Part shown: one piece after another, positions 1-64,000 of the stretch
Layout of the letters: every line of letters starts with the position of its first letter
Numbering within the stretch: position 1 is the stretch's first letter
Assembly: GCA_022563855.1 (NCBI GenBank)
Contig: JADFMN010000009.1
Span: 1 to 64,000 of the forward strand
Length of the DNA: 64,000 nt
Reading direction: 5' to 3'
DNA from: Armatimonadota bacterium
GTDB lineage: Bacteria > Armatimonadota > Fimbriimonadia > Fimbriimonadales > Fimbriimonadaceae
Made by a program: the position numbers and the translations under genes
The notes under the pieces: model-generated
What the model saw: only the letters and a program-made list of their open reading frames with translations
Told to the model about the DNA's origin: nothing
Database searches by the model: none

Positions 1-879
1 GGTCGGGTCTTCCGGCTCGCGGACCTCCACCCCCCAACCCCCTCCTCCATTTCGCTCCGCAAGAATGGAGGAGGGGGAGCCGAGGTTTTCGACGATGTTG
101 CGGACGAGCTCGAGCGCGTGGTGGTCGTCTTCGGCCATGTGGTCGGCGACGCCCGAGAGTCGCGTGTGAACGTCCGCCCCGCCCAGCTCTTCGACGCTCA
201 CTTCTTCGCCGGTTGCGGCCTTGACCAGCGGCGGGCCGGCCAGGAAAATCGTTCCGGTGCCTTTGACGATCACCGACTCATCGCTCATCGCCGGCACGTA
301 AGCGCCGCCCGCGGTGCAAGAGCCCATCACCGCCGCGATCTGCGGGATCTTCATCGACGAAAGCACAGCCTGGTTGTAGAAGATGCGCCCGAAGTGGTCG
401 CGATCCGGGAACACCTCGCTCTGCAACGGCAGGAACGCGCCCCCGGAGTCCACCAGATAGATGCACGGCAGGCGGTTCTCCATGGCGATCTCCTGCGCGC
501 GCAGGTGCTTCTTGACCGTGATGGGGAAGTACGTGCCGCCCTTGACCGTCGCGTCGTTGGCGACGATGATGCACTCACGCCCGTGCACGCGCCCGATGCC
601 GGTGACGATCCCCGCGCAGGGCGCCGCCCCGTCGTACATCCCGTGCGCCGCGAACGTGCTGAACTCGAGGAACGGCGAGCCGAAGTCGATCAGTTCGTCG
701 ATCCGCTCGCGCGCGAGCATCTTGCCGCGCTTCCTGTGCTTGGCGACGTTCTTCTCGCCGCCGCCCTTCAGCACAGCCTGCATCTGGTCGCGGTATTCGG
801 CCATCACCGCGTCCATCGCCGCGCGGTTCGCCTTGTGCTCGTCGTCGCCAATGTTGGCTTGCGTGTGAATCGGCTCCAT
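1..879 (-). CDS. Acyl-CoA carboxylase, carboxyltransferase (beta) subunit, 3'-truncated by window edge
   Basis: The product transfers carboxyl groups from carboxybiotin to an acyl-CoA (propionyl-, methylcrotonyl- or geranyl-CoA type). The frame from the ATG at 879 is open to base 1 (293 codons). It shows the family's N-terminal [15 protein letters not shown] block, the [12 protein letters not shown] segment, the [20 protein letters not shown] oxyanion region and the [14 protein letters not shown] motif, which together favour a methylcrotonyl/geranyl-type subunit over propionyl-CoA carboxylase. The substrate cannot be fixed. The C-terminal quarter lies outside the window. Near base 80 the reading frame runs through a palindromic repeat that adds a Gly-rich stretch not expected in the family. 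A TAGAAT box lies 11 nt before the start. Confidence 0.9.
23..78. repeat. Palindromic repeat inserted in frame inside the carboxylase gene
   Basis: Bases 38-51 and 64-77 form a perfect 14-bp inverted repeat (CCCCCTCCTCCATT and its complement) around a 12-nt loop. C-rich sequence continues to about base 23. In the minus-strand protein the element reads as a Ser-rich then Gly-rich insert between the VENL and REPEDP motifs, so the host frame is kept. It resembles in style the C-rich/G-rich repeats at the other end of the window. Confidence 0.7.
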
Positions 880-890
880 GTCTGGGTGTG

Positions 891-896
891 ATTCTA
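891..896 (-). promoter_or_regulatory. Predicted -10 box (TAGAAT) of the carboxylase gene
   Basis: TAGAAT on the minus strand ends 11 nt before the ATG at 879. There is no clear Shine-Dalgarno, so the transcript would have a leader of only a few bases. Confidence 0.5.
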
Positions 897-990
897 CCGG
901 GGTTGAGATTGGATGGAAGCCGACTTCAAACGAACCGGCTCTTGCCCACGTGAGGAATCTGACGCTATTGCTCGTCATTATCATCCCCAG

Positions 991-996
991 TACAAT
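991..996 (+). promoter_or_regulatory. Predicted -10 box (TACAAT), leaderless TPR gene
   Basis: TACAAT ends 6 nt before the ATG at 1003, which places the start codon at or next to the expected transcription start. No ribosome-binding site fits in between. Confidence 0.6.
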
Positions 997-1002
997 AGAG
1001 CC

Positions 1003-1809
1003 ATGGTCGGTTGGGGAACTCTACGGGGAACGTTGAGGGCGCAGCGCGTCACGTTTGCTGTGGTTACGGTATCACTTTTCGCTGTTGTGTCGGCGGGTGC
1101 TTTCGCGGACATCGAATCCTCGCCGAATGTCGGTCAACAATTTAGTCAGAAGATTCGGCAGGACCAAGACTGGCTGATGCTGCAGGAGATCGCGAATATA
1201 TACGTGACGGCCAGCAAGTCGGCTCTTCTAGAAGGCGACTACGCTGTAGCAGAGCGAGCAGCGAGGAACGGGCTGGACGTTGTCCCGAGCAGTCTCAGGC
1301 TGCTGCGACTGCAGGGTGAAGCGCTCATCCGACTCGGATATCATGCAGAAGCGTTGCGCGTCGTTATGCAGTACAACGACTCTCAAAAGGACAAGGCGTC
1401 GTTCGCAAGAATCGGCTTGCTGCTGGCTCGCCTTGGCCAGACGGCAGAAAGCCTGCGCAGGGTCAAGGCAGGGCTGTTGGACTTGAATTTGCCGGAATCG
1501 CTTCAAAGAACAGTCCCCACTCCAAGATCGCAACGCGAGCTGGAAGTGTACTGGTTGCTGACGATCGGGATAGTCTCGGAATCGTATGCCAATGATGACG
1601 AGTCACTGTACTACTACGGCGCAGCCCAGCAGTTGCGGCCGAATGACCTTATTGCAAACTTCCGGTTGGGCAGGATTCACATGCGAAAGCATGAGTACGA
1701 AAGGGCGATTGCGTACTTCGAACGCGTTCGCTCGGCCCCTGCGAAGGTGCAGGCAGAGGCGGATCAGAAACGTAAGCTCGCCATCGCTCTGCTAGCGGCT
1801 GGCGGTTAG
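1003..1809 (+). CDS. Secreted/periplasmic TPR-repeat protein
   Basis: This 268-residue protein begins with a charged stretch and a hydrophobic segment (about residues 15-33, ending AGAFA) typical of a signal peptide. Helical repeats follow (about residues 60-260) with TPR character, for example [20 protein letters not shown] and the block near residue 220 with [19 protein letters not shown]. TPRs are protein-interaction scaffolds; no enzyme domain is visible. The start at 1003 is preferred over an upstream ATG at 913 because of the TACAAT box 6 nt before it and because the signal peptide then lies at the N-terminus. It stands alone between divergent and unrelated neighbours. Its partner is unknown. 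Confidence 0.75.
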
Positions 1810-1835
1810 TTCGCTCCCGTTTGGGGGTCCGGCTC

Positions 1836-1923
1836 GTCATCCTGAGCTTATCGAAGGACATCACCGCTCTTACGTCGCGCAGGACTGAGAGTCCTGCGAC
1901 CGGGTTGCGGACTAAGAGTCCGC
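1836..1923. repeat. Intergenic repeat cluster: REP-like element plus two small hairpins
   Basis: Bases 1836-1859 carry a CCTGAGCTTATCGAAGG element, a REP-like sequence that recurs at 51006-51026 and, inverted and diverged, at 63799-63822. Two perfect hairpins follow: CGCAGGACT-gag-AGTCCTGCG (1878-1898) and GCGGACT-aag-AGTCCGC (1907-1923). Both share the GGACT/AGTCC core. Neither is followed by a T-tract, so terminator function for the TPR gene is doubtful. Confidence 0.65.
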
Positions 1924-1939
1924 GCTCCATTGCTCCGGG

Positions 1940-1945
1940 TAAAGT
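1940..1945 (+). promoter_or_regulatory. Predicted -10 box (TAAAGT), leaderless sulfatase
   Basis: TAAAGT ends 6 nt before the ATG at 1952; there is no Shine-Dalgarno. Confidence 0.5.
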
Positions 1946-1951
1946 TTCGCC

Positions 1952-3388
1952 ATGCTCGTGTCTCTCGCGCTGATGGCGGTTTCGACGACTGCGCCGGTGA
2001 ACGTCGTGTTCCTGTTCACCGACGACCACAGGCGGACGGCGGTCGGCGCGTTGGGGATCGAGCCGGTGAAGACGCCGAACATCGACAGCCTGCTCGCAGA
2101 GGGCACCTTCTTTCAGAACGCGTACACGATGGGCAGTCCGCACGGGGCGCTTTGCGTGCCCAGCCGGGCGATGCTGATGACCGGGCGGAACCTTTGGCAC
2201 ATCGGCCCGCGCAACCCCGAGACGGGCGCCGTCGACGTAGGGCGCATCAGGGAAGAGTTCACGACGTGGCCCGAGGTGTTCCGCGCGAACGGCTACGAGA
2301 CGTTCGGCACCGGCAAGTGGCACAACAACCGCGACGCGTTCAACCGGCTTTTCAGCCACGGCGGGGCGATCTACTTCGGCGGCATGCACTGGCCCGACAC
2401 GAACGGCCACTTCGAGCCGCGAATCCACTGGTTCGACCCGACGAGCGACTACCCTGAGAGCGACCGCAAGCACCTGAAGACTTTTTCGAGCGAGCTATAC
2501 GCCGACGGCGCGATCGACTTTCTGCAGAACACGCGCGACAAGGAAAAGCCGTTCGTGATCTACGTCGCGTTCTCCTCGCCGCACGACCCGCGCAGCGCGC
2601 CACAGGAGTATCACGACATGTACCCGCCGGCGGAGATCGAGCTGCCGCCGAACTTCGCGCCGATCCACCCGTTCGACAACGGCGACATGAACGTGCGCGA
2701 CGAGAAGCTGTCGCCGGTGCCTCGCACGGTCGAGCGTACGAAGAAGGAGATCTCCGACTACTACGCGATGGTGAGCGAAGTCGACTTCCACATCGGGCGC
2801 ATCCTGGCGGAGCTGAAAAGGCAAGGGCTGGACCGCAACACGATCGTCGTGTTCGCCGGCGACCACGGCCTTGCGGTCGGTCAGCACGGGCTGCTCGGCA
2901 AGCAGAACGTCTACGAGCACAGCATGGGCCTGCCGCTGGTGTTCCGAGGGCCGGGAATCCCGCGCGGAAGAACCAGAGAGTCGTTCGTCTATCACCACGA
3001 CGCAGGTCCGACGCTGTTAGAACTTGCGGGTCTGGAAGTGCCCGAAACGATGGAGTCGAAGAGCCTCGTCGAGGCGATCAAGTCCCCCGGAGTGCAGGTG
3101 CGCGAGTCGATCTACTTATCGTATCAGAACAAACAGCGCGCAGTGCGGGTCGGTGATCTCAAGCTGATCCTCTACAATGTGGATGGCGTCGAGCGCACGC
3201 AGTTGTTCGACCTCTCGACCGACCCCTGGGAGATGCAGAATCTCTTTATTCTTTACGGCAGGCCCGGCGAGTTCGGTCCGGGGCAACGCCTCCTAAACGC
3301 GTTGAGAGCACGGATGAAGGAAGAGGACGATCCGGCGTACGAGATCTTCTTCGGGTCATCGTCCGAGGAAGATCGCATTGAGCAGTAG
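1952..3388 (+). CDS. Sulfatase (arylsulfatase/iduronate-2-sulfatase-like)
   Basis: This 478-residue enzyme should hydrolyse sulfate esters, probably of a polysaccharide, outside the cytoplasm; a short hydrophobic N-terminus (residues 1-14) may be a signal peptide. The sulfatase signature CVPSR-x4-TGR lies at about residues 68-79, with Cys68 the residue that would be converted to formylglycine. A metal-binding pair of Asp sits near residue 24 (FLFTDDHR), and the C-terminal GDHG motif is near residue 308. An FGE or anSME activating enzyme is not in the window. The last residues (DRIEQ) are encoded by DNA that, on the other strand, is an orphan peptidase tail, so the native C-terminus may have been replaced. 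Confidence 0.92.
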   Translation: MLVSLALMAVSTTAPVNVVFLFTDDHRRTAVGALGIEPVKTPNIDSLLAEGTFFQNAYTMGSPHGALCVPSRAMLMTGRNLWHIGPRNPETGAVDVGRIREEFTTWPEVFRANGYETFGTGKWHNNRDAFNRLFSHGGAIYFGGMHWPDTNGHFEPRIHWFDPTSDYPESDRKHLKTFSSELYADGAIDFLQNTRDKEKPFVIYVAFSSPHDPRSAPQEYHDMYPPAEIELPPNFAPIHPFDNGDMNVRDEKLSPVPRTVERTKKEISDYYAMVSEVDFHIGRILAELKRQGLDRNTIVVFAGDHGLAVGQHGLLGKQNVYEHSMGLPLVFRGPGIPRGRTRESFVYHHDAGPTLLELAGLEVPETMESKSLVEAIKSPGVQVRESIYLSYQNKQRAVRVGDLKLILYNVDGVERTQLFDLSTDPWEMQNLFILYGRPGEFGPGQRLLNALRARMKEEDDPAYEIFFGSSSEEDRIEQ

Positions 3389-3427
3389 CTTGTACGTGCC
3401 CGGCCACATCGCGCGGCTCAAGTCCTC
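3356..3427 (-). pseudogene. Orphan C-terminal tail of an M14 peptidase paralog
   Basis: Read on the minus strand this gives ED-L-SRAMWPGTYKLLLNAIFLGR followed by TGA. The intact M14 gene 553 bp away ends with the same residues except ILLGR for IFLGR. Fifty bases are identical; beyond them the match continues at the protein level with mostly third-position changes up to the stop codon. There is no start codon and no upstream homology. The fragment lies antisense to the last codons of the sulfatase gene. Confidence 0.75.
3369..3418. repeat. 50-bp perfect direct repeat, copy 1
   Basis: It is identical base for base to 3922-3971. The two copies flank the ankyrin-lipoprotein gene. Copy 1 overlaps the sulfatase stop codon. 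Confidence 0.9.
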
Positions 3428-3437
3428 TTTTCTGTCT

Positions 3438-3443
3438 TATAAT
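3438..3443 (+). promoter_or_regulatory. Consensus -10 box (TATAAT), leaderless ankyrin lipoprotein
   Basis: A perfect TATAAT ends 6 nt before the ATG at 3450, so transcription should begin at the start codon. Confidence 0.65.
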
Positions 3444-3449
3444 GTCTGC

Positions 3450-3851
3450 ATGAGGGTTAAAACCGTCTTACTGTTTCTTGTCGCGTGTCTCGTCGTAGTT
3501 CCGATAATCGGCTGTTCCGGCGAGAAGATGAGCCTTGAGTACAGGCTGATGCTCGCGTGCGGGAGCGGGGATGTCGATGCCGTGAACGATCTACTTGAGC
3601 AAGGTGCTAGCGCCAACGGTGGCGAGGACATGGAGGGAGTGCCACTGTTTGCTGCGCTGAGCGAGGGCAACCTTGCGATCGCCGACATTCTGGTCGACAG
3701 CGGCGCGGATATCGACGTCCTCTTCGACGGCGAGTCTCTGCCTGACCTGTTCAAGAATGAAAAGGACGACTCGGACGACGAAGTCGAAAGGGAAAAGCTC
3801 CAGAGTGCGATCGACTGGCTCAATGCGCGGGGGGCTCGGCCCCCTCCGTAG
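3450..3851 (+). CDS. Ankyrin-repeat lipoprotein
   Basis: This 133-residue protein has a type II signal peptide with a hydrophobic core and lipobox IIGC (Cys at about residue 22), so it is probably a membrane-anchored lipoprotein. Residues about 30-100 hold ankyrin-like repeats (ACGSGDVDAVNDLLEQGAS; LSEGNLAIADILVDSGADI). An acidic Asp/Glu-rich stretch and a helix follow. Ankyrin repeats bind proteins; no catalytic domain is present. The gene sits between two copies of a 50-bp direct repeat and carries its own promoter and terminator, so it looks like a small inserted unit. The ATG at 3450 is chosen over an upstream TTG at 3378 because of the TATAAT box and the signal peptide. Confidence 0.8.
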   Translation: MRVKTVLLFLVACLVVVPIIGCSGEKMSLEYRLMLACGSGDVDAVNDLLEQGASANGGEDMEGVPLFAALSEGNLAIADILVDSGADIDVLFDGESLPDLFKNEKDDSDDEVEREKLQSAIDWLNARGARPPP

Positions 3852-3883
3852 TAGTCGCTGACTTCTTGCTGGGGAACGCTTCG

Positions 3884-3905
3884 CCACGTATTGGACGTGG
3901 TTTTC
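3884..3905 (+). terminator. Rho-independent terminator of the ankyrin lipoprotein gene
   Basis: A CCACGT-attgg-ACGTGG hairpin (3884-3900) is followed directly by TTTTC. It lies 33 nt after the stop codon and just before the convergent M14 gene end. Confidence 0.65.
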
Positions 3906-3908
3906 GTG

Positions 3909-6410
3909 TCAGCGGCCGAGCAAGATCGCATTGAGCAGTAGCTTGTACGTGCCCGGCCACATCGCGCGGCTGGTCGGGTCTTGGGCAAACCACACGACGT
4001 GCCCTCGACCGACCTGCTCGTCGTGCAGCCACACCGTGCCTTTCAAAGCAGTGATGGTTTCGTCCGGCCACACCCAGCCGCTGACCACCTTTGGCTCGTC
4101 GCCGAGCAGCACGACTCCGCCGCCTTCTTTCTTCGCCTTGTAGTAGGTCGCGCCCGAGACCGGCACCGCGAACGGCAGACTCGTATCGTAGCCGTAAGCC
4201 AGCGGCGAGCGCGGATTGAGGGTCGCGGCGAACACTGTGCCGGGAAGGGAAGGCGGGTTCTTGTCGTCCTCCAGCTTCGAACGCTCCAACTCGAAGAAGC
4301 CTTTCTCGCCAAGCAGAGAAGTCCCGCCGAACAGCACGAGCGAGCCGCCGTCGGTCACCCACTCCTTCAGGTTGTCGGACATCGAATACGAACTGCGCGG
4401 AAGGATGATGCACGTGAACTCACTGAGGTCGCCGTTCAGCGCGCGCGCGCCGATCGGCGTAAACGGGATTTCAAAATGTTGCTCTAATGCGAACCAGATT
4501 CCGCCGAAGCGCGTACCGTTCGGCTGGTCGCCGAATACGACTGCGATGTTTGGTTTACCTAAAGATCGCACACTCCCAGATCCCGGCCCGACAACTCCGG
4601 TGGCGGGGAAACTCGTGTCGAGCGGTTCGGTGTTTCGGGCGCGGTTAAACAGAATTGAGTCGACAATTTCGTCTTCCAAGTCCGCGTTTCGATCACGAAA
4701 CACAAAGAACGTACCGGCCGGAACAGTCCGTTCATCGATCTGCATCTCCTTCGTCGCCTGGTGAACACGGACTCCTTTTTGCAAAAGCTCGATCACCGCC
4801 AGGGCGTCGTCCTGGTCCCGGTACGGAATCATCCAGCCAACCTTGCCTCCAGCAACAATGTTCATTCCACGAAGAGGCAAATCCTCGATCTGTGGCGTTG
4901 ACGAGCTCCAATACGCTTGCAGACCGTGCGCGAGCGGCAGGCTCCAGCCGGTCGAATCGTAGAACTCAGGCCTGTCGCGCGAGGGGTACTGCTCGTCCTC
5001 TTTCAGCTCGTCGCGGATCTTGAGTTGGCGCTCTGTGAACTCGTCTTCGAAGTCCTGGCCGGGAGCGAGAAGCGCCTTGGCGAACGGCCCGTTCGGTTGC
5101 GCGAGATCGACGACAAGAGAATCAGAGAGCGGTCCAAGATCCACGGCTTCGTCGTCGTAGAAAGATCGCGCGCTTTGTTGTACGCCGATCGTCATCGATG
5201 AAACGATTCCAGCGGAAAAAAGAACGCTTTGGAGGCGTGAGAGCGCGCGCGAATCGCCAGTGATGATGATCCGTTTCATCGCGTCGGCGTGTTCGCCGGA
5301 GACTGCCTTTCTCTTGAACTCCGCGAAGCTCGCTAGCAGGTCGTCTTTGTTCGCCGCTGCCGAACCGATCACGGCGAGCGCGCTTGTGAAATGCTTCGCC
5401 ACTCCGTCGGTCAGGGTGACGAGCGAACCGTCCTCGCGCTCGCGCTGCACGGCGCGACCGCCGTCGGTTTCATGCGTCATGCCGATCGAGCCCACAAGGC
5501 TTGTTGAGCTGTCGAGGTAACCGGGATAGTACAGGTCAAACGTCTTGCGGACGAAGTACCGCCAGCCGTTGCCGTCAAACGCGTTGGCCGTCGCCTTGCC
5601 GAAGATGTCGCCCCACTTTTCATACCGCTCGCGATCGACGCCGGCGTGCACGGACTGCGCGACGGGAGGGAAGAAGTACGTGCCGACCTGGCCGTGCTGA
5701 TCGACGTATACCTGCGGGTTCCAGCGCAAGAACTCCGTGAACTCCATGCGCGTCTCCTGCTGCGAAAACGACACGCGGTCGCGGTTCAGATCAAAACGGT
5801 AGTGGTTCGTGCGACCGTTCGCCATGCGGGCTTCCGCGTGTTCGACCGCCTGCGGATCTTGATGTCCGATGGAGATCGAGTTGTACCAGACGACGAAGCG
5901 CTCGTGGCCGTCGGGGTTGTACACCGGGTTGACGATGACGATCGCATCGTCGAGCATCTTGGTTATCTGTGGATGCTTGGACGCCGCGAGCGTGTAGGCC
6001 AGCCACATGCCGGATTCGAAGCTGGCAGTCTCGTTGCCGTGGATGCACTCGTTGATCCAGACGATCGCGGGCAGATCGTCTGACGGTTGTGCCTGGCCGG
6101 CGGCTACACGTGCGTTCTCTTGTCTGATCTCTTCCAGCCTGCCGATGTTCGCACGGCTGCCGAACACCATGATCCGTAGCGGTCGCCCCTCGGTACTTTC
6201 GCCGAATTGGAAGACGCGAACTCGGTCGCTTGCGGCATCAGAGATTCCGCGCATCACCCGCTCCTGGTCGCGGAAAGTCGTGTGCCTCTCCCCCGGCCCG
6301 TAGCCGAGGATCGACTCAGGCTTCGGCACACCTTCGGCGTACGGGCCGTAGGCGTAGAAGTCGAAGTCAGCCGAATGCGTGGCGAGAGCGAGGGCGAGCG
6401 CAACGATCAT
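3909..6410 (-). CDS. M14 family zinc metallocarboxypeptidase, secreted
   Basis: This 833-residue peptidase should remove C-terminal residues from peptides outside the cytoplasm; residues 1-14 are a short signal-like segment. The M14 zinc ligands are visible: His124 and Glu127 (ECIHGNE) and His239 (VDQHGQ). Glu314 (THETDGG) is the candidate general base. NPVYNPDGHE and DLNRDR are family substrate-site motifs. A long C-terminal extension (about residues 400-833) holds a GATase1-like or beta-sandwich portion of unknown role. The start at 6410 is chosen because TACAAT lies 7 nt upstream; an ATG at 6521 would extend into the divergent promoter region. Its 3' end is one copy of the 50-bp repeat. 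Confidence 0.9.
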   Translation of the reverse strand: MIVALALALATHSADFDFYAYGPYAEGVPKPESILGYGPGERHTTFRDQERVMRGISDAASDRVRVFQFGESTEGRPLRIMVFGSRANIGRLEEIRQENARVAAGQAQPSDDLPAIVWINECIHGNETASFESGMWLAYTLAASKHPQITKMLDDAIVIVNPVYNPDGHERFVVWYNSISIGHQDPQAVEHAEARMANGRTNHYRFDLNRDRVSFSQQETRMEFTEFLRWNPQVYVDQHGQVGTYFFPPVAQSVHAGVDRERYEKWGDIFGKATANAFDGNGWRYFVRKTFDLYYPGYLDSSTSLVGSIGMTHETDGGRAVQREREDGSLVTLTDGVAKHFTSALAVIGSAAANKDDLLASFAEFKRKAVSGEHADAMKRIIITGDSRALSRLQSVLFSAGIVSSMTIGVQQSARSFYDDEAVDLGPLSDSLVVDLAQPNGPFAKALLAPGQDFEDEFTERQLKIRDELKEDEQYPSRDRPEFYDSTGWSLPLAHGLQAYWSSSTPQIEDLPLRGMNIVAGGKVGWMIPYRDQDDALAVIELLQKGVRVHQATKEMQIDERTVPAGTFFVFRDRNADLEDEIVDSILFNRARNTEPLDTSFPATGVVGPGSGSVRSLGKPNIAVVFGDQPNGTRFGGIWFALEQHFEIPFTPIGARALNGDLSEFTCIILPRSSYSMSDNLKEWVTDGGSLVLFGGTSLLGEKGFFELERSKLEDDKNPPSLPGTVFAATLNPRSPLAYGYDTSLPFAVPVSGATYYKAKKEGGGVVLLGDEPKVVSGWVWPDETITALKGTVWLHDEQVGRGHVVWFAQDPTSRAMWPGTYKLLLNAILLGR
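3922..3971. repeat. 50-bp perfect direct repeat, copy 2 (inside the M14 gene 3' end)
   Basis: It is identical to 3369-3418 and encodes the C-terminus of the M14 peptidase on the minus strand. Confidence 0.9.
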
Positions 6411-6417
6411 GCGCTCG

Positions 6418-6423
6418 ATTGTA
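6418..6423 (-). promoter_or_regulatory. Predicted -10 box (TACAAT), leaderless M14 gene
   Basis: TACAAT on the minus strand ends 7 nt before the ATG at 6410. Confidence 0.6.
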
Positions 6424-6494
6424 CACGGCCTGAGGCATGGATTAGTAAAGCGGGCTCGATCGACCTGCCGTTGTCCAGTTGACTCCGGAAGCGG

Positions 6495-6500
6495 TAGCAT
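6495..6500 (+). promoter_or_regulatory. Predicted -10 box (TAGCAT) of the GYF_2 gene
   Basis: TAGCAT lies 23 nt before the ATG at 6524, leaving a leader of about 16 nt with a weak purine-rich ribosome-binding site (GAAAGCGAG). Confidence 0.4.
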
Positions 6501-6523
6501 GGCTGACTGAAAGCGAGACACCG

Positions 6524-7153
6524 ATGAAGTTCTACGTCATTGCAGGCGACGGCCACAAATACGGACCGGCGGATATCGCTACGCTCAACCAGTGGGTCAA
6601 AGAGGATCGCATCACGAGGAACAGTCAGCTAGAAAACGCTGAAACTGGGCAGCGCTTGCGGGCAGGCGACGTGTCTGGGATCGACTTCTCGCCAGACATA
6701 TCGACGGTCGGATCGGAGTATCAACAGCCAGCCGCACAAGCAAACCCGTACGAACCACCCGGTCTTGAGCAATCGAGCGCCTTGCAGCAACCGCCTGGAA
6801 GTGCGAGCCCTTATCCAAGACCCGGCGTCAACCTGCCGGGCATACCTGCAGAGTGCAAAGGTGGTTTCAACTTCGGGGCGTTCTTTTTCACCTGGATATG
6901 GGGTCTCAACCACCGCGCGTATTGGACCCTGTGGGTTTGGCTCGCCGCCTTCATTCCTTGCGGTAGCATCGCCTTTTCGATCTACTGCGGCATCAAGGGC
7001 AACGAGGCGGCGTGGAACAGCGGTCGGTTCTACACGGCGCAGGACTGCCTCGCGTGCCAGAAGATCTGGATGTGGTGGGGGGTCGGGTTGCTCATCTTCT
7101 CGACGTGCGGCTACGGTCTGTTCTTCTTCCTCGTGATGGGCGCAGGGATGTGA
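6524..7153 (+). CDS. GYF_2 (DUF4339)-domain membrane protein
   Basis: This 209-residue protein has an N-terminal GYF_2-like domain (residues 1-50: FYVIAGDGHKYGP, then LNQWVKEDRI), a proline-rich linker (about 65-110), and a C-terminal domain with at least two membrane helices. That domain matches a small membrane module (WGAFFFTWIWG, then GIKGNEAAW) often found fused to zinc-ribbon or GYF_2 domains. The likely arrangement is a cytoplasmic adaptor tethered to the membrane. No enzymatic role can be assigned. It is transcribed alone, divergently from the M14 peptidase gene. Confidence 0.7.
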   Translation: MKFYVIAGDGHKYGPADIATLNQWVKEDRITRNSQLENAETGQRLRAGDVSGIDFSPDISTVGSEYQQPAAQANPYEPPGLEQSSALQQPPGSASPYPRPGVNLPGIPAECKGGFNFGAFFFTWIWGLNHRAYWTLWVWLAAFIPCGSIAFSIYCGIKGNEAAWNSGRFYTAQDCLACQKIWMWWGVGLLIFSTCGYGLFFFLVMGAGM

Positions 7154-7227
7154 GGGCGGCGGCGTACTACCGGTTCTGTGGCATGGAAGGCGTCGAAGAC
7201 CCGTCACGAGGCATGGATAAAAGGACC

Positions 7228-7311
7228 ACGTCCTGAGGCTGTTCACCAAGCGTCAAGCCTCAGGACGTAGCGAGCGAAAAGTGGAAGCGCGTCGATTGCC
7301 CGTCCTGAGGC
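7228..7311. repeat. Inverted repeat built from a CGTCCTGAGGC element
   Basis: ACGTCCTGAGGCT (7228-7240) and its exact complement (7256-7268) form a 13-bp stem with a 15-nt loop. A third copy of CGTCCTGAGGC lies at 7301-7311. There is no T-tract. The whole 7154-7319 gap holds nothing else recognisable. Confidence 0.65.
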
Positions 7312-7319
7312 ATAAGGTC

Positions 7320-7685
7320 TTACGTCTCTCCGTAGTACACTTCGATCACGACGCCGTCCTTGATGAACAGAAGCGCCATCGAGATTGAATAGTGATAGGC
7401 CAAGACAATGTCCGCGTCAACCCTTGGCGGATCAGGCTCGTACGAGCGTACGAAACCGCTTCGATACTCAGACGTGTACTCGGCCCCGGTCAATGTTCTA
7501 AGGGGCTCGCCCATGACAGCCACGGCTTCCGCGGCCGTCATTCCGATTGTCGAGCGAGCTTGATCTTTGAACTCGGCAGACCCCGTGGTGTAATTTGTGA
7601 AGACGACGATGCTCACTGCGGTGGTGCCAATGAGCATAACAAAGAATGCAAAAGTCAGTTTCTTCGAGGCTTGTTTTGACGTCAC
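7320..7685 (-). CDS. Small membrane-anchored protein with SmpA/OmlA (BamE)-like motif
   Basis: From the GTG at 7685 this is a 121-residue protein with one N-terminal transmembrane helix (about residues 11-30) and an exported domain. A segment IGMTAAEAVAVMGEP resembles the BamE/SmpA-type GMTxxEVxxxxGxP motif, but the rest is unassigned. The frame stays open to an ATG at 7850 that would overlap the next gene by 50 bp. I prefer the GTG because a TATACT box (7709-7714) and a repeated noncoding motif (7715-7731) lie just upstream of it. It probably forms a pair with the gene at 7801-8082. Confidence 0.55.
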   Translation of the reverse strand: MTSKQASKKLTFAFFVMLIGTTAVSIVVFTNYTTGSAEFKDQARSTIGMTAAEAVAVMGEPLRTLTGAEYTSEYRSGFVRSYEPDPPRVDADIVLAYHYSISMALLFIKDGVVIEVYYGET

Positions 7686-7714
7686 GGGTTCTTTGATCCC
7701 AGGTCTCAAGTATA

Positions 7715-7731
7715 CGTCGAGTCTCAGGAGT
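7715..7731 (-). repeat. 17-bp motif upstream of small membrane-protein gene, copy 1
   Basis: Minus-strand ACTCCTGAGACTCGACG recurs exactly at 8111-8127. Both copies are followed (on the plus strand) by similar purine runs. Each lies 5' of a small membrane-protein gene. Confidence 0.6.
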
Positions 7732-7800
7732 GGAAGGAAAAGAAGGACGCCGAGGAGCGTTGAGCCTGATCTTCCGTCTTTCTCACTGAGGTGTATTTCG

Positions 7801-8082
7801 TCACTTGCGAGCCCTATTCTCCTTGATAGCGAGAAACACCACCACAGCAAGAGAGAGCAGCATGAAAATGCGCGTTGGAAGCAGCAACCGCTCTAATACT
7901 GGGGCCGCAGAGGCTGGCAAAACAAATTGAACTGGAGGCGAGATATACAATCCTTCCGTTACGAACCACAATATCATGGATACGACCAGAAGCCGCGTTG
8001 CGGCGATTTGCAACCGACTGCTTATTCGTGCCACGTTTACTTTCCTCAAATTCGGGTCGTCAGCAATCTCATGGTCGAGCAT
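7801..8082 (-). CDS. Hypothetical small protein with two transmembrane helices
   Basis: This 93-residue protein has an N-terminal polar region (about 25 residues) and two hydrophobic helices (about residues 27-47 and 62-86). It ends with a positively charged KENRARK tail. I recognise no family. A TATAAA stretch 5 nt before the ATG suggests a leaderless transcript. It is upstream of, and oriented with, the BamE-like small protein, and the two share an upstream 17-bp motif, which suggests common regulation or a local duplication of control DNA. Confidence 0.55.
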   Translation of the reverse strand: MLDHEIADDPNLRKVNVARISSRLQIAATRLLVVSMILWFVTEGLYISPPVQFVLPASAAPVLERLLLPTRIFMLLSLAVVVFLAIKENRARK

Positions 8083-8110
8083 TCCAGTTTATACCGCCAC
8101 GGTAAATATT

Positions 8111-8127
8111 CGTCGAGTCTCAGGAGT
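8111..8127 (-). repeat. 17-bp motif upstream of small membrane-protein gene, copy 2
   Basis: It is identical to 7715-7731 (spacing 396 bp) and lies 28 bp before the ATG at 8082. Confidence 0.6.
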
Positions 8128-8162
8128 TGAAAGAAACGCAATGGAAGGCTGATAGGAATCAG

Positions 8163-8675
8163 TCAATCGTCGAGTTTGCGCCGCTCCATTCGTGCCTGCC
8201 GGACGAGCAACCAGACATTCAACCAAAGGATCCAAATGAGAAGCAACCCTATACCGAGGATGATAGTGACACTGACCAATGCCCGTTCATCGTTTGCGCG
8301 TTGGGTGAAAGCGGCCAGAGTTGCGACTGCTAGCAGTACCCAGGCGACCCGAATCCATTTGACGATCGCCTTGGACTTCTTATCGTGGCTGATGTTTGTA
8401 AGTCTCAGCAGGTATGAGAAAAGGAAGGCGCGGGCCCGTCGAAGAGACGCTGACTTGGGCTGCCTCCCAAGGGCCATCCATAAGAGAGTCACTCCTACCA
8501 GGACGACGAAACCTCCGGCAAGAGAAATCGAGACGAGCCCCGGCACAATCTGTTCTGGCGCGATCAAGTTCAGCAAAGGAAGCGCAAGTGCGCCGATTGC
8601 TCCGAGAACGATCAACGTATAGCCATAAGCCGCCAAAAACCGCAGGTCTGTGAACGGCGTCCAGTGCATACCCAT
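8163..8675 (-). CDS. Hypothetical membrane protein, four predicted helices
   Basis: This 170-residue protein has hydrophobic segments at about residues 14-38, 44-64, 105-123 and 132-155, separated by a basic cytoplasmic-type loop (RRARAFLFSYLLR, HDKKSKAIVK), and a charged C-terminus. No family is recognised. The ATG at 8675 is chosen because further upstream the frame runs into tRNA-Pro. The gene begins 55 nt downstream of the tRNA on the same strand and could be read from the tRNA promoter. Confidence 0.5.
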   Translation of the reverse strand: MGMHWTPFTDLRFLAAYGYTLIVLGAIGALALPLLNLIAPEQIVPGLVSISLAGGFVVLVGVTLLWMALGRQPKSASLRRARAFLFSYLLRLTNISHDKKSKAIVKWIRVAWVLLAVATLAAFTQRANDERALVSVTIILGIGLLLIWILWLNVWLLVRQARMERRKLDD

Positions 8676-8730
8676 ATTGAAGCACAAGAATGGCAGTGAT
8701 CCCGAAAAGGCCGTTCTAGGTTGACAACAA

Positions 8731-8807
8731 TGGTCGAGGCGACAGGATTCGAACCTGCGACCCCCTGCTCCCAAAGCAGGTGCTCTGCCAAGCTGAGCTA
8801 CGCCTCG
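8731..8807 (-). tRNA. tRNA-Pro (TGG)
   Basis: The cloverleaf is complete. The acceptor stem is CGAGGCG paired with CGCCTCG, the anticodon stem CCTGC/GCAGG encloses loop TTTGGGA with anticodon TGG, the T-loop is GGTTCGAATCC, and the 3' CCA is encoded. Confidence 0.97.
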
Positions 8808-8873
8808 ACAGCGGATAGGATACCAGTCGGCGGCGAGCGCGCCGGGCCTCCGGGGGAACTCGGGCTGGCCGGG

Positions 8874-9443
8874 TCAAAAAGCGGTGAACTGACTCTGCCC
8901 GTCGCCGCCGGTCTGCAAGTAGATTGCTTCAGCCGGGGTCGAGACGGCCTTATAAAACTCGCCTGCAAGCGCGAGTACGTCCGACGGTGCCCGGACGGCG
9001 AAATGCCCGTTCGAAAAATCTGGCGTTTTGCCACCGTCCTCGACAGCCTCCCAGATCGCAAGCTGGAGCGCAGCGCACTCGGCCTGAGTCCGCGCTTTGT
9101 GGAAACCCGCCGCGACGATGTTTCCGGCCTTGGCGATATTCCCGCCGACGGCCTTGGAGCTCCTTTGAATCACGGAGAAGTACTGCCCGGATCGCATCGG
9201 AGAGCGTATGTCGCCGCAGTAAGATCCGGCGCTATTCGTCTCGCTGCGAATGTACAGCCGACCAGCGCTCGACGTCTTCCTGTACTTGCCATCTAGCAGC
9301 ACTTCGACATTCATTCCGGTGACCGATCGAACGAACTGGATCCGAAACGGAGTTAGGGATTCGGGCTCGACCTGGGCGGCGCTAGCGTCCTGCGCCCCAG
9401 TGCTCATGGCGACGACAATCTGAAGCAATCCGATAAAGTTCAT
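8874..9443 (-). CDS. Secreted protein with putative Cys-Gln thioester (TED/TQXA-like) residues
   Basis: This 189-residue protein has a signal peptide (about residues 1-22) and a single domain. Two motifs resemble the thioester domain of Gram-positive surface adhesins: Cys76 in SYCGD and Gln127 in LQLAIWEAV (compare TQxAIW). In that family the Cys and Gln side chains form a reactive thioester that bonds host or surface amines. Here the Thr before Gln is Leu and no anchor signal is present, so the link is tentative; related LQLAIWE proteins occur as exported proteins of other diderms. The gene stands alone 66 bp upstream of tRNA-Pro. Confidence 0.6.
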   Translation of the reverse strand: MNFIGLLQIVVAMSTGAQDASAAQVEPESLTPFRIQFVRSVTGMNVEVLLDGKYRKTSSAGRLYIRSETNSAGSYCGDIRSPMRSGQYFSVIQRSSKAVGGNIAKAGNIVAAGFHKARTQAECAALQLAIWEAVEDGGKTPDFSNGHFAVRAPSDVLALAGEFYKAVSTPAEAIYLQTGGDGQSQFTAF

Positions 9444-9628
9444 TTTCTGCTCGCTCTGATCTTATGACGGTTCGGCTTTAAGCGCAGGTTCCATAAACTC
9501 ATAGTGCGTGGACGGTTTTGGACTCGACCTCGATATTTCACAGCGACTCGGCCCGTTTCCCAACGCTTCGTTCTTCGCGGAAACTCCTCAACATTCCCCC
9601 GGCAGGGTGCGCATCCGGCGCGCGCCGG

Positions 9629-9634
9629 TAGAAT
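9629..9634 (+). promoter_or_regulatory. Predicted -10 box (TAGAAT), leaderless dapL
   Basis: TAGAAT ends 9 nt before the ATG at 9644. The 9444-9628 gap upstream holds no other feature I can support. Confidence 0.55.
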
Positions 9635-9643
9635 CCGAACCGT

Positions 9644-10828
9644 ATGCCGTCTCCTTCAAAGAGATTTGACGTGATCCCGCCGTATTTGTTCGCGGAGATC
9701 TCGCGCGTGAAGCGCGAAGCGGTCGCCAGAGGCGTCGATGTGATCGACCTCGGCATCGGCGATCCGGACATCCCGACCCCCGCGCCGATCCGCGAGGCGC
9801 TCAAGGCCGCGGTCGAAGACCCCGCGACCCACAGATACGACGATAGCGCGAGAGGCTGGACGCCGTTCTTGCAGGCCGCCGTCGAGTGGTACGAGCGCGA
9901 GTTCGGCGTACAGATGGACGCCGAGACCGACATATGCGAAACGATCGGGAGCAAGGAGGGGCTGGCGCACATCGCGTGGTCGTACATCGACGAGGGCGAC
10001 GTCAGCATCGTCCCGAACCCCGGCTACCCGGTGTACAACGTAAACGCTAAAATGGCCGGCGGGGAAGTGTACGAAACGCCGCTGATGGAGGCGAACAACT
10101 ATCTGCCTGATCTGACAAAGATACCAAAGGAAACCGCGAAGAGAGCGAAGCTGTTCTACATCTGCTACCCGCACAACCCGACGACTGCCGTTGCGACGCG
10201 CGAGTTCTATGCGGACGTCGTGAAGTTCTGTCGCGATCACGACATCCTGCTGGTCAGCGACATGGCGTACGCGACGGTGACGTATGACGGATTCAAAAAC
10301 CCGTCAGCACTACAGGTCGAGGGTGCAAAGGACGTCGTGATCGAGATGCACTCGCTCAGCAAGACGTTCAACATGACCGGCTGGCGGCTCGGGTTTGCGC
10401 TCGGCAACCCGGACGCGGTCGCTGCGCTACAGCGCATGAAGGACAACATCGACAGCAAGCAGTTTCCGGCGGTAGCCGAGGCGGGGGCCTTTGCATTGAG
10501 AGAAGTCGACAACAGCGCGACGATCGCGATCTATCAGAAGAGGCGCGACGTGCTTTGCGACGGCCTCGCGGAGATCGGCTGGCACATTCCGAAGCCGAAA
10601 GCCACGCTGTTCGTCTGGGCGAAGGTGCCGCGCAACGACATGACCAGCGCGGAGTTCTGCACTGCGCTCATCGAGAGGGCGGGCATCGTGATCGTCCCCG
10701 GAAACGGAGCGGGGAGCGCGGGAGAGGGGTACGTGCGGATGTCGCTGACTTTGCTCGGCGACAAGGACGGTGAGCGGTTTGTCGAGGCCGTGCGACGCAT
10801 CAAAGAGTCCGGACTTGTCAACTCTTAG
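9644..10828 (+). CDS. dapL: LL-diaminopimelate aminotransferase (class I/II PLP aminotransferase)
   Basis: The enzyme would convert tetrahydrodipicolinate to LL-diaminopimelate with glutamate as amino donor, the short route to lysine and peptidoglycan. The 394 residues carry the fold-type I motifs: LGIGDPDIPTP near residue 36, YPHNPT near residue 172, and the PLP lysine in SLSKTFNMTGWR near residue 237. The DapL assignment rests on overall similarity of these blocks and on dapF in the same window; a generic aspartate/alanine aminotransferase is the main alternative. folC overlaps its 3' end, so the two are likely co-transcribed. Confidence 0.82.
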   Translation: MPSPSKRFDVIPPYLFAEISRVKREAVARGVDVIDLGIGDPDIPTPAPIREALKAAVEDPATHRYDDSARGWTPFLQAAVEWYEREFGVQMDAETDICETIGSKEGLAHIAWSYIDEGDVSIVPNPGYPVYNVNAKMAGGEVYETPLMEANNYLPDLTKIPKETAKRAKLFYICYPHNPTTAVATREFYADVVKFCRDHDILLVSDMAYATVTYDGFKNPSALQVEGAKDVVIEMHSLSKTFNMTGWRLGFALGNPDAVAALQRMKDNIDSKQFPAVAEAGAFALREVDNSATIAIYQKRRDVLCDGLAEIGWHIPKPKATLFVWAKVPRNDMTSAEFCTALIERAGIVIVPGNGAGSAGEGYVRMSLTLLGDKDGERFVEAVRRIKESGLVNS

Positions 10829-12095
10829 CTTCGACGACGCGGTGGCCAAACTCGGCAGCCTGCGCACTCGCGGCTGGCGGCTCGGGCTCGACCGCATGCA
10901 GGAGTTCGTTCGGCTGGCTGGGCTGCAGCACAAGATCGGTGAAGCCAACGGGCCGCAGTTCATTCACGTCGCGGGGACGAACGGCAAGGGAAGCACGACG
11001 GCGTTCATCCAGAGCATCCTCGTCGAGCAGGGGCACAGCACCGGCGCGATGTTCAGCCCGTACGTGTACGACGTGTGCGAGCGCGTGCAGATCGACCGCG
11101 AGCTGATCGCGCGAGACGACTTTGCGCGGCTTGCGACCCGGCTGTTGGAAATGGGCAGGCAGCTAGAAGCCACAGACTTGGGTGGGCCGACGGAGTTCGA
11201 GATCAAGACGATGCTCGGATTCGCTCATTGGGCGGAGTTGGGCGTCGACTGGGTGGGAATCGAGGTTGGGCTCGGCGGGCGGCTCGATGCGACGAACGTG
11301 GTCACGCCGCGGACGTCCGTCATCGTGAACATCTCGCTCGATCACACGGAGATTCTTGGCGAAACGGTGGAGGAGATCGCAGTAGAGAAGGCGGGCATCA
11401 TCAAGCCGGGGATCCCAGTTATCTTGGGCAACATGCCTGAGCCCGCAAGAGACGCCATCTGCAAGATAGCGGACGCTCGAAGTGCGAAAACCTGGAGTCT
11501 TGGAAAGGAGATCATCCTCGACGAATCTGGCATCGCGACGCCGATCCGAAGACATCCCCCGATTCACCCCAGGCTAAGGGGCTCGATCCAGTTGCAGAAC
11601 GCCGCGCTGGCGATCGCCGCCTGCGATGCTGCCGGAGCGATCGACGACCCGAGCCGCGTTGCCGACGGAGTGCGGAAAGCTTGGCTGCCAGGACGATTCG
11701 AGCAGGTCGAATACGGAGGGAGGCGGTTCATTCTCGATGGCGCTCACAATCCAGATGCGGCTAAGGCGCTCTTGCAAACGCTGAAAGAGGAGAGCATTGA
11801 ACTTCCCGTGCCGTTCATAACAGGACGGGTAGACGGGCACGACTGCCGATCGTTCTACGAGGTGCTTCAAGGGTCGATAAGCTCCGCGTTCGTCGCGCGG
11901 TTGGAGTTTCACAGGTCGAAAGACCCGCGATCGATCATTCAGGAAGCGCGGGAGTTCCTGCCGACGTCCAGCACGCATGAGAGCGTTGCCTCGGCTCTCG
12001 AATCGTGTTTGGGCGCAACGCATCCCGGTACGACCATCGTCGTCACAGGGAGCATGTTCGTCGTAGGCGAGATCGGGAAACTCATCCGGCGGTAA
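10815..12095 (+). CDS. folC: Folylpolyglutamate synthase/dihydrofolate synthase
   Basis: FolC adds glutamate to dihydropteroate and reduced folates in the cytoplasm. The 426-residue product shows the Mur-ligase fold: ATP-binding P-loop HVAGTNGKGST near residue 52, MFSPYVYDVCERVQI, the EVGLGGRLDATN motif near residue 153, and NISLDHTEILG. Length is normal for the family. I chose the TTG at 10815 (AAAGAG eight bases upstream) over a GTG at 10770 that lacks well-spaced Shine-Dalgarno; either start overlaps the dapL 3' end (by 14 or 59 nt), which implies translational coupling. Confidence 0.92.
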   Translation: MSTLSFDDAVAKLGSLRTRGWRLGLDRMQEFVRLAGLQHKIGEANGPQFIHVAGTNGKGSTTAFIQSILVEQGHSTGAMFSPYVYDVCERVQIDRELIARDDFARLATRLLEMGRQLEATDLGGPTEFEIKTMLGFAHWAELGVDWVGIEVGLGGRLDATNVVTPRTSVIVNISLDHTEILGETVEEIAVEKAGIIKPGIPVILGNMPEPARDAICKIADARSAKTWSLGKEIILDESGIATPIRRHPPIHPRLRGSIQLQNAALAIAACDAAGAIDDPSRVADGVRKAWLPGRFEQVEYGGRRFILDGAHNPDAAKALLQTLKEESIELPVPFITGRVDGHDCRSFYEVLQGSISSAFVARLEFHRSKDPRSIIQEAREFLPTSSTHESVASALESCLGATHPGTTIVVTGSMFVVGEIGKLIRR

Positions 12096-12141
12096 CGCGC
12101 GGTTAAGTGAACCATTGAACTGCGCGCTGACACCAAGGGTT

Positions 12142-13584
12142 ATGGAAGCACGCAACGTATTCATAGCCCTTGCGGCACTCGCAGTCTGTGCGCCGCTCAC
12201 CGGTTGTGTTGAGGCTCAGGCCAAGACAGGAACAAAGGCAAAGCCCTCGACCGTTGAAATCGTCGTCTTTACGAACGACTTCGCCATGGTGAGCGACATC
12301 AGGGAGCTGACCCTCGAGGAGGGTCGCAACGACGTAACGCTGACCGGGATCAGCGACCAGATCGACCAGAACTCAGCGGCGTTCTTCTGGCCCGACGGTG
12401 GTGGAGAGAATGTTGTCTCCACTACTTTCGAGCGCGGGGTGCAGAACGGGCAGCAGATGCTCGATAGATACTTGGGCGAACAGGTCGTGCTCGTGTACCG
12501 CGGCACGAGCGGCAAGGTCGGCGATCGCCAGGAGGGGATCCTCGAAGTCGCCTCTCCTGGGAACATCGTCGTCCGCGTCGGTGACACGTACATCGTCAAT
12601 CCCGACGCGACGATCGAGGTGCCCGCCACGGACGAGTTTGCGGTGATGCAGGGATTTCGCGCGGTCGTCGACAGTCCGAGCGCCGGGCAGTCGCGCATGG
12701 GCCTCTCTTACTTGACTCGGGGGCTCTCATGGCGTGCGGACTACGTCGCCGTCCTACAGAAGGACGAAGACCTGTTGGACCTTGAGCTTTGGGCCACCGT
12801 CCAGAACCGCACGAAAGCGGAGTTCCGCAACGCGAAGATCCGGTTCGTGGCCGGTTCCCCGAACCGTGCGGCCCTTGCGACGATGGCCGGGAAGGCATTG
12901 ATTATGGGGGCTCCGCTGGCCGAGTCTTATGACGATGGCGTGGTCCTTGACAGCAAAGCCATGTCAGAGTCGCTCGGCGAGCTGCACGCATACCCGTACG
13001 AAGCAACCGCCACGATCAGCCCGAACCAGGACAGCCGCGTGAAGATGCTCGAGTCAAGCAGCGTCGCTGCGAAGCGCGACTACGCGATCCGCCTGTCGCC
13101 CGTCGGGTCCTACGGCTACTACGGCAGGCCCGACCAGCGCATCCAAGCCACCCTGAGCATAAAGCTCCGGAACAGCGAGAAGAACGGCCTTGGCGAGCCG
13201 CTGCCAGCAGGAACGGTACGGTTCTACGAACAGGGCGACGACGGCGCTCTGCGATACATCGGCGCTTCGGCGATTCAGGACATGCCGAAGGACGCGAGCC
13301 AGAGCCTGACCCTGACCGAGGTGTTCGACGTTTACGCATTGCAGAAAGTGGCTGACGCTAAGCGAATCAACAAGCGGACGGTCGAGCGGTCGGTCGAGAT
13401 CACCGTGTACAACGAGAAGGACACGGACATCGAGCTGCGGCTCGTGCAAGACTTCTGGCAAAACTGGAAGATCGTCGAGGAGTCGGCGGAGAGCACGAAG
13501 CTGGCGGCACGGCTTGTCCAGTGGACGATCACCGTGCCTGCAGGCGGCGAAGTGACCCTCAAGTACCGCGTCAGGTTGAGCTAG
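12142..13584 (+). CDS. DUF4139-domain lipoprotein
   Basis: This 480-residue protein has a lipoprotein signal peptide with lipobox LTGC (Cys near residue 22). The body matches DUF4139 proteins: an N-terminal strand-rich region (VEIVVFTNDFAMVSDIREL) and the LSYLTRGLSWRADYVA motif near residue 195 that begins the conserved C-terminal domain, ending with VTLKYRVRLS. The function of the family is not established; in diderms it is generally exported. The ATG at 12142 is chosen because it places the signal peptide at the N-terminus; an in-frame TTG at 12115 is possible. Confidence 0.75.
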   Translation: MEARNVFIALAALAVCAPLTGCVEAQAKTGTKAKPSTVEIVVFTNDFAMVSDIRELTLEEGRNDVTLTGISDQIDQNSAAFFWPDGGGENVVSTTFERGVQNGQQMLDRYLGEQVVLVYRGTSGKVGDRQEGILEVASPGNIVVRVGDTYIVNPDATIEVPATDEFAVMQGFRAVVDSPSAGQSRMGLSYLTRGLSWRADYVAVLQKDEDLLDLELWATVQNRTKAEFRNAKIRFVAGSPNRAALATMAGKALIMGAPLAESYDDGVVLDSKAMSESLGELHAYPYEATATISPNQDSRVKMLESSSVAAKRDYAIRLSPVGSYGYYGRPDQRIQATLSIKLRNSEKNGLGEPLPAGTVRFYEQGDDGALRYIGASAIQDMPKDASQSLTLTEVFDVYALQKVADAKRINKRTVERSVEITVYNEKDTDIELRLVQDFWQNWKIVEESAESTKLAARLVQWTITVPAGGEVTLKYRVRLS

Positions 13585-13710
13585 AAAAAGCCAGGGCGCT
13601 TACACGTCGAGGGTGCCACGGTCTGTCCCGAAGGGCAGGCCGAGCAGCTCTTGTGGGCGCCCAGACTGGCTATATCGCAAACGGTGCGGAAGGCGAGGTC
13701 GGCAGTCTGA

Positions 13711-13953
13711 TCAGGATCTGAACGCGCAATCTATGATGACGTCTTTGACCAGGCCGGACTGAATTATAATGTTCTTGATCCGCTCTACTTCGGCCCTGGT
13801 GTCCGGATTGCCTCCCTTGATCGGTTTGACCACTCCACGAATGTAGAGCACCTTGTGCAGCACCTGCAAGTCGAGAGCCGTGATATCGAGCAGTCGTTTG
13901 GAAAACTCGCTTCTGATTTTCTTGCGGGCGCGGATGTCCTCGACAGTTGCCAT
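13711..13953 (-). CDS. Small BON-like hypothetical protein
   Basis: This 80-residue cytoplasmic protein has a charged N-terminal helix followed by a short alpha/beta unit (VLHKVLYIRGVVKPIKGG, then EVERIKNIIIQSGLVKDVIID) that resembles a BON or secretin-like beta-alpha-beta fold, where a helix predicts a following strand. No function is assigned. A TAGAAT box 6 nt before the ATG supports expression as a leaderless transcript. It lies downstream of hppA on the same strand but is separated from it by a strong hairpin. Confidence 0.6.
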   Translation of the reverse strand: MATVEDIRARKKIRSEFSKRLLDITALDLQVLHKVLYIRGVVKPIKGGNPDTRAEVERIKNIIIQSGLVKDVIIDCAFRS

Positions 13954-13959
13954 GATCGG

Positions 13960-13965
13960 ATTCTA
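13960..13965 (-). promoter_or_regulatory. Predicted -10 box (TAGAAT), leaderless small protein
   Basis: TAGAAT on the minus strand ends 6 nt before the ATG at 13953. Confidence 0.6.
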
Positions 13966-13992
13966 TCCTAAAACCGCGAACAAACCTAGGCG

Positions 13993-14041
13993 CCAACGAT
14001 AACAGGCCGAGAGCAGGTAGCTCGCGGCCTGTTATCGTTGG
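13993..14041 (-). terminator. Very stable hairpin after hppA
   Basis: CCAACGATAACAGGCCG (13993-14009) and its exact complement (14025-14041) flank an inner GAGC/GCTC stem, giving about 21 base pairs with one mismatch. It begins 14 nt after the hppA stop. The downstream T-content is low (GGCGCCTAGGTTTG), so it may act as a 3' stabilising structure as well as, or instead of, an intrinsic terminator. Confidence 0.6.
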
Positions 14042-14054
14042 CCGGTGTGCGGCG

Positions 14055-17000
14055 CTACTCGGACGTGCCTTTGCCTGCGGCCTCGGCCTCGGCCTGGCCT
14101 GCCTGCAACAGTTCGAACATGCTGCCGCGCTTCGACCAGTACACAGCGCCTGCTAGAGCAAGGGCTGCTATCACAGTAATCGTGATCAGCACTGCATCCG
14201 ACCTCGGCATGATGACGATCGGCACCATCAGGAGCGCGACGAGGTTCATGACCTTGATCAGCGGGTTGAGCGCAGGGCCGGCAGTATCCTTGAACGGGTC
14301 GCCGACAGTATCGCAGACGATTCCTGCCTCGTGAGCCTTGCTGCCCTTGCCGCCGTACATCCCGTCCTCGATCAGCTTCTTCGCGTTGTCCCAGATACCG
14401 CCGGAGTTGGCCAGCATCACCGCTAGCAACTGACCCGACACAATTGCGCCAACGAGGAATCCGCCCAGGGCTTGCGCACCGACCAGGTTGCCTTCCTTGC
14501 CGATGGAGAAACCGAACCCGACAAGGACCGGGAACGCGATAGCGAGCACCGCTGGTCCGATCAGCTCCTTCTGAGCTGCCTTGGTCACGATGGCCACGCA
14601 CTTGGCGTAGTCCGGCTTGCTCGTTCCGGCTAGAATGCCGGGGTCGTTTCTGAACTGTGCTCGAACGTCGTTGATCAGCTCGAACGAGGCTCTGCCGACT
14701 GCGTTGATCGCGAAGGCGGAGAAGAGATAGGGCGCCGCGCCGCCGATCAACACTCCGAGGAATATCTCCGGAACTTGCAGCGGCATGCCGACTACCGTCA
14801 GTCCGCCCTCCTCGACGTATGCGTGGAACAGAGCGACGGCGGCAACAACGGCTGTCGCGATGGCGAAGCCTTTCGTCAGCGCCTTGGTCGTGTTGCCGGC
14901 GGCGTCGAGCCGCTGAATAGCCTTTGCCGCTTCGGGGTGGGTCTTGTTTGCTCCAGACATTTCGAATATGCCTTGCGCGTTGTCAGAGATCGGCCCGAAA
15001 GTATCCATCGCCAAGATGAACCCCGTGGTCGTCAGCAGGCCGAGTCCGACGAGCGCAATGCCGTAGAAGCTGAGCAGGTATCCGCCGTACTCCGCTGGGT
15101 TGAACACCAGAAGCGGCATGATGAGCGAGACCACGATCGCCAGCAGGCTGAACACCGACGACTCCTTGCCCAGCGCGAAGCCTGTGATTATCATCGGTGC
15201 AGGCCCTGCCGTCGATACGCCTGCGACCTCCTGGACTGGTTTGCCGCGCAGGCTCACGTAGTAGTCCGTAAGCTTCTCGAACACGAAGGCCATGAGTATG
15301 CCGAAAATGATGCACAGGGCAAACTGCCACCAGGCCGCTGTGTGCTGCTCGATCGTCGCTATCTTCGCGCGGAACTCCTGCGGCATGCGCTGGGCGGGGT
15401 CGAGCAGCAATGCGTCGTACGCGGTCTTCACCGTCTTCACGTCGCTCTTATAGAAATTGATGCCTGGGTTCGCAGGATTCGGACTTCCCGGCGAACTCTC
15501 TAGCAGATAGGATGCCAGGTGTTCTTCTCCTTTGCTGATCGCAGCTCGAACGTCTCCTTCAGAATTCGAGTACAGCGTCACATCGAATTTGTTCACGGTT
15601 TCAAACTGCTGCTGAAAGCTGGCCGCCTGCTCCTTTATAGCGCTGAACTGATCCTCGGACATCGGGCCGTAGTACGACCGCTGGGTACTCGTCGTAGCCG
15701 GTGGCTGCCCTCCAGCCGCCGGTATTTGGAAGTCTGCGGTTGTGATCTCCACTTCATAGACAAAGAGATCGTTGTCTTCGTACGCCTCGCCAAACGTAAT
15801 GATCGTCGGCTCTTCGCCGAAACCCTCAGCAGCCTTGAAAACCGTATAGCTCAGCACCGGATTGTCTTCATCGGAGAAATTGATCGGCTTGAAGTGCTGA
15901 AGGTTTTTTGCCGGCTGTACGTCGACTTCCTCGGTAAAAATCGCGACCGAAACAAAGTCTCTTCGCCTAGGACCTAGCGCTCCGTCTTCCGGAAACATCG
16001 CGTTGAACCTTTCGGACTCGAGGATTTTGTCGACAGAGATCGTGTATTTTGGAACGTCCTCATCTTCGCTCAGTTCATCGAGAATCTCGTGGATGGCCGC
16101 GAAGTCTTCAACCAGTTGGGTCTCCGACGAAATCAGTTCGTTGGAGACGACTAATTCGGATTGCGATTTCGGCCCGCCCATCATGAAGTAAGCAAGACCC
16201 AAAGTCGCAGCGATCGCGATGAGCGCGGAACTGTTGAAACCGCGCCGTATCAGCCTCAGCGGATCCACGTCGATGTCGTCGGATCCCTTGACCATGAAGA
16301 TGCCCACGATCGACGCAATGATGCCGACGCCGCGGGCCATCAGGGCGAAGAGGATCAGGCGCATCCAAGTCTCTTGGTCGAACATCGTCGCCGTCGCAGC
16401 GCCGAGCACCAGCGCGGCAACCAGCGTCACCTCGTACGACTCGAAAATGTCCGCCGCCATCCCGGCGCAGTCGCCGACGTTGTCGCCGACGTTGTCGGCG
16501 ATCGTCGCCGGATTTCGCGCATCGTCCTCTGGAATGCCGGCTTCTACCTTGCCGACAAGGTCCGCTCCTACGTCGGCAGCCTTGGTAAAGATGCCTCCAC
16601 CGACGCGCATGAACAGCGCCGCGAGCGAACCGCCGAACCCGAATCCGATCAGCAGCTTCATCGCGTCGCCCTTCGCGATCATGAAGATGAGCGTTGCGCC
16701 GATCAGCCCCATGCCGACCGTTACCAGCCCCGCGACGGCTCCGGCCTTGAACGCGATTTCCAGCGCGTTCTTGAAACTGCTGATCGCCGCGTGCGCGGTG
16801 CGCGTATTGGCGTTGACCGCCATGATCATGCCGATGTAGCCAGCAAAGTACGAAGCCGCGACACCACCGATGAAGCTGAGCGAGATCCACAGTGCCAGCA
16901 TCTCGTCGTATCTGCTGCTGAACATGAAGAACAGGCCGATCGCAAGCAGAAGGACGAAAACGGACATCATCGTTACCTGCTGCCTCAGATATGCGAGCGC

Positions 17001-17288
17001 GCCGGATTTGATCGCGGCGCCGACTTCCTGCATCTTCTCGTCGCCCGAAGACTGGCGCATGACGTACCTGCTGATCAGCCAGCCGACAAAAAGCGCAACG
17101 ACGCCGAACCCGAGCGATATGTATAGGTAAGTGAAGTCCGACTTGGTGAAGTGGAGGGAGACGCTCCCTCCGCCTGCGGCGAATGCAAAAGACGGCACCA
17201 AGAACGTTGAAATGGCTGCGACAAGCGCGAGCCGTCGAGTCCGCACTCCACGCAAGAGCTTTAGGAGCGATTTGAATACCAAAGACAT
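14055..17288 (-). CDS. hppA: Membrane-bound proton-translocating pyrophosphatase, long form
   Basis: HppA couples hydrolysis of pyrophosphate to proton export across the membrane. The substrate motif DVGADLVGKVE is at residues 239-249, with DNVGDNVGDCAGMAAD following. GNTTKALTKG at 798-807 has Lys802 and Thr805, the pair that marks potassium-independent H+-PPases. The protein is 1077 residues; typical members are about 700. The excess is an acidic, hydrophilic insert at about residues 372-650 between membrane helices. I chose ATG 17288, which leaves a signal-like N-terminus; the frame is open to 17375. The gene is not in an operon with its neighbours. Confidence 0.95.
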   Translation of the reverse strand: MSLVFKSLLKLLRGVRTRRLALVAAISTFLVPSFAFAAGGGSVSLHFTKSDFTYLYISLGFGVVALFVGWLISRYVMRQSSGDEKMQEVGAAIKSGALAYLRQQVTMMSVFVLLLAIGLFFMFSSRYDEMLALWISLSFIGGVAASYFAGYIGMIMAVNANTRTAHAAISSFKNALEIAFKAGAVAGLVTVGMGLIGATLIFMIAKGDAMKLLIGFGFGGSLAALFMRVGGGIFTKAADVGADLVGKVEAGIPEDDARNPATIADNVGDNVGDCAGMAADIFESYEVTLVAALVLGAATATMFDQETWMRLILFALMARGVGIIASIVGIFMVKGSDDIDVDPLRLIRRGFNSSALIAIAATLGLAYFMMGGPKSQSELVVSNELISSETQLVEDFAAIHEILDELSEDEDVPKYTISVDKILESERFNAMFPEDGALGPRRRDFVSVAIFTEEVDVQPAKNLQHFKPINFSDEDNPVLSYTVFKAAEGFGEEPTIITFGEAYEDNDLFVYEVEITTADFQIPAAGGQPPATTSTQRSYYGPMSEDQFSAIKEQAASFQQQFETVNKFDVTLYSNSEGDVRAAISKGEEHLASYLLESSPGSPNPANPGINFYKSDVKTVKTAYDALLLDPAQRMPQEFRAKIATIEQHTAAWWQFALCIIFGILMAFVFEKLTDYYVSLRGKPVQEVAGVSTAGPAPMIITGFALGKESSVFSLLAIVVSLIMPLLVFNPAEYGGYLLSFYGIALVGLGLLTTTGFILAMDTFGPISDNAQGIFEMSGANKTHPEAAKAIQRLDAAGNTTKALTKGFAIATAVVAAVALFHAYVEEGGLTVVGMPLQVPEIFLGVLIGGAAPYLFSAFAINAVGRASFELINDVRAQFRNDPGILAGTSKPDYAKCVAIVTKAAQKELIGPAVLAIAFPVLVGFGFSIGKEGNLVGAQALGGFLVGAIVSGQLLAVMLANSGGIWDNAKKLIEDGMYGGKGSKAHEAGIVCDTVGDPFKDTAGPALNPLIKVMNLVALLMVPIVIMPRSDAVLITITVIAALALAGAVYWSKRGSMFELLQAGQAEAEAAGKGTSE

Positions 17289-17420
17289 AGACAGGCGACC
17301 CCCGAACCCACTCAAGACAGGCATACAAAAACGACCTGACGACCGTAGGCTCAGTTCACGGCTAAGATACCTCAAGCCCGATTCTGGACGCGCCCACCTT
17401 GAGGACCTCGGGGCAGGGTG

Positions 17421-18143
17421 CTATTCAACCGGATTTGCTTCGGCAACGCCGCCCTGGGCCTTGATTTCGGCGGCCAGCAGCTCGGCCTTCATTTTCGGCA
17501 CACCCTGAAGGAGAATGGCGGGTGTGCGGTCGATGATGTCCTTGATCTGATTACGGTTCAGCGCCAGCATCTTTTGCAAGGTCGGAATCATGGCCTCGCG
17601 CTTGACCCCCGCATCGACCAAGACGAGGTTGTACCGAACCTTGGTTGGATCGTGCATGGAGTACGTATGGAGAGCGGGAGACGCGGAGTCTGAGTCATCC
17701 GTCGAGATCGGAATCTCCCGGTCGCACGATTCGCACAGCAGGCCGGTGCTCTTCTCGCTGTAGTAGTTCAGCTCGCCGCAGAACCCGCAGCGCACCTGGT
17801 GGACTTTGAGTACGCGCCCGTCCAAAACGGGGATGTCGCGGTTGCACTTGTCGCATCGGACGTCGCTCTGCGGAGCCGTCGTGAAGAAGTTCTTGGCTCC
17901 GCAAAACGCGCAAGTGAGCTCGACGTTGTCTACTTGGCGCATTTGCGCGAGAATGCGAATCCCGAAGCCGAGAGCAACGACTGCAGCAAGCAGCAGAACC
18001 CATCTCAGTCCTGTCGTGTACGGTGAGGCATAGACGAAGAAAACGATTGCGAAGATTAAAGCGATGATGCCCGGCACCATGACAATGACAGCCTTTTGCA
18101 TCTGCTCTTCACGGACGTTGGAACTGCGTTGGGTGCCCGCCAT
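17421..18143 (-). CDS. Membrane protein with two zinc ribbons and an L7/L12-like C-terminal domain
   Basis: This 240-residue protein has two transmembrane helices (about residues 19-39 and 46-66), then two zinc-ribbon units (Cys78/81 with 97/100, Cys119/122 with 137/140). The C-terminal domain (about 169-235: VRYNLVLVDAG, LNRNQIKDIIDRTPAILLQGVPKMKAE) resembles the ribosomal protein L7/L12 C-terminal domain, including the glycine/valine turn. Its role is unknown; the architecture suggests a membrane-tethered adaptor facing the cytoplasm. An AGGAG site lies 8 nt before the ATG and a TATAAT box is 34 nt upstream. Confidence 0.75.
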   Translation of the reverse strand: MAGTQRSSNVREEQMQKAVIVMVPGIIALIFAIVFFVYASPYTTGLRWVLLLAAVVALGFGIRILAQMRQVDNVELTCAFCGAKNFFTTAPQSDVRCDKCNRDIPVLDGRVLKVHQVRCGFCGELNYYSEKSTGLLCESCDREIPISTDDSDSASPALHTYSMHDPTKVRYNLVLVDAGVKREAMIPTLQKMLALNRNQIKDIIDRTPAILLQGVPKMKAELLAAEIKAQGGVAEANPVE

Positions 18144-18177
18144 AAGATCGACTCCTGTCGTCGTAAGTTCAGCCCAC

Positions 18178-18183
18178 ATTATA
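18178..18183 (-). promoter_or_regulatory. Consensus -10 box (TATAAT) of the zinc-ribbon gene
   Basis: A perfect TATAAT on the minus strand lies 34 nt before the ATG at 18143. This is one of the few leadered genes here with a clear Shine-Dalgarno. Confidence 0.6.
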
Positions 18184-18209
18184 GCTACGTTGGCAGGATT
18201 TCCGTAGTT

Positions 18210-18314
18210 TTATCGGAATCGCCAAACGATTCCGCTGCCACCGGACTTGATGCCATTGGCCGTATAGCTCTTGGCGTGGCCGTCCGCAAAGATCACGGGC
18301 GTCGTCCCGTCGTC
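18210..18314 (-). pseudogene. Orphan C-terminal tail of an H-X9-DG pseudopilin-type protein
   Basis: The minus strand encodes DDGTTPVIFADGHAK, then SYTANGIKSGGSGIVWRFR and a TAA stop. FADGHAKS and the WRFR end are typical of the C-terminus of DUF1559/H-X9-DG proteins with prepilin-type N-termini. No start or N-terminal part exists; the frame closes at a TAG a few codons further upstream inside low-complexity DNA. It is a remnant of a lost gene. Confidence 0.6.
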
Positions 18315-18500
18315 CGATCGTCGTCGGGCACTTCGTGCCGTCGTCTAGTAGTCGCCAGGTTGCCGCCTAGTCGTCGCCAGGACGACCAGACGACGCCGAA
18401 GGCAGACGACAGCGAAGCGGCCGACGGTGCAGCGGGCGACGTTCCAGACTACCTAAATGGCAGACGACGAGCAGTTCGATCAGCGTGAACGCTTTCTTCT
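18315..18500. other. Gene-free low-complexity region rich in CGTCGT/GACGAC
   Basis: This stretch contains repeated GTCGTC, TAGTCGTCGCCAGG and GACGAC blocks with no supported ORF, RNA or promoter. It separates the orphan pseudopilin tail from the end of the STN-domain gene and looks like decayed coding DNA. Confidence 0.5.
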
Positions 18501-19433
18501 TCAAGGCGTGGTTCCGCCTCTGTCGTCGTCGCCGGTATCTCCGGCGTCAACGCCAGGACGGTCCTTGTGCTCCCCGTCGTCGTCGTCGGATTTCGACGGC
18601 GTGATGATGATCAGGCCTCCGTCAGCCTCCTCCGCTTCTTCGCCTCCCGATTCGTCGGGCGCGGCTTCAGGCTCTGACGGAACGATATCCCCAGCGATCA
18701 CCTCGCTCGAACCGAGGCCGAACGGCGGCGAACTGGCAGACAACGGATCGACAGCGGGGATGATCAAAGCGCTTCTCGCGTTCTGTTGCATCGCCGTAAA
18801 CCCGAAGACTCGCCCCATATCGGCTAACACCTGCTTGGCAGGCGCGTCGATGTATTCGATTCTGATGTATAGGTCTTGGAATCCCGGCGCGATGGTGATC
18901 GTGACCCCGGCCTGTACTGCCACCGCTCTTAATGCGTCAGTCAGCAGCATGCGAGGCTCGCTGATCGTGACCAGATTCAGAAACAGATCGTTCACCGGTT
19001 CAGGTCCAGCAGGATCAGCGCTCTGATTTCGGCCAGGGCTCACGTCCAGCAATCCCACGGCGTCATCGGGTGTACCAAGACCGGTCGAGGGCTCAAACGG
19101 GGGCGTCTGCTCGACCGGGGCCGCGTTAGAGTCCGGCTTCCGCGTGATCTGAAATACTGCGTACGACGCGAATGCGACGGAGAACAGAACTAGAGCCGTG
19201 ACTCCGGCGACGGCCAGCTTGGTCGGCCCAAAATGCCGAACGGTCTGCACTGGCACGAAGCGCTCGGCGCGCGACCTGGGCCGAGAGCCCTTCAAGCCTC
19301 GAACCATCTTGAGCCGCTTCGTCATCTCGATTCGCAGATCAGGGTAGCGCTCTCCAAACTCGGCGGTCGCCTCAGGGTCGTCTGCCTCAGCGACGGACCA
19401 CATCAACTCATCCATCTCGCGCGGGATTTTCAT
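18501..19433 (-). CDS. Single-pass membrane protein with STN-like domain, partner of ECF sigma factor
   Basis: This 310-residue protein has an N-terminal cytoplasmic region (residues 1-65, MDELMWSVAEADDPEATAEF) like the sigma-binding end of anti-sigma factors. One transmembrane helix follows (about 72-95), then an exported region with a secretin/TonB short N-terminal (STN)-like domain at about 165-235 (LLTDALRAVAVQAGVTITI; IDAPAKQVLADMGRVFGF), and an Asp/Glu-rich tail. Its ATG overlaps the sigma stop codon (ATGA), so the two are translationally coupled. An anti-sigma/sensor role is inferred from this arrangement. Confidence 0.65.
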   Translation of the reverse strand: MKIPREMDELMWSVAEADDPEATAEFGERYPDLRIEMTKRLKMVRGLKGSRPRSRAERFVPVQTVRHFGPTKLAVAGVTALVLFSVAFASYAVFQITRKPDSNAAPVEQTPPFEPSTGLGTPDDAVGLLDVSPGRNQSADPAGPEPVNDLFLNLVTISEPRMLLTDALRAVAVQAGVTITIAPGFQDLYIRIEYIDAPAKQVLADMGRVFGFTAMQQNARSALIIPAVDPLSASSPPFGLGSSEVIAGDIVPSEPEAAPDESGGEEAEEADGGLIIITPSKSDDDDGEHKDRPGVDAGDTGDDDRGGTTP

Positions 19434-20002
19434 GCGCTGCCAGCGACCTCCTCGTACTGCATCCGGAACCTTTCGCGCGCCCGGAACAGCCTTGTTTTTG
19501 CCGCGTTCGGAGAGCAACCGAGGCTCTCTGCGATCTCAAGAAGGCTCAACTCGTCCCAGTAGAACAGGGTCAGCATCGCGCGATCCGCCGGGTGCAGGCT
19601 CGCCATGGCGACCTCGATATCCGGGTCGACTACGGGGTCGACTTTCTCGCCCTCCACGTTCTCGGCGGCTTCGTTGAGTGGAACGCTCAGCTTCTTGTAC
19701 TTCATCTTCCGAGCTTGCTGAATGCTGCGGTTGACCGCCACGCGGAACAGCCAAGTGGAGAAGCGGGAGCGACCGTCGAATTTCTTGAGGTTTCGAAATA
19801 CGAGCGTGAATATCTCTTGAACGGCGTCAGCCGCTTCGTCGCGGTCCAGCAGCACACCGAGGGCGATCGAGAACACCTTGTCGTGGTAGCGCTCGAACAC
19901 GGTTTGAAACGCGTATTCGTCGCCTGCCAAGACCCGCTCGACGAGTACGATGTCCTCGTCGAACTGTCCTACCTGCCTAGCCTCGTGAATGACCGACACC
20001 AC
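19430..20002 (-). CDS. ECF-type RNA polymerase sigma factor
   Basis: This 190-residue sigma-70 family protein has region 2 (about residues 33-100: FERYHDKVFSIAL, AADAVQEIFTLVFRNL, FSTWLFRVAVNRSI) and region 4 (about 133-182: LHPADRAMLTLFYWDELSLLEIAESLG, AKTRLFRARERF). It lacks regions 1 and 3, as expected for an ECF sigma. It probably directs transcription of an envelope regulon in response to its membrane partner encoded next. Start is GTG 20002 (or the adjacent GTG 19999) behind TTGAGG; the -10 box TAACAT is at 20033-20038. Confidence 0.9.
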   Translation of the reverse strand: MVSVIHEARQVGQFDEDIVLVERVLAGDEYAFQTVFERYHDKVFSIALGVLLDRDEAADAVQEIFTLVFRNLKKFDGRSRFSTWLFRVAVNRSIQQARKMKYKKLSVPLNEAAENVEGEKVDPVVDPDIEVAMASLHPADRAMLTLFYWDELSLLEIAESLGCSPNAAKTRLFRARERFRMQYEEVAGSA

Positions 20003-20032
20003 TTACCTCAATTGACGCTTCGCCTATGCGTC

Positions 20033-20038
20033 ATGTTA
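20033..20038 (-). promoter_or_regulatory. Predicted -10 box (TAACAT) of the ECF sigma operon
   Basis: TAACAT on the minus strand lies 30 nt before the GTG at 20002. The 20003-20096 gap contains nothing else recognisable. Confidence 0.4.
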
Positions 20039-20096
20039 CCGACCCAAATAGGCGCTAAAACCGTTCGACTGACCCAACCCGGCAACTGTACGAGGT

Positions 20097-21554
20097 TCAA
20101 CCGATGCGTACGGGGAATCCAGTCGATATGGCTTTGTACGCCAGAAAGTCCAAGATCAGCAGCGCTGCGGCTACAAAGACCCACGCGTACTTCTCCCGCC
20201 CCTTGAGCCAGAAGCACAGCCCGCCCGCCAGCCCGAGCGAGATCGGAGCGATAGCCGGGTACAGGTATCTGGCCTGACCCTGGAAATACTGCAAGTTGAA
20301 CCTGACGAACAGCAGCGCCACCACGCCGAGCAGGACCGCGCATGTGATCGTGAGCGCCTTGGTCGCCCCATCCATCTTACGTCGGAGCGACAGCAGCCAG
20401 CCCAGGCAAACCAGCGCCAGTGCCGCCATGACCACCCTGTATAGGTTGTTCGAGGCTCCCATCGGGTTCTTTCCTGGCGTCGGTTCGCTAGGCTCGAGCA
20501 GAAAGATGTCCATGTACCCGAACACCCCTACGAACGAGCGAGCCGTCCACCACCCAACCCAGTTCGCCCAGTAGTCCAAATGGACGGCTGGCGTGAAACC
20601 GACCTCGTCGTATACGCGATCCATGAGGACTTGTGCCTGAATACCGTCTTCTCCAGCTTCATCGATAATCCTCGTCGCAACCTCGCGGTATACGGGATCT
20701 GTTATGAGCCGCATCGGCAGGGCGACCGTCTGCGGCTTCGGTGAGCCGACGAACGCCTCGTTGAACGCGCTGATCGCGAACGGGTCGCCGTACAAGTCTT
20801 GGTTGCGGGCCATCCACGGCGAGGCGATGACGACCGGCAGGACGAGGGCCAGCAGCCACACGCGAACGGGAGGTCGCCCCTCGCCCCACAACCGTGTGCA
20901 CAGCAGCGCAACAGCGACGGTCGGCAGCAGCGCGAGAGCGGTAGTTTTAGTCAGCAGGCCGAGTCCGACGACCACTCCGCACCACGCCGCCAACTTCCAA
21001 TCCCATCCTTGCCGAATGCCCCTTGCCGCTAGGGCTACGGTCCACGAACAGATGAGGAACAGCAGAGGGTCGTTGCTGACCGCAGAGTGCAGAGCTATGA
21101 ACATCGGCATGAGGCCGGCGAACGCCACGGCAGCCAGGCCGATCGCGTCGCTCTTCAGCCCCCAGCGCGCCGCCATGAACAGTGCGACCAGCGTTCCGAG
21201 GCCTATGATCGTGTTCAAGAGTCGAAGTCGTCCGCCGCTGGGGCGGTCGCTCGGCTCGGCCCCCGTGAGCTTGCAGAACCCTGCCGCCAGAACGTAGTAA
21301 AGCGGCGGCTGGTGCGCCTGGTACGTTTCGCCCAGATCAGGGCTGCCAGGCTGGAGCACCGGAAATCCGTCGCCATCCAGCAGGCTTTGCACGTAGTTGG
21401 CGTGCTGTCTTTCGTCGGGAGCGCCGATATCCACAGCGTCACCGGCCTGGTGAACAAGGCGTCCCGACTGCCGGTACGGCGTTTTTGAGCTAAAAACCAG
21501 GCAGAGGATCGTGAACAGGGCGAGCAGGATGGTGAGTGGCGAGGTCAGCCGCAT
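20097..21554 (-). CDS. Membrane glycosyltransferase of the family 39/ArnT-PMT type
   Basis: This 485-residue polytopic protein has about eleven hydrophobic helices. An acidic motif after the first helix (DIGAPDERQHANYV) followed by HQPPLYYVL is the catalytic first loop of PMT/ArnT-like GT-C enzymes, which use polyprenyl-phosphate sugars. Acceptor and donor are unknown (lipid or protein glycosylation). The start is set at ATG 21554 because TAGAAT ends 7 nt before it; two in-frame ATG codons slightly upstream overlap the box itself. It is divergent from the selenoprotein gene. Confidence 0.8.
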   Translation of the reverse strand: MRLTSPLTILLALFTILCLVFSSKTPYRQSGRLVHQAGDAVDIGAPDERQHANYVQSLLDGDGFPVLQPGSPDLGETYQAHQPPLYYVLAAGFCKLTGAEPSDRPSGGRLRLLNTIIGLGTLVALFMAARWGLKSDAIGLAAVAFAGLMPMFIALHSAVSNDPLLFLICSWTVALAARGIRQGWDWKLAAWCGVVVGLGLLTKTTALALLPTVAVALLCTRLWGEGRPPVRVWLLALVLPVVIASPWMARNQDLYGDPFAISAFNEAFVGSPKPQTVALPMRLITDPVYREVATRIIDEAGEDGIQAQVLMDRVYDEVGFTPAVHLDYWANWVGWWTARSFVGVFGYMDIFLLEPSEPTPGKNPMGASNNLYRVVMAALALVCLGWLLSLRRKMDGATKALTITCAVLLGVVALLFVRFNLQYFQGQARYLYPAIAPISLGLAGGLCFWLKGREKYAWVFVAAALLILDFLAYKAISTGFPVRIG

Positions 21555-21561
21555 CGCATTC

Positions 21562-21567
21562 ATTCTA
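21562..21567 (-). promoter_or_regulatory. Predicted -10 box (TAGAAT), leaderless GT39-type gene
   Basis: TAGAAT on the minus strand ends 7 nt before the ATG at 21554. Confidence 0.6.
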
Positions 21568-21596
21568 ATACATGGCGCGCCAGGCGGGTTTTGGTA

Positions 21597-21602
21597 TACA
21601 AT
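21597..21602 (+). promoter_or_regulatory. Predicted -10 box (TACAAT) of the selenoprotein gene
   Basis: TACAAT (within TATACAAT) predicts a start of transcription near 21609, inside a palindrome, and a leader of about 38 nt with GGAGAG 9 nt before the ATG at 21647. Confidence 0.55.
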
Positions 21603-21608
21603 ACTCTG

Positions 21609-21623
21609 TAGCACAGTGTGCTA
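21609..21623 (+). promoter_or_regulatory. Perfect 15-bp palindrome at the predicted transcription start (candidate operator)
   Basis: TAGCACA-G-TGTGCTA is an exact inverted repeat with a single central base. It lies 6 nt after the -10 box, where a bound dimeric repressor would block initiation. The cognate regulator is not identifiable from the sequence. Confidence 0.6.
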
Positions 21624-21646
21624 ATGATCCCGGAGAGAAAAAAACA

Positions 21647-22642
21647 ATGATCCGAAAAGCCGTTATAGCAGTTCTTGCGGTGGCTGCAGTCGGTGTCGTG
21701 GCGTTATCGTTTGACGCCGGACACCTAGCTCCATTCGTCAAGACTCTCAACTCGGCCGAAGGCTTGGACGTGTCCTACACCGTCCAAGAGGTAGGGCGAA
21801 CATCAGCTTCCTACCATGTAACTTTGGCGAAACCTGATCTTGCAATGATCGACACGCCTGCGAAGACGTTCTACGCAGATGGCGAGACGATCACGACCTA
21901 TGACAAAAAGCGCAACAAGTACTTCACGAAAGAGCAGACTCATGAAGCGCTCACGGGCCTGTTCGACGACGATGATCTAGCAATCTGGCGGTCGTTCTTC
22001 GACTCCAAGGCGATGGACCGAATCTACTCTAGCAAGAACGAGGGCACGAAGAAGCGCAGGGGCGAGACCCTTCGCGTTATTTCTGCGGTCGTCAATCGCA
22101 ACGGCGATTCCTCGTTCACGCTGTATATCGGAGAGTCCGACGGCCTGCTGAAACAAGCCCAGTTCACATCGACTGCTACGGGTTCGTCATCGACCAAGAT
22201 TCTGAACACGAAGTCGATCAACACGAAAGCTGTTGCGTCGGCAACGTTCGCCTTCACGGCGCCTGAAGGGGCCGAAGAGATGACCGTAGCCGACCTATCG
22301 TCGTCCGAGTGGATTACGGAGTTCGATGTCGCGCTGGAGAACGCCGCCGCGCTCGGCAAGGGAGTCATCATCGACTTCTACGCTGACTGGTGAGGCTTCT
22401 GCAAAAAGCTTAAAGCTGAAGTTTTCAGCAAGGATTCATTCAAAGCTCTGGTTGTAGAGGATTTCGTTCTCGTAAAGGTCAACACGGATCATAACCCGGC
22501 CCTGCAGTCGAAGTACGGGGCAAACGCGTTGCCGACCGTTGTGTTCCTGAACAGCAGCGGCGACGTCATTCACAAGTTCGTCGGTTACAAGCCGTACGAC
22601 GCGGTAGTGAAAGAGGTAGCGAAGGCAAGAGCCAAGCTCTAA
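21647..22642 (+). CDS. Selenoprotein: LolA-like domain fused to thioredoxin domain with Sec-Gly-Phe-Cys site (TGA at 22391)
   Basis: Read through TGA at codon 249 the protein is 331 residues. Residues 1-24 are a signal peptide or anchor. Residues about 30-225 form a LolA/DUF2092-like domain (beta-rich, with FYADGETITTYDKKRNKYF). Residues about 232-331 form a complete thioredoxin fold: VIIDFYADW-U249-GF-C252-KKLKAEVF, cis-proline loop ALPTVVF, and VGYKPYDAVVKEV. The TGA replaces the first Cys of the WCxxC motif, the usual place for selenocysteine in such redox proteins. The likely role is thiol-disulfide exchange on exported proteins. A SECIS-like hairpin follows the TGA and selA is in the same window. 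Conventional gene calling would end it at 22393. Confidence 0.85.
22391..22432 (+). promoter_or_regulatory. UGA Sec codon and candidate bacterial SECIS hairpin
   Basis: After the TGA (22391-22393) the transcript can fold GCTGA (22415-22419) with TCAGC (22425-22429) around loop AGTTT, extended below a 3-nt bulge by CTT/AAG. The loop starts 26 nt after the UGA and has G at its second position, within the published bacterial SECIS consensus (loop 16-37 nt away, G in the first two loop bases). The hairpin is inside coding sequence, as in other bacteria. Confidence 0.65.
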
Positions 22643-22656
22643 AAAGTATAGTCTCG

Positions 22657-22702
22657 GGATCGACGTATCCGGATTGACGCCCGAATGTGGGCGTCGATCC
22701 GG
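22657..22702 (+). other. 3'-UTR hairpin after the selenoprotein gene
   Basis: GACGCCC-gaatgt-GGGCGTC forms a perfect stem near 22675-22694, and the outer GGATCGACG/CGTCGATCC halves offer an alternative longer pairing. It lies between the stop codon and the terminator. No T-tract follows, so it is probably a separate structural element. Confidence 0.45.
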
Positions 22703-22714
22703 TCGTTGTGAGAG

Positions 22715-22747
22715 GCCCCCAGCGAACGGCTGGGGGCTTCTTCTTTT
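22715..22747 (+). terminator. Rho-independent terminator of the selenoprotein gene
   Basis: GCCCCCAG (22715-22722) pairs exactly with CTGGGGGC (22730-22737), followed by TTCTTCTTTT. It isolates the selenoprotein transcript from the dehydrogenase operon. Confidence 0.85.
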
Positions 22748-22803
22748 GGCGTTCGGCTGATGCGCTGGGCCCTTTGAGCCGAAAATGAACCTGAAGGCAA
22801 AGG

Positions 22804-22809
22804 TAAAAT
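22804..22809 (+). promoter_or_regulatory. Predicted -10 box (TAAAAT) of the E1 operon
   Basis: TAAAAT lies 45 nt before the chosen TTG start at 22855, leaving a leader that contains GGAG. Confidence 0.45.
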
Positions 22810-22854
22810 GGGCGGCCCTAGTGACAAGGATTGCCGCTGGATTCGGAGAAGCAC

Positions 22855-23988
22855 TTGGCAACGAAATCTGGCTCTAAAGCCAGCAAGACAAGGATTAAGT
22901 CGAAAACCGATACGGACATTGCGCCGCATCAGCGATTGAACCCCTCAGACAATCGAGAAATTCTCAGTCAGCTGTATCTCGCTCGGTACTTCGACGTGCG
23001 CCTGAACAAGGAGAAAAAGCGCGGACGCTTGCGCGGCACGCTGTACTCATCGCACAACCAGGAGGCGATCCTCGTCGGATCCCTCTACTGCCTTCGCTCG
23101 GACGACTGGATCAGCCCCGTCCATCGAGACATGCCAGCGTTCTTCCTCAAGGACATGAAGAGCGGCTGGCGGTCTCCAGATCGCATGGGCCTGAGCATCG
23201 AGCAGGTGTGCGCCCAAGTGTGGGGCAAGGTCGACTCGCCGAATCGGGCCAGGGACAACTGGTCGCACATCGGCTGTCGCGACAAGCACATTCTGCACTC
23301 AACGTCGATGCTGGCCGGCACGATTCCCGTAGCCGCAGGCGTGATGCTCGCAGACCGGCTCGACGGACGGGACACGGTGGTGATCACGTACAACGGCGAA
23401 GGGTCGACGGCGCAAGGGGTGTTTCACGAGGCGATCAACTTCGCGGCCATTCACAAGCTGCCAGTGATCACGGTCGTTGAGAACAACCAGTGGGCGTTCG
23501 GCACCCCGGTTCACCTCGAGGTGCCTACGGAGGACGTTGCCGACAGGGCGAAGGGGTACGGCATCCCGGGCTTGATCGCAGACGGTCAGAACGTGCTGGA
23601 CGTCTACGACAAGGTGACGGAGGCCGTCGAATGGGCGCGTTCGGGCAAGGGCCCCAGCATCGTCGAGTGCAAGACCTTCCGCGCGTACGGGCACGGCGAC
23701 CACGACGATGATCGCGCTAGAAAGTACCGCGATGCCGGACAGGTTCAGATCGGCCTTAGCCGCGACCCGATCTCTGTTTTCAAGAACTTCATGATCGAAG
23801 GCGGAATGTTGACCAAGGCGGAGGCTGAAAAGTATCCGGCAGAGTTCAAGAGCGCTATGGAGTACACGGACCACGATTTCCCGCCGGAGGTAGTCGAGTA
23901 CATGACCGAGGGAGTCGAATTTGCGCTAAAGTCCGGGCTTCCTGAGCCGGAAGAGGCCGCTCAATGGGTGTTCAGGGAGGATTCGTAA
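22855..23988 (+). CDS. 2-oxoacid dehydrogenase E1 component, alpha subunit (pyruvate or branched-chain type)
   Basis: With the beta subunit this thiamine diphosphate enzyme decarboxylates a 2-oxoacid and passes the acyl group to the lipoyl E2 protein. The 377 residues show the TPP-binding block from YNGEGSTAQG to VENNQWAFGTP (about residues 176-220) and the SIVECKTFRAYGHGDHDDDRARKY phosphorylation-loop-like region near residue 270. The TTG at 22855 is favoured because GGAG lies 6-7 nt upstream; an in-frame TTG at 22831 abuts its purine tract. No E2 or E3 gene is adjacent, so pyruvate versus branched-chain substrate is open. Confidence 0.88.
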   Translation: MATKSGSKASKTRIKSKTDTDIAPHQRLNPSDNREILSQLYLARYFDVRLNKEKKRGRLRGTLYSSHNQEAILVGSLYCLRSDDWISPVHRDMPAFFLKDMKSGWRSPDRMGLSIEQVCAQVWGKVDSPNRARDNWSHIGCRDKHILHSTSMLAGTIPVAAGVMLADRLDGRDTVVITYNGEGSTAQGVFHEAINFAAIHKLPVITVVENNQWAFGTPVHLEVPTEDVADRAKGYGIPGLIADGQNVLDVYDKVTEAVEWARSGKGPSIVECKTFRAYGHGDHDDDRARKYRDAGQVQIGLSRDPISVFKNFMIEGGMLTKAEAEKYPAEFKSAMEYTDHDFPPEVVEYMTEGVEFALKSGLPEPEEAAQWVFREDS

Positions 23989-25004
23989 TGGCTTCTGCAC
24001 CCAAAGCTCCCCAAAGAACGACCAAGAACTACCTCGTCGCGCTGCGAGAGGCGATCTTCGAGGAGATGGAGCGCAACCCCGACATGATCTGCATGGGGGA
24101 GGACATCGGTCGGCTGGGCGGCGCGTTTACGGTCACCGACGGGCTGCAGGCGAAGTACGGCGAGCAGCGTGTAATCGACATGCCGATCTCCGAGGCAGCG
24201 ATCGTAGGAGTCGCGTGCGGCGCGGCGCTCAACGGAAAGACGGTGATGGTCGAGATGCAGTTCATCGACTTCATCGCGTGCGGATTCGACCAGATCGTCA
24301 ACACCACGGCGACCTACCACTACCGCACGGCGGGTGAGATATCGATCCCGATGGTGATCCGCGGCCCTGCTGGTGCGTACGGTGGAGGTGCGCTCTACCA
24401 CAGTCAGATGAACGAGGCGTGGTTCGCGAACTCTCCGGGCCTGAAAATCGTCTGCCCATCGACGCCAGCCGATGCAAAGGGTCTCCTGAAGTCCGCTCTG
24501 CGAGATCCCAACCCCGTGATTTTTTACGAGCTCAAGGAGCTGTATCGCAACCGAAAGATCGAGCAGGAGTTGGCCGAGGGGGACGACGCGCTCGTGCCGC
24601 TTGGCAAGGCGAAGATCGTCCGCGAGGGGGAAGACGTGACACTGGTCAGCTACGGACAGTGCGTCTGGCAGTGCCTTCAAGCAGCTGAGAACCTAGAGCA
24701 AGAGGGTTACTCGGCAGAAGTGATCGATATTCGCACTCTGGTCCCGCTCGATAACGAGACGATCATCGAATCGCTCAAGAAGACGAACAGGATCGTGGCG
24801 GTCAACGAAGCGCCGATGACCTGCGGCTTCGCTGGTGAGATCCTTGCGCGCGTCGCCCAGGACGCATTCGAGCTTTTGGACGCCCCGCCGATGCGTGTGA
24901 CGAGGATGGACACCCCGGTCCCTTGGGTGACGCCGCTGGAGCTGCACGTGCTGCCGTCCGCAGACAAGGTGACGGAAGCTGCGCTTAAAGTTCTCAAGTA
25001 CTAG
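23988..25004 (+). CDS. 2-oxoacid dehydrogenase E1 component, beta subunit
   Basis: This 338-residue subunit completes the E1 heterotetramer. It has the transketolase-type pyrimidine domain (GEDIGRLGGAFTVTDGL near residue 35; DMPISEAAIVGVACGAALNG, with the catalytic Glu) and the C-terminal transketolase domain (SYGQCVWQCLQAAENLEQEG; DIRTLVPLDNETIIESLKKT). The start ATG shares one base with the alpha-subunit stop (TAATG) and has GGGAGG 7 nt upstream, so translation is coupled. Its 3' end overlaps the convergent serpin gene by 11 bp. Confidence 0.9.
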   Translation: MASAPKAPQRTTKNYLVALREAIFEEMERNPDMICMGEDIGRLGGAFTVTDGLQAKYGEQRVIDMPISEAAIVGVACGAALNGKTVMVEMQFIDFIACGFDQIVNTTATYHYRTAGEISIPMVIRGPAGAYGGGALYHSQMNEAWFANSPGLKIVCPSTPADAKGLLKSALRDPNPVIFYELKELYRNRKIEQELAEGDDALVPLGKAKIVREGEDVTLVSYGQCVWQCLQAAENLEQEGYSAEVIDIRTLVPLDNETIIESLKKTNRIVAVNEAPMTCGFAGEILARVAQDAFELLDAPPMRVTRMDTPVPWVTPLELHVLPSADKVTEAALKVLKY

Positions 25005-26241
25005 CTGCTGGGTTGTTGACCACTCCAACTAGCAGAATCACCCCTGTTTGTGTGTCGCTGACGAAAAACGCGAACGGCCGGTCGAAAGCGAGTAGGTCCT
25101 CCGAATCCTCTGCGTCATTCGTCGCTTTGCCCGATCCGGATTGCGCGCCCTCATGCACCGCTAGAAACGAGAACTGATCGATGCCGCCAATCTCTACACC
25201 GCGCAGTTCGGTCGCAATGTTGCGCAAGTCGTTCTTTGGCTCAAACAGTTGTCCTCCTCCGAGCCTTGTGATCGCTTGCTCTAAATCGACATGAGCCTTG
25301 AACGAGAATCGAGGGATTCTCAACGTCGTGACACGGTCAACGAACCGCGACTGCATTGAATCCCACGATTCAGCACTAACTGTCTGCAGCCAGTTCGACG
25401 CTGAAACCCCCTCGTCTGGCAGCACGACGGTCATCTCCAGCTCTCCGCCCTTGTACGGCAGTCGCGCGGCCAAGTATCCGTCGCCCTTGGCCACGCTGAA
25501 CCCTCCGTCGGACTGCAACGTAGCGACTGCGACGTCTCCACCTGTTGCGTGAAACGTCTGCTTGCTCGTTTTCTCAGGGTTGAACGCGGTCTCCCATTCT
25601 GCGTTGACGGTCGTTGCGTTGATCACGACGACAACCGTTTGCTTCGAGAGAGCGTCGACGACCTTCGTAAAGACGCCGTCAGTTCGGTCGCTCGCCCAAA
25701 CGTTGATCTCTCGTACCGCGCCGAGACCGGCTGACCCGAGCCGAACGACGTCGGCGTTGTAGTACCCTTCGATCTCGTCTACGAAACTGTTCGTCATGAA
25801 GATGGGCCATATGAAGAACGTCCCGTTTGCAATCCTCACCGGCCGGCCTTCCATTGCGCGGAGCCTGTTGAGCAGGGCGTTCTGCGCCTCGTTCAACCTG
25901 ATGCGGTCGATCCCAGCGGAGCCGATGACTTCTGCCAGCGTCTCAAACGTCTTGCCCTCAGCGCCGTTGAGCAGCACGGCGAGGTTCTGATACAGGCTTG
26001 TTGGCGCAATGATGTCGTTGCCCCCTTCTGCGCCCAGATCGGCTGCCTCAACGAGCCGAAACGCGAACTCGTTCATCGAGTCGTAGATCGGCTGGTGCTC
26101 TGGCTTCGGCATTCCCTCGTACTTCGGTTCGATATCCGGGTAGTCGAGCTGGCTACGGGTGTTGAAGGCTAGATAGCCGATGACGGCCAGTACCAAGACG
26201 ACGGAGCCGAGAGCGATGGCGTTGCCAGGAGCCTTGGACAC
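24994..26241 (-). CDS. Membrane-anchored serpin
   Basis: Serpins are suicide inhibitors of serine or cysteine proteases. The 415-residue product starts with a membrane anchor (about residues 8-26), so it would act on the outer face of the inner membrane. The serpin core is clear: INVWASDRTDGVF near residue 175, VVVVINATTVNAEWETAFNP near residue 200, RIPRFSFKAHVDL, and the C-terminal FDRPFAFFVSDTQTGVILLVGVV. The hinge is unusual: HEGAQSGSGKAT replaces the small-residue EEGTxAAAAT of inhibitory serpins, and an acidic stretch follows. It may therefore be a weak inhibitor or non-inhibitory. The gene is single and convergent with the E1 operon. Confidence 0.9.
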   Translation of the reverse strand: MSKAPGNAIALGSVVLVLAVIGYLAFNTRSQLDYPDIEPKYEGMPKPEHQPIYDSMNEFAFRLVEAADLGAEGGNDIIAPTSLYQNLAVLLNGAEGKTFETLAEVIGSAGIDRIRLNEAQNALLNRLRAMEGRPVRIANGTFFIWPIFMTNSFVDEIEGYYNADVVRLGSAGLGAVREINVWASDRTDGVFTKVVDALSKQTVVVVINATTVNAEWETAFNPEKTSKQTFHATGGDVAVATLQSDGGFSVAKGDGYLAARLPYKGGELEMTVVLPDEGVSASNWLQTVSAESWDSMQSRFVDRVTTLRIPRFSFKAHVDLEQAITRLGGGQLFEPKNDLRNIATELRGVEIGGIDQFSFLAVHEGAQSGSGKATNDAEDSEDLLAFDRPFAFFVSDTQTGVILLVGVVNNPAAST

Positions 26242-26260
26242 GGGCTCAGTTTACAGCAAG

Positions 26261-27043
26261 CTAAGTCGCTTCGCCCAAGTACGCCTCGATCACCTTCGGG
26301 TTGCTCTGGATTTCGCTAGGTATGCCGCGCGCGATCTCTTCGCCGTGGTCGAGCACCAAGATCGTTTCGCACAGCCCCATAACGAAGCGCATGTCGTGCT
26401 CGATCAGCAGCACCGTCTTGTCGAAGTCGTCGCGCAATCGGCGGACGATGCGTTGTAGATCGGCCTTTTCCAGCGGGTTCATTCCGGCCGCCGGTTCGTC
26501 CAGCAGCAAGAGGTCGGGCTGCGTAGCCATGGCGCGCGCGATCTCGAGCCGACGCTGCTTTCCGTAGGGCAGATCGACAGCGCGCGCTTGTTCGACGTCG
26601 TCTAAGTCCATTACCTTTAGCAGGGCGCGCGCTTCTTCGCGAAGCTTCTCGGTCTCCTTGATGGCAGGCGGCAGATACGCCAGGCCGCTGAACAAGCTGG
26701 TCTTGTGCCGCAGGAACGCGCCGACCATGACGTTGTCTAGAACCGAGAGCGTGGAGAACAGCCGGATGTTCTGGAACGTTCGGCAGATCCCGCGCTTCGC
26801 GATCTTGTTCTGCGCAAGCCCGTTGATCCGCTTGCCTTGGAAGAGTATGTCGCCGCTGGTCGGCGTGTACACGCCGGTTATCAAATTGAAACACGTCGTC
26901 TTGCCAGCGCCGTTCGGGCCGATCAGTCCGAACAGGACGCCTTTCTGCAGCTCGAACGAAACGTTGTCGACGGCCACCAAGCCGCCGAAGCGGATCGTCG
27001 CGGACTTCAGCTCTAGGACCGGTGATGTCGCTTGTTTACTCAT
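26261..27043 (-). CDS. livG: Branched-chain amino-acid ABC transporter, ATP-binding protein LivG
   Basis: This 260-residue ATPase powers the Liv importer from the cytoplasm. Walker A is GPNGAGKTT (about residue 45), the LivG-specific GICRTFQNIRLF follows near residue 86, the ABC signature region is LPYGKQRRLEIARAMA, and Walker B is LLLLDEPAAGMNP. Its ATG overlaps the livM stop (ATGA), which fixes the start at 27043 even though the frame is open to 27094. livF, the usual second ATPase, is absent downstream; the serpin gene follows in the same orientation. Confidence 0.93.
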   Translation of the reverse strand: MSKQATSPVLELKSATIRFGGLVAVDNVSFELQKGVLFGLIGPNGAGKTTCFNLITGVYTPTSGDILFQGKRINGLAQNKIAKRGICRTFQNIRLFSTLSVLDNVMVGAFLRHKTSLFSGLAYLPPAIKETEKLREEARALLKVMDLDDVEQARAVDLPYGKQRRLEIARAMATQPDLLLLDEPAAGMNPLEKADLQRIVRRLRDDFDKTVLLIEHDMRFVMGLCETILVLDHGEEIARGIPSEIQSNPKVIEAYLGEAT

Positions 27044-28257
27044 GGCTGAGCCACCTTCCGATCCCGTTTCAGGAGTCGCCGCACCCAATCCCAACTAAAT
27101 TCGTGATGTGCCAGGACGCCCTGCGGGCGCAGCAGCATGATAACGATCAGCGACGCGGCGAAGATCACCATGCGCAGGTCGGAGACGTTGAACGTCATCG
27201 GCGCTATCGCCGGGATTTGCTTCAGCACCAGACGCAGCAGCATCTGGACGGGGATCGCAACGGCTATCGCGCCAAAGTAAAGGCCGACCTTTCGGAGCGT
27301 CGATCCGTGGTACTTCAGTTGAAACTGCTTGTACGCGGCAACGACGAGCCCCGATGCGATCATTGAGGCGATCAGTCCGGCACCGGTCACTTGAAGCTGA
27401 TTGCCGTCGGCATCGGTGAACAGGCGCAAGGCTTCGGGAATGCCGAAAAGCACGATGGCCGCGAGTGCCGAGCCGGTGATCGAGCCAGTTCCGCCGAGCA
27501 CGACCATCGTCAAGATGATGAAACTGACCTCCATCTTGAAGTGATCCGGAGTGATGAAGCCCTCGAAGTGCGCGAATAGAACGCCTGCCCCTCCTGCGAA
27601 GGCAGAGCCGATCACGAATGCAGTGACCTTGGTTTTGGTCACGTTGACGCCCATCGCCATAGCCGCGGCTTCATCCTCGCGGACCGCCAAGAACGGCAAA
27701 CCGTGGACTGTCTTCAAGAGGTTCCGCGAAACCGCCATGCAGACGATTGCCAGCATCCAGACGAAGATCACCATCGCCGCAGGATTGATCTTCGTGATGT
27801 GCTCCATGCCGAACGACGCGCCGACGGCATCGATATTCGTGGTCACGATGCGGATGATTTCGCCGAATCCGAGCGTGACGATCGCTAGATAGTCACCACG
27901 GAGCTTCAGCGACGGCAACCCGACGATGAGACCCGCGAACGCCGCCGCGATCATGCCGATCGGCAGCAGTATTGCCAGCCAGACGAGTTCGTTGACGCCG
28001 GCGCTCTGATACATTCGGACGGAGATGAAGCCCGTCGTGTAGGCGCCGATGTGATAGAAAGCCGCGTGCCCGATCGAGAACTGTCCGCAGATCCCGTTGA
28101 TCAAGTTGAGGCTGACGGACAGAGTCACGTAAAGGCCGGCGAGGATTCCCAGCCTCAAGAAGTATTCGTTGCCCGTGCCGAGCAAAACCTGCTGCAAGCC
28201 AAAGCAAAAGCCCAGGGCGGCGATGATGGAGAGAAGTCGAGTACCCCAGAACTTCAT
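27040..28257 (-). CDS. livM: Branched-chain amino-acid ABC transporter permease LivM
   Basis: This 405-residue inner-membrane permease has about ten hydrophobic helices and the family motifs SVSLNLINGICGQFSIGHAAFYHIGAY (split here: GQFSIGHAAF near residue 58), LRGDYLAIVTLGFGEIIR near residue 120, and the cytoplasmic EAA-like loop VREDEAAAMAMGVN near residue 190. It pairs with LivH to form the pore. Start and stop overlap the flanking livH and livG genes (TAATG and ATGA), showing a tightly coupled operon. Confidence 0.93.
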   Translation of the reverse strand: MKFWGTRLLSIIAALGFCFGLQQVLLGTGNEYFLRLGILAGLYVTLSVSLNLINGICGQFSIGHAAFYHIGAYTTGFISVRMYQSAGVNELVWLAILLPIGMIAAAFAGLIVGLPSLKLRGDYLAIVTLGFGEIIRIVTTNIDAVGASFGMEHITKINPAAMVIFVWMLAIVCMAVSRNLLKTVHGLPFLAVREDEAAAMAMGVNVTKTKVTAFVIGSAFAGGAGVLFAHFEGFITPDHFKMEVSFIILTMVVLGGTGSITGSALAAIVLFGIPEALRLFTDADGNQLQVTGAGLIASMIASGLVVAAYKQFQLKYHGSTLRKVGLYFGAIAVAIPVQMLLRLVLKQIPAIAPMTFNVSDLRMVIFAASLIVIMLLRPQGVLAHHEFSWDWVRRLLKRDRKVAQP

Positions 28258-29609
28258 TAGACTTTCTCCACCACGGCGGAGCCGAGCAGCCCGCCAGGCC
28301 GGACCAGAAGGACGATGATCAAGATGACGAACGCGATCGCGTCTTTCAGATTGCTGAACCCGCTCCAGACAACCATGGCCTCAGCGAGTCCCATGATCAG
28401 GCCGCCCAGCACGGCGCCTGGAATGTTGCCGATTCCGCCGAGCACCGCAGCGACAAACGCCTTGACCCCCGGCTGAAGTCCGTAGAACGTCGTGAGCGGC
28501 GTTCCCATGAACGTCGCATTCATCATGGCGCCCGCGCCTGCCAGCGCAGAACCGATGATGAACGTGATGGTGACGACCTTGCTGACGCTGATCCCCATGA
28601 GGGACGCAGCCTGCATATCGTGCGACACCGCTCTCATGGACCGACCGACCGTCGTCTTCATCACAAGATGACGCAGCGCGATCATGAGCAGGATCGCGGT
28701 CACGAACATGATGAACTGACCTGTTGGCACGTTCACAGAGGTCGAGTTCTGTCTTACTTCGCGATCGATGTCGTTGACGGCTCGCTGTGCCTCCTGCATC
28801 TCATCACGCAGCACTTTGCCTTCAGGAGGCAGATTGAATCGATCCCAGTCGTTATCGATCAGCGCCCCTTCGAACACCGCCTGCTTGGACTCCATTTCCG
28901 AGAATGCGTCGCTGACGGACAGGGCAAGGTTTTCAGGCGGGGCCTTCAGATAAAAGCTGAACGATCCGCGGTAGGGGTTGACGTCCTCTTTGATACTCGG
29001 CGGAGGCGCGTTCGGGAGAAACAGCTGCCCGGTGAACTGGAGAAACAGCGACACGCCGATCGCCGTGATCAATGCTGCGATGCGAGGTTGAGAGCGCATC
29101 GGCCGGTACGCCAGGAACTCGATGATCACGCCGACGATCGCGCAACCGATCATGCTCCCGAGCATCATAACGACGAGCGTAATCGCTTGCGGCTGGAACT
29201 GGGCCAAGAGCCACGAGAGAATCCCCGCGACCGCAGTACCGACACCAAAGTAGATCAGTCGACCGCTGGTGCGTCGAGCCCTGCTTCGGTAGTACAGGAG
29301 TCCAGCGGCAACGACGCCTACGACGAACATCACGTAGGCGGCGGTCGTCAAAGTGTCAGCCGGAACGATCTCCGTTGGAATCCGCGTGGCGAGCGATCCG
29401 ATCGCCGCCGTCGAGATGAACAGGCCGATGTACGCCCCTAACATGAAGATCTCGCCGTGCGCGAAGTTGATCAGGCGAAGGATGCCGTAGACCATCGTGT
29501 AGCCCAGCGCGATGAGGGCGTAGATGGCACCGGTCATCAGCCCGATGACCAACTGTTCTGGCAGCTCCGAGAATTCGAAAGCTGCCAGAACCGGAGACAT
29601 CACCTCCAT
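28257..29609 (-). CDS. livH: Branched-chain amino-acid ABC transporter permease LivH
   Basis: This 450-residue permease carries the LivH motifs ALIALGYTMVYGILRLINFAHG (near residue 32) and the C-terminal YGLQPGVKAFVAAVLGGIGN. Typical LivH is about 300 residues; the extra length is an extra pair of N-terminal helices (about 85-130) and a hydrophilic insert at about 210-285 that contains a predicted coiled coil (LRDEMQEAQRAVNDIDREV). The insert would face the periplasm or the binding protein. The ATG at 29609 follows the livK stop by 3 nt; an alternative ATG at 29600 is preceded by GGAGG. Confidence 0.9.
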   Translation of the reverse strand: MEVMSPVLAAFEFSELPEQLVIGLMTGAIYALIALGYTMVYGILRLINFAHGEIFMLGAYIGLFISTAAIGSLATRIPTEIVPADTLTTAAYVMFVVGVVAAGLLYYRSRARRTSGRLIYFGVGTAVAGILSWLLAQFQPQAITLVVMMLGSMIGCAIVGVIIEFLAYRPMRSQPRIAALITAIGVSLFLQFTGQLFLPNAPPPSIKEDVNPYRGSFSFYLKAPPENLALSVSDAFSEMESKQAVFEGALIDNDWDRFNLPPEGKVLRDEMQEAQRAVNDIDREVRQNSTSVNVPTGQFIMFVTAILLMIALRHLVMKTTVGRSMRAVSHDMQAASLMGISVSKVVTITFIIGSALAGAGAMMNATFMGTPLTTFYGLQPGVKAFVAAVLGGIGNIPGAVLGGLIMGLAEAMVVWSGFSNLKDAIAFVILIIVLLVRPGGLLGSAVVEKV

Positions 29610-29612
29610 CTT

Positions 29613-30899
29613 CTAGTCGGTGAAGATGTCCGTGTACTCGTAGGCCTTTACGAAGGATTGTCCTTCGAGGGTCACCTCGACGACGAGCGCGCGCTTTTTC
29701 GGATTGCCGCCCGCACCTTTCAAGGTGATGTCGCCGCTGACTCCTTTGAATGCGACAGTGTCCTCGAGAGCTACGATGATGGAAGCGGCGTCAAGAGATT
29801 CGGCTCTTCTGATCGCATCCATCATCACCATCGCCGCGTCGTATCCAAGAGCGCCCATCGTCGTGCCCGGTGTATCGCCGGCGTCTGATCCGCCGTACTT
29901 GTCCTTCCACTTCGCGAGAAACACTCTTACGACCTCTCGATCTTCTTTGTTGTTGTAGTGATTGCAGAAGTAGTTGCCGAGGATGGCCTCGCCGCCACTG
30001 TCCAGCAGGTCAGTGCTGTCCCAGCCGTCCCCGCCGAGGAACTTGACGTTCGTGATGCCAGCCTGCGCAGCCTGCTTCACGATCGGGCCCACCTCAGTGA
30101 AGTAGCCGCTCAAGAAGTATCCGTTTGGGCTCTCCTGCTTGAGGCTGTTGAGCTGCGGTACGAACTGCGTCTGCCCAGACTCGTAGAACTCCTCACCGAC
30201 GATCTCTCCTCCGTATCCGACGAACGCATCCCTGAACGCATCGCTCAGATACGTGGAGTACGGCTGCTTCTTATCGGTGATGATCGCCATTCGCTGCAGG
30301 CCGAGCTCATCGTACGCGAACTTGGCCATGACCGGCCCCTGTAGGTCGTCCGTGTAGCAGACGCGGAAAACGTTGGCTCCAATTTCTGTGATCGTTGTCT
30401 TCGTTGCTCCGACGGCAACGATCGGAAGCCCTCTCTCGTATGCGAGCTGGGCCATCGGTTGGGTGATTCCGGAGGCGACTTCGCCGAGCAGTCCAACGAT
30501 TCCCTGGGAAATCAGCAGCTCTGCCGCGGTTTTGCCGTCCTCCGGCTTGCTTGCGCTGTCGCCGATCAACAACTGAACCTGCTTGCCGTTGATTCCTCCG
30601 CTGGCATTGATTTCGTCGACCGCGAGTTGGGCGCCGTTTACGCTGTCGATGCCCCACGGGCGGAGCGGACCGTTCTGACTTGCGACCAGTCCGATCTTGA
30701 TTACGTCGCCGGTTACAGATGGTCCCGTGACCGTCACCGCAGGTCGTCCGGTATTGAACTCCGGCCCGGATCCTCCATCGGGATCGGTGTCGCCGTTGCT
30801 CGTCGTACCGTTATCCGCCGGATCACAGCCAGCCAGTACCAATAACAACGAAGCAGATAGAGCTAACCAGCTCATGCATTTAATTCGATTGGAAAACAT
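29613..30899 (-). CDS. livK: Branched-chain amino-acid ABC transporter substrate-binding lipoprotein LivK
   Basis: This 428-residue lipoprotein captures amino acids for the LivHMG importer. The lipobox VLAGC puts the lipidated Cys at about residue 24, followed by an Asp/Gly/Ser-rich tether. The periplasmic-binding fold shows NGAQLAVDEINASGGINGKQVQLL, VGLLGEVASG, and the C-terminal GYDAAMVMMDAI. The start at 30899 is chosen for the signal peptide and a GCGAGG purine tract about 10 nt upstream; the open frame extends to 31280 but that part is not protein-like. First gene of the livKHMG operon, divergent from the aspartyl protease. Confidence 0.9.
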   Translation of the reverse strand: MFSNRIKCMSWLALSASLLLVLAGCDPADNGTTSNGDTDPDGGSGPEFNTGRPAVTVTGPSVTGDVIKIGLVASQNGPLRPWGIDSVNGAQLAVDEINASGGINGKQVQLLIGDSASKPEDGKTAAELLISQGIVGLLGEVASGITQPMAQLAYERGLPIVAVGATKTTITEIGANVFRVCYTDDLQGPVMAKFAYDELGLQRMAIITDKKQPYSTYLSDAFRDAFVGYGGEIVGEEFYESGQTQFVPQLNSLKQESPNGYFLSGYFTEVGPIVKQAAQAGITNVKFLGGDGWDSTDLLDSGGEAILGNYFCNHYNNKEDREVVRVFLAKWKDKYGGSDAGDTPGTTMGALGYDAAMVMMDAIRRAESLDAASIIVALEDTVAFKGVSGDITLKGAGGNPKKRALVVEVTLEGQSFVKAYEYTDIFTD

Positions 30900-31050
30900 T
30901 AATTTCGTACCTCGCAAGGGCTGAGAGCCGCCTTCGTCACGACTGGCGCTCAGTCGTCGGAGTATACAAGAAATCGCAGCCCGCTTGTTCCCCGGTCTTG
31001 TTGGGCCGCTCTGTGACCGCATAAAGGCGCAATCTGGTCTTGAAAGGGCG

Positions 31051-31056
31051 TAGAAT
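31051..31056 (+). promoter_or_regulatory. Predicted -10 box (TAGAAT) of the aspartyl-protease gene
   Basis: TAGAAT lies 27 nt before the ATG at 31084, giving a leader of about 20 nt that includes GAGAG. The rest of the 30900-31083 divergent spacer holds nothing else I can support. Confidence 0.45.
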
Positions 31057-31083
31057 CTAGCGAGCCCGGCGAGAGTTACGAGA

Positions 31084-32247
31084 ATGTTGACATCAGCAGT
31101 TCTAGCGGTGGTGCTGGCCCCGACCAGCCCAATCGCAGAAATACCGTTCCATATTGGCGAGGACGCCATCATCGTGGCGGCAACGGTCAACGGGAAGAGC
31201 CTGAAGTTCATGTACGACACCGGCTTCGGGGGCGCCTTCGTGCTGGGCCCGCACGTCAACGTTGGAAAACCTACGGGCAAGATTATGATCAGGGACTTTG
31301 TCGGTCAGTTCGAGGCTGAAACGATCGACGTGTCCTCGCTCAAGCTCGGCAGCTTTGAGATCGAAGTCGGCGAAATGGAGTTGGTGCAGCTGCCGACCGG
31401 GAACTACACAGAGGCTTACGGAACTCACGTCGATGGAATCATGGGGCTCGAGGTTCTCAAGAACTACGTCACCGAGATCAACTTCGAGAACGAGAAGTTC
31501 GTGATTCATCCAGACTCGATGGATATCAACACCCGGAAGCCGGACGGCGAGAAGACGTTCTTGTTGAAGATGTTGCCGAAAGGGATGAACTCGATCGAGC
31601 TGTTCGCGAAAGTCTCGAACGGCAAGCGGATGATCCTAGCGCTGGACACGGGAAACGCGTTTTATGCGGTGACTCACCGAGAAGTCCTAGTGCGGGTCGG
31701 TCTTTGGCCGGAGAAGAAGAAGCCGAAGTTCATGAGTACAGCGTATGTCGCTTCAGGGCCGGTGGATACTTGGTCGCTGATGATCAGCGACCTTGAGGTG
31801 TATGGGGTGCCCGTTCCACGCAGCGTCTGGTCGATCATCGATCTCCCTTCGAGCAGCGCCAGTCACGATGGAACGATCGGATTCGGATTCCTCAAGCACT
31901 TCAACATCGTCATCGACATGGGGCGTCGACGCGTCTGGCTGGAAAACTTCACCGGTAAGGTCACCGATGATTTTCCGGCGCACATTGGGCTTGTGTCGAT
32001 TTACAGCCGGAATTACAAGCGTATGGTGATCGTCAACGTGACTCCCGACGGGCCGGCCTTCAAAGCGGGGATCAAGAGAGGAGATCACCTGCTTGCAATC
32101 GACGACGAAAACCTGGTCAAGTCCTCGTATCGACACGTCAATTCGGTCTTGACCGGGACCGAAGGGACAGAAGTGCGGTTGGCCGTCTCTCGCAAGGGGC
32201 AGCTGAAGCGGTACACGCTCAAGCGCGCTCTGCTTGTGAACGAATGA
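31084..32247 (+). CDS. Retropepsin-like aspartyl protease with C-terminal PDZ domain
   Basis: This 387-residue protein has a signal-like N-terminus and two retropepsin-type halves, each with an active-site DTG: YDTGFGGAF (Asp near residue 45) and LDTGNAFYAV (near residue 189). Both keep hydrophobic residues before DTG, so a single-chain pepsin-like active site is possible. Residues about 315-380 form a PDZ domain (VNVTPDGPAFKAGIKRGDHLLAID). Such proteins are thought to be exported proteases; the substrate is unknown. Its 3' end overlaps the convergent UDG gene by 29 bp. Confidence 0.85.
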   Translation: MLTSAVLAVVLAPTSPIAEIPFHIGEDAIIVAATVNGKSLKFMYDTGFGGAFVLGPHVNVGKPTGKIMIRDFVGQFEAETIDVSSLKLGSFEIEVGEMELVQLPTGNYTEAYGTHVDGIMGLEVLKNYVTEINFENEKFVIHPDSMDINTRKPDGEKTFLLKMLPKGMNSIELFAKVSNGKRMILALDTGNAFYAVTHREVLVRVGLWPEKKKPKFMSTAYVASGPVDTWSLMISDLEVYGVPVPRSVWSIIDLPSSSASHDGTIGFGFLKHFNIVIDMGRRRVWLENFTGKVTDDFPAHIGLVSIYSRNYKRMVIVNVTPDGPAFKAGIKRGDHLLAIDDENLVKSSYRHVNSVLTGTEGTEVRLAVSRKGQLKRYTLKRALLVNE

Positions 32248-32896
32248 TCGACGCGAACCGCGTCGTCACGTCGTCCAGCATGGTCTCGGTCAGCCTGCCG
32301 GTGAAGGTGTTCTGCTGGCTGGGGTGGTAGCAGGCGAGCAATACCGTTCCGTCGCTGATTACGAACTCCACGCCGTGTCCAAAGCGAGGCGCGCCCGATT
32401 CGCCCACCGTCTTGACCAGCTCGCGCCAAGCGATGCTGCCGAGACAGAGAACGGCGCGCCAGCTTCGCATTTCAAGGGTGCGCTGCAAGAACGGTCGGCA
32501 CTTGGCAAGCTCGTCATTCGTGGGCTTGTTGCCGGGCGGGGCGCAGTGTGCGACCGCCGTGATCAACACCCCTCTTAGCTCGAGCCCGTCGCCTTTCTCT
32601 GTCGCCTGAGCCTGATTCGCCAGACCTGAGCGAAACAGCGAGCGGTACAGCCAGTCGCCGCTGCGGTCTCCGGTAAACATGCGACCCGTTCGATTCGCTC
32701 CATGCGCGGCTGGCGCGAGTCCGACGATCAGCCCAAGCGCCTCGGGATCGCCGAAGTTCGGGACCGGCTTCCCCCAATACTCACTGTCGGCGAACATGGG
32801 TCGCTTCTCCGAGGCGACTTTCTTGCACCAGGCGCGGAGCCGCAGGCACTTTTCGCACCCGATTATGTCGTCATTCAAGTCGTCTAACTGCGTCAT
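32219..32896 (-). CDS. Uracil-DNA glycosylase, family 5-like (UdgB type)
   Basis: This 225-residue enzyme excises uracil and possibly other deaminated bases from DNA. It has the family 4/5 iron-sulfur cysteine pairs (CEKC near residue 14; Cys in CAPPGNKP and CRPF). Motif A is GLAPAAHGANRTGRMFTGDRSG, where Ala-His replaces the catalytic Gly-Glu of family 4 enzymes, pointing to family 5. Motif B is HPSQQNTFTGRLT near residue 192. It acts in the cytoplasm in base excision repair. No operon partner; it is convergent with the aspartyl protease. Confidence 0.9.
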   Translation of the reverse strand: MTQLDDLNDDIIGCEKCLRLRAWCKKVASEKRPMFADSEYWGKPVPNFGDPEALGLIVGLAPAAHGANRTGRMFTGDRSGDWLYRSLFRSGLANQAQATEKGDGLELRGVLITAVAHCAPPGNKPTNDELAKCRPFLQRTLEMRSWRAVLCLGSIAWRELVKTVGESGAPRFGHGVEFVISDGTVLLACYHPSQQNTFTGRLTETMLDDVTTRFASIIRSQAERA

Positions 32897-32960
32897 TGCT
32901 GGGGTTAGTTTTGCAGGAATGGCGATCTACCTTCACTGTGAGCGTCGATAATAGTAGCGA

Positions 32961-33305
32961 ATGCCAGTCTACGAATACGAACTACTCGATGGCGAGTGCC
33001 AAATGTGTCCTGGGCGGTTCGAGGCGCTCCAGTCCCTCGACGAGCCTGCTTTGGAGCACTGCCCTGGCTGCGGGCTCGCTTGCAAGCGTGTTGTCAGCAC
33101 CGTATCGTTTTCCATGCGCAGCCGACCAGACGCCGAAAAGGCCGGCAAGCTCGGATTCACGACTTGGAAGCGCGCCAAGCGCGGCGAGTGGGAGAAGGTG
33201 GCTGGCCCAGGGGTGGACGCGATCGTATCGTCAGAAGAGGACATCGATGCGGTCGAGCAGGAAGGCAAGACCCCGCGCCGGTTCGACCTGGACGAAGGTT
33301 CGTAG
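32961..33305 (+). CDS. FmdB-type zinc-ribbon protein
   Basis: This 114-residue protein begins MPVYEYELLDGECQMCPGRF and has the CPGCG pair near residue 35, giving the FmdB/CxxC_CxxC_SSSS zinc ribbon (Cys at about 13, 16, 34 and 37). The C-terminal half is charged and unassigned. FmdB-like proteins are often called regulatory, but the family function is not established. A GATAAT sequence 8 nt before the ATG suggests leaderless expression. The convergent FKBP gene ends 4 bp after it. Confidence 0.8.
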   Translation: MPVYEYELLDGECQMCPGRFEALQSLDEPALEHCPGCGLACKRVVSTVSFSMRSRPDAEKAGKLGFTTWKRAKRGEWEKVAGPGVDAIVSSEEDIDAVEQEGKTPRRFDLDEGS

Positions 33306-33309
33306 GCGG

Positions 33310-34113
33310 CTAATCGGCAGCCTTCTTGACCTCTAGAACTTCGATCACGACCATAACGATCTGATTGCCCGCATACTCACCGTATCCGTAAGAATCGAAC
33401 GCCAGCTTCGGCGGTATGCGCAACAGTCGCTTTCCTCCAGCCTTCATTCCAACGAGCCCGTAGTCGACTCCCGAAATCAGCTGCCCGGTCTGAACCTGCC
33501 GTACGACGAGCGGTGTTCCGTTCTCTCCGCGCAGGTAAGAGCTGTCGAACAACTTGCCGTTCGCGTATTCGCAAGTGTAATGGATCGTGACGGCGTCGCC
33601 CTTTTCCACCGCCGGGCCAGTGCCAATCACCAGATCGGTCTTGTCGAGATAGATGTCTTCACCGACCTTGACCATTTCAAACAACGTGATCTTGAATGAC
33701 AGGTCTGCCTTCGCCGGTATCATCGCTTCTGGACGCCCGGCCGTGCCGTACGCCTTCTGCCACGGGACTAGCATAGTACGAACTTCACCCAGCTTCATGC
33801 CGACCAACCCTTCTTCCCAGCCTTGGATCGCTGCTCCTGCGCCGACGACGAACCGGAACGGCAACTTCGTCTTCATGCCGTTTTCGTCGACCTCGTCGTT
33901 CGCGTCGAAGACCAAGCCGTTCTCTTTGACAGCGCCTGAGTACTCGAGCCAGAGCACATCGCCCTCTTCAGCGCCTTCGCCCGTGCCCTCCTCGATGATT
34001 GTGATATCGACAGGGACGTCCTTTTCGGCTTCGAGAGCTGCCGCCTTGTTCTGCCCGTTGCAGCCAGCAGCGGCGAGGGCCGCAAAACACGTAAAGAGAA
34101 GCCATCGGTTCAT
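33310..34113 (-). CDS. Lipoprotein with two tandem FKBP-type peptidyl-prolyl isomerase domains
   Basis: This 267-residue lipoprotein has lipobox AAAGC (Cys18). Two FKBP domains follow: residues about 36-148 (GDVLWLEYSGAV, GWEEGLVGMKLGEVRTMLVP, YGTAG) and about 155-262 (GDAVTIHYTCEYANGKLFDSS, DYGLVGMKAGGKRLLRIPP, YGYGEYAGN). It should assist folding of exported proteins at the inner or outer membrane. The ATG at 34113 is preferred because it starts the signal peptide and has TACCAT 8 nt upstream. It is divergent from smpB over a 43-bp spacer. Confidence 0.92.
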   Translation of the reverse strand: MNRWLLFTCFAALAAAGCNGQNKAAALEAEKDVPVDITIIEEGTGEGAEEGDVLWLEYSGAVKENGLVFDANDEVDENGMKTKLPFRFVVGAGAAIQGWEEGLVGMKLGEVRTMLVPWQKAYGTAGRPEAMIPAKADLSFKITLFEMVKVGEDIYLDKTDLVIGTGPAVEKGDAVTIHYTCEYANGKLFDSSYLRGENGTPLVVRQVQTGQLISGVDYGLVGMKAGGKRLLRIPPKLAFDSYGYGEYAGNQIVMVVIEVLEVKKAAD

Positions 34114-34121
34114 GCTTGCTA

Positions 34122-34127
34122 ATGGTA
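34122..34127 (-). promoter_or_regulatory. Predicted -10 box (TACCAT), leaderless FKBP lipoprotein
   Basis: TACCAT on the minus strand ends 8 nt before the ATG at 34113. Confidence 0.5.
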
Positions 34128-34143
34128 CCCATCGACTGTTCGG

Positions 34144-34149
34144 TAGACT
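34144..34149 (+). promoter_or_regulatory. Predicted -10 box (TAGACT), leaderless smpB
   Basis: TAGACT ends 7 nt before the ATG at 34157. With the opposite box at 34122 it packs two divergent promoters into 43 bp. Confidence 0.55.
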
Positions 34150-34156
34150 CATTTCA

Positions 34157-34633
34157 ATGGCCCCTAAAGGCAACAAGAAGGATGCCAAGTCGGTTCCTGC
34201 TTCCGTAATGAACCGCCGGGCGCGGTTCGACTACGAGTTCATATCGACGTATGAAGCCGGGATCGTGCTGGTGGGAGCTGAGGTCAAGAGCGTATTTGCG
34301 GGCAAAGTCAACATGAGCGATGCGTACTGCAAGATCGAGAACAGCGAGCTATGGCTTGTGAATCTCGACATAGAGCCGTACAAGCACGCGACCTCTGCCG
34401 TACCGGAGCGCCGCCGCGATAGAAAGCTGCTGTTGCATCGGCGAGAGATCAACGTGATCGCACGCCGATCGTTCGAGAAAGGGCTGGCGATCGTCCCGTA
34501 CAGGATCTACTTTAAGAACGGCAAGGCCAAGGTTGAGATTGCGCTGGCGAGGGGTAAGAAGCAGTACGACAAGCGACGCTCGATTCAAGAGAAGGATCAG
34601 CGGCGAGAGATGAAAAAGGAAGGCTTAATCTGA
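34157..34633 (+). CDS. smpB: SsrA-binding protein SmpB
   Basis: SmpB escorts tmRNA to stalled ribosomes for trans-translation. The 158-residue product has the family core NRRARFDYEFISTYEAGIVLVGAEVKSV, the LWLVNLDIEPYKHA segment and the C-terminal basic tail KKQYDKRRSIQEKDQRREMKK that enters the ribosomal A site. Length is normal. tmRNA (ssrA) is not in the window. The 3' end overlaps the convergent dapF gene by 9 bp. Upstream in-frame codons to 33653 run antisense through the FKBP gene and are excluded by the TAGACT box. Confidence 0.97.
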   Translation: MAPKGNKKDAKSVPASVMNRRARFDYEFISTYEAGIVLVGAEVKSVFAGKVNMSDAYCKIENSELWLVNLDIEPYKHATSAVPERRRDRKLLLHRREINVIARRSFEKGLAIVPYRIYFKNGKAKVEIALARGKKQYDKRRSIQEKDQRREMKKEGLI

Positions 34634-35458
34634 TTCCCAAACGCCGTCGAACACCGTCGTAGCCGGGCCTGTCATCATCATGTGTCCGTTTGGGGAGTTG
34701 TCGATCTCCAACGTTCCGCCCGGCAGATCGACGGTCATGCGCCTGTCGGCCCTGCCGGTTCGGTGTGCGACGGCGGCGCTCGCGCAAGCGCCAGTACCGC
34801 AAGCATGCGTCTCACCGGCCCCTCGCTCCCACGTCCTTTGAACAAGGTGGCTCGAACTAACGCGCTGCACGAAATGCACGTTGATCCTGTTCGGGAACAT
34901 CTCATGGCGCTCCAAGGCCGATCCGCTCGCCGCGACGTCGAGGCCGTCGAACGACTCTACGAAGACGACGAGATGCGGATTCCCCATCGAGACCGCCGTC
35001 GCGGTGAACGTCTGTCCGTCTGCAGCGATCTCGGCCTCGATGAAGTCTTCTGACGGATCGCCAACCGCCCCGATATCGCCGAGCGCGAAGCTGGGGACGC
35101 CCATGTCTACGGCCACGCGGCCATCGTCGAGGACCGTTGTCACGAGCAGTCCGGCGATCGTGTCGATTGCGATCGTCGGGCCAGGGTCGTGGCCGCGGGC
35201 GATGAGGAACTTTGCCATGCACCGGATGCCGTTGCCGCACATCTCGCTCTCAGAGCCGTCCGGGTTTAGCATGCGCATCCGAAAGCGACCGGCGTCCGAT
35301 CGCTCGGCCAGAATGATGCCGTCTGCGCCGACTCCGAATCGCCGGTCGCACATCTGTTGTGCGAGCTGGTCGAGCGGGGTGGCCGGCGGCGGCGATTCAA
35401 TCGCGTCGATCATGACGAAATCGTTGCCGATTCCGTGCATCTTGGTGAACTGAATCAA
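34625..35458 (-). CDS. dapF: Diaminopimelate epimerase
   Basis: DapF converts LL- to meso-diaminopimelate, the step after DapL, for lysine and peptidoglycan synthesis. The 277 residues contain both catalytic cysteines: MCGNGIRC near residue 73 and ACGTGACA near residue 220, plus the opening [13 protein letters not shown]. Its TTG start overlaps the hfq stop codon (TTGA), so it is translationally coupled as the last gene of apt-miaA-hfq-dapF. Confidence 0.96.
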
Positions 35459-35715
35459 CTTTCAGAACTGGCCGCGCTGTCGCGGCGGCGATCATCTCTT
35501 CCACCGATCTGAGATTCGGGGACGATGCTCGTAACGGCGTGCTTGTAGACGAGCTGCGTCGGCTTGCCAGGTGTATCAAGCAGCAAAGTGAACGCGTCAA
35601 AGCCCCTCACGAGACCGTGAAGCTGCACTCCACCGGTCAAATAGATTGTAACTTCGATCCCTTCCTTGCGGACCTGGTTCAAGAACATGTCTTGGAGGTT
35701 GATTGACTTACTCAT
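35455..35715 (-). CDS. hfq: RNA chaperone Hfq
   Basis: This 86-residue Sm-like protein binds small RNAs and A-rich mRNA as a hexamer. Sm1 ([26 protein letters not shown], shown by its [15 protein letters not shown] core) and Sm2 ([12 protein letters not shown]) are present, with the YKHA motif of the proximal RNA-binding site. The C-terminal tail is short, polar and Ser/Asp/Arg-rich. The start at 35715 overlaps the miaA stop by 8 nt. The miaA-hfq order is the widely conserved one. Confidence 0.96.
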
Positions 35716-36634
35716 CGTGTTGCCCCAGACCGAATACCATCTGCTCGATTGTCGTCGCAGTTCGCGCAGCATGCCCCGATCCGATGTCGTGCTGGATCAC
35801 TGCCGTGACGTTCGGCTCCGCTCTAAGCCAAGTACGCTGCTTTTTCGCGTACTGACGGGTTGCATTCGTGATCAGCTCTGTCACTTTGGCCCTGTCAAGC
35901 TTGCCCTGCGTCCACTCGACGATGCAGTGATACCCTATGGCGCGAAATGCAGGACAGTCCGGCTCGATTCCATCCCGCAATAGTCCTTCTACTTCTTCCC
36001 GCCATCCAGCGTTCAGTAGTTCGGTCACCCTTTCTTGCAGCCGTTGGCGCAGATGGTCAGCCGGAGGGTCGAGCGCGAATTTCAGCTTCCGAAACGGCGG
36101 CAGCTGTATCTGGATGGTCTTGCCGGCATCCATCTCTCTTTCCAGCGCCCTACGAACGCGGGCCGGGTTATGCGCATCTAGTTTGTCGAGTGCGGCGGGG
36201 TTGAGTTCCCGCAGTGCAGAGAGCATCGCGCCTAAGCCGCCGCCAGCGTTCAACTGGTCAATCCTGTCTCGGACGTCGGCGGTTGGCGGCGGCATCAAGT
36301 CGTCGTACTGTTCGAACAAAGCGCGAACGTAGAACCCTGACCCTCCAACGATGATCGCACTACCGCCATCCGCCCAGATCGACTCGAGCTCCGCTTGCGC
36401 TAGCTGGACCCACTCGCCGACCCCGAAATCTTCCGCCGGATGCTTGATGTCAAGCAGTCTGTACCGACTCCGGTCCTTCGGCTTGTTCGTTCCAACGTCC
36501 AGGCCGCGATAGATCTGGAACGCGTCTGCGTTGATGAGCGATGCTGACAGCTGGTCGGCTAGAATCTCGGCGACGTCGCTCTTGCCCGAGCCTGTCGGGC
36601 CCATGATCGCCAGCAGAAGCGGGGAAGTCGTCAA
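35708..36634 (-). CDS. miaA: tRNA dimethylallyltransferase
   Basis: MiaA adds the dimethylallyl group to A37 of tRNAs that read UNN codons. The 308 residues show the P-loop GPTGSGKS (residues 12-19), [18 protein letters not shown], the [11 protein letters not shown] motif near residue 97 and the [11 protein letters not shown] region near residue 226. The start codon appears to be TTG; no ATG or GTG precedes the P-loop in frame within the 54-bp gap after apt, and the Shine-Dalgarno is weak. Confidence 0.94.
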
Positions 36635-36687
36635 TGCTCGGTCACCAGCTGATACTCCTACGGATGCGAGGCTGAAGTCAGCACCGG

Positions 36688-37209
36688 TCAGAGCTCGATC
36701 AGCGAAGTTATGTTATAGCCGCGCACGTTCTTGCGGCCGTTGAGGAAGGTCAGCTCCACGAGAAAACCAAAACCGCAGACGTTGCCGTTCAGCCTTTCGA
36801 CCAGCCTCGCGGCGGCGGCGGCTGTGCCGCCGGTAGCCAAAAGGTCATCGACGATATATGCGCGCTGGCCTGGCTGCACAGCGTCGATATGCATTTCGAC
36901 CGTGTTCGTCCCGTACTCGAGGGCGTACTCCTCGGTGATTCGATCGTACGGCAGCTTGCCGAGCTTTCGGGTCATGGCGAACGGAACGCCAAGGTTCATC
37001 GCAACCGGGACGCCGAACAAGAAGCCGCGGCTCTCGATCGCTACTATGACTTCTGCGCCGCGACTGCGGGCGTCTTCGGCGAGCAGTTCGACTGCCTCGG
37101 CCATCGCTGCGGGGCTGGCCAGTACGGGTGTGATGTCCTTGAAGACGACCCCCGGTTTCGGGAAGTCGGGCACGTCGCGGATCAGCTTCTCTGCGAGCAG
37201 TTCAGCCAT
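36688..37209 (-). CDS. apt: Adenine phosphoribosyltransferase
   Basis: Apt salvages adenine to AMP using PRPP. The 173-residue protein has the family opening (LIRDVPDFPKPGVVFKDITP), the IESRGFLFG region near residue 60 and the PRPP-binding motif VDDLLATGGTA near residue 120. It is the first gene of the apt-miaA-hfq-dapF run. TAACTT 6 nt before the ATG suggests a leaderless transcript. Confidence 0.95.
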   Translation of the reverse strand: MAELLAEKLIRDVPDFPKPGVVFKDITPVLASPAAMAEAVELLAEDARSRGAEVIVAIESRGFLFGVPVAMNLGVPFAMTRKLGKLPYDRITEEYALEYGTNTVEMHIDAVQPGQRAYIVDDLLATGGTAAAAARLVERLNGNVCGFGFLVELTFLNGRKNVRGYNITSLIEL

Positions 37210-37215
37210 CGCGCA

Positions 37216-37221
37216 AAGTTA
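37216..37221 (-). promoter_or_regulatory. Predicted -10 box (TAACTT, within TATAACTT), leaderless apt operon
   Basis: TAACTT on the minus strand ends 6 nt before the ATG at 37209. Confidence 0.55.
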
Positions 37222-37235
37222 TACCAGCAACGGTG

Positions 37236-37562
37236 CTATCGTTCAACGTCCGGACCGGGCTCCCACCCTTCCTTGCTCGCCAGCATCAAAACCTCCACGT
37301 GCATGTCCCGGTCGACTCGGATTTGGCAGCTCAGACGGAATTGGCCTTTGACGTTGTCGTCGGTGAGCCGGTACTCCTCGTCAAACGACAGGTCTGTCGG
37401 CTCTCCCGAGCGGAACTTGACCCGGCACGTCGTGCATCGCGCGTTTCCGCCGCAGCGGTGGCTTACATCGACTCCACTGTCCTCAAGCGCCTTCACGAGC
37501 TTCTTGCCCGCTTCAACCTCGTACTCGCCGAAGCCTTCAACTGTCAGTTTGTGTGTTGCCAT
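37236..37562 (-). CDS. 2Fe-2S ferredoxin
   Basis: This 108-residue electron carrier has the plant/adrenodoxin-type cluster ligands: CGGNARCTTC (three Cys near residues 37, 43 and 46) and a fourth Cys in RLSCQ near residue 79. The beta-grasp pattern (KLTVEGFGEYEVEAGKKL) fits. A redox partner is not encoded nearby. Its start lies 62 bp from the divergent M20 peptidase gene. Confidence 0.92.
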   Translation of the reverse strand: MATHKLTVEGFGEYEVEAGKKLVKALEDSGVDVSHRCGGNARCTTCRVKFRSGEPTDLSFDEEYRLTDDNVKGQFRLSCQIRVDRDMHVEVLMLASKEGWEPGPDVER

Positions 37563-37611
37563 TGTTTGTCTCTAGGATCGCCTGCACTAGCAGTCCTTCG
37601 GATCGCCGGGT

Positions 37612-37617
37612 TAGAAT
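37612..37617 (+). promoter_or_regulatory. Predicted -10 box (TAGAAT), leaderless M20 peptidase
   Basis: TAGAAT ends 7 nt before the ATG at 37625. Confidence 0.6.
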
Positions 37618-37624
37618 GACCCCG

Positions 37625-38743
37625 ATGATCAACGAGGAACGGCTCATTTCTCTATTCAAGAAACTCTGCCTAATCAACGCTCCGTCGCTGAAAGAGCGCG
37701 AGTGCGCCGACTTCGTCAAGTCATACCTCACGGATATCGGGCTGGACGTCGAGGAGGATGATTCCGGCAAGAAAATCGGGAGCAACGCGAACAACGTCAT
37801 TGCGACGCTCAAAGGAACAGTATCGGGTGCGCCGCGCGTTTTCTTGAGCGCCCACTTTGACACCGTGGAGCCGACCGAAGGCCTCATCATAGAGGAGAAG
37901 GACGGAGTGATGTACAGCGCCTCGGACACGATATTAGGCGCAGACGACAAGGGCGGAATGGCCCCGGCGATCGAAGCGGTCCACGCCCTCATGGAATCCG
38001 GAACTGAGCACGGAGACGTCGTGCTGCTCCTGACGACCGCAGAAGAGATCGGCTTGAAAGGCGCTGCGGCCCTTGATATCGGCTCGCTGGACTTGGACTT
38101 CGGATACGTGTTGGACACCGGCCCGCCCGTAGGAACGTTCGTCACCCGCACGGCGACGCACGACAGCCTCGACGCGGTGATCCACGGCAAACCTGCGCAC
38201 AGCGGCAAGAACCCCGAAGACGGCATCAGCGCCCTCGAGGTCGTGGCGAGGGCGATCAGCAGAATGAAGCTAGGGCGGATCAGCGAGGAAACGACTGCCA
38301 ACTTCGGTTTGATTCAAGGTGGAACGGCTGTGAACGTCGTCTGTCCGACCGTAAAGATCCGCGGCGAGGCGCGCAGTACGAGCGTTGAAGCTCTGAACGC
38401 TCAGATCGACCACATGATCGGCGAGCTGGAGAGCGCAGCGCGCGAGTTTGGCGCCACTGTGGTCATTGACCACGACCGTCATTACAACGCGTATCACGTC
38501 GAGGATGACCAGCCGGTCGTGCAGCACGCGCAGGCGGCAGCGAAGAAGCTCGGGCTCACGGGCGCGCTGCGGACAACGCTCGGTGGGAGCGATGGAAACA
38601 TCTTCAACGAAAAGGGTGTTCCGTCGATCGTCATAGCCACCGGCATGGATAAGATCCACACGCATGAAGAGTGCATTTCACGCAAGGACTTGTGGCTGAC
38701 CGCCGACCTCACGCTGGAGATACTGCGTCAAGTCGCTGGATAG
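37625..38743 (+). CDS. M20 family peptidase, tripeptidase T-like
   Basis: This 372-residue cytoplasmic dizinc aminopeptidase probably releases N-terminal residues from tripeptides. Ligand motifs: SAHFDTVEP (His/Asp near residue 79), GADDKGGMA (Asp near residue 108), the catalytic TAEEIGLKG near residue 142, LDTGPP, and the C-terminal THEECIS near residue 344. The dimerisation lid (DAVIHGKPAHSGKNPEDGISA) is intact. The annotated start follows TAGAAT; a longer frame to 37553 overlaps the ferredoxin promoter. Confidence 0.88.
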   Translation: MINEERLISLFKKLCLINAPSLKERECADFVKSYLTDIGLDVEEDDSGKKIGSNANNVIATLKGTVSGAPRVFLSAHFDTVEPTEGLIIEEKDGVMYSASDTILGADDKGGMAPAIEAVHALMESGTEHGDVVLLLTTAEEIGLKGAAALDIGSLDLDFGYVLDTGPPVGTFVTRTATHDSLDAVIHGKPAHSGKNPEDGISALEVVARAISRMKLGRISEETTANFGLIQGGTAVNVVCPTVKIRGEARSTSVEALNAQIDHMIGELESAAREFGATVVIDHDRHYNAYHVEDDQPVVQHAQAAAKKLGLTGALRTTLGGSDGNIFNEKGVPSIVIATGMDKIHTHEECISRKDLWLTADLTLEILRQVAG

Positions 38744-38831
38744 ACCCAAAACCGGGGGCGATTCGGTGCTAATATTTAGAACGCACGGATCGAATGGAGG
38801 TCCGGTACGTCAGGTACACAGAGGATCAAGG

Positions 38832-39350
38832 ATGAAGAAGTTTTCAACTATCTTGCTCGTCGTTTTGAGTTGCGGATTGGCCGCAACCGCGTTCGGTCAG
38901 TACAAGAAGCCGTCCGGTCTGTCGATACGCGGAGGACTGTTCTTCCCGTCGGCCAAGGCCGCACAGGCAGAGGGTCATACGTGGTTCGGCGTCGGACTGG
39001 ACTATAAGCTTCGAGATGTGGGCTATTCGGCCGGAATGACTGGATTCGACCGCTCGTACACCGTCTCAATCGACTACTACGGCAAAGGCGACTACAGCAA
39101 CGTCCCGCTCATGATGAACTACGTCGCGCGCGGCGAACGATTCTACTACGGCGCGGGTGCAGGCTTGGGCATCGCTCAAACCCCGGATGGCAGCGGCGGA
39201 ACCAACACCAACACCGAGTTCGTATACCAACTGAGCGTTGGCATGGATTTCCAGCAGGGCATGACGCCGGTATTCGTCGAGGCGCGCTTTTTTGGAAGCG
39301 CAGAGTCCTTGGTCAGCGGATTCGGGATTTTTGCTGGGATGAGGTTCTAG
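38832..39350 (+). CDS. Outer-membrane beta-barrel-like protein
   Basis: This 172-residue exported protein has a signal peptide (about residues 1-21, ending AFG) and alternating aromatic/Gly strands throughout (YYGAGAGLGIAQTP; FVEARFFGSAESLVSGFGIFAGMRF, ending in Phe). A C-terminal Phe strand suits BAM-dependent outer-membrane insertion. The size suits an eight-stranded barrel (OmpX/OmpA-like). No specific function is assigned. Overlapping AGAGG/CAAGG tracts precede the ATG, and TAATAT at 38770-38775 is a possible -10. Confidence 0.7.
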   Translation: MKKFSTILLVVLSCGLAATAFGQYKKPSGLSIRGGLFFPSAKAAQAEGHTWFGVGLDYKLRDVGYSAGMTGFDRSYTVSIDYYGKGDYSNVPLMMNYVARGERFYYGAGAGLGIAQTPDGSGGTNTNTEFVYQLSVGMDFQQGMTPVFVEARFFGSAESLVSGFGIFAGMRF

Positions 39351-39381
39351 TCTGAGGCGACCGAAAAACTCTGAAATTCTG

Positions 39382-39397
39382 CCGGGCTTTTAGCCCG
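39382..39397. repeat. Small CGGGCT/AGCCCG hairpin
   Basis: CGGGCT-ttt-AGCCCG lies between the beta-barrel gene and the sigma gene. No T-tract follows on the plus strand, so it is annotated only as an inverted repeat. Confidence 0.4.
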
Positions 39398-39439
39398 CAG
39401 GCTGAACTACCGGCGAACTGAAGCGTCTTGGCTTGTAGG

Positions 39440-40066
39440 ATGAGCCAATTCGGTGGAGTGCAACGGTTGGCACCGAACAAGAAACTGGACCTTGCTGCCG
39501 AGCAGTCGCTACTCGAACAGTGCCAGCGCCAGGATATCGAGGCGTTTGCGAAGATCGTTGACGCCTACCAGGTTCGTGTTCTTGGGTTCGTTCGCAGGAT
39601 GGTTCCAGATCACGAGGAGGCCCTGGACGTGACTCAGGAGGTCTTCATCCGCGCTTTCCAGAGCCTTGACCGGTTCGACGGTCGGTGCTCGCTCCGCACT
39701 TGGATGTTCCGCGTTGCGCACAACCTGTGCATCGACAGGGCTCGGCGCTCGAAGCGCGCGCCCGTCGCAATGAGCCTCGACGCGGGGTTTGAGTCAAGCG
39801 ACCCGATCGAGTTCAGCGACGAGCGTTGGGATCCGGCGCAGATGGCGATGAACGCCGAGCTGCAAGTGGAGGTCGAGCATGCGATCTCTTCGATGAGCGA
39901 CAAGCTGAGAACCGTCCTTCTTCTGCACGACAAGGAGGATATGGGTTACGATGAGATCGCTGGCACCGTCGGTATTCCCGTCGGTACGGTGAAAAGCAGG
40001 CTTTTTCTTGCACGGAGGCATTTGCAGGAGCAGTTGAGCCAATACTTAGAACGGGAGAAGAGTTGA
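39440..40066 (+). CDS. ECF-type sigma factor of an envelope operon
   Basis: This sigma-70 family protein (208 residues from the ATG at 39440) has region 2 (FVRRMVPDHEEALDVTQEVFIRAF; RTWMFRVAHNLCIDRARR) and region 4 (ISSMSDKLRTVLLLHDKEDMGYDEIAGTVG; GTVKSRLFLARRHLQ). It heads an operon with a putative anti-sigma factor, an RseB-like protein and two penicillin-binding proteins, which suggests an RpoE-like envelope-stress role. A TAGGAT box overlaps the ATG, so the true start may be the in-frame TTG at 39467, eight bases after GGTGGAG. Confidence 0.9.
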   Translation: MSQFGGVQRLAPNKKLDLAAEQSLLEQCQRQDIEAFAKIVDAYQVRVLGFVRRMVPDHEEALDVTQEVFIRAFQSLDRFDGRCSLRTWMFRVAHNLCIDRARRSKRAPVAMSLDAGFESSDPIEFSDERWDPAQMAMNAELQVEVEHAISSMSDKLRTVLLLHDKEDMGYDEIAGTVGIPVGTVKSRLFLARRHLQEQLSQYLEREKS

Positions 40067-40070
40067 GAAC

Positions 40071-40511
40071 ATGGATGAGAAGCTGTTGAGGAAATTGAGC
40101 GCGGAGGAGTCGATCAGTGCCGAAGAGGCGCTGCGGCTTGACGCGTCTTTAGAGAGCGCCGATCAACTTAAAGTACGGAGCATCGTCGAAAGTGCGACGA
40201 GCGATTCGATCCCTAGTCTCACGTGGCGGAGCGAGCTGAACGAAAAGCTCTCGTTGGTATCAGGCCGTGATCGCCGGAGCCGTGTATTGCGATTCAGCTC
40301 CGTCGGTGCCGTCGCGGCTGCGGTCGTAGCGCTTGCGTTCCTGTACGGCTCGCCAAGAGTGGATTCGCCGATCGGTCCTGGGCCAACAATTGTTAAGGAG
40401 CCCATTGTCGCGAGTCTCGAGGACGTTCTGCTTCAAGATCAGCAGTACGCAATGGAAGACGCGTCGATGGACATTCACGCGCCGATTGACGGTGCGTCGC
40501 TGGACTATTAG
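40071..40511 (+). CDS. Putative anti-sigma factor (single-pass membrane protein)
   Basis: This 146-residue protein has a cytoplasmic N-terminal part (about 1-75; EKLLRKLSAEESISAEEALRLDASLES) with RsdA/anti-sigma-like character, one transmembrane helix (about 80-98) and a short acidic exported tail. It begins 4 nt after the sigma gene and is followed by an RseB-like gene. The anti-sigma role is inferred from this order and topology; no zinc-binding HxxxCxxC motif is present. Confidence 0.65.
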   Translation: MDEKLLRKLSAEESISAEEALRLDASLESADQLKVRSIVESATSDSIPSLTWRSELNEKLSLVSGRDRRSRVLRFSSVGAVAAAVVALAFLYGSPRVDSPIGPGPTIVKEPIVASLEDVLLQDQQYAMEDASMDIHAPIDGASLDY

Positions 40512-40523
40512 AAGATCAGGAAC

Positions 40524-41528
40524 ATGAGTTTCCGCTGCTCGCTGTCGATTCTGCTGCTGGTTGCTTCGCTCGCGACCTTGCAGGCGCAGCGCAGAGACAG
40601 GCCGCAGCGCCCACCCCAAGACAGCAAGCAGTTTTTGCGGGATGTAGTTGCCGCATCCGGTCGATTGAAATACCACGGCCACCGCGTGATGAATGTGCGG
40701 GGCCGGGAGTACCGCGAAGGAATCTGGAGGAGTGGCGCAAGATTCCGAATTGAATACTTCTCGGACGATAAGGACGTAGACGGGCAGATTCTGGTCAACG
40801 ACGGCACGAACCAGTGGCACTATTTCAAGAAGGAGAACTTGATCCACAAGACGCCGGCCTGGACGGACAATCGATTTAGGTTTGTGCTCGATGCGATAGC
40901 CCGGCCCGGTCCGGCGCCCACAATAGTGGCGGGTGAGCGAATCGCCGGCAAGCGCACTTGGCTGATCGTCGTGGGCCAGCCTGGTCCGGAATCGGCAGTG
41001 CACAGGCTCTGGGTCGAGCGGCGCCACAAGGCAGTGCTGAAGAGAGAGACTCAGTTCGGAGATCGCGTCCGGATGCGCTGGGAGTTCAAGTCCTTTTCTT
41101 ACCATAGCGAGGTGAGCCCTGAATACTTCGTCTTGGAGATAGAAGGCGCGCGGATCGTCACTCCGCGCGAAATCCTGATCAATCTGTCCGCCGAGGCGAA
41201 ATTGGGCGCGTTCGAGCTGTCAGCAGGGAGCGGGTTCCTCATGTATCGCGCAAGGAGGGTCAAAAGCGGGGATGACCAGATCGGGATCGCGTCTCACTAC
41301 TCCGACGGTAGGCGCTTCCTCATTCTCTCGGTGTCAAACAAGCCGCACGGCCCACGGCGTGAGAGAACCCGGACGCCGCCGTCCGGAAATCGCCCGCCAC
41401 GTCCGGAGATTAACCGGTACACCTGGAAAGTCGGTTCCTACTACCTGCTGATCGTAGGGTCGGCGCCGGTTGACGAACTGCGTCGATTAGCTGGTACCGT
41501 GAGGCGGATCGAAACCGACGGCTCTTAA
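40524..41528 (+). CDS. RseB/MucB-like (LolA-fold) exported sigma-regulatory protein
   Basis: This 334-residue protein has a signal peptide (about residues 1-21) and a LolA-fold domain (about 40-210: LKYHGHRVMNVRGREYREGIW, RIEYFSDDKDVDGQILVNDG, WVERRHKAVLKRETQFG), followed by a second domain (to 330) with an Arg/Pro-rich linker. RseB proteins bind the anti-sigma factor and sense envelope damage. The assignment rests on the fold-like pattern plus the sigma/anti-sigma context. Confidence 0.7.
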   Translation: MSFRCSLSILLLVASLATLQAQRRDRPQRPPQDSKQFLRDVVAASGRLKYHGHRVMNVRGREYREGIWRSGARFRIEYFSDDKDVDGQILVNDGTNQWHYFKKENLIHKTPAWTDNRFRFVLDAIARPGPAPTIVAGERIAGKRTWLIVVGQPGPESAVHRLWVERRHKAVLKRETQFGDRVRMRWEFKSFSYHSEVSPEYFVLEIEGARIVTPREILINLSAEAKLGAFELSAGSGFLMYRARRVKSGDDQIGIASHYSDGRRFLILSVSNKPHGPRRERTRTPPSGNRPPRPEINRYTWKVGSYYLLIVGSAPVDELRRLAGTVRRIETDGS

Positions 41529-41549
41529 AGAGCGTCTTAATGGGCAAGA

Positions 41550-43748
41550 GTGGCAAGAAGATCAAAGCCGTCTGCGTCAGTCAAAAGCACGCCTCGTTCT
41601 AGGCGCTGGCGTCGCCTGAAAATAGCATTGGTTTCGACGGGCATATTTGTGTCTGTCTCGATCGTGGCTGGCACGTTGGTCATGTACGGCCGCGTTAGCG
41701 AGGCCAAGGAGTTGGTGCTCAATATCCATGAGTACATGCAGGAGCTTCGCAAAGACCCTACGGTCTTTGTTGCTGCCGACGGCTCTGTTCTGCTGACGCT
41801 GGCCAACGAGTACCGCCGACCGCTGACGTACGGCGAGATACCCCAGACGATCATCGACGCAACCATAGCCGCAGAAGATAAGCGATTTCGTGATCACGAA
41901 GGCGTCGACTTCACATCGTTGATGGGCATCATTTGGCAAGGGCTGAAGACGAAAGGGAAAGAGTCGCGCGGCGGCAGCACGCTCACGATGCAGATTTCGT
42001 ATAACCTGTACACAAGCACGGAGCGGTCGCTCGATCGGAAGCTGGACGACATGGCAATGGCGTACGTCATCGAGAGAAAGCTGAGCAAGGACGAGATTCT
42101 TGAGCTGTATCTGAACCAGATGTACTTCGGGGAAGGCGCCTACGGGGTAGGGGCAGCCGCAGAGGTGTACTTTGGCAAGACGGACATCAGCGAAATCACG
42201 CTGGCAGAAGCCGCTACGCTTGCGCGGCTGGTCCGGCGTCCAAGCCGTGAAAATCCTTTCGTAGATCCCGACAAGGCCTTGAAAAACCGGAACGTCGTGC
42301 TCAAGCTGATGCTAGAACAGGAGTTTATCGATGAGGCTCAGTACAAGGAAGCGAAGCAATCGGAACTGAACGTGAGCTCGGCGCGGCCGCGGACTGTCTC
42401 CGGCGAAAGGTTGGCGCCGTACTTCATCGACTATCTCTTCACCGAGGTTCGCAAGGATTTCCCCGACATCGACCTGGTCGCCGGCGGCTACCGTATCGAG
42501 ACCACGCTCGACCTCGAAATGCAGGAGAGAGCAGAGAAGGCTGTGCGCGACACGGTGGAGCGATTGAAGAATCGCAAAGTGACGACCGGTGCGATCGTAG
42601 TCCTCGGCGATGACGGCAGGGTTCTGACGATGGTCGGCGGGTCGGACTACCAGAAGAACCAGTTCAACGCCGTCGTACAGGGAGGCCGACAACCTGGCTC
42701 GGCATTCAAGGCGATCGTGTACTCGGCAGCGTTTGAATACGGCGTTGTTACGCCGTACGACATGATCAGCAACGAGCCGCTCGAGGTCGAGGATCGCCCG
42801 GGCAGGACGAAGTTTATCAGGAACTCGAACGGTGAATATGGCGGCGAGATGACCATCGCGCAGGCGTTCGTCAGGTCGATCAACATCCCGGCGTATCGGG
42901 TGATTCTGATGACCGGCCCGGCAAACGTCGTCAACGTTGCCAAGACCTCGTTCGGCTTCAAGCACAAACTTCCGCCGTACCCGTCGCTGGCGCTCGGTTC
43001 TGGAGAAGTGTCGCCGATGGAGATGGCCGTCGCGTTCAGCGTGTTCCAGTCTGGAGGCGACCGGGTAACGCCTTGGGCGATCAAGCGAATCCTGGACAGC
43101 GACGGTAGAACTATCAAGAGGTATTCGCCGAACATCAAGAGGTCGGTCATCAGCAAGAAGACTGCGAGGATCCTCGACACGCTGCTGTGGGACGTCGCGC
43201 ACAGAGGCACCGGTTGGCGGGCGGGGCGTGATACGGTAAACGCGCGCGGCAAGACCGGAACCACGAACGACTTCAAGGACGCTTGGTTCTGCGGCTATAC
43301 GGATCAGTTCATCGCCATCGCGTGGCTGGGTGGCGAGGTCCGCGAAGGGGATCGCTGGGTCTACCAGTCGATGAACCGAATCTTCGGCGGCGTGGAGGTC
43401 GCGCCGATGTGGTCGGAGGTGATCGCGTTCGCACAGGAGAAGTACGGCGAGAAGGCGAAAAGGCACACGCGGTACATCTCTGCGAATCCGGTAGAGGTCG
43501 ATATGACCGACAACGACTCGAACGACGACGGGGTAAACGACCTCCCAGATCTAGACCCAGACGTTATCCCACCTATCGAACCACCAGTGCCCCCAGACGA
43601 TGACCTTGTGGTCTTCATCTACGTGCAGATTTGCGAGGACACGCGGGATCGCGCCACAATCTACTGCCCTGAGAGAAGCAAGCGGCCGTACCGACCTGGG
43701 GAGGAGCCGATGGAGACCTGCGAGGTACACGGACCGCCGGCCATTTAG
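41550..43748 (+). CDS. Class A penicillin-binding protein (PBP1A)
   Basis: This 732-residue bifunctional enzyme polymerises glycan strands and cross-links peptides. One N-terminal helix (about 25-48) anchors it. The GT51 domain has EDKRFRDHEG (catalytic Glu near residue 110) and RGGSTLTMQ. The transpeptidase domain has SAFK (Ser near residue 384), SIN near residue 449 and KTGTT near residue 567. The C-terminus has an Asp/Pro-rich spacer and a Cys-containing tail. The start is GTG 41550. The next PBP gene begins immediately after its stop. Confidence 0.93.
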   Translation: MARRSKPSASVKSTPRSRRWRRLKIALVSTGIFVSVSIVAGTLVMYGRVSEAKELVLNIHEYMQELRKDPTVFVAADGSVLLTLANEYRRPLTYGEIPQTIIDATIAAEDKRFRDHEGVDFTSLMGIIWQGLKTKGKESRGGSTLTMQISYNLYTSTERSLDRKLDDMAMAYVIERKLSKDEILELYLNQMYFGEGAYGVGAAAEVYFGKTDISEITLAEAATLARLVRRPSRENPFVDPDKALKNRNVVLKLMLEQEFIDEAQYKEAKQSELNVSSARPRTVSGERLAPYFIDYLFTEVRKDFPDIDLVAGGYRIETTLDLEMQERAEKAVRDTVERLKNRKVTTGAIVVLGDDGRVLTMVGGSDYQKNQFNAVVQGGRQPGSAFKAIVYSAAFEYGVVTPYDMISNEPLEVEDRPGRTKFIRNSNGEYGGEMTIAQAFVRSINIPAYRVILMTGPANVVNVAKTSFGFKHKLPPYPSLALGSGEVSPMEMAVAFSVFQSGGDRVTPWAIKRILDSDGRTIKRYSPNIKRSVISKKTARILDTLLWDVAHRGTGWRAGRDTVNARGKTGTTNDFKDAWFCGYTDQFIAIAWLGGEVREGDRWVYQSMNRIFGGVEVAPMWSEVIAFAQEKYGEKAKRHTRYISANPVEVDMTDNDSNDDGVNDLPDLDPDVIPPIEPPVPPDDDLVVFIYVQICEDTRDRATIYCPERSKRPYRPGEEPMETCEVHGPPAI

Positions 43749-45599
43749 ATGTCGGTCATCCACGCGCCAAGATCTCCGCGGCTGACGGTTCGGCTGGCGC
43801 TGTTGCCGTTCTCGGCCTTGGCGATGCTGCTGGTTTACGGTGCACGGCTCTGGTACGTCCAGGTTGCACAGGCCGACGAGTGGAGCAGGCTCGCGGCCGT
43901 ATCCGGCGAAGACGAGGTGACGACAGTCGCTCCGCGAGGGCGGATCGTAGACCGAAACGGAATCCTCCTTGCCGGCGTGCGCCCGAGCGTTGTTGTTTCT
44001 GCGGTTTTCGATCAAATGAAAGATCACCCGGAGGTCTTGGCCGAGGTCGCCGCCATTCTCGATCTGAACGACGCGTGGATCGAGAAGTCGAAGAAGGAGA
44101 TGGGGTGGGATCCGTACGTTCCGGTCGTCATTTACGTCGGCGCGGACCCTGCGGCGGCGAGCCGCCTTGCGGAGTCTCTTGGCCGGTTGCCGGGCATCAG
44201 CGTCGAACTGCAGCCGGCACGCTTCTACCCCGACACAAAGAGTTTGGCCCACGTTCTTGGCTACGTTTGGACGCCGAGCGGAAGCGACGTCGAGCGGCTC
44301 GAAGGGCAAGGGATCACGCCGAGCACGTACGTCGGCAGGTCGGGCATCGAGATGTTCTACGAGGGGCTTCTGATGGGTGAGCCGGGGAAGGAGAGGTTCG
44401 CAGTCGACGCTCGCCGCAAGCCCGTTCGATCGCTTGGCGAAGTTCGAGCGGTTCCTGGATCGGAGTTGCGATTAGGGATAGACCTGCGTATCCAGCGGCT
44501 TGCTGCATCGCTGCTAGAGGGTCAGATGGGAGCAATCGTCGCCTTGGACCCCCGCAACGGCGACGTGATCTGCCTGGCGTCGAGCCCCTCGTTTGACGCC
44601 GGGCTTTACGAGAACGGAATCTCGTCGAAGAACTTGATGGCCCTGTATGATGACCCGGGCCGCCCGCTGTTTCCGCGCGCGATCGGTGGCGTATATCCAC
44701 CCGGTTCGACTTTCAAGATCGTCACAAGCTTGGCGGCCTGGAAGAGCGGGCATTTCTCTGTTTCTGAAACTCGGACCTGCGTCGGGTACTTCCAGTACGG
44801 AAGACGGCGGTTTGGCTGTCTTGGCGTTCACGGCGCCGTTAGTTTCGAAACAGCGTTCACGAAATCCTGCAACTCGTACTTCGCAAGTCTGGCGGTCGAC
44901 GTTGGTCGGGAGGCCTTTCTTGACGTGTGCCGCGCTTTGGGTTTGGGCAGCAAGTCGGACATCGACGTCCCGGGAGAGAGCGCTGGCACGGTGCCTTACT
45001 TCGATTGGCTGGAGAGTCGCGATCTGCGATGGCAGGGCGGCGACACGGTCAACATGGCCATTGGGCAAGGGTACATAGGCGTCACACCACTTCAGATGGC
45101 GAACGTCGTTGCCCTTGTTGCGAACCGTGGTCGAATCGAGCAGCCCTACGTGGTCGCAGGCTGGCGCGATGCGGGCTCTGATGCTGCTTACACGCGGCCC
45201 GACATGCCGTTGCTGGCTACGCTCGACGTGTCGGACCGGTTTTGGTCGATCCTCAACAATGCGATGATCGGCGTGATCGAGCACGGAACGGCGACGCGGG
45301 CGCGAATCGACGGCCTTACGTGGGCTGGCAAGACAGGCAGCTCAGAGCACTCCGGCGAGGGGAAGACTCACGCGTGGTTTGTCGGGTATGCGCCAGCAGC
45401 GAACCCTCAGATCGCGATTGCCGTGGTGATCGAGCGCGCAGGACACGGCGGCGAGGTCGCCGCGCCTATCGCAAGAGAGATCGTCCGGCTGTATCTGATG
45501 GCTGGCGAAGACACCGCTCCCGATATTCAGTCGACTGTCAGGCCAGGGACCAGCTCGTCCAGCGATTCCAGCGATGGCGCGTCGCCGAGCCCCTCGTAG
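43749..45599 (+). CDS. Penicillin-binding protein 2 (class B transpeptidase)
   Basis: This 616-residue monofunctional transpeptidase of the MrdA/FtsI family has one N-terminal helix (about 16-36), a PBP dimer domain (PRGRIVDRNGILLAGVRPS; GYVWTPSG) and the penicillin-binding motifs STFK (Ser near residue 319), SCN near residue 373 and KTGS near residue 523. Its ATG directly follows the PBP1A stop, with no gap. The final serine-rich residues are encoded in a 73-bp overlap with the convergent O-antigen-ligase gene. PBP2 (elongation) is more likely than FtsI, on motif style only. Confidence 0.9.
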   Translation: MSVIHAPRSPRLTVRLALLPFSALAMLLVYGARLWYVQVAQADEWSRLAAVSGEDEVTTVAPRGRIVDRNGILLAGVRPSVVVSAVFDQMKDHPEVLAEVAAILDLNDAWIEKSKKEMGWDPYVPVVIYVGADPAAASRLAESLGRLPGISVELQPARFYPDTKSLAHVLGYVWTPSGSDVERLEGQGITPSTYVGRSGIEMFYEGLLMGEPGKERFAVDARRKPVRSLGEVRAVPGSELRLGIDLRIQRLAASLLEGQMGAIVALDPRNGDVICLASSPSFDAGLYENGISSKNLMALYDDPGRPLFPRAIGGVYPPGSTFKIVTSLAAWKSGHFSVSETRTCVGYFQYGRRRFGCLGVHGAVSFETAFTKSCNSYFASLAVDVGREAFLDVCRALGLGSKSDIDVPGESAGTVPYFDWLESRDLRWQGGDTVNMAIGQGYIGVTPLQMANVVALVANRGRIEQPYVVAGWRDAGSDAAYTRPDMPLLATLDVSDRFWSILNNAMIGVIEHGTATRARIDGLTWAGKTGSSEHSGEGKTHAWFVGYAPAANPQIAIAVVIERAGHGGEVAAPIAREIVRLYLMAGEDTAPDIQSTVRPGTSSSSDSSDGASPSPS

Positions 45600-47614
45600 A
45601 TCTCCCTCAGGCGAGCCGCAGCCTCTCTCGCGGTTGCCATTTTTTCGCGTGCCGTTGCAAGGGTCTCACCTGCGAAAGCGAGCTCTCCTTGCGCCATCAT
45701 CTTCACTTGTGGCACGGTGTTGGCCGCATACCGGGCGTAACCTTCGACCGCTGCTCGGAGCAGCTCGGCTTCCTCAACGAGATCGTCAGTCATGTCGGCG
45801 AGCAGCAGTCGCGCTTCGAACGGCTGTGTGGGCACTAGTTGGGGGATCGATCGCACTTTCAGGTATGAAGTCTGCTCGACCGCGATGATCTCTCGCGCGA
45901 TCTCTGCCGCTGCCGCAGGGTCATCGAAGTCGAGGTGCAGATCCATCTTGAGCTTGAGCGTTCGCAGGTTTTTTGCGTCGTACTCCAGCGCCTCTTCGAT
46001 CGTCTTGAACGCCTGCGTTCGCTGACCGTCCTCGGCTTGTACTCGTGCGAGGAATCGGAGGTACTGCGTCCTCGGCTGCAACTGCACCGCCTTTTCCAGC
46101 AACGGGAGTCGCTCTTTATTGGATCTACGTTCGATCGACGCTCGGAGGTACCACGCTTCGGCGTCAGCCCGCGCTATGGAAGCGAGCTTTTGCGATGCTG
46201 CATCGGCTCGCTCGATGTCGGCCTGTTCGATGACTGCGGCCTTTCTGAGCGTATCAAGTGCGCCCGCCGCGTCCGCCTTCGCCAGTTCTACCCTTGCGAA
46301 GTACACCAGCGCGATGAGCGGGAACAGGCATCCGACGACCGCCAGCGTCACTCGCAGTTTGACCGGCGTTGATTCCGGCGACGATCCGTCGGTCGCAAGC
46401 TGCAGACCCGCGCCAAGCAGCACGAACACCAGGAACCCGATGCCGAAGAAGTACAAGTTGCTCTCGACCAGGCCGTGCGCGCCTGCTCCGACTATCGCAG
46501 CGATGCACCCGGCCAGCAGCGTCCTGCGTTCCACCGGCAGCGAGCGCGCTCCAGAGCAGACCTGCTTGAGCCACGTGCCGACGATCCACAGCACGATGAG
46601 CAGCGTGAGAACGCCACCCTCGGCTGCGATTTGCAAATACGTTTGGTGAGCGAACTGCGTCTGCTCGTGCAATCCCGATCTCGCCGATTGAAACCGGTAT
46701 GAGCCGATCCCGTAGCCCACCGGATTCGACTCGATCAGGCTGACGGTGCCCTGCCACAGCAGCTTGCGATACTCGACAGACTGCGTTTGCGTGCCTGCGG
46801 CGTTGGATACGCGGTTCATCGAGCCGGACTGATCGTCCGCCGCGGCGCCTCGCGACTGGAACGAAAACAGGAGCAGCCCGGCGACAGCAACCGGAATCAA
46901 GGCTGAGAAGCTGAACCAGCCGCGACGCCATATCAAGCAGAGCGACACGAGAGTCGCAATGGAGACAGCCGCAGCCAAGTAACCGCCCTTCGATTGGGTC
47001 AGCAGCAACGCCAGCATGATCAAGACAGCTGCGGCCATGCTCAACCCTCGCTGCAGGCCCTTGCTCGATAGGCCCAGTGCAAGCGCGATGGGCAGCCCGA
47101 CCAAGAGGACGCCTGCGAGCGCGTTCGGGTTGTTCCATCCGGCAAAGATTCGATACGTAGGCTCAATCTCGAACACTTTCAGATACTCGTAGATTCCTCG
47201 AAGGGCCACCAGAGCCATCGCCGCAGTCAAGGTGGCGAACAGCAGGCGAGGGCCGCGAACTCGTCCGAGAGAGCCGACGGCGAGAAAGAACCCAGCCCCG
47301 TACACAACCCACGACATCCACGCGTCGAAGCTGACGAATCCAAAGCTGGACAGAAGGATCGAACTGCCCAACACGAGTACCAGTCCCATGACGGGAAAGC
47401 TGAATCTCGAGGACGGCGTTTGGATGACGCGGCGCGTGGAGACGACGTATGCCAGCGCGCCGAAAACGAGAACGCCGACGAACAGCCTGACGAGCGATGG
47501 CAGGTCGCCGATGCCCTCGAACGGGAGCGCGAACACCACGATCTGGCCGCCGAGAACCACCGCGACTGCGCACGCCGATACCAGCAGTGCAAGCTCGAGC
47601 CGTACTTTCGTCAT
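45527..47614 (-). CDS. O-antigen ligase (Wzy_C) family membrane protein with C-terminal TPR region
   Basis: This 695-residue polytopic protein (about twelve helices to residue 435) has the Wzy_C core GWNNPNALAGVLLVGLPIALAL and the segment ESNPVGYGIGSYRFQSA, then HEQTQFAHQTYLQIAAEGG with the conserved His. The C-terminal 250 residues are helical TPR-like repeats (LEKAVQLQPRTQYLRFLARV; TIEEALEYDAKNLRTLKL). It probably ligates or polymerises glycans at the outer face of the inner membrane. The start ATG overlaps the upstream glycosyltransferase stop (ATGA). Confidence 0.85.
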   Translation of the reverse strand: MTKVRLELALLVSACAVAVVLGGQIVVFALPFEGIGDLPSLVRLFVGVLVFGALAYVVSTRRVIQTPSSRFSFPVMGLVLVLGSSILLSSFGFVSFDAWMSWVVYGAGFFLAVGSLGRVRGPRLLFATLTAAMALVALRGIYEYLKVFEIEPTYRIFAGWNNPNALAGVLLVGLPIALALGLSSKGLQRGLSMAAAVLIMLALLLTQSKGGYLAAAVSIATLVSLCLIWRRGWFSFSALIPVAVAGLLLFSFQSRGAAADDQSGSMNRVSNAAGTQTQSVEYRKLLWQGTVSLIESNPVGYGIGSYRFQSARSGLHEQTQFAHQTYLQIAAEGGVLTLLIVLWIVGTWLKQVCSGARSLPVERRTLLAGCIAAIVGAGAHGLVESNLYFFGIGFLVFVLLGAGLQLATDGSSPESTPVKLRVTLAVVGCLFPLIALVYFARVELAKADAAGALDTLRKAAVIEQADIERADAASQKLASIARADAEAWYLRASIERRSNKERLPLLEKAVQLQPRTQYLRFLARVQAEDGQRTQAFKTIEEALEYDAKNLRTLKLKMDLHLDFDDPAAAAEIAREIIAVEQTSYLKVRSIPQLVPTQPFEARLLLADMTDDLVEEAELLRAAVEGYARYAANTVPQVKMMAQGELAFAGETLATAREKMATAREAAARLREIYEGLGDAPSLESLDELVPGLTVD

Positions 47615-48513
47615 GCCATGCCCAGCTTGCGACGGATCGCGTCAAAGAAGTTCCTCAGAAGGAACAGTGTGGCACGAGCGGACAACGCCAGGGCGGCAGC
47701 GATGTACAAGAGCGGTCGGAAGAGAACGAACGATTCTGGCAGAGTGTGCTTCGCGTAATACCGCAACATCGAGCGGTGAAATCGCACGATCATTTTGTTG
47801 GCGACCTTGTCGGTGCTGCGCCCGATCGCGTGCGTGATGATCGCGTCCGGCAAGTACATAACGTCGAAGCCGAGCTCTGCGCACCGTTTGCAAATATCGA
47901 CGTCTTCGCAGTACATGAAGAACTTCGGATCGAGGCCGCCGAGCTTGTCGATAACTTCGCCACGGACGAACAGCGCCGCACCGCTCACCCAGTCCACCTT
48001 GCGCGGGTCGTCGTGGTGCCAGTCCGTCATCAAGTACTCGCGCGTAAACCTGTTGTTCGGGAACAGCCTGCCGAGAATCGTCCCGCGAAAAGCTGCGGCA
48101 ACCGGGTTTGGGAAGCTGCGACAGCTGAGCTGTAGGCTGCCATCGGGATTCAGCAGTTTTGCGCCGACGATTCCCGCGTTCGGAGTGTCGCGCATGTACT
48201 GCATCATGCGGCGGATCGCACCGTAACGCACGATCGTGTCGGAGTTTAGCAGCGCGACGTCGCGTCCGCGACGCGCCTTGATCCCGACGTTATGCCCGCC
48301 GGTGAATCCGAGGTTCTTAGACTGGCGCAGCAAACGGAACTGCGGGAACTCCTTTTCGACCATGTCAGGCGATCCATCGTTGCTTGCGTTGTCGATCACG
48401 ATCACCTCAAACTCCGCGTCCTCCCGCGCGACGACGAGGCTTGCAAGGCACACGCGAAGGTCCTCTAGCGTGTTCCAGCTGCAGATCGTGATGCTAAGGT
48501 CGAAATCCGGCAT
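47611..48513 (-). CDS. Glycosyltransferase family 2 (rhamnosyltransferase-like)
   Basis: This 300-residue GT-A enzyme has ITICSWNTLEDLRVCLASL and IVIDNASNDGSPDMVEKEF (nucleotide-sugar binding), the LNSDTIV DxD-type site near residue 91, the acceptor-site DWVSGAALFVRGEV and FFMYCEDVDICKR near residue 206. The C-terminus has a basic amphipathic segment and a hydrophobic helix for membrane attachment. It acts with its neighbour in surface-glycan assembly. It overlaps the upstream glycosyltransferase gene by 20 bp. Confidence 0.88.
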   Translation of the reverse strand: MPDFDLSITICSWNTLEDLRVCLASLVVAREDAEFEVIVIDNASNDGSPDMVEKEFPQFRLLRQSKNLGFTGGHNVGIKARRGRDVALLNSDTIVRYGAIRRMMQYMRDTPNAGIVGAKLLNPDGSLQLSCRSFPNPVAAAFRGTILGRLFPNNRFTREYLMTDWHHDDPRKVDWVSGAALFVRGEVIDKLGGLDPKFFMYCEDVDICKRCAELGFDVMYLPDAIITHAIGRSTDKVANKMIVRFHRSMLRYYAKHTLPESFVLFRPLLYIAAALALSARATLFLLRNFFDAIRRKLGMA

Positions 48514-49360
48514 GGTAGCCCTTGGCGCGAACGAAAGCTACCGCGTAGGAGGCGATGGCGACGAACGGCAGCGCGAGCCAGGCTAGGCCACGCGCGTGCT
48601 TTCCCAAGTAACGAACTAGACTCTTGTGAGATTCCCAGATCATGCTTTTGCGCGCCTGGCTTGTGCTCGCCCCGTGATGGTGTACGGCGTGCGCCGCGGC
48701 AGAGTACCAGCACGGCCAGCCGACCGCCATCAGTCGCTTGAGAAGGTCTACCTCGTTGAAGAAGATCGGGAACCGCTCGTCGAACGGCGCGGACGGATCG
48801 CCGACAGCCTCCAAGGCGGCTCGCCGAAACAGCAGGAACGTCCCCATCGGTTGCGGCGCCGGCCCGGGCTCGCTGTAATCGAAGCCTGGGAGCGAATACG
48901 ACGCCAGCCGGGATTTCGGAAACGCCTTCGCCAGCCCCGTGACTTCGCCGAAGAGATTCGTGACCGTCGGGTATCCGCGCACGGACCGCTGTGTCTTGCC
49001 GTTTGGCAGCACCAAGCGGATGGCGAGCGCCCCGAACTTCGTCTTGAACGCCAGCTCGCGGATCGCCTTCTGCAGGCTGTCGTCTTCAAACTCGGTGTCC
49101 GCGTTGAGCGTGAGCAGCCAGTCTCCCTTGGCCACGCCGAACGCCCGGTTGTTGCCCTTTGCGTACCCCTCGTTTGCGCTGGAAGCGATGAGGCTGACGG
49201 AAGGAAACTCGGACCTCACCATCTCGGCCGAGCCATCAGTGGAGGCGTTGTCCACAACGATGATCTCGAACGGCTCGTCAGGGGGAAATCTTCGGATGGA
49301 GGCCAGGCACGACCGCAGCTTGTCCTTGGTGTTCCAATTCACGATCAGCACGCTCAGCAT
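48494..49360 (-). CDS. Glycosyltransferase family 2
   Basis: This 288-residue enzyme is paralogous to the next gene: LIVNWNTKDKLRSCL, IVVDNASTDGSAEMV, LNADTEF near residue 86, MGTFLLFRRAALEAVG and FPIFFNEVDLLKRL. The two probably act one after the other on the same glycan before the O-antigen-ligase step. First gene of the minus-strand cluster; TACGAT lies 18 nt upstream of the ATG with AGGGG between. Confidence 0.88.
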   Translation of the reverse strand: MLSVLIVNWNTKDKLRSCLASIRRFPPDEPFEIIVVDNASTDGSAEMVRSEFPSVSLIASSANEGYAKGNNRAFGVAKGDWLLTLNADTEFEDDSLQKAIRELAFKTKFGALAIRLVLPNGKTQRSVRGYPTVTNLFGEVTGLAKAFPKSRLASYSLPGFDYSEPGPAPQPMGTFLLFRRAALEAVGDPSAPFDERFPIFFNEVDLLKRLMAVGWPCWYSAAAHAVHHHGASTSQARKSMIWESHKSLVRYLGKHARGLAWLALPFVAIASYAVAFVRAKGYHAGFRP

Positions 49361-49452
49361 ACGGCCCCTGTCATCGTACCTGTCAGGCAGTTGTTCCGGA
49401 TTTTTGAACTTAATACGGTGGAAATCTTAGGGCCTATATGGAAGAAAACAGG

Positions 49453-49482
49453 TTGACCATCCGATAATTGGATTGGTAAGAT
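49453..49482 (+). promoter_or_regulatory. Predicted promoter of the NlpC/P60 gene (TTGACC -18 bp- TAAGAT)
   Basis: A -35 box TTGACC (49453-49458) and -10 box TAAGAT (49477-49482) are 18 bp apart. This is one of the best two-part sigma-70 promoters in the window. The start codon is 72 nt further on. Confidence 0.6.
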
Positions 49483-49484
49483 AA

Positions 49485-49546
49485 AGCCTGTGTCCGAGGG
49501 CGGCAATTTTACCGGGTTCCAATCCGACTGGATGCTAGGCAGGAGG
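49485..49546 (+). promoter_or_regulatory. Structured 5' leader of the NlpC/P60 gene
   Basis: GCCT near 49487 can pair with AGGC just before the AGGAGG ribosome-binding site, enclosing CGG/CCG and ATCC-gact-GGAT stems in a three-way-junction-like fold. It is too short and lacks the motifs of the ydaO (c-di-AMP) riboswitch often found before such genes. It may control access to the ribosome-binding site. Confidence 0.35.
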
Positions 49547-49554
49547 ATCGAAAT

Positions 49555-50766
49555 TTGCAACTACATATTGGCCTGATGGCCTTCACGCTAGTGGCGGCGC
49601 CGCTCTGGAGCAACGACTCCTCCCCGAGCGGATACACCCACTGTGCCGTCGACTACGGGCCGCTTTGGGCATCGATTCTTCCGACTCCAACCCCCGAGCC
49701 GAAGCGGCACAAAGTCGTCGAGGGCGAGAACGACAACACGATTTCAAAGAAGTTCGGAATCAGCGTAAAAGACTTGCACGCCGCCAACCCCGGACAGGAC
49801 TGGCGCAAACTGCAGATCGGCCAGGTTCTCACGATTCCCGAGAAGGGCCTTGCTAAAGCCGCACCCGCCTCCCCGGCGTACCACAAGGTGCTGCGAGGTG
49901 AGCACGACGGCAAAATCGCCAAGAAGTACAGCATCACCGAGGCGGCTCTGCACGCGGCGAATCCAGGCGTCGTCTGGACGAAGCTTCAGATCGGACAGAA
50001 GATCAAACTGCCTTCGGGCGTCGATCCGATCACGAGCGCCAACAGGATCTCGACCGCTCGCGTTCGCATCAAAGTTGGGGCCGCGCGCGTCAGGTCTGAG
50101 CCGACGACCGCCAGCCGGACGCGGGCGACCGTCAAAGGAGGCACGACAGCGGAAGTTCTCGACCGCCAGGGCGCGTGGTACAAGCTGCGCTTCCGGCACG
50201 GCACCGTTGGCTGGGTCCGCGGCGACCTGCTTGCCGAGTCTTCATCGCCTGCGCCGACATCGAAGACTGTCCCGACCCCGACCAAGCCGATTCTGCCGGT
50301 GGACGGAGACTTGGCGAGCGCAGTCATCAATTCAGCCGTCGGTATGCTCGGAGTGCGGTACCGGTGGGGCGGGACGAGCCGTGGGGCCGTCGACTGCTCC
50401 GGATTCACGACAGTCGTGTTTGCGCGGAACGGCATGAGGCTGCCCCGCACGTCCATCGCGCAGTCCAGGCACGGCGAGATCGTCCCGAAAGACGATCTTC
50501 AAGCCGGAGACCTGCTGTTCTTCATCACGGGCCGCGCGACGCGGATCAACCACGTTGGGATCTACATGGGCGGCGGCAAGTTCATTCACTCCAGCAGCTA
50601 TAAAGGGCGCGTTGTCATCACGGAGATGAGCCAGTACCGCAGCAAGTTCGCCGGTGCTCGCCGCGTTCCGGGATTGCAGGCGGCCGTTGCGGAGCTTGTT
50701 GCAGAAGAGCCGGTCGTCGAGGTCTCGAAGGTCGTGCTCGGCGCGGACAAGACGGGCAAGGAATAG
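49555..50766 (+). CDS. Peptidoglycan endopeptidase: two LysM, SH3b and NlpC/P60 domains
   Basis: This 403-residue secreted enzyme should cut peptide stems of peptidoglycan. Signal peptide about 1-19; LysM repeats at about 52-94 and 109-152 (each with NTISKKFGI- or GKIAKKYSI-type cores); SH3b domain about 168-228; NlpC/P60 about 250-375 with Cys281 (VDCSGF) and His333 (INHVGIY). The TTG start at 49555 is fixed by a strong AGGAGG 8 nt upstream. It has its own promoter and terminator. Confidence 0.93.
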   Translation: MQLHIGLMAFTLVAAPLWSNDSSPSGYTHCAVDYGPLWASILPTPTPEPKRHKVVEGENDNTISKKFGISVKDLHAANPGQDWRKLQIGQVLTIPEKGLAKAAPASPAYHKVLRGEHDGKIAKKYSITEAALHAANPGVVWTKLQIGQKIKLPSGVDPITSANRISTARVRIKVGAARVRSEPTTASRTRATVKGGTTAEVLDRQGAWYKLRFRHGTVGWVRGDLLAESSSPAPTSKTVPTPTKPILPVDGDLASAVINSAVGMLGVRYRWGGTSRGAVDCSGFTTVVFARNGMRLPRTSIAQSRHGEIVPKDDLQAGDLLFFITGRATRINHVGIYMGGGKFIHSSSYKGRVVITEMSQYRSKFAGARRVPGLQAAVAELVAEEPVVEVSKVVLGADKTGKE

Positions 50767-50783
50767 CTCAAGCCAGTTTCGTT

Positions 50784-50822
50784 GCGGGTTGGGTCTGTCA
50801 CAGGCCCAGCCCGCCTTGTTTT
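50784..50822 (+). terminator. Rho-independent terminator of the NlpC/P60 gene
   Basis: A 14-bp stem (GCGGGTTGGGTCTG with CAGGCCCAGCCCGC, including wobble pairs) has loop TCA and is followed by CTTGTTTT. Confidence 0.85.
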
Positions 50823-50856
50823 GCCTGGACCGGATGCGTCAAACTGTTGCTCGGTC

Positions 50857-50933
50857 GCCCCGGTCGTCTAGCGGTTCAGGATGCCGCCCTTTCACGGCGG
50901 AGATCGCGGGTTCGAATCCCGTCCGGGGTACCA
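50857..50933 (+). tRNA. tRNA-Glu (TTC)
   Basis: The cloverleaf has acceptor GCCCCGG/CCGGGGT, anticodon stem CCGCC/GGCGG with loop CTTTCAC (anticodon TTC), T-arm CGGGTTCGAATCCCG and encoded CCA. The 3' end is echoed at 51040-51058. Confidence 0.97.
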
Positions 50934-50978
50934 ACAAGACCAGGATGCGCGGCGGTAGTCGCGTGTCCTGGTTTTGTT
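50934..50978 (+). terminator. Terminator immediately after tRNA-Glu
   Basis: ACAAGACCAGGA pairs with TCCTGGTTTTGT, extended inward by CGCG/CGCG, giving about 18 bp of stem with U-rich 3' arm. It directly follows the tRNA CCA. Confidence 0.8.
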
Positions 50979-51005
50979 CTTGGCCTCCGTCGCGATGAGA
51001 AGCCT

Positions 51006-51026
51006 GTCCTGAGCTTGTCGAAGGAC
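51006..51026. repeat. REP-like element
   Basis: GTCCTGAGCTTGTCGAAGGAC has complementary ends (GTCCT/AGGAC) and matches the element at 1836-1859. Confidence 0.6.
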
Positions 51027-51039
51027 GAAGGACGAAGGA

Positions 51040-51058
51040 AATCCCGTTCGGGGTACCA
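51040..51058 (+). repeat. Orphan copy of the tRNA-Glu 3' end (att-like)
   Basis: This 19-nt sequence matches the tRNA-Glu 3' end (50915-50933) with a single C-to-T change and includes the CCA. It is downstream of the tRNA in the same orientation, as in the far attachment site of a tRNA-integrated element. No integrase lies in the 106 bp between. Confidence 0.65.
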
Positions 51059-51104
51059 GTTTTCTTACAATCCGACAGGTGGCGCACGCCGGATATGACG
51101 CGCA

Positions 51105-52208
51105 TCAAACAGATGGTCGACCAGACGTGCCGGGGTCTGGCTCGAACCAGAGTAGCTCGACATCGGACAAGTCCGCAGCCAGCCGTTCGCAGAGGCGTTT
51201 GGTGCCGGGGTTTTCGGTTGCGTAGTGGCCGGCGGCGGCGATCGCTAGGCCGCCTTCGGACGCCTCGACCATCGTGTGGTGCGGGACTTCGCCAGTGACT
51301 AGCGCATCGGCGCCGGCGGAGCGGGCGTTCTTCCACTCGTCGGCTGCCGCTCCACCGACCACCGCAATTCGTTCAATGGACTTTCCGGGAGGAGCACAAA
51401 CGAGAGAGCGCGTATTCAAACACCGATCCAACATCTCGCGAAGGCCGTTGGCGTCAAGAGCCGAAGGCAGCGAACCGACGCGGCCGATCATCTGACCGCC
51501 TTCTGAGTGCTGCGGATATACGTCGATAGCGGGCTCCTCGTAGCTGTGGGCGCGCACGAGCGCTTTGCGAACAGCCGCCAGCTTCTCCGCCGACACGACC
51601 ATCTCGACACGGACCTCGTCGACGGTCTCCGGCTCACCGATCATGCCGAGCGTCGGGTTCGCGCCTTCCAAAGCCCTGAACGAGCCGACGCCCTCGACCT
51701 TCCAACTGCACCGGTCGTACCGGCCGATCTCACCCGCCCCCGCGCTGGCCATAGCGTCGATCAGAGCGTCCTCGGTGCCGGTCGGCGTCGTCACAACGAT
51801 CTTGAACAGCTCGCGAGGATTCGACGAGCCGAACTCTTCAACATCTACCAGACCGAGCAGCTCTGCCAGGACGTCGCTGATCCCGCCCGGAGCGCAGTCC
51901 CAGTTGGTGTGCGCGGCGGCGAACGCAACTCGCGCTTCGACGAGCGCCTGGATCACCCGCCCTTGGTGGTTGTCGAACCGCAGGCTCTTCAAGGGGTCCC
52001 AGATCACGGGGTGGTGGCAGATCAGCATCTGCGCCTGGGACTCTGCCGTAAACTGAGCAGCGGCTAACGACGGATCGAGCGCGACCACGACCTTCTCGAC
52101 CGGACTGTCCGGATCGCCGACTTGCAAACCGATCTTGTCGAACGAATACGCTAGCCGCTTAGGCGCGATCGCTTCAAGAGCCTGCAGGACGTGTCGGACG
52201 CGGGTCAT
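51105..52208 (-). CDS. NIF3-like dinuclear metal-centre protein
   Basis: This 367-residue cytoplasmic protein is of the long NIF3 class. Metal ligands: ICHHPVIW near residue 63 and HTNWDCAPGG near residue 98, with the C-terminal GEVPHHTMVEA and GHYATE (about residues 308-335). The middle (about 130-235) is the PII/CutA-like insert of the YqfO type (FKIVVTTPTGTEDALIDAM). The family binds two metals and has been called GTP cyclohydrolase I type 2, but the biological role is uncertain. TAACCT 6 nt before the ATG suggests a leaderless transcript. Confidence 0.9.
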   Translation of the reverse strand: MTRVRHVLQALEAIAPKRLAYSFDKIGLQVGDPDSPVEKVVVALDPSLAAAQFTAESQAQMLICHHPVIWDPLKSLRFDNHQGRVIQALVEARVAFAAAHTNWDCAPGGISDVLAELLGLVDVEEFGSSNPRELFKIVVTTPTGTEDALIDAMASAGAGEIGRYDRCSWKVEGVGSFRALEGANPTLGMIGEPETVDEVRVEMVVSAEKLAAVRKALVRAHSYEEPAIDVYPQHSEGGQMIGRVGSLPSALDANGLREMLDRCLNTRSLVCAPPGKSIERIAVVGGAAADEWKNARSAGADALVTGEVPHHTMVEASEGGLAIAAAGHYATENPGTKRLCERLAADLSDVELLWFEPDPGTSGRPSV

Positions 52209-52214
52209 GCTAGT

Positions 52215-52220
52215 AGGTTA
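52215..52220 (-). promoter_or_regulatory. Predicted -10 box (TAACCT), leaderless NIF3 gene
   Basis: TAACCT on the minus strand ends 6 nt before the ATG at 52208. Confidence 0.5.
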
Positions 52221-52258
52221 CCGGCCAAGCCCCCCGGTCAGACAACAAGAGCCTCGCC

Positions 52259-52465
52259 TTAACCCACCGTACTCAGCTCGCTATCGACGTCCTGGTCGTC
52301 GCCATCGGGTTTGATCCAATTCCTACGGCAGTAGTGGGCAAGTTTTTGTACAGCGCTCTCGGTGACTGCGTCGAGCGGGGTCTCGTACAGCATGCAGATT
52401 GTGAGCAGGGCAAACGCCTCCTCTTCGGTGAACTCCAGATGTTCAGGATTGTGTCCATCAACCAC
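52259..52465 (-). CDS. Hypothetical 68-residue acidic protein
   Basis: This small protein has two predicted helices (about residues 12-30: EFTEEEAFALLTICMLYE; and 33-48: AVTESAVQKLAHYC) and an Asp-rich C-terminus. No family is recognised. It looks real because its GTG start at 52465 has AGGAGG ten bases upstream and a TAGCAT -10 box behind that, both correctly oriented. Its role is unknown; the fold could be a small regulator or binding protein. Confidence 0.6.
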   Translation of the reverse strand: MVDGHNPEHLEFTEEEAFALLTICMLYETPLDAVTESAVQKLAHYCRRNWIKPDGDDQDVDSELSTVG

Positions 52466-52483
52466 TTGACCCGGTCCTCCTGA

Positions 52484-52489
52484 TGCTAG
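52484..52489 (-). promoter_or_regulatory. Predicted -10 box (TAGCAT) of the 68-residue protein gene
   Basis: TAGCAT lies 18 nt before the GTG at 52465. The Shine-Dalgarno AGGAGG falls between box and start. Confidence 0.4.
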
Positions 52490-52561
52490 GACGAAGGCAA
52501 GGCGAGTATCGATTCCGCTACACGGGGGATCCTGATGGCTCGAACCTGAACTGCCGATAGG

Positions 52562-52567
52562 TAGAAT
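52562..52567 (+). promoter_or_regulatory. Predicted -10 box (TAGAAT), leaderless DUF1385 gene
   Basis: TAGAAT ends 7 nt before the ATG at 52575. An ATG at 52566 overlaps the box and is therefore not used. Confidence 0.6.
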
Positions 52568-52574
52568 GCCACCG

Positions 52575-53726
52575 ATGTCCGAAGAGCCACAGAAAACTTA
52601 CGGCGGAATGGCCGTCGTCGAAGGGGTGATGATGCGCTCCCCAAACCACTACTCGGTAGCCTGCCGGGCGCCGAACGGCAACATCTACGTCAAGACCGAG
52701 CACATCGAAAAGACCTGGATCGGCAGGCAGAAGTGGCTGAACAAACCGTTCCTGCGCGGGACTCTGGCGCTGCTGGACACGATGGGCCTCGGAATGCGCG
52801 CGATGAAAATAGCGTCGGAGGTGCAGCTGGATCCGAGGTTTCAACCCGACGAAGCCGAGGACGAAGGCGAATCGACCGAGCCTGAAGGAAAGAAGGAGAG
52901 CAGGTTCAAGAGGTTTTACGATCGAAACCAGGCTGCCGTCGATAAGGCGATTCTCGCCCTGACCCTCGTCCTATCGCTGGTCATCGGCTTCGCGCTCTTC
53001 AACGCATTTCCAAACTTCTTCGGACAGTACCTCCTGGCCTTCTTCCACGATATCGGACTCGAAAAGGATGCGAACGAGCGCGGAACGTTGACGAACGTCG
53101 TCGTTGAGATCGTCAAGCTGTCGATGTTCCTCGGCTATATGCTGTTGATCAGACGGATGCCGGCGATCATGGACGTTTTCCGCTTCCACGGCGCGGAGCA
53201 CCAGGCGATCAACGCGATGGAAGACGGGGAAGAACTGACATCGGAGAACTGCCTGAAGAAGACGCGGCTCCACCCGAGGTGCGGTACCAACTTTGCGATT
53301 CTGGTGTTCATGATCGGAATGTTGATTCTAATACCGATCCCGCGACCTCTATTCCTTGAGGGCGACCCCAAACAGTGGATGATCGTCTTTGAGAGGCTGG
53401 CGATCGAAATATCGCTGCTGCCCCTGATCGCCGGGATCAGCTACGAGGTGATCCGGTTGGCAGGGAAGTTCAAGAACGAGAGGTGGGTGAACATCCTGCT
53501 CTGGCCAGGGCTGAAAACTCAGTTGATCACGACGGCCGAGCCGTCCGCGAATCACGCAGAAGTGGCGATCACGTCGCTTGAGGCTACGGTGCTTGCAGAG
53601 GAGACCGGAGAGCTGACGAACTCGGACGACTATACGCCGCAGTTCTTACGCGAGGAAGAACCAGCCGCACCAAAGGAGCACGTAGACGCCGGAACCGGCC
53701 AGGCAGACCTTGCGCACGAACTCTAG
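52575..53726 (+). CDS. DUF1385 family membrane protein (YqhQ-like)
   Basis: This 383-residue protein has the DUF1385 hallmarks: YGGMAVVEGVMMRSP at the start, FRFHGAEHQAINAME near residue 213 and TRLHPRCGTNFAILVF near residue 235. There are about four helices, and an acidic linker (EAEDEGESTEPEGKKE) near residue 95. The tail after residue 330 is variable and extends 81 bp into the convergent DUF5658 gene. The family's function is unknown, but His/Cys-rich motifs suggest metal binding in the membrane. Confidence 0.9.
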   Translation: MSEEPQKTYGGMAVVEGVMMRSPNHYSVACRAPNGNIYVKTEHIEKTWIGRQKWLNKPFLRGTLALLDTMGLGMRAMKIASEVQLDPRFQPDEAEDEGESTEPEGKKESRFKRFYDRNQAAVDKAILALTLVLSLVIGFALFNAFPNFFGQYLLAFFHDIGLEKDANERGTLTNVVVEIVKLSMFLGYMLLIRRMPAIMDVFRFHGAEHQAINAMEDGEELTSENCLKKTRLHPRCGTNFAILVFMIGMLILIPIPRPLFLEGDPKQWMIVFERLAIEISLLPLIAGISYEVIRLAGKFKNERWVNILLWPGLKTQLITTAEPSANHAEVAITSLEATVLAEETGELTNSDDYTPQFLREEEPAAPKEHVDAGTGQADLAHEL

Positions 53727-53972
53727 GTTCTGCTTCGCATACGATGCCATTGCGATCCACGCCACGATCAGCGTGAACGACTTCACGATCGCGAAGAGCC
53801 ACTCGCCCTGTTCGAGCAACGGCTTCATCAGAGGATTGAGCTCCGTGATCATTCCGTTCGCGTGGAGCACCGCTGTCACGATGAGATCGAAGAAGCCTAT
53901 AGCGAGCAGCAGCACGAGGGCGCGCGTTGGCCAAAGCCGCCTCGCAACCGTCGTCAGCTCCAAGCTCTTCAT
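53646..53972 (-). CDS. DUF5658-like small membrane protein
   Basis: This 108-residue protein has three hydrophobic helices and the DUF5658 pattern FFDLIVTAVLHANGMITELNPLM (shown by FDLIVTAVL and ELNPLM, about residues 27-50). The ATG overlaps the stop codon of the PBP4-type gene upstream (TAATG), so the two are coupled. Its last 81 bp overlap the DUF1385 gene tail to tail. Function unknown. Confidence 0.75.
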   Translation of the reverse strand: MKSLELTTVARRLWPTRALVLLLAIGFFDLIVTAVLHANGMITELNPLMKPLLEQGEWLFAIVKSFTLIVAWIAMASYAKQNLEFVRKVCLAGSGVYVLLWCGWFFLA

Positions 53973-55219
53973 TACAGTCCTCGCTCTATGGCATCGATCA
54001 GACGGTCCTGAACCGCTCTGACTCGTCGCGCCGGTACCACGGTGTGGTTGAACAGCATGCTCACGATCAACGTCTCGCCGCTGCCGGAACGAACGTACCC
54101 TGATAAGCATACTACAGCATTAAGCGTGCCAGTTTTGCCGATAAATGTGCTTGTCTTGAGCCTAGAGCCGAGCGTGCCCTCGCCCCCGGCAGCTAAGGCT
54201 ACTAGGTACTGCTCGCCCCAGGGCTGACGGTGCGCCCAGGCGAGCGACTGGCAGATCGCCTTTGGCGTTACCAGGTTCTGCCGGCTCATGCCGCTGGCAT
54301 CGACCGGCTTCACGTCGATCTGGCGGATGCCGACCACGTCGACGAGGAACTTCTTCATGCGCGACGACGCCTCGCGGTATTCGGAGTCGCCGAGCGGCTC
54401 TGACGCACTGGCCGCCATGAGCATCAGATTCTCCGCGTGGTTGTTGTCGCTTCTCTCCAAGCAGTCCTGAACCGTTCGGAGAATCGGCGGTCCGACGACG
54501 ACGAAATCGGGCTCGCGGCGTGGCGGCGGCTTGTCGGTGTTGACCAGCGTCCCGCCGAGGAACCGCGCAGCGGTGGCGGCCGGATCAGGCATCGCAAACG
54601 CCTCTATGAGGTTTCTCGCCTTCGGCAGACGCCCGCTGACCGTAGCGACCCTGGTCCACGGATCGTACGTCACTTTGGGCGCGCCATCGCCGCCAACTCC
54701 GCGCACGACGACCTTGTACGCGGGGTCGAGTTGGACGACCTCTCTGTTCTCGGCCCAGATCTCAAGTCCCCCGCGGTCGAAGCTGAAGGCGGTCACGCGC
54801 GCTGCGTACCGATGCGGGAGATCGTCGAACTCCCACGAAGGGGGCACTTTCGGTTGGTACGCCTGCCGCACGTTGATCGCTGCGTCTGTGGGGTTGCCAA
54901 GAGCTTCTCGCGCTTTCAGGAGCTGTTCCTTGGTCATGGTAGGGCTGCCGGGCGCGTCGACGTACACGGACTCTCCGGTTCGCCAGAAGCGCGTCTGGGG
55001 CCGGTGCTGTACGCCGAGCGCATTGAGCGCATAGATCGTCGAGAGAATCTTCTGGTTGCTGGCAGGAACGAGCCTCGTATCGCCGAGGTTTTCGAACACG
55101 ACTTCGCCGTCTAGCGTCATGACGCAGATTCCTGCTATTGCGCCTTCGAGCGCGGGGTCGTTCAGGACGTCTCGTAAATCCGATTGGACGAGGGTGGCAG
55201 CCAGAGCAAGCGCGAGCAT
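53972..55219 (-). CDS. dacB: D-alanyl-D-alanine carboxypeptidase/endopeptidase, PBP4 type (peptidase S13)
   Basis: This 415-residue periplasmic enzyme trims or opens peptidoglycan stem peptides. Residues 1-12 are a short signal-like segment. The S13 motifs are present: ASNQK (catalytic Ser near residue 54), SDNNHAE near residue 260 and GKTGTL near residue 365. The long insert typical of PBP4 lies between the first two motifs. It is in a minus-strand run with a hypothetical protein upstream (14-nt gap) and DUF5658 downstream. Confidence 0.92.
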   Translation of the reverse strand: MLALALAATLVQSDLRDVLNDPALEGAIAGICVMTLDGEVVFENLGDTRLVPASNQKILSTIYALNALGVQHRPQTRFWRTGESVYVDAPGSPTMTKEQLLKAREALGNPTDAAINVRQAYQPKVPPSWEFDDLPHRYAARVTAFSFDRGGLEIWAENREVVQLDPAYKVVVRGVGGDGAPKVTYDPWTRVATVSGRLPKARNLIEAFAMPDPAATAARFLGGTLVNTDKPPPRREPDFVVVGPPILRTVQDCLERSDNNHAENLMLMAASASEPLGDSEYREASSRMKKFLVDVVGIRQIDVKPVDASGMSRQNLVTPKAICQSLAWAHRQPWGEQYLVALAAGGEGTLGSRLKTSTFIGKTGTLNAVVCLSGYVRSGSGETLIVSMLFNHTVVPARRVRAVQDRLIDAIERGL

Positions 55220-55233
55220 GGGTTCTAATGTTT

Positions 55234-56226
55234 CTACGTTTCGTCGTCGAACATCGGCTCGGTCACATGCTCATTTGCCGACGAATCGATGTCCCGCGCC
55301 ATGGACGCAGCGAACTCGCGCAGCGATGGCTCCTCGTCGGTCGCGGCTGCGTTCCGAAGCTTCGTGACGATCTCGCCCTTCAGTTGCGGCATCCACTCGC
55401 TCAGGTGAAAGACCGCGTGTATGGCGCTGCGTCGACCGATCTTGCTCGGCGCAGCGATGCAAGAGAGGAGAGTGGCTGCGGCAGGGTCGGTGCAGATATG
55501 GCCTCCGAGCACGACTCCCGCTTTGTAGATCGTCCTCGCGTAATCGTCGTTCGCGTCCCACATCAGCTTCCCGATCGCGTCGATAGCCTGGCTCTGCTGC
55601 TGCTCGGTCGAGCAGAACGACGGCAGGTCTTCAAACATATCCAGGACGCACCACTGAGCGATTCTGCGGTTTCGGTGCTGGCTGTCGCGCAAGATTCGGA
55701 CGAGAGCTTCCGAAAACAGGCCGCTGCTGGCGTGAGTTTCGATTTCGATCCGCGCGTCGTTTGCTACGTCGCGGTCTTCGCAGTAGAGCAGTTTGATCAG
55801 CGAAATCGGATCGAGTGTTTGCACGTACCCGTCAAACCTGCCGCTGAGGCCGATCGTACGACCGATCGCAAACTGACGTTCGAACAGCGGCTCGCAGCTC
55901 CTCTTGAGGTTTGCAAGCATCTCCTCCTCTGTGTCGCCTTTCGCATCGTTCCAAAACTGCTCGCACCTGCCGAAAATACCGAGCGCCGTGCGGGCGACGA
56001 CCACATCGAACGTGTCGCCGTGCGCCTCAAACGTCGCCCTGCCCGTCCAATCGCTCGCCAACACGTGATAGTCCGAGCTGATCGGATGGGGCGGCCAGTG
56101 GAACGGGATCCGGTGCGACGGTCGAATCGGACTGGTATCACCGCCAGCGGCATCGACGACCGCCGCAATAAACTCGTCCAGAGCCGCGGCCACTTCCGCA
56201 CTTGAGACTGCCTCAGCGCTTTTCAT
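55234..56226 (-). CDS. Hypothetical protein with HEAT-like helical repeats
   Basis: This 330-residue soluble protein lacks a signal peptide. The N-terminal half is mixed (SDYHVLASDWTGRATFEAHG); the C-terminal half (about residues 130-320) is made of helical pairs such as SEALVRILRDSQHRNRRIAQWC and PSKIGRRSAIHAVFHLSEW, which look like HEAT or armadillo repeats. No catalytic motif is visible. It lies between the metalloprotease and dacB genes in the same direction. Confidence 0.6.
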   Translation of the reverse strand: MKSAEAVSSAEVAAALDEFIAAVVDAAGGDTSPIRPSHRIPFHWPPHPISSDYHVLASDWTGRATFEAHGDTFDVVVARTALGIFGRCEQFWNDAKGDTEEEMLANLKRSCEPLFERQFAIGRTIGLSGRFDGYVQTLDPISLIKLLYCEDRDVANDARIEIETHASSGLFSEALVRILRDSQHRNRRIAQWCVLDMFEDLPSFCSTEQQQSQAIDAIGKLMWDANDDYARTIYKAGVVLGGHICTDPAAATLLSCIAAPSKIGRRSAIHAVFHLSEWMPQLKGEIVTKLRNAAATDEEPSLREFAASMARDIDSSANEHVTEPMFDDET

Positions 56227-56253
56227 CGATTAGACATGCGATCCTCGAACGTA

Positions 56254-59010
56254 CTACCGGCGACCCGATATCTGCCGTTTCATATATCTGTCGATTCTGT
56301 CCGCCATATCGGTGAGGTGCATCACAGTCATCTCGTCCATTCCGTCTGCGTCCTCCACCTGCTTGGTCATCCGGATCTTCAGCCGCTTGAGTCCTTGCGC
56401 TGCAATGACCCTCACGTCGTCGCTGATAAACCCGTCCGGTGCAGACGCCTGATCGATCAGCGACTCGGTCATGAATCGCTGTAGATCGCGTCGTACGCCG
56501 GTGATGTTCTTGTTCAGGCCGATCTCCTTATACACCGCGGCGAACAGAGCGTTGTAATGTTCTGTGATCGTGTACCTGTCTTGAGGAGCCAACTTGAATG
56601 CATTCTCGATAATGTAGTCGGTTTTTCGAGCGCTCATAATCGTCGCAAGAATCATCATCTGGTTGGTCGCGACGATGGATCTGAGCGGTGCGATCCAGCT
56701 TGCCCCTCGGTTACCGTTCGGATCCTCGTTAAAGCTAAGTAGAACGCTTCGAGGCAAATCCAGCGAGTCGAACATCAGGCAGTTATCGATGATGAACTTC
56801 ATCGCTCTGCGCTGGGATTGAGCGCTGACTGGCTTGAGCGTCGGCTGTTCGTTGACGTCGCCTTTGAACTGTCGTCGCATTTCGAGGCCGCCGACGAACC
56901 GGCTTGCGGTCCGTCCGTTCCTAAATGGTCGCAGTATCGTGCTCAGGATCAGCCTGTTTCTGTACGCGTAGCTCTCACCTGTCTTCGTCAAGCGGTTGAT
57001 CGCGTACTTTCGAACTAGGTCGTTGCTGGCGTTGCTGGTCTCGAGCCAGGCGAGCGGGTCCGTTCCGAGATCGTATCTGACCGCCAGCGGATTGATGCCG
57101 TCCGCGTCGCCGTCGGTCAAGTAGATGTGCCCCGGCTCACCGCTCCTTTTTGCGATGGAGTTCAGTCCCCACAGCTCGCCCTCGGTGGAGCCTGCGGTGA
57201 TATCAGAGTAGCCATACTCGATCGCCCATTTGTCGTATACGCCAATACCTGCGTTGAAGAACACTCCTTCTCCGCGGAGTATCGCAGGCGTGTTCACCGG
57301 CGTGTAGTCCATGACGCTGGCGGAGAGTCCAACTGTTCGAACCTTCTCGTCGTCCAGCATATCGTCGATCGAGAGCTGCGTCGACGCCGCAAAATTGTGC
57401 CGCAGACCCAGGCAGTGCCCGACCTCGTGCGCAATGAGGTCGGCTAGGAACGCGTGCATGTAATCCTCTTCGGCGACTTTGCTGCCTGATGCCTTGAGGG
57501 CGGCCCAGCCGAGAGCAGCGCTCTTCGACAGGCCCTCAGCGTAGTTGCACGCCATGCGCTGCCAGCCAAGGTCGTTCATCGTCTTTCGAAGCGCTGCGGC
57601 GCGCGGGTCAACGCCGGTCATGAGCGCCTCGTAAGCGTCGATGCTGCCCGGCGCTTGGCGTAAAATCGCGCTCCTGCTCAGTGCGGCGGCCTCCCGGGCA
57701 TCGTGGCCGAGAGTCAACTTGAAGTCTTGCAGCACCAATACCGGGAAGTTTGCATCGAGGTTGACTGCTGCGTTCAGCACCTGGCCAGTCAGCGGATCGA
57801 GCCGGAACAGCGCGACAGCGTAAGCAGAGCTTTCACTGACGATCCAGCGGATGACGTTGTGCCGACCGTCTGCGTGATCCCAGTTGGGGTCGTCCGCTGG
57901 CGCATCCTTCACTACGACGGCGTTCTTGTAACCGAGCCGCTCGAAAGCGTCGTTCCAGAAGAGGATTCCGGCTCGAACGCCCGGACGGTATTGCTGAGGC
58001 ACCGACGTGTCGATGTACCACACGATCGGCTCGACCGGCTCTGACAGTTTCGCGCTGCGGTTCTTCTTTCTAAGGTCGAACCGAACGATGTATCGCTGTT
58101 TGCGATCTCGCTGATCGAACCGCGCCAGGCTGAACGAGTCTTGCGTGAAGAAGCCGACTCTCGGATCGGCGAGCCGCGGTCGATAGTCAGACTCCTCGCG
58201 GTACCACAGGCTGTACGTCACCTTCAGGGGGATGCTTCTGGAGTCCTCCAAGTGGTTCGGCATGCTCAAACCGAGCATTGCGAACAGAGCCGCCATTTCG
58301 CCGCCGCCGCCCTGCGACTTGAAGTGCATGGCCATTCGCACCACCGTCTGCTTGTCATAGTTCTTGATCGTGTCGACGCCTGACAGGTTTCGATCAAGCG
58401 ATGCGCTCCCACCGACGCCCGCCCCGACTAGGCGCTGCAAGTTGAAGACGGTGCCGTGAAAGAACGAGGTGACGTTGACGAGCAGCAGCTTCTTTTCGGG
58501 GTGCTTCTGCTCGATCTTGTATGAACCGAGGATCGCCTCAGGAAACGTTCGCTTGCTGGCGATCGCCAGCGGGTCGTCCGCCTGCCACTGGAACCTAGTA
58601 TTGGGACGCACGAGCAACAGCCGGTCGTCTTTCTTGACCCACCGGTAGATGTCGATCGGGCCGGACGATACCGGATCGCCCGACTGACCGCCGAACGGCG
58701 TAAAGCCGGTATGAAGCGTCGCCTGGGCCAGGAACAGCTTCTCTAAGTTCTCTTCCGGCAGTTCAAGCAGCAGGTCCTTCTTTCGCAAGTACAGCGTAAA
58801 GACCCCTTCGTGCTTCTCAAGATCCTTGATCGCCTTTTCGTACTTCTCGACGTCAGGGTTCTTCTTCTCTTCCTGCTTCTCCTCCTGCTCTTCCTCCTTG
58901 GTCTGCTCTTGCTCCTTCTTGGCATCGGCGTCCTGGGCCGTAGCAAAGGCGCTGCCGGCGAACAAGCTGAATGCTGCGATTCCGATGGCTAAATGTCTCG
59001 CTGTGATCAT
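56254..59010 (-). CDS. Exported zinc metalloprotease (DUF5117/DUF5118 type)
   Basis: This 918-residue protein has a signal peptide (about residues 1-25), then a highly charged Glu/Lys/Gln segment (about 29-50) that may be a coiled spacer. DUF5117-like sequence follows, and the protease site HEVGHCLGLRHNF near residue 540 is a metzincin-like HExxHxxGxRH motif, with a downstream SVMDYTP that resembles a Met-turn. It probably degrades proteins outside the cytoplasm. AGGAG lies 6 nt before the ATG. A hypothetical gene and dacB follow in the same direction. Confidence 0.88.
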   Translation of the reverse strand: MITARHLAIGIAAFSLFAGSAFATAQDADAKKEQEQTKEEEQEEKQEEKKNPDVEKYEKAIKDLEKHEGVFTLYLRKKDLLLELPEENLEKLFLAQATLHTGFTPFGGQSGDPVSSGPIDIYRWVKKDDRLLLVRPNTRFQWQADDPLAIASKRTFPEAILGSYKIEQKHPEKKLLLVNVTSFFHGTVFNLQRLVGAGVGGSASLDRNLSGVDTIKNYDKQTVVRMAMHFKSQGGGGEMAALFAMLGLSMPNHLEDSRSIPLKVTYSLWYREESDYRPRLADPRVGFFTQDSFSLARFDQRDRKQRYIVRFDLRKKNRSAKLSEPVEPIVWYIDTSVPQQYRPGVRAGILFWNDAFERLGYKNAVVVKDAPADDPNWDHADGRHNVIRWIVSESSAYAVALFRLDPLTGQVLNAAVNLDANFPVLVLQDFKLTLGHDAREAAALSRSAILRQAPGSIDAYEALMTGVDPRAAALRKTMNDLGWQRMACNYAEGLSKSAALGWAALKASGSKVAEEDYMHAFLADLIAHEVGHCLGLRHNFAASTQLSIDDMLDDEKVRTVGLSASVMDYTPVNTPAILRGEGVFFNAGIGVYDKWAIEYGYSDITAGSTEGELWGLNSIAKRSGEPGHIYLTDGDADGINPLAVRYDLGTDPLAWLETSNASNDLVRKYAINRLTKTGESYAYRNRLILSTILRPFRNGRTASRFVGGLEMRRQFKGDVNEQPTLKPVSAQSQRRAMKFIIDNCLMFDSLDLPRSVLLSFNEDPNGNRGASWIAPLRSIVATNQMMILATIMSARKTDYIIENAFKLAPQDRYTITEHYNALFAAVYKEIGLNKNITGVRRDLQRFMTESLIDQASAPDGFISDDVRVIAAQGLKRLKIRMTKQVEDADGMDEMTVMHLTDMADRIDRYMKRQISGRR

Positions 59011-59152
59011 GTTGTCTCCTGAGTGCTGTCTATCAGTATGGCGTCTTTTAATACGAAAATTCGGTCGTAAAACACCGCCGTCAGGCAGAAACTAGAGAAC
59101 CCCGTAGAGCAAGTCTAAGGGGCTCACGGCAGACACCGACGACGACGCTCGG

Positions 59153-59413
59153 TCAACTGGTGTCTTTTTTATCGTCCAAAGACGGCTTCCTTTCTTCTTT
59201 GTCGCTATCCTTTGCAGCGTCGTCCATTGCCTCGTCCAGCATCTTCTTGCCGTGCCGTAAGCCGGACTGGAACTCACCGACGCCCTTTCCGATGCCCTTC
59301 ATGAGCTGCGGGATCTTCGTGCCGCCGAACAGCAGGAGGACGATCACCAAAATGATGATCATCTCAGGGCCACCTGGTAGGGCAAGCGCAATCACAGGAT
59401 CAATTTGAATCAT
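59153..59413 (-). CDS. tatA: Sec-independent protein translocase TatA/TatE
   Basis: This 86-residue Tat pore subunit has the N-terminal membrane helix (about residues 14-30, [16 protein letters not shown]), the conserved FGG-x-KIP hinge and an amphipathic helix ([17 protein letters not shown]), then a charged tail. tatC is not in the window. An unusually long segment precedes the helix ([14 protein letters not shown]). TATAAT at 59438-59443 and AGGAG are upstream. Confidence 0.92.
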
Positions 59414-59437
59414 GATTTTCGTCGTACTCCTGGCTCC

Positions 59438-59443
59438 ATTATA
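59438..59443 (-). promoter_or_regulatory. Consensus -10 box (TATAAT) of tatA
   Basis: A perfect TATAAT lies 24 nt before the ATG at 59413. Confidence 0.6.
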
Positions 59444-59467
59444 CGCTACGTTTGGGCCGGGCGCTGG

Positions 59468-60205
59468 CTACTCGGGCTCATCGGCTTCTTCGGCCTCATC
59501 GGGCTCAACGGCGTCATCTGGCTCTGAGCCTGGGTCGCTGAGAGCGTCTTCGATGGAAATCTCCATATCGAAGTCGGCGTTTAATGAATCCAATAGGTCG
59601 CCATGACCAGTTGCGTCAAAGTCGAACCATTCGCGCGATTCTCTGTCACCCATGACCACCATATCGGGAGGATCGCCTGTTCGATCGTCTGGGTTTCCGC
59701 TAGCGTTGTAACCGTATTTCGATGATTCGAAAATCAAAATTACACTGCGCGGGTTCTCGATATCATCAACAAGAACTTCTGAAAACTCTTCGTTGAAGAC
59801 GAACCCTGTATCCGGCCCTTCCTTCCAGTCGCACTCAAACGGCTGACCGGGCGGGCTGACCTTGAAGTCCATACCCAAAACGTCCGGTATTTCTTCCAGT
59901 TCGGCCGCATTTATTGCGTACAGTCGTTCGTAGTACGGTGCAATATCGTCCTGCCAAGTTTCGGCATTGGGCAGCCTTCCGTCATGTTCGATTGCGTATG
60001 CGAGAGTAGCCTTGGTGACCATATCGCCGGTAATCGTGCATCCGAAAGTCGGCATGATGCTACCCATGACACCTCGCATCATGAAGAATCCGATACCGCA
60101 TGCGATCAGACAGAACGCGACCACGGCGAGAAGCACCCAAAGCCAGAGCTTGCTACCAGACGGAGCGGCCTGCGGCGGGTTAAACGTCGGCGGCGATGAA
60201 GACAT
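59468..60205 (-). CDS. Hypothetical single-pass membrane protein with acidic C-terminus
   Basis: This 245-residue protein has a Pro-rich cytoplasmic N-terminus, one helix (about residues 20-42) and an exported domain with a TFGCTITGDMVTKATLAYAIEHDGRLPNAETWQDDI region (shown by YAIEHDGRLPNAETW) that resembles the exported part of type II pseudopilin-like proteins. The tail is a run of Glu/Asp/Pro/Ala. No function is assigned. TAGAAT 7 nt before the ATG and the -10 box of selA overlap in the 38-bp divergent spacer. Confidence 0.65.
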   Translation of the reverse strand: MSSSPPTFNPPQAAPSGSKLWLWVLLAVVAFCLIACGIGFFMMRGVMGSIMPTFGCTITGDMVTKATLAYAIEHDGRLPNAETWQDDIAPYYERLYAINAAELEEIPDVLGMDFKVSPPGQPFECDWKEGPDTGFVFNEEFSEVLVDDIENPRSVILIFESSKYGYNASGNPDDRTGDPPDMVVMGDRESREWFDFDATGHGDLLDSLNADFDMEISIEDALSDPGSEPDDAVEPDEAEEADEPE

Positions 60206-60212
60206 ACCGTGT

Positions 60213-60218
60213 ATTCTA
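60213..60218 (-). promoter_or_regulatory. Predicted -10 box (TAGAAT), leaderless hypothetical gene
   Basis: TAGAAT on the minus strand ends 7 nt before the ATG at 60205. The same bases read TATTCT on the plus strand, a possible alternative selA box. Confidence 0.6.
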
Positions 60219-60229
60219 CAGAATGTCGG

Positions 60230-60235
60230 TAAAGT
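60230..60235 (+). promoter_or_regulatory. Predicted -10 box (TAAAGT) of selA
   Basis: TAAAGT ends 8 nt before the ATG at 60244. Confidence 0.4.
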
Positions 60236-60243
60236 TCGTTGCA

Positions 60244-61578
60244 ATGTCAGACTTTCGTGCCCTGCCCAGCGTCGATTCCGTCATGCGCGAGCCTGCCCTG
60301 GCCGGGTACAGCGAGCGGGTTCGCGGGCTAGCGGCAAAAGCTGCGGTCGAGTCGGCCAGAGAGTCCATACGGGCCGGTGCGGAGCAAACGACTGAATCTG
60401 TGGTGGAGACTGCCGCGCAGGTGGCGGAATCGATCGCCAAGGCGACCCTGGCCCCCGTGATCAACATGTCCGGCGTCGTGCTGCACACCGGCCTCGGGCG
60501 GGCAAGGCTGTCGACCCAGGCGAGCGAGGAGATCGCTGCCGTCGCCAAAAACCACGCCACGGTGGAATTCGACCTGCCGACGGGGAAGAGGGGGAACCGT
60601 CAAGACCACGTCCGAAGCCTGATCTGCGAGCTGACGGGCGCGGAAGACGCGTTCGTCGTGAACAACTGCGCGGCCGCCGTCGTGCTGGTCTTGGCGACGC
60701 TGTGCCGCGGCCGCGAGGTAATCCTTTCGCGCGGGCAGATGATCGAGATCGGCGGTTCGTTCAGGCTGCCGGATATCGTGACTGCGAGCGGCTGTAAACT
60801 GATCGAGGTCGGATGCACGAACAAGACGCACCTCTCCGACTACAGCCGCGCGCTGGGCGAAGATACCGCTGCGATTTTGCGCTGCCACCCGAGCAACTTT
60901 AAGATCGTCGGCTTCCAGGAGGAACAGTCCGCGCACGACCTCTCTGGCATCTGCAAAGAGCACGGCGTTCTGCTCATCGACGACGTGGGGAGCGGATGCC
61001 TCGTCGATACGACGAGGTTCGGGCTGCCGAGGGAGCAGACCCTTCGCGAGGCGATATCGGCTGGGGCAGACGTTGTGATGTCGAGCGGTGACAAGCTCTT
61101 GGGCGGTCCTCAGGCCGGGTTGATCATGGGTCGGCGCGACCTCATTGCCCAGATCTCCAGGCATCCGCTGGCCCGCGCGGTGCGAGTCGGCAAGATGACG
61201 CTCGCCGGGCTGCACGCGACGCTCGAGCTGTACGCCGAGGGGCGGGAAATGGAGATCCCGATCTGGCGCTACATCGCCAAAGAAGAGTCGCAGGTCAAGA
61301 AGGCCGCAAACCGAATCGCGAAGGCGTGGTCTGGCGACTCGGTGGTAGAGAAGGCGGGAACCGAAGTGGGAGGCGGTTCGATGCCGACGGCCACCGTGCC
61401 TACATGGAGAGTCGGTCTGAAATCTGACGATGCAGACGCTTTGCTCGCCCGGCTGCGAGGCCTCGATCCTCCCGTGATCGGCTACATCGCCGACGGAACG
61501 GTGTGGCTCGATCCGCGCACCGCCGACGATTCCGAAGTCGCCACGGTAGTCGATCACTTTCGGGCGATGAGCCAGTGA
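60244..61578 (+). CDS. selA: L-seryl-tRNA(Sec) selenium transferase
   Basis: SelA converts seryl-tRNA(Sec) to selenocysteinyl-tRNA(Sec) with selenophosphate, supplying Sec for in-frame UGA codons such as the one at 22391. The 444-residue protein starts with the LPSVDSVM motif, has VINMSGVVLHTGLGRA near residue 72, and the PLP lysine Lys284 in SSGDKLLGGPQAG. Length is normal. The start could also be ATG 60223, 5 nt after TATTCT. The HD-GYP gene overlaps its stop (GTGA). selB, selC and selD are not in the window. Confidence 0.95.
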   Translation: MSDFRALPSVDSVMREPALAGYSERVRGLAAKAAVESARESIRAGAEQTTESVVETAAQVAESIAKATLAPVINMSGVVLHTGLGRARLSTQASEEIAAVAKNHATVEFDLPTGKRGNRQDHVRSLICELTGAEDAFVVNNCAAAVVLVLATLCRGREVILSRGQMIEIGGSFRLPDIVTASGCKLIEVGCTNKTHLSDYSRALGEDTAAILRCHPSNFKIVGFQEEQSAHDLSGICKEHGVLLIDDVGSGCLVDTTRFGLPREQTLREAISAGADVVMSSGDKLLGGPQAGLIMGRRDLIAQISRHPLARAVRVGKMTLAGLHATLELYAEGREMEIPIWRYIAKEESQVKKAANRIAKAWSGDSVVEKAGTEVGGGSMPTATVPTWRVGLKSDDADALLARLRGLDPPVIGYIADGTVWLDPRTADDSEVATVVDHFRAMSQ

Positions 61579-62180
61579 GCGACTTAGACTACGCCGTTCG
61601 CGAGTCTCGCAACGAAACTGTTCGCTCGCTGGTGAGGGCGCTGGAGTCGCACGGCCCAGGCGAGGGTGCGCACGCCGACCGCGTTGCGGTGTACGCTGCC
61701 GCGACGGGCGAGCGCCTCGGAATCGACGTCCACGATCTCATCGACTTGCGCTGGGGGGCTGCGCTGCACGACGTCGGAAAGATATCGTTGGACCCCAAGC
61801 TGCTCAGAAAGCTAGGGAAGCTGACGGACGACGAAATGGGCCTGATGCGGATGCACGCCGAGTTGGCGATTCGTGTCATCGAGGAGTTCGAGTGGTTGGA
61901 ACCGGCGCTTCCGATGGTGAAGCACCACCATGAGCGGTTCGACGGATCGGGTTACCCGGATGGGCTGGCCGGCGACGACATACCGCTCGGTGCTCGAATA
62001 ATCGGAGTTGCAGAGACGTTCGACGTGCTCACGTTTTCTCCCGAGTGGCGAGAGCCCATGTCGACCGAGGATGCGCTCGATGAGATTCGGCGATGCTCCG
62101 GCGCGCAGTTCGACCCGCAGGTCGTCGAGGCGTTCTGCGAAGTGCAGCCGCTAATCCAGCCTCTCGGGTTTGTGGACTAG
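61575..62180 (+). CDS. HD-GYP domain protein (putative c-di-GMP phosphodiesterase)
   Basis: This 201-residue protein is a stand-alone HD-GYP domain: HDVGK (His65, Asp66), the HHHERFDGSGYPDGL motif at about residues 117-131 with intact GYP, and ARIIGVAETFDVLT. It probably hydrolyses cyclic di-GMP or a related dinucleotide in the cytoplasm. Its GTG start overlaps the selA stop codon, so the two are translationally coupled, although no link to selenium metabolism is known. Confidence 0.85.
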   Translation: MSDLDYAVRESRNETVRSLVRALESHGPGEGAHADRVAVYAAATGERLGIDVHDLIDLRWGAALHDVGKISLDPKLLRKLGKLTDDEMGLMRMHAELAIRVIEEFEWLEPALPMVKHHHERFDGSGYPDGLAGDDIPLGARIIGVAETFDVLTFSPEWREPMSTEDALDEIRRCSGAQFDPQVVEAFCEVQPLIQPLGFVD

Positions 62181-62200
62181 GGCGCAGTTGTTGCGAACGG

Positions 62201-62206
62201 TAACAT
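62201..62206 (+). promoter_or_regulatory. Predicted -10 box (TAACAT), leaderless M32 gene
   Basis: TAACAT ends 7 nt before the ATG at 62214. Confidence 0.6.
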
Positions 62207-62213
62207 CCCTAGC

Positions 62214-63701
62214 ATGTCGAACCTCGACGCCCTGAAGTCCAGGATGTACGACCTGAACGCGCTGGAGGCGTCCATGTCGATCTTTGGTTGGGACCAGCGG
62301 TGCTTCATGCCGCCGGGCGCGACCGAGGCGCGCGCGAACCACCTCTCCATCCTCCACCGGATGCACCACGAGATGTTCACGTCCGACGAGACGGGGACTC
62401 TGATCGACAAGGCTGCGGGTGAGGTCGGTGACGGTGGGGAAGACGGCGCGATGTTGCGCGTGGTCAAGCGCGACTTCGATCTGGCGACGAAACTGCCTGC
62501 CGAGTTGGTCGCGAAGAAGAGCATGCTGGCCGCGCTCGCGCACGAAGAGTGGGTGGCGGCCCGCAAGAACAACGATTTCAAGTCCTTCGCGCCGACGCTC
62601 GAGAAGATGTTCGAGATCTGTCGTCAAGAGGCAGAGTATCTAGGATACAAAGACCACATCTACGACGCGCTGTTCGATCTGTACGAAGAGGGCGCGACTC
62701 AGAAAGACGCGGTGCAGATGTTCGACACGATCCGCCAGCCTTTGGTCGATCTGGTCAAGGAAATCCAGGAGAACGGCCGCAAGATCTCCAACGATTTCAT
62801 GACCGGCGAGTGGGCGAAAGAGAAGCAGAGCGAGTTCACAGAGATGATCTCCAAGGCGGTCGGCTTCGACTTCGACCGCGGGCGGCAAGACACCGCGCAC
62901 CACCCGTTCTGCGGCGGCTGGTCGGTGAACGACGTGCGGCTGACGACGCGTTTCCTTCCGTTCTTGGGGTCTGCAATCTTTGGCACTTTGCACGAGTCCG
63001 GGCACGGGATGTACGAGCAGGGAAGTCCGGTCGAATGGGATCGCACGCCGCTGGCGGGCGGCGTTTCGCTCGGCCTGCACGAGAGCCAGTCGCGGCTTTG
63101 GGAGAACATCGTCGGGCGGTCGAAGGCGTTCTGGCAGCGGTTCCTCCCGGATTTGCAAGAAACCTTCCCGACGCTATCTTCAATCAGTCTTGACGACTTC
63201 CACCGTGCCGTCAACAAGGTCGAGCCGAGCCTGATCCGCGTCGAGGCGGACGAGCTGACCTACAACCTGCACATCCTCATCCGGTTCGAGATCGAGTGTG
63301 GAATGCTCGAGGGTTCGATGCAGGTCAAGGACCTCCCCGAGATTTGGAACGCTAAGTACGAGGGGTATCTCGGCATCACCCCACCGACGGATTCTGACGG
63401 TTGCCTGCAGGACATCCACTGGTCCGGCGGCTCGGTCGGCTACTTCCCAACCTACAGCATGGGCAACCTTTTGAGCTACCAGATCTGGAAGACGCTGATT
63501 GACGACATCGGCGACCAGGACGAGAACATGGCGAGCGGTGACTTCTCAAAGATCCTCGGATGGCTAGGCGAAAAGATCTACTCGCAAGGCAAACGGTACA
63601 CGCCTAAAGAGTTAGTGCAACGTGTGACCGGCAAACCGATCGGCGCTGAGGATTACTTGACTGGCATCACCGCCAAGTACCGCGCCGTGTACGAGATCTG
63701 A
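62214..63701 (+). CDS. M32 carboxypeptidase (Taq-type)
   Basis: This 495-residue cytoplasmic zinc carboxypeptidase has HPF near residue 230, DVRLTTR near residue 240, the zinc motif HESGH at 260-264, and the downstream HESQSRLWEN with the third ligand Glu. The HxxRQHDExxP-like and the final GITAKYRAVYEI segments complete the family. Length matches Taq carboxypeptidase. Its C-terminal tail is echoed by an orphan copy about 225 bp downstream. Confidence 0.94.
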   Translation: MSNLDALKSRMYDLNALEASMSIFGWDQRCFMPPGATEARANHLSILHRMHHEMFTSDETGTLIDKAAGEVGDGGEDGAMLRVVKRDFDLATKLPAELVAKKSMLAALAHEEWVAARKNNDFKSFAPTLEKMFEICRQEAEYLGYKDHIYDALFDLYEEGATQKDAVQMFDTIRQPLVDLVKEIQENGRKISNDFMTGEWAKEKQSEFTEMISKAVGFDFDRGRQDTAHHPFCGGWSVNDVRLTTRFLPFLGSAIFGTLHESGHGMYEQGSPVEWDRTPLAGGVSLGLHESQSRLWENIVGRSKAFWQRFLPDLQETFPTLSSISLDDFHRAVNKVEPSLIRVEADELTYNLHILIRFEIECGMLEGSMQVKDLPEIWNAKYEGYLGITPPTDSDGCLQDIHWSGGSVGYFPTYSMGNLLSYQIWKTLIDDIGDQDENMASGDFSKILGWLGEKIYSQGKRYTPKELVQRVTGKPIGAEDYLTGITAKYRAVYEI

Positions 63702-63755
63702 TCCGAATTAGTCCCCTCCCCCTTGGGGCAGGGTTAGGGAGGGGGTGCTGAACGC
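63658..63755 (+). repeat. M32 tail plus CCCCTCCC/GGGAGGGG repeat, copy 1
   Basis: This block contains the last codons of the M32 gene followed by a C-rich then G-rich imperfect palindrome (about 63712-63755). It recurs at 63886-63978. Confidence 0.75.
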
Positions 63756-63788
63756 GGTAGTTCGACGAGATGTGCCCCTCACCTCAAT

Positions 63789-63831
63789 CCTCTCCCCAGT
63801 CCTTCGTCAGGCTCAGGATGACGGGGAGAGG
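63789..63831. repeat. Inverted repeat with nested REP-like element
   Basis: CCTCTCCCC (63789-63797) and GGGGAGAGG (63823-63831) flank a reversed REP-like element, CCTTCGTCAGGCTCAGG. Confidence 0.65.
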
Positions 63832-63854
63832 AGGCTGCGTTCCAATTTGTTGAA

Positions 63855-63929
63855 CCGGCAGACCGATGGGCGGCGAGGCTCTCCTGACCGGCATCACCGC
63901 CAAGTACCGCGCTGTGTACGAGATCTAGT
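63855..63929 (+). pseudogene. Orphan C-terminal tail of a second M32 carboxypeptidase
   Basis: This frame reads TGRPMGGEALLTGITAKYRAVYEI and then TAG; the intact gene ends TGKPIGAEDYLTGITAKYRAVYEI then TGA. The last 13 residues are identical with two third-position base differences; further upstream the match fades at a TGA. The pattern fits a remnant of a diverged paralog, not a fresh copy. Confidence 0.75.
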
Positions 63930-63978
63930 TTGATCCCCTCCCCACTTGGGGGAGGGTTAGGGAGGGGGTGCTGAACGC
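63886..63978 (+). repeat. M32 tail plus CCCCTCCC/GGGAGGGG repeat, copy 2
   Basis: It matches 63658-63755 with a few substitutions and small length changes. The remaining window end (63979-64000) holds nothing recognisable. Confidence 0.75.
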
Positions 63979-64000
63979 CGTTAAGTTCTCCGAACTTTGT

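Follow-up and report, generated by a model that had tools for sequence, protein, structure and literature searches.

An orphan carboxypeptidase gene tail beside a small ankyrin gene, and five further orphan tails, in a Fimbriimonadaceae genome

Homology-facilitated illegitimate recombination (HFIR) integrates foreign DNA beside a shared sequence, with anchoring by homology at one end and a joint without homology at the other; such events were described in laboratory work on three competent species and, at low frequency, in conjugation of E. coli (PMC3240628). HFIR was also proposed for the type VI effector–immunity loci of V. cholerae, in which a module is anchored in the conserved part and the 3′ end of the old effector is shifted downstream, and displaced 3′ ends were likewise cited for rhs loci (PMC5361080). 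A similar arrangement is the H. pylori insertion with long target duplication, where a gene lies between long direct target repeats without a transposase (PMC1643837). Compared with these systems, in the parts of the papers drawn on here, the locus described below would have the same two types of end as HFIR, as judged from scars. The cargo of the type VI loci consists of effector–immunity modules with an evident advantage, whereas the anchors found here are ordinary enzymes, a transporter and a gyrase, next to which an ankyrin protein, a SocA_Panacea ORF pair or an unassigned ORF forms the cargo. The H. pylori insertion has the same outline, but the copies found here differ in a coding-like manner, the cargo is not a restriction–modification system, and the H. 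pylori route predicts copies of one origin. The process is known at toxin–immunity loci, and what is new is its repeated traces beside housekeeping genes. No published survey of this lineage or of such gene remnants was found, which is no proof that none exists.

The source genome has a size of 3.18 Mb (22 contigs, 96.2% complete, 3.27% estimated contamination), and the window, which denotes the whole 64,000-nt stretch of DNA analysed, is located on its contig C9. The features are collected in Table 1. Few repeats in the window are this long and this similar; its self-comparison gave 4 repeat pairs in total on either strand, the strongest of which were the M14 and M32 cases. The Rfam search of positions 1–12000 matched only a tRNA at 8734–8807, which rules out the M14 tail repeat as an Rfam element.

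Table 1. Features of the M14 and M32 loci in the window, and the orphan tails found elsewhere in the genome.
Feature	Position	Strand	Evidence or remark
Sulfatase gene, 478 aa	1952..3388	+	PF00884, E 4.9e-49
Copy 1: orphan M14 tail, 20 codons + stop (stop codon 3356-3358)	3350..3418	-	Direct repeat; antisense over sulfatase stop
50-nt exact core	Copy 1 3369..3418; copy 2 3922-3971	.	Window self-comparison
TATAAT, -10-like, 6 nt ahead of ankyrin ATG, leaderless-type spacing	3438..3443	+	Sequence
Small ankyrin protein gene (cargo), 133 aa	3450..3851	+	Ank_2, E 6.5e-7
Terminator-like hairpin, weak support	3883..3901	+	One site; 0.9 comparable sites per region in shuffled sequence
Copy 2: 3′ end of intact M14 gene + 6 nt past gene	3903..3971	-	Direct repeat
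Intact M14 zinc carboxypeptidase gene, 833 aa	3909..6410	-	PF00246, E 1.3e-19
M32 carboxypeptidase gene, second case in the window	62214..63701 (listed at 63699 in the recurrence survey)	+	PF02074, E 7.4e-172
Orphan M32 tail, 24 codons + stop	63854..63928	+	227 nt past the gene's own end; no recognised gene enclosed
DppA/M55 D-aminopeptidase	C4:207513		Orphan 959 nt away; encloses SocA_Panacea-domain ORF and second ORF
HppD-like dioxygenase	C1:400578		Orphan 730 nt away; encloses 205-aa ORF without Pfam match
TauE	C1:381265		Orphan 404 nt away; no recognised gene enclosed
GyrA	C3:275138		Orphan 364 nt away; no recognised gene enclosed

The M14 protein, whose named relatives belong to Fimbriimonadaceae and other Armatimonadota, is encoded by an intact gene, the 3′ end of which forms a 69-nt direct repeat with the orphan tail (94% identity, 4 mismatches, BLAST E 1.6e-23 within the window). 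The preliminary description of this DNA had reported that about 22 codons recur 553 bp away with 50 identical bases; the start-to-start distance of 553 nt and the 50-nt exact core were reproduced, and the actual extent is 20 codons plus the stop. All 4 mismatches (3354, 3359, 3362, and 3368) fall inside the first 19 nt of the repeat, and such clustering in 19 of 69 positions gave p = 0.0045 against random scatter, a value computed after the pattern had been seen. In the M14 sense, the gene reads SRAMWPGTYKLLLNAILLGR and the orphan reads SRAMWPGTYKLLLNAIFLGR, each followed by the stop; the 50 exact nucleotides come first, followed by third-position differences in three of the four sense codons directly ahead of the stop. 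The tails contain no other coding difference, and these three are two silent changes and one L/F exchange. That the final codons differ mostly at third positions was the most informative clue of the preliminary description. The homology of the pair extends for 6 nt after the stop; past the 5′ boundary of the orphan, upstream of the repeat in the M14 sense, none was detected. A genome search reported no further copy of the tail; an orphan M14 head with 63% identity over 40 aa was located at C2:70707-70826 of the same genome (G000).

The orphan M14 tail crosses the sulfatase stop (3386-3388) in antisense, and the sulfatase residues past EIFF are read from it, just as had been described for the last residues of this protein. 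Homology to the nearest sulfatase (68%, genome G012) also ends at FF, and that gene overlaps in antisense the end of another gene, a permease by sequence reading.

The ankyrin gene is indeed flanked by the orphan tail and the M14 end, and its lipoprotein label comes from sequence reading, on which we take the N-terminus to carry a lipoprotein signal with a lipobox. It had been regarded as a self-contained gene with promoter and terminator. The gene itself stands by its Ank_2 match; the promoter scan gave no −35/−10 pair, the TATAAT hexamer is present with a 6-nt spacing to the ATG that is enriched genome-wide in this genome, and the terminator is represented by a weak hairpin. The 85 family genomes, including its own, contained no close relative of the ankyrin protein, and the best other match (36%) was found in one other genome. 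A foreign composition of the insert is not marked, as its G+C content of 57.0% (mean 59.6%) lies at the 20th percentile of windows. No transposase or recombinase gene was found in the 553-nt unit.

To evaluate recurrence of the pattern, 1.274 Mb of the source genome (40%) was sampled through scanning of 3860 ORF tails, tblastn searches with 955 ORFs, and inspection. Five more orphan tails were detected, belonging to DppA/M55, HppD-like, TauE, GyrA, and M32, all of which are located on the same strand downstream of an intact gene and end at its stop position, at distances of 227–959 nt. These similar tails at other genes rule out the M14 tail as a unique functional repeat. The name HppD-like is presumptive and draws on Pfam matches to the HPPD N-terminus (below cut-off) and Glyoxalase. 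The tail pairs flank cargo ORFs in 3 of the 6 cases (M14, DppA, and HppD-like). The TauE orphan is 84% identical to its own gene versus 60% to the next TauE, and has no same-genus match. In the tail scan, all rows marked PARALOG were dropped, among them TauE, which was restored after the tblastn scan; also dropped as intergenic repeats or antisense frames were C1:288854, 301349, 477687, 409932, and 389580 (three times), and C2:115332. The tblastn scan gave 39 own-genome rows, 4 of which were counted (M14, M32, TauE, and GyrA), while DppA and HppD were absent there and taken from the tail scan; the rows left uncounted were tandem families, antisense frames, internal pieces, and one 14-aa head. 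An eight-residue tail match beside a presumably AHSA1-like gene (C2:209604-210028) was omitted from the pooled count. The relatives were sampled at assorted loci amounting to 404 kb (1130 tails) and over 400 kb in each of the genomes G018 and G017 (1305 and 943 tails; 603 ORFs); no countable orphan tail was obtained, the hits, sorted by eye, being paralogs, repeats, and antisense frames only. On this sorting by eye, the difference between the own genome and the relatives was 5/3860 versus 0/3378 for tails (p = 0.065) and 4/955 versus 0/603 for ORFs (p = 0.16). The excess is suggestive at most and not significant, and our claim is recurrence in the own genome only.

Differences between the members of the six tail pairs, which comprise 366 nt, were pooled by codon position, and the counts at positions 1, 2, and 3 were 7, 7, and 29 (p = 5e-6 for an expected share of one third). 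The third-position share was 26/40 when M14 was left out (p = 4e-5) and 15/26 for M14, DppA, GyrA, and M32 only (p = 0.009); the bias is weak in GyrA alone (5/10) and in M32 alone (4/10). Since all six pairs were detectable at the DNA level too, the third-position bias is not a product of the protein search alone. A tail that was duplicated and then drifted is expected to show no third-position excess, and with 29 of the 43 differences at third positions, the coding sequences would have diverged before they were joined. Judged from these substitutions, both members of a pair look like sequences that stayed under selection as protein ends during most of the time since they separated, and not like fresh duplicates that drifted.

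We give an even chance to the interpretation that the orphan M14 tail is a recombination scar, left when a diverged gene end was imported together with its cargo, and not a working element; of the single accounts, such one-sided recombination is the simplest. DNA of a related cell, comprising the 3′ end of an M14 homologue and the ankyrin lipoprotein gene that followed it there, would have recombined with the resident chromosome. At one end, homologous recombination within the coding tail would leave M14 intact with an imported end; at the other, a non-homologous joint would be formed in the resident M14 tail, 20 codons ahead of the stop. The resident tail would then stay next to the sulfatase, the convergent gene that it had adjoined before, and form the end of this gene. 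A crossover within the left-behind stretch would create an exact block followed by a diverged block, as in M14, and a crossover upstream of this stretch would create a wholly diverged scar, as in TauE. The order of the M14 mosaic (exact, diverged, no homology) is that predicted by a crossover in the tail with a joint upstream of it. The mosaic is compatible with a crossover in the 50-nt core, and we infer the import direction, the donor, and the route (HFIR, e.g., during DNA uptake). Taken with the five further tails, the third-position bias, the lack of homology past the 5′ boundary, and the cargo without close relatives in the 85 family genomes, this mosaic supports the import to the extent that we consider it evenly balanced. 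A ComEC-type gene is present in the genome and is not specific, being also matched in 10 of 14 control genomes. Against the import stand the weak bias in GyrA and M32, the three cases without recognised cargo (TauE, GyrA, and M32), the non-significant excess over relatives, the calculation of the clustering p-value after the fact, and the M32 repeat, whose similarity reaches an intergenic hairpin beyond the stop, as expected of a plain tandem duplication. The putative scar has no visible function of its own, apart from ending the sulfatase protein.

The site was compared with those of relatives, for which the preliminary description had suggested looking for an empty site or a second full M14 gene at syntenic loci; neither was seen. 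Relatives of M14 were present in 41 of 61 genomes (own included). The same-genus genome (G001, 68% complete) has an M14 of 59% identity followed by a different gene, which we take to be comM-like by sequence reading, and it gave no sulfatase or ankyrin match. Strong sulfatase relatives (E <= 1e-60) were limited to 4 of the 85 family genomes (own included), the best other one being on a different contig from the M14 of that genome, and no other genome was seen to share the sulfatase–M14 context. A set of 27 M14 loci was also examined, consisting of 14 downstream stretches (20 kb at most), 12 named loci, and the G001 locus, with two genomes appearing twice. It contained no second tail copy of comparable length, the best match being short and weak (41 nt, 78%, locus L089, other strand), and the idea that M14 3′ ends harbour a known integrative element was rejected on these loci. 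The neighbourhoods of 15 dppA loci, the own one among them, and of 9 hppD loci contained no relatives of the cargo, the convergent ORF, or M61.

The main rival to the import, which we regard as unlikely, is the decay of a tandem paralog, in which a second, diverged M14 gene lay beside the first and lost everything except its tail by deletion, with the ankyrin gene lying or arriving between them. This accounts for the coding-like divergence of the tails, and one tandem gene family has a truncated tail at C1:95487-95636, which speaks against the import and indicates that such decay happens in this genome. However, paralog decay should leave heads and middles as well, whereas the tblastn scan gave 4 exact tails of Pfam genes, with the 14-aa head doubtful and the internal pieces few. 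Moreover, no side-by-side pair of complete M14 genes of this kind was seen in the 61 genomes, gene conversion is needed for the 50-nt exact block, and the prevalence of tails is left unexplained.

Less probable still is an insertion with long target duplication, for which Nobusato 2000 is said to be the original H. pylori paper. The ankyrin gene would have entered the convergent overlap and duplicated 60–70 nt, both ends being kept, with 4 later point mutations. The anatomy agrees in that a cargo gene without a transposase lies between long direct repeats, and two of the orphans extend across the stop codon of a converging ORF, M14 with the sulfatase and DppA with ORF C4:205185-206555. Drift after such a duplication, however, should strike all codon positions, against the third-position share obtained over the six pairs (M14 alone contributes 3 coding differences), and the M14 mismatches are clustered rather than spread.

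We think it very improbable that an unrecognised mechanism of this lineage inserts small gene cassettes generally where ordinary genes end, at the 3′ side, each with a working copy of the target end, so that the target would stay intact, the old end being displaced and no recombinase residing in the cassette. Slightly more doubtful again is site-specific integration, in which a small element would have used a copy of the M14 tail for attachment, and its entry would have restored the gene while pushing the old tail aside. Gene-restoring integration leaves an exact core with a diverged distal part up to the stop, which matches the M14 pair, and the genome has 5 integrase-domain hits elsewhere. 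None of these is on contig C9, however, in addition to the lack of a recombinase in the 553-nt unit; six target genes would demand six specificities, and the spans of 227–959 nt are smaller than any integrative element known to us. An assembly artefact of mixed strains is the least probable. The 50-nt exact repeat, the 22 contigs, and the estimated contamination are in its favour; against it are the 4 sites of difference between the copies, the intactness of the genes on both sides, and the occurrence of the pattern elsewhere in the genome, and a strain join at the shared tail cannot put the ankyrin gene directly after a tail copy unless that order pre-exists.

The value of the M14 case lies in its recurrence and in the codon-position signal. 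If the orphan tails are scars of one-sided recombination, they would constitute a genome-readable record of foreign genes added beside housekeeping genes, and HFIR, a laboratory process, would become countable in uncultured bacteria. They would also represent a route by which a protein acquires its C-terminus from the antisense strand of an unrelated neighbour gene, as in the sulfatase.

The end of the M32 carboxypeptidase gene, together with an intergenic hairpin, occurs twice in the window, the two copies being 227 nt apart. Elsewhere in the genome of the window (G000), an orphan M14 head was also observed, which shares 63% over 40 residues with the start of the window M14 protein (81% across 84 nt) and is followed by a G+C-rich hairpin and then a T run. 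The nearest relative of the window sulfatase, found in G012 of the same family, has likewise lost its own end just past FF, and overlaps, antisense, the tail of a convergent gene.

Separately, G000 carries a 50-residue truncated tail belonging to a tandem gene family, of which the members have the C-terminal end ...TVWVIVP or similar. DppA and its orphan tail enclose an ORF with a SocA_Panacea domain, followed by a small unknown ORF; the pair resembles a toxin–antitoxin system. Numerous intergenic repeats based on CCCCTCC...GGAGGGG and on GTCATCCTGAGC-type strings were observed in the G000 sample.

Locations of the features (C, contig; L, DNA stretch)
Feature	Location
M32 gene end and hairpin, two copies	window 63627-63763 and 63854-63988
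Orphan M14 head	G000:C2:70707-70826 (L079 4707-4826)
Sulfatase relative	G012:C7 ~128080 (L082/L038)
Tandem-family tail	G000:C1:95487-95636
SocA_Panacea-domain ORF and small ORF	G000:C4:206600-207423 (L118)
TAnnnT-ATG spacing, example	window 3438-3450

In the genome-wide sample, in-frame ATGs were enriched relative to out-of-frame ones for a TAnnnT hexamer located 6 nt (56/1544 vs 3/666) or 7 nt (40/1544 vs 2/666) upstream. Leaderless transcription in Armatimonadetes was not treated in the titles and abstracts covered by a literature search. The enrichment looks like leaderless transcription for part of the genes.

Follow-up and report, generated by a model that had tools for sequence, protein, structure and literature searches.

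Does the in-frame TGA within a LolA-like/thioredoxin reading frame end a protein, or does it encode selenocysteine (Sec) at the redox centre of a longer one? This question is raised by a locus in the window analysed here, a stretch of 64,000 nucleotides from an Armatimonadota genome (3.18 Mb, 22 contigs, 96% complete). Standard annotation would end the protein at residue 248, losing the active site. Here we combine analyses of reading frame, homology, Sec machinery, a family of Sec and Cys forms, and a computed hairpin, which together indicate that UGA 249 is almost certainly recoded as Sec.

Reading frame and gene boundaries

A TGA-interrupted frame with a UGFC active site was confirmed at this locus. 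The single frame runs from the ATG at 21647 to an in-frame TGA at 22391-22393, continues for 82 codons, and closes with the TAA at 22640-22642. Coordinates of the gene and its features are summarized in Table 1. The TGA falls exactly on the first Cys position of the CxxC motif (FYADW-U-GFC-KKLK), with the ALPT loop and its cis-proline further on. Cys 252 is the sole Cys of the protein, such that U249 and C252 otherwise stand alone. The downstream terminator hairpin (22710-22742) has a calculated energy of -33 kcal/mol; a simple terminator scan missed it, probably because its T-rich tail was drawn into the stem. Seven of the 18 well-formed genes in the window terminate with TGA, making TGA an ordinary stop there. 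The position of the TGA, the 82-codon continuation with a thioredoxin core, the cis-proline loop, the final TAA, the strong terminator, and the normal use of TGA as a stop elsewhere had all been described in the original prediction, and each was recovered in our analysis. In addition to the terminator hairpin, RNA folding showed a long GC-rich hairpin with a 14-pair stem between the TAA and the terminator (22659-22701).

Several properties identify the region past the TGA as coding, including its homology, the invariant Cys 252 and cis-Pro 296, its identity to homologs, and its GC pattern. Against 58 homologs, mean identity was 38% for the 82 codons past the TGA and 33% for the LolA-like part; GC content by codon position was coding-like past the TGA (0.56/0.30/0.68) and flat past the TAA (0.60/0.56/0.56).

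Table 1. Positions in the window, strand, and supporting evidence for the predicted selenoprotein gene, its features, and selA.
Feature	Position	Strand	Evidence
Predicted selenoprotein gene	21647..22642	+	Reading TGA as Sec gives 331 residues up to the TAA; ~75 full-length or near-full-length homologs
GGAG, possible ribosome-binding site (weak)	21632..21635	+	11 nt before ATG; from sequence
Hydrophobic N-terminal export signal or anchor (predicted), residues 1-21	21647..21709	+	Hydrophobic N-terminus in 57/59 homologs
DUF2092/LolA-like domain, residues 50-213	21794..22285	+	Pfam PF09865, 1.1e-7
Thioredoxin domain, residues 222-325	22310..22621	+	Pfam Thioredoxin_7 and Thioredoxin, each 1.6e-15
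TGA, predicted selenocysteine 249	22391..22393	+	First Cys position of CxxC; TGA in 12 other fused homologs, Cys in 47
Cys 252, resolving Cys of UGFC (predicted)	22400..22402	+	Invariant, 59/59 homologs
bSECIS candidate GCUGAA-GUU-UUCAGC	22415..22429	+	Loop 27 nt after UGA, starts G then U; fits loop, stem, G, and spacing rules of PMC13188914
cis-Pro 296, thioredoxin fold	22532..22534	+	Present in 59/59 homologs
Intrinsic terminator	22710..22747	+	14-pair stem, hairpin 22710-22742, then CTTTT; RNA fold
selA, L-seryl-tRNA(Sec) selenium transferase	60253..61563	+	NCBIfam TIGR00474, 513.7 bits vs cut-off 267.9

Selenocysteine machinery, Sec and Cys forms, and the downstream hairpin

Confirmation of selB, selC, and selD in the genome had been proposed as a check on the original prediction; all three were found, together with selA. 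An ARAGORN tRNA-SeC with anticodon tca (Rfam, 74 bits) represents selC. It scores above its curated cut-off, as do selB (345 bits), selD (359 bits), and selA, which sits in the same window, 38 kb from the fusion gene. The selD gene (locus L016, C4:338766-339668 of the same genome) itself carries an in-frame TGA (VKCAGUASKLGP) at the known Sec position of SelD. The organism is therefore expected to make selenoproteins, independent of the fusion gene.

Homologs were searched in 291 genomes of the phylum using a cut-off of 1e-22. Full-length fusion relatives were present throughout the family to which the window belongs and in three further families of the same order. Among the genomes searched, the rest of the phylum yielded thioredoxin-domain matches only and no fusion, and a scan of named genomes returned thioredoxin-domain relatives only. 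In this sample, the fused family was found only in one order. A total of 60 fused relatives, the window's gene included, were extracted, and 59 proteins entered the alignment and tree. At the codon for residue 249, 13 of the 60 fused genes (window included) carry TGA and 47 encode Cys; the corresponding alignment column holds U in 12 rows and C in 47. Two of the 13 Sec forms (L048 and L049) encode identical proteins. None of the homologs stops at this codon, as comparison with Cys-containing relatives, also proposed originally, revealed: 12 read on past the same TGA and 47 past a Cys.

In the tree of 59 proteins (quick search, support by SH-aLRT only), the Sec/Cys state changes 6 times, with 5 changes forced by well-supported branches. 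The two forms also differ in the residues that separate position 249 from Cys 252. These are GP in 35 of the 47 Cys forms, and the dipeptide ends in Pro in 38/47 Cys forms versus 0/12 Sec forms (p = 2.6e-7, an optimistic value given that the sequences are related). GF was confined to Sec forms and GP to Cys forms; the GF of the window's protein is thus of the Sec-form type. One genome (G041, contig C94) holds a natural Sec/Cys pair in tandem, in which a Sec form with UTYC (L113, 2120-3130) lies directly upstream of a Cys form with CGPC (3158-4315) on the same strand. The roughly five to six Sec/Cys switches, the absence of the CGPC Pro from Sec forms, and this tandem pair provide a natural series for studying why bacteria choose Sec over Cys.

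Distribution of the Sec forms follows that of the Sec trait. Above-cut-off selA was detected in 72 of 125 tested genomes and in all 13 genomes with a Sec fusion (hypergeometric p = 4.6e-4); the remaining 53 relatives, which lack selA, contain no Sec form. Above-cut-off selB was detected in 11 of the 12 Sec-form genomes searched (G114 fell outside that search), the sole negative being G072, a genome that is 88% complete and in 320 contigs.

Two further groups of related genes were encountered. Shorter thioredoxin proteins of relatives (L101-L110) have TGA in place of the first CxxC Cys (UGWC, UGYC, UHWC, UPSC, and others), indicating several Sec-thioredoxins in this lineage; when hairpins were scanned under a looser rule, several of these genes had no SECIS-like hairpin of the fused-family kind. 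The window's own genome contains a paralog (L076, C1:534958-535740 and beyond) that is 41-43% identical across its DUF2092/LolA-like part. It was considered as a Cys copy of the fusion and rejected, given that it is without thioredoxin and that its C-terminal part differs, carrying an HEFFHMIDEEW motif like that of a zinc peptidase.

According to the published bSECIS consensus (PMC13188914), the loop is 3-9 nt long, tops a stem of 4-16 bp, and lies 16-37 nt from the UGA; G occurs within its first two nucleotides, which are mostly GG or GU, and the energy does not exceed -7.5 kcal/mol. The window hairpin fits the loop, stem, G, and spacing rules, as do 11/11 scanned Sec forms, and its energy is -6.5 kcal/mol in isolation and -9.9 kcal/mol with the surrounding 57 nt, the threshold lying between these values. 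Folding of the whole 60-nt stretch after the UGA gave no excess structure (z = +1.03), and for this reason only the consensus hairpin was tested. Under the G[G/U] rule, all 11 distinct Sec forms scanned had a fitting hairpin, where shuffling of their synonymous codons predicts 4.2 (combined p = 2.8e-4, which is optimistic due to shared ancestry of some Sec sequences); among Cys forms the count was 14/47, with 11.5 predicted (p = 1.0). Sec and Cys forms differ in hairpin energy at p = 1.3e-6. A looser rule, accepting G at either of the two opening positions of the loop, separated the forms more weakly (combined p 0.011; Sec versus Cys p 0.003). One Sec form outside the shuffle test (L111) has AACG(GGA)CGTT at a suitable distance, as judged by eye. 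Tested alone against synonymous shuffles, the window hairpin is marginal (p = 0.064). Considering this value, the borderline energy, and the shared ancestry, hairpin support is good for the group and modest for the window.

Alternative readings of the UGA

A single base separates TGA from TGC or TGT, and the window derives from an assembly of 22 contigs; an ordinary Cys homolog could have been turned into an apparent Sec form by a sequencing or assembly error, a doubt that the original prediction itself had raised. Had a point error struck a Cys gene recently, however, the neighbouring residues would still be CGPC-like, not the Sec-type GF found here, and TGA occupies this codon in a further 12 fused genes from 12 other genomes, all with selA. 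Sequencing error is therefore very unlikely. It is similarly hard to maintain that the UGA is a real stop, either in a decaying pseudogene or in a gene that now makes the LolA-like domain only. While UGA is a normal stop in 7/18 window genes, and the same genome has DUF2092 proteins without thioredoxin, the frame contains no frameshift and no other stop, and the 82 downstream codons are as conserved as those upstream, retaining the cis-Pro, Cys 252, and a coding-like GC pattern. Loss exactly at the redox Cys in 13 genes, and in selA genomes only, would be unexpected from decay.

Sec insertion competes with termination in bacteria, and the genome has stand-alone DUF2092 domains. A dual output could accordingly be envisaged, in which a UGA-terminated LolA-like protein and a full-length Sec protein are both functional and their ratio is set by selenium supply. 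We consider this improbable: the short product would stop partway through the thioredoxin domain, with only the first strands made, and would probably be unstable, and no conserved feature suggests regulated termination. Reading of the UGA as a residue other than Sec, through suppression or a change of code, is scarcely credible. Nothing was found in its favour except the open frame, whereas UGA ends 7/18 window genes, only the redox-Cys position is affected, and the genome has full Sec machinery.

Domain architecture, predicted function, and related proteins

The N-terminus of the window protein contains no lipobox. Given the hydrophobic start in 57/59 members of the family, the protein is very probably exported, and a periplasmic location is predicted. 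The original prediction of a LolA/DUF2092-like domain is borne out by the Pfam match to DUF2092 (PF09865), which scores 31.9 bits versus a cut-off of 21.2, and by a family profile of the N-terminal domain alone, which finds solved LolA structures (best E 4.5e-5). Among 54 fusion members, 45 match DUF2092 and 25 match LolA in Pfam. The NCBIfam lolA equivalog cut-off was missed (13.6 vs 112 bits), and we therefore regard the domain as LolA-like, a distant relative and not LolA itself. The thioredoxin domain (PF00085/PF13899) scores 57.4 bits versus cut-offs of 23.5 and 27. A single-sequence structure prediction of the protein (mean pLDDT 38) was set aside.

In the mechanism that we propose, SelA, SelD, and tRNA-Sec would make Sec-tRNA, and SelB, held by the hairpin 21-36 nt past the UGA, would deliver it, such that UGA 249 is read as Sec and the ribosome completes the thioredoxin domain before reaching the TAA. 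In its mature, periplasmic form, the protein would combine a LolA-like hydrophobic-ligand domain with a thioredoxin carrying the UGFC active site. Attack of the Sec selenolate on a disulfide and resolution by Cys 252 would allow it to act as a thiol-disulfide reductase or isomerase, while the LolA-like domain may recruit a lipidated or hydrophobic client or dock the redox domain at the membrane. Its most likely function is thus that of a periplasmic selenol-disulfide reductase or isomerase whose hydrophobic-ligand domain recruits a client or positions the protein at the membrane; the redox direction we infer from domain logic.

Periplasmic thioredoxin-like proteins usually receive their reducing power from DsbD, and the genome encodes a complete DsbD of 779 aa with alpha, membrane, and gamma parts. 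Electrons may well come from this full-length DsbD, and the chances that the protein is a reductase fed by it appear about evenly balanced. That the client is a lipoprotein or lipid, as domain logic suggests, is a tentative proposal. Equally speculative is an order-wide periplasmic family whose LolA-like domain binds lipids or lipoproteins and either hands its cargo to a Sec/Cys-switching thioredoxin or is under redox control by it; if true, this would constitute a selenium-dependent step in quality control of envelope lipoproteins or lipids.

The original prediction treated the architecture as undescribed, and this holds in part. The Sec fusion and its order-wide spread are new, whereas UxxC Sec-thioredoxins and the kinship of DUF2092 and LolA were known (PMC13188914; PMC4520260). 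A 2026 inventory of 119 prokaryotic selenoprotein families/subfamilies includes Sec-thioredoxin (UxxC) and Sec thiol:disulfide interchange proteins (PMC13188914, its Table 1) and lists no DUF2092 or LolA fusion, while a 2015 paper (PMC4520260) had described the DUF2092-LolA kinship, including a conserved hydrophobic cavity. Literature searches found no publication combining 'selenoprotein' and 'DUF2092' and no Armatimonadota selenoprotein paper, and NCBIfam has no model for the Sec fusion. Given its absence from inventory, literature, and NCBIfam, we consider the Sec LolA-like/thioredoxin fusion a domain architecture new among bacterial selenoproteins. Sec is probably used in the cell envelope by a whole bacterial order that has received little study.

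Comparison with known proteins further delimits the family. Bacterial Sec-thioredoxins (UxxC, PF00085) and Sec thiol:disulfide interchange proteins (PF13098) resemble the fusion in having Sec first in CxxC, a thioredoxin fold, and bacterial SelB/bSECIS decoding (PMC13188914, its Table 1), but are listed without an N-terminal LolA-like domain, and the fusion is predicted to be exported. The N-terminal domain matches both DUF2092 and LolA families (PF09865, PF03548) and is here joined to a redox domain. The thioredoxin part aligns to the C-terminal part of the TsoB rhodanese/DsbD fusion-like selenoprotein (NF045694) at 56.7 bits, far under the 805-bit cut-off; TsoB has other domains and a UxxxxU Sec motif. 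The Trx7/PDZ domain (seleno)protein (NF041199) is likewise a selenoprotein in which Trx7 has a fusion partner, but the partner is a PDZ domain and the motif is CxxU, and the LolA-like/thioredoxin fusion scores 24.4 bits versus a cut-off of 300. Like the C-terminal (gamma) domain of DsbD (PRK00293 match, 50.8 bits), the fusion would be a periplasmic thioredoxin-like thiol reductase; unlike it, the fusion is not membrane-embedded and has a LolA-like partner and Sec, and the complete DsbD of the genome is separate.

Elsewhere in the window, a membrane pyrophosphatase of ~1100 aa is encoded on the reverse strand (14055-17375). Membrane pyrophosphatases are usually ~700-800 aa long; in this protein, the family models match two stretches with a large insertion between them.
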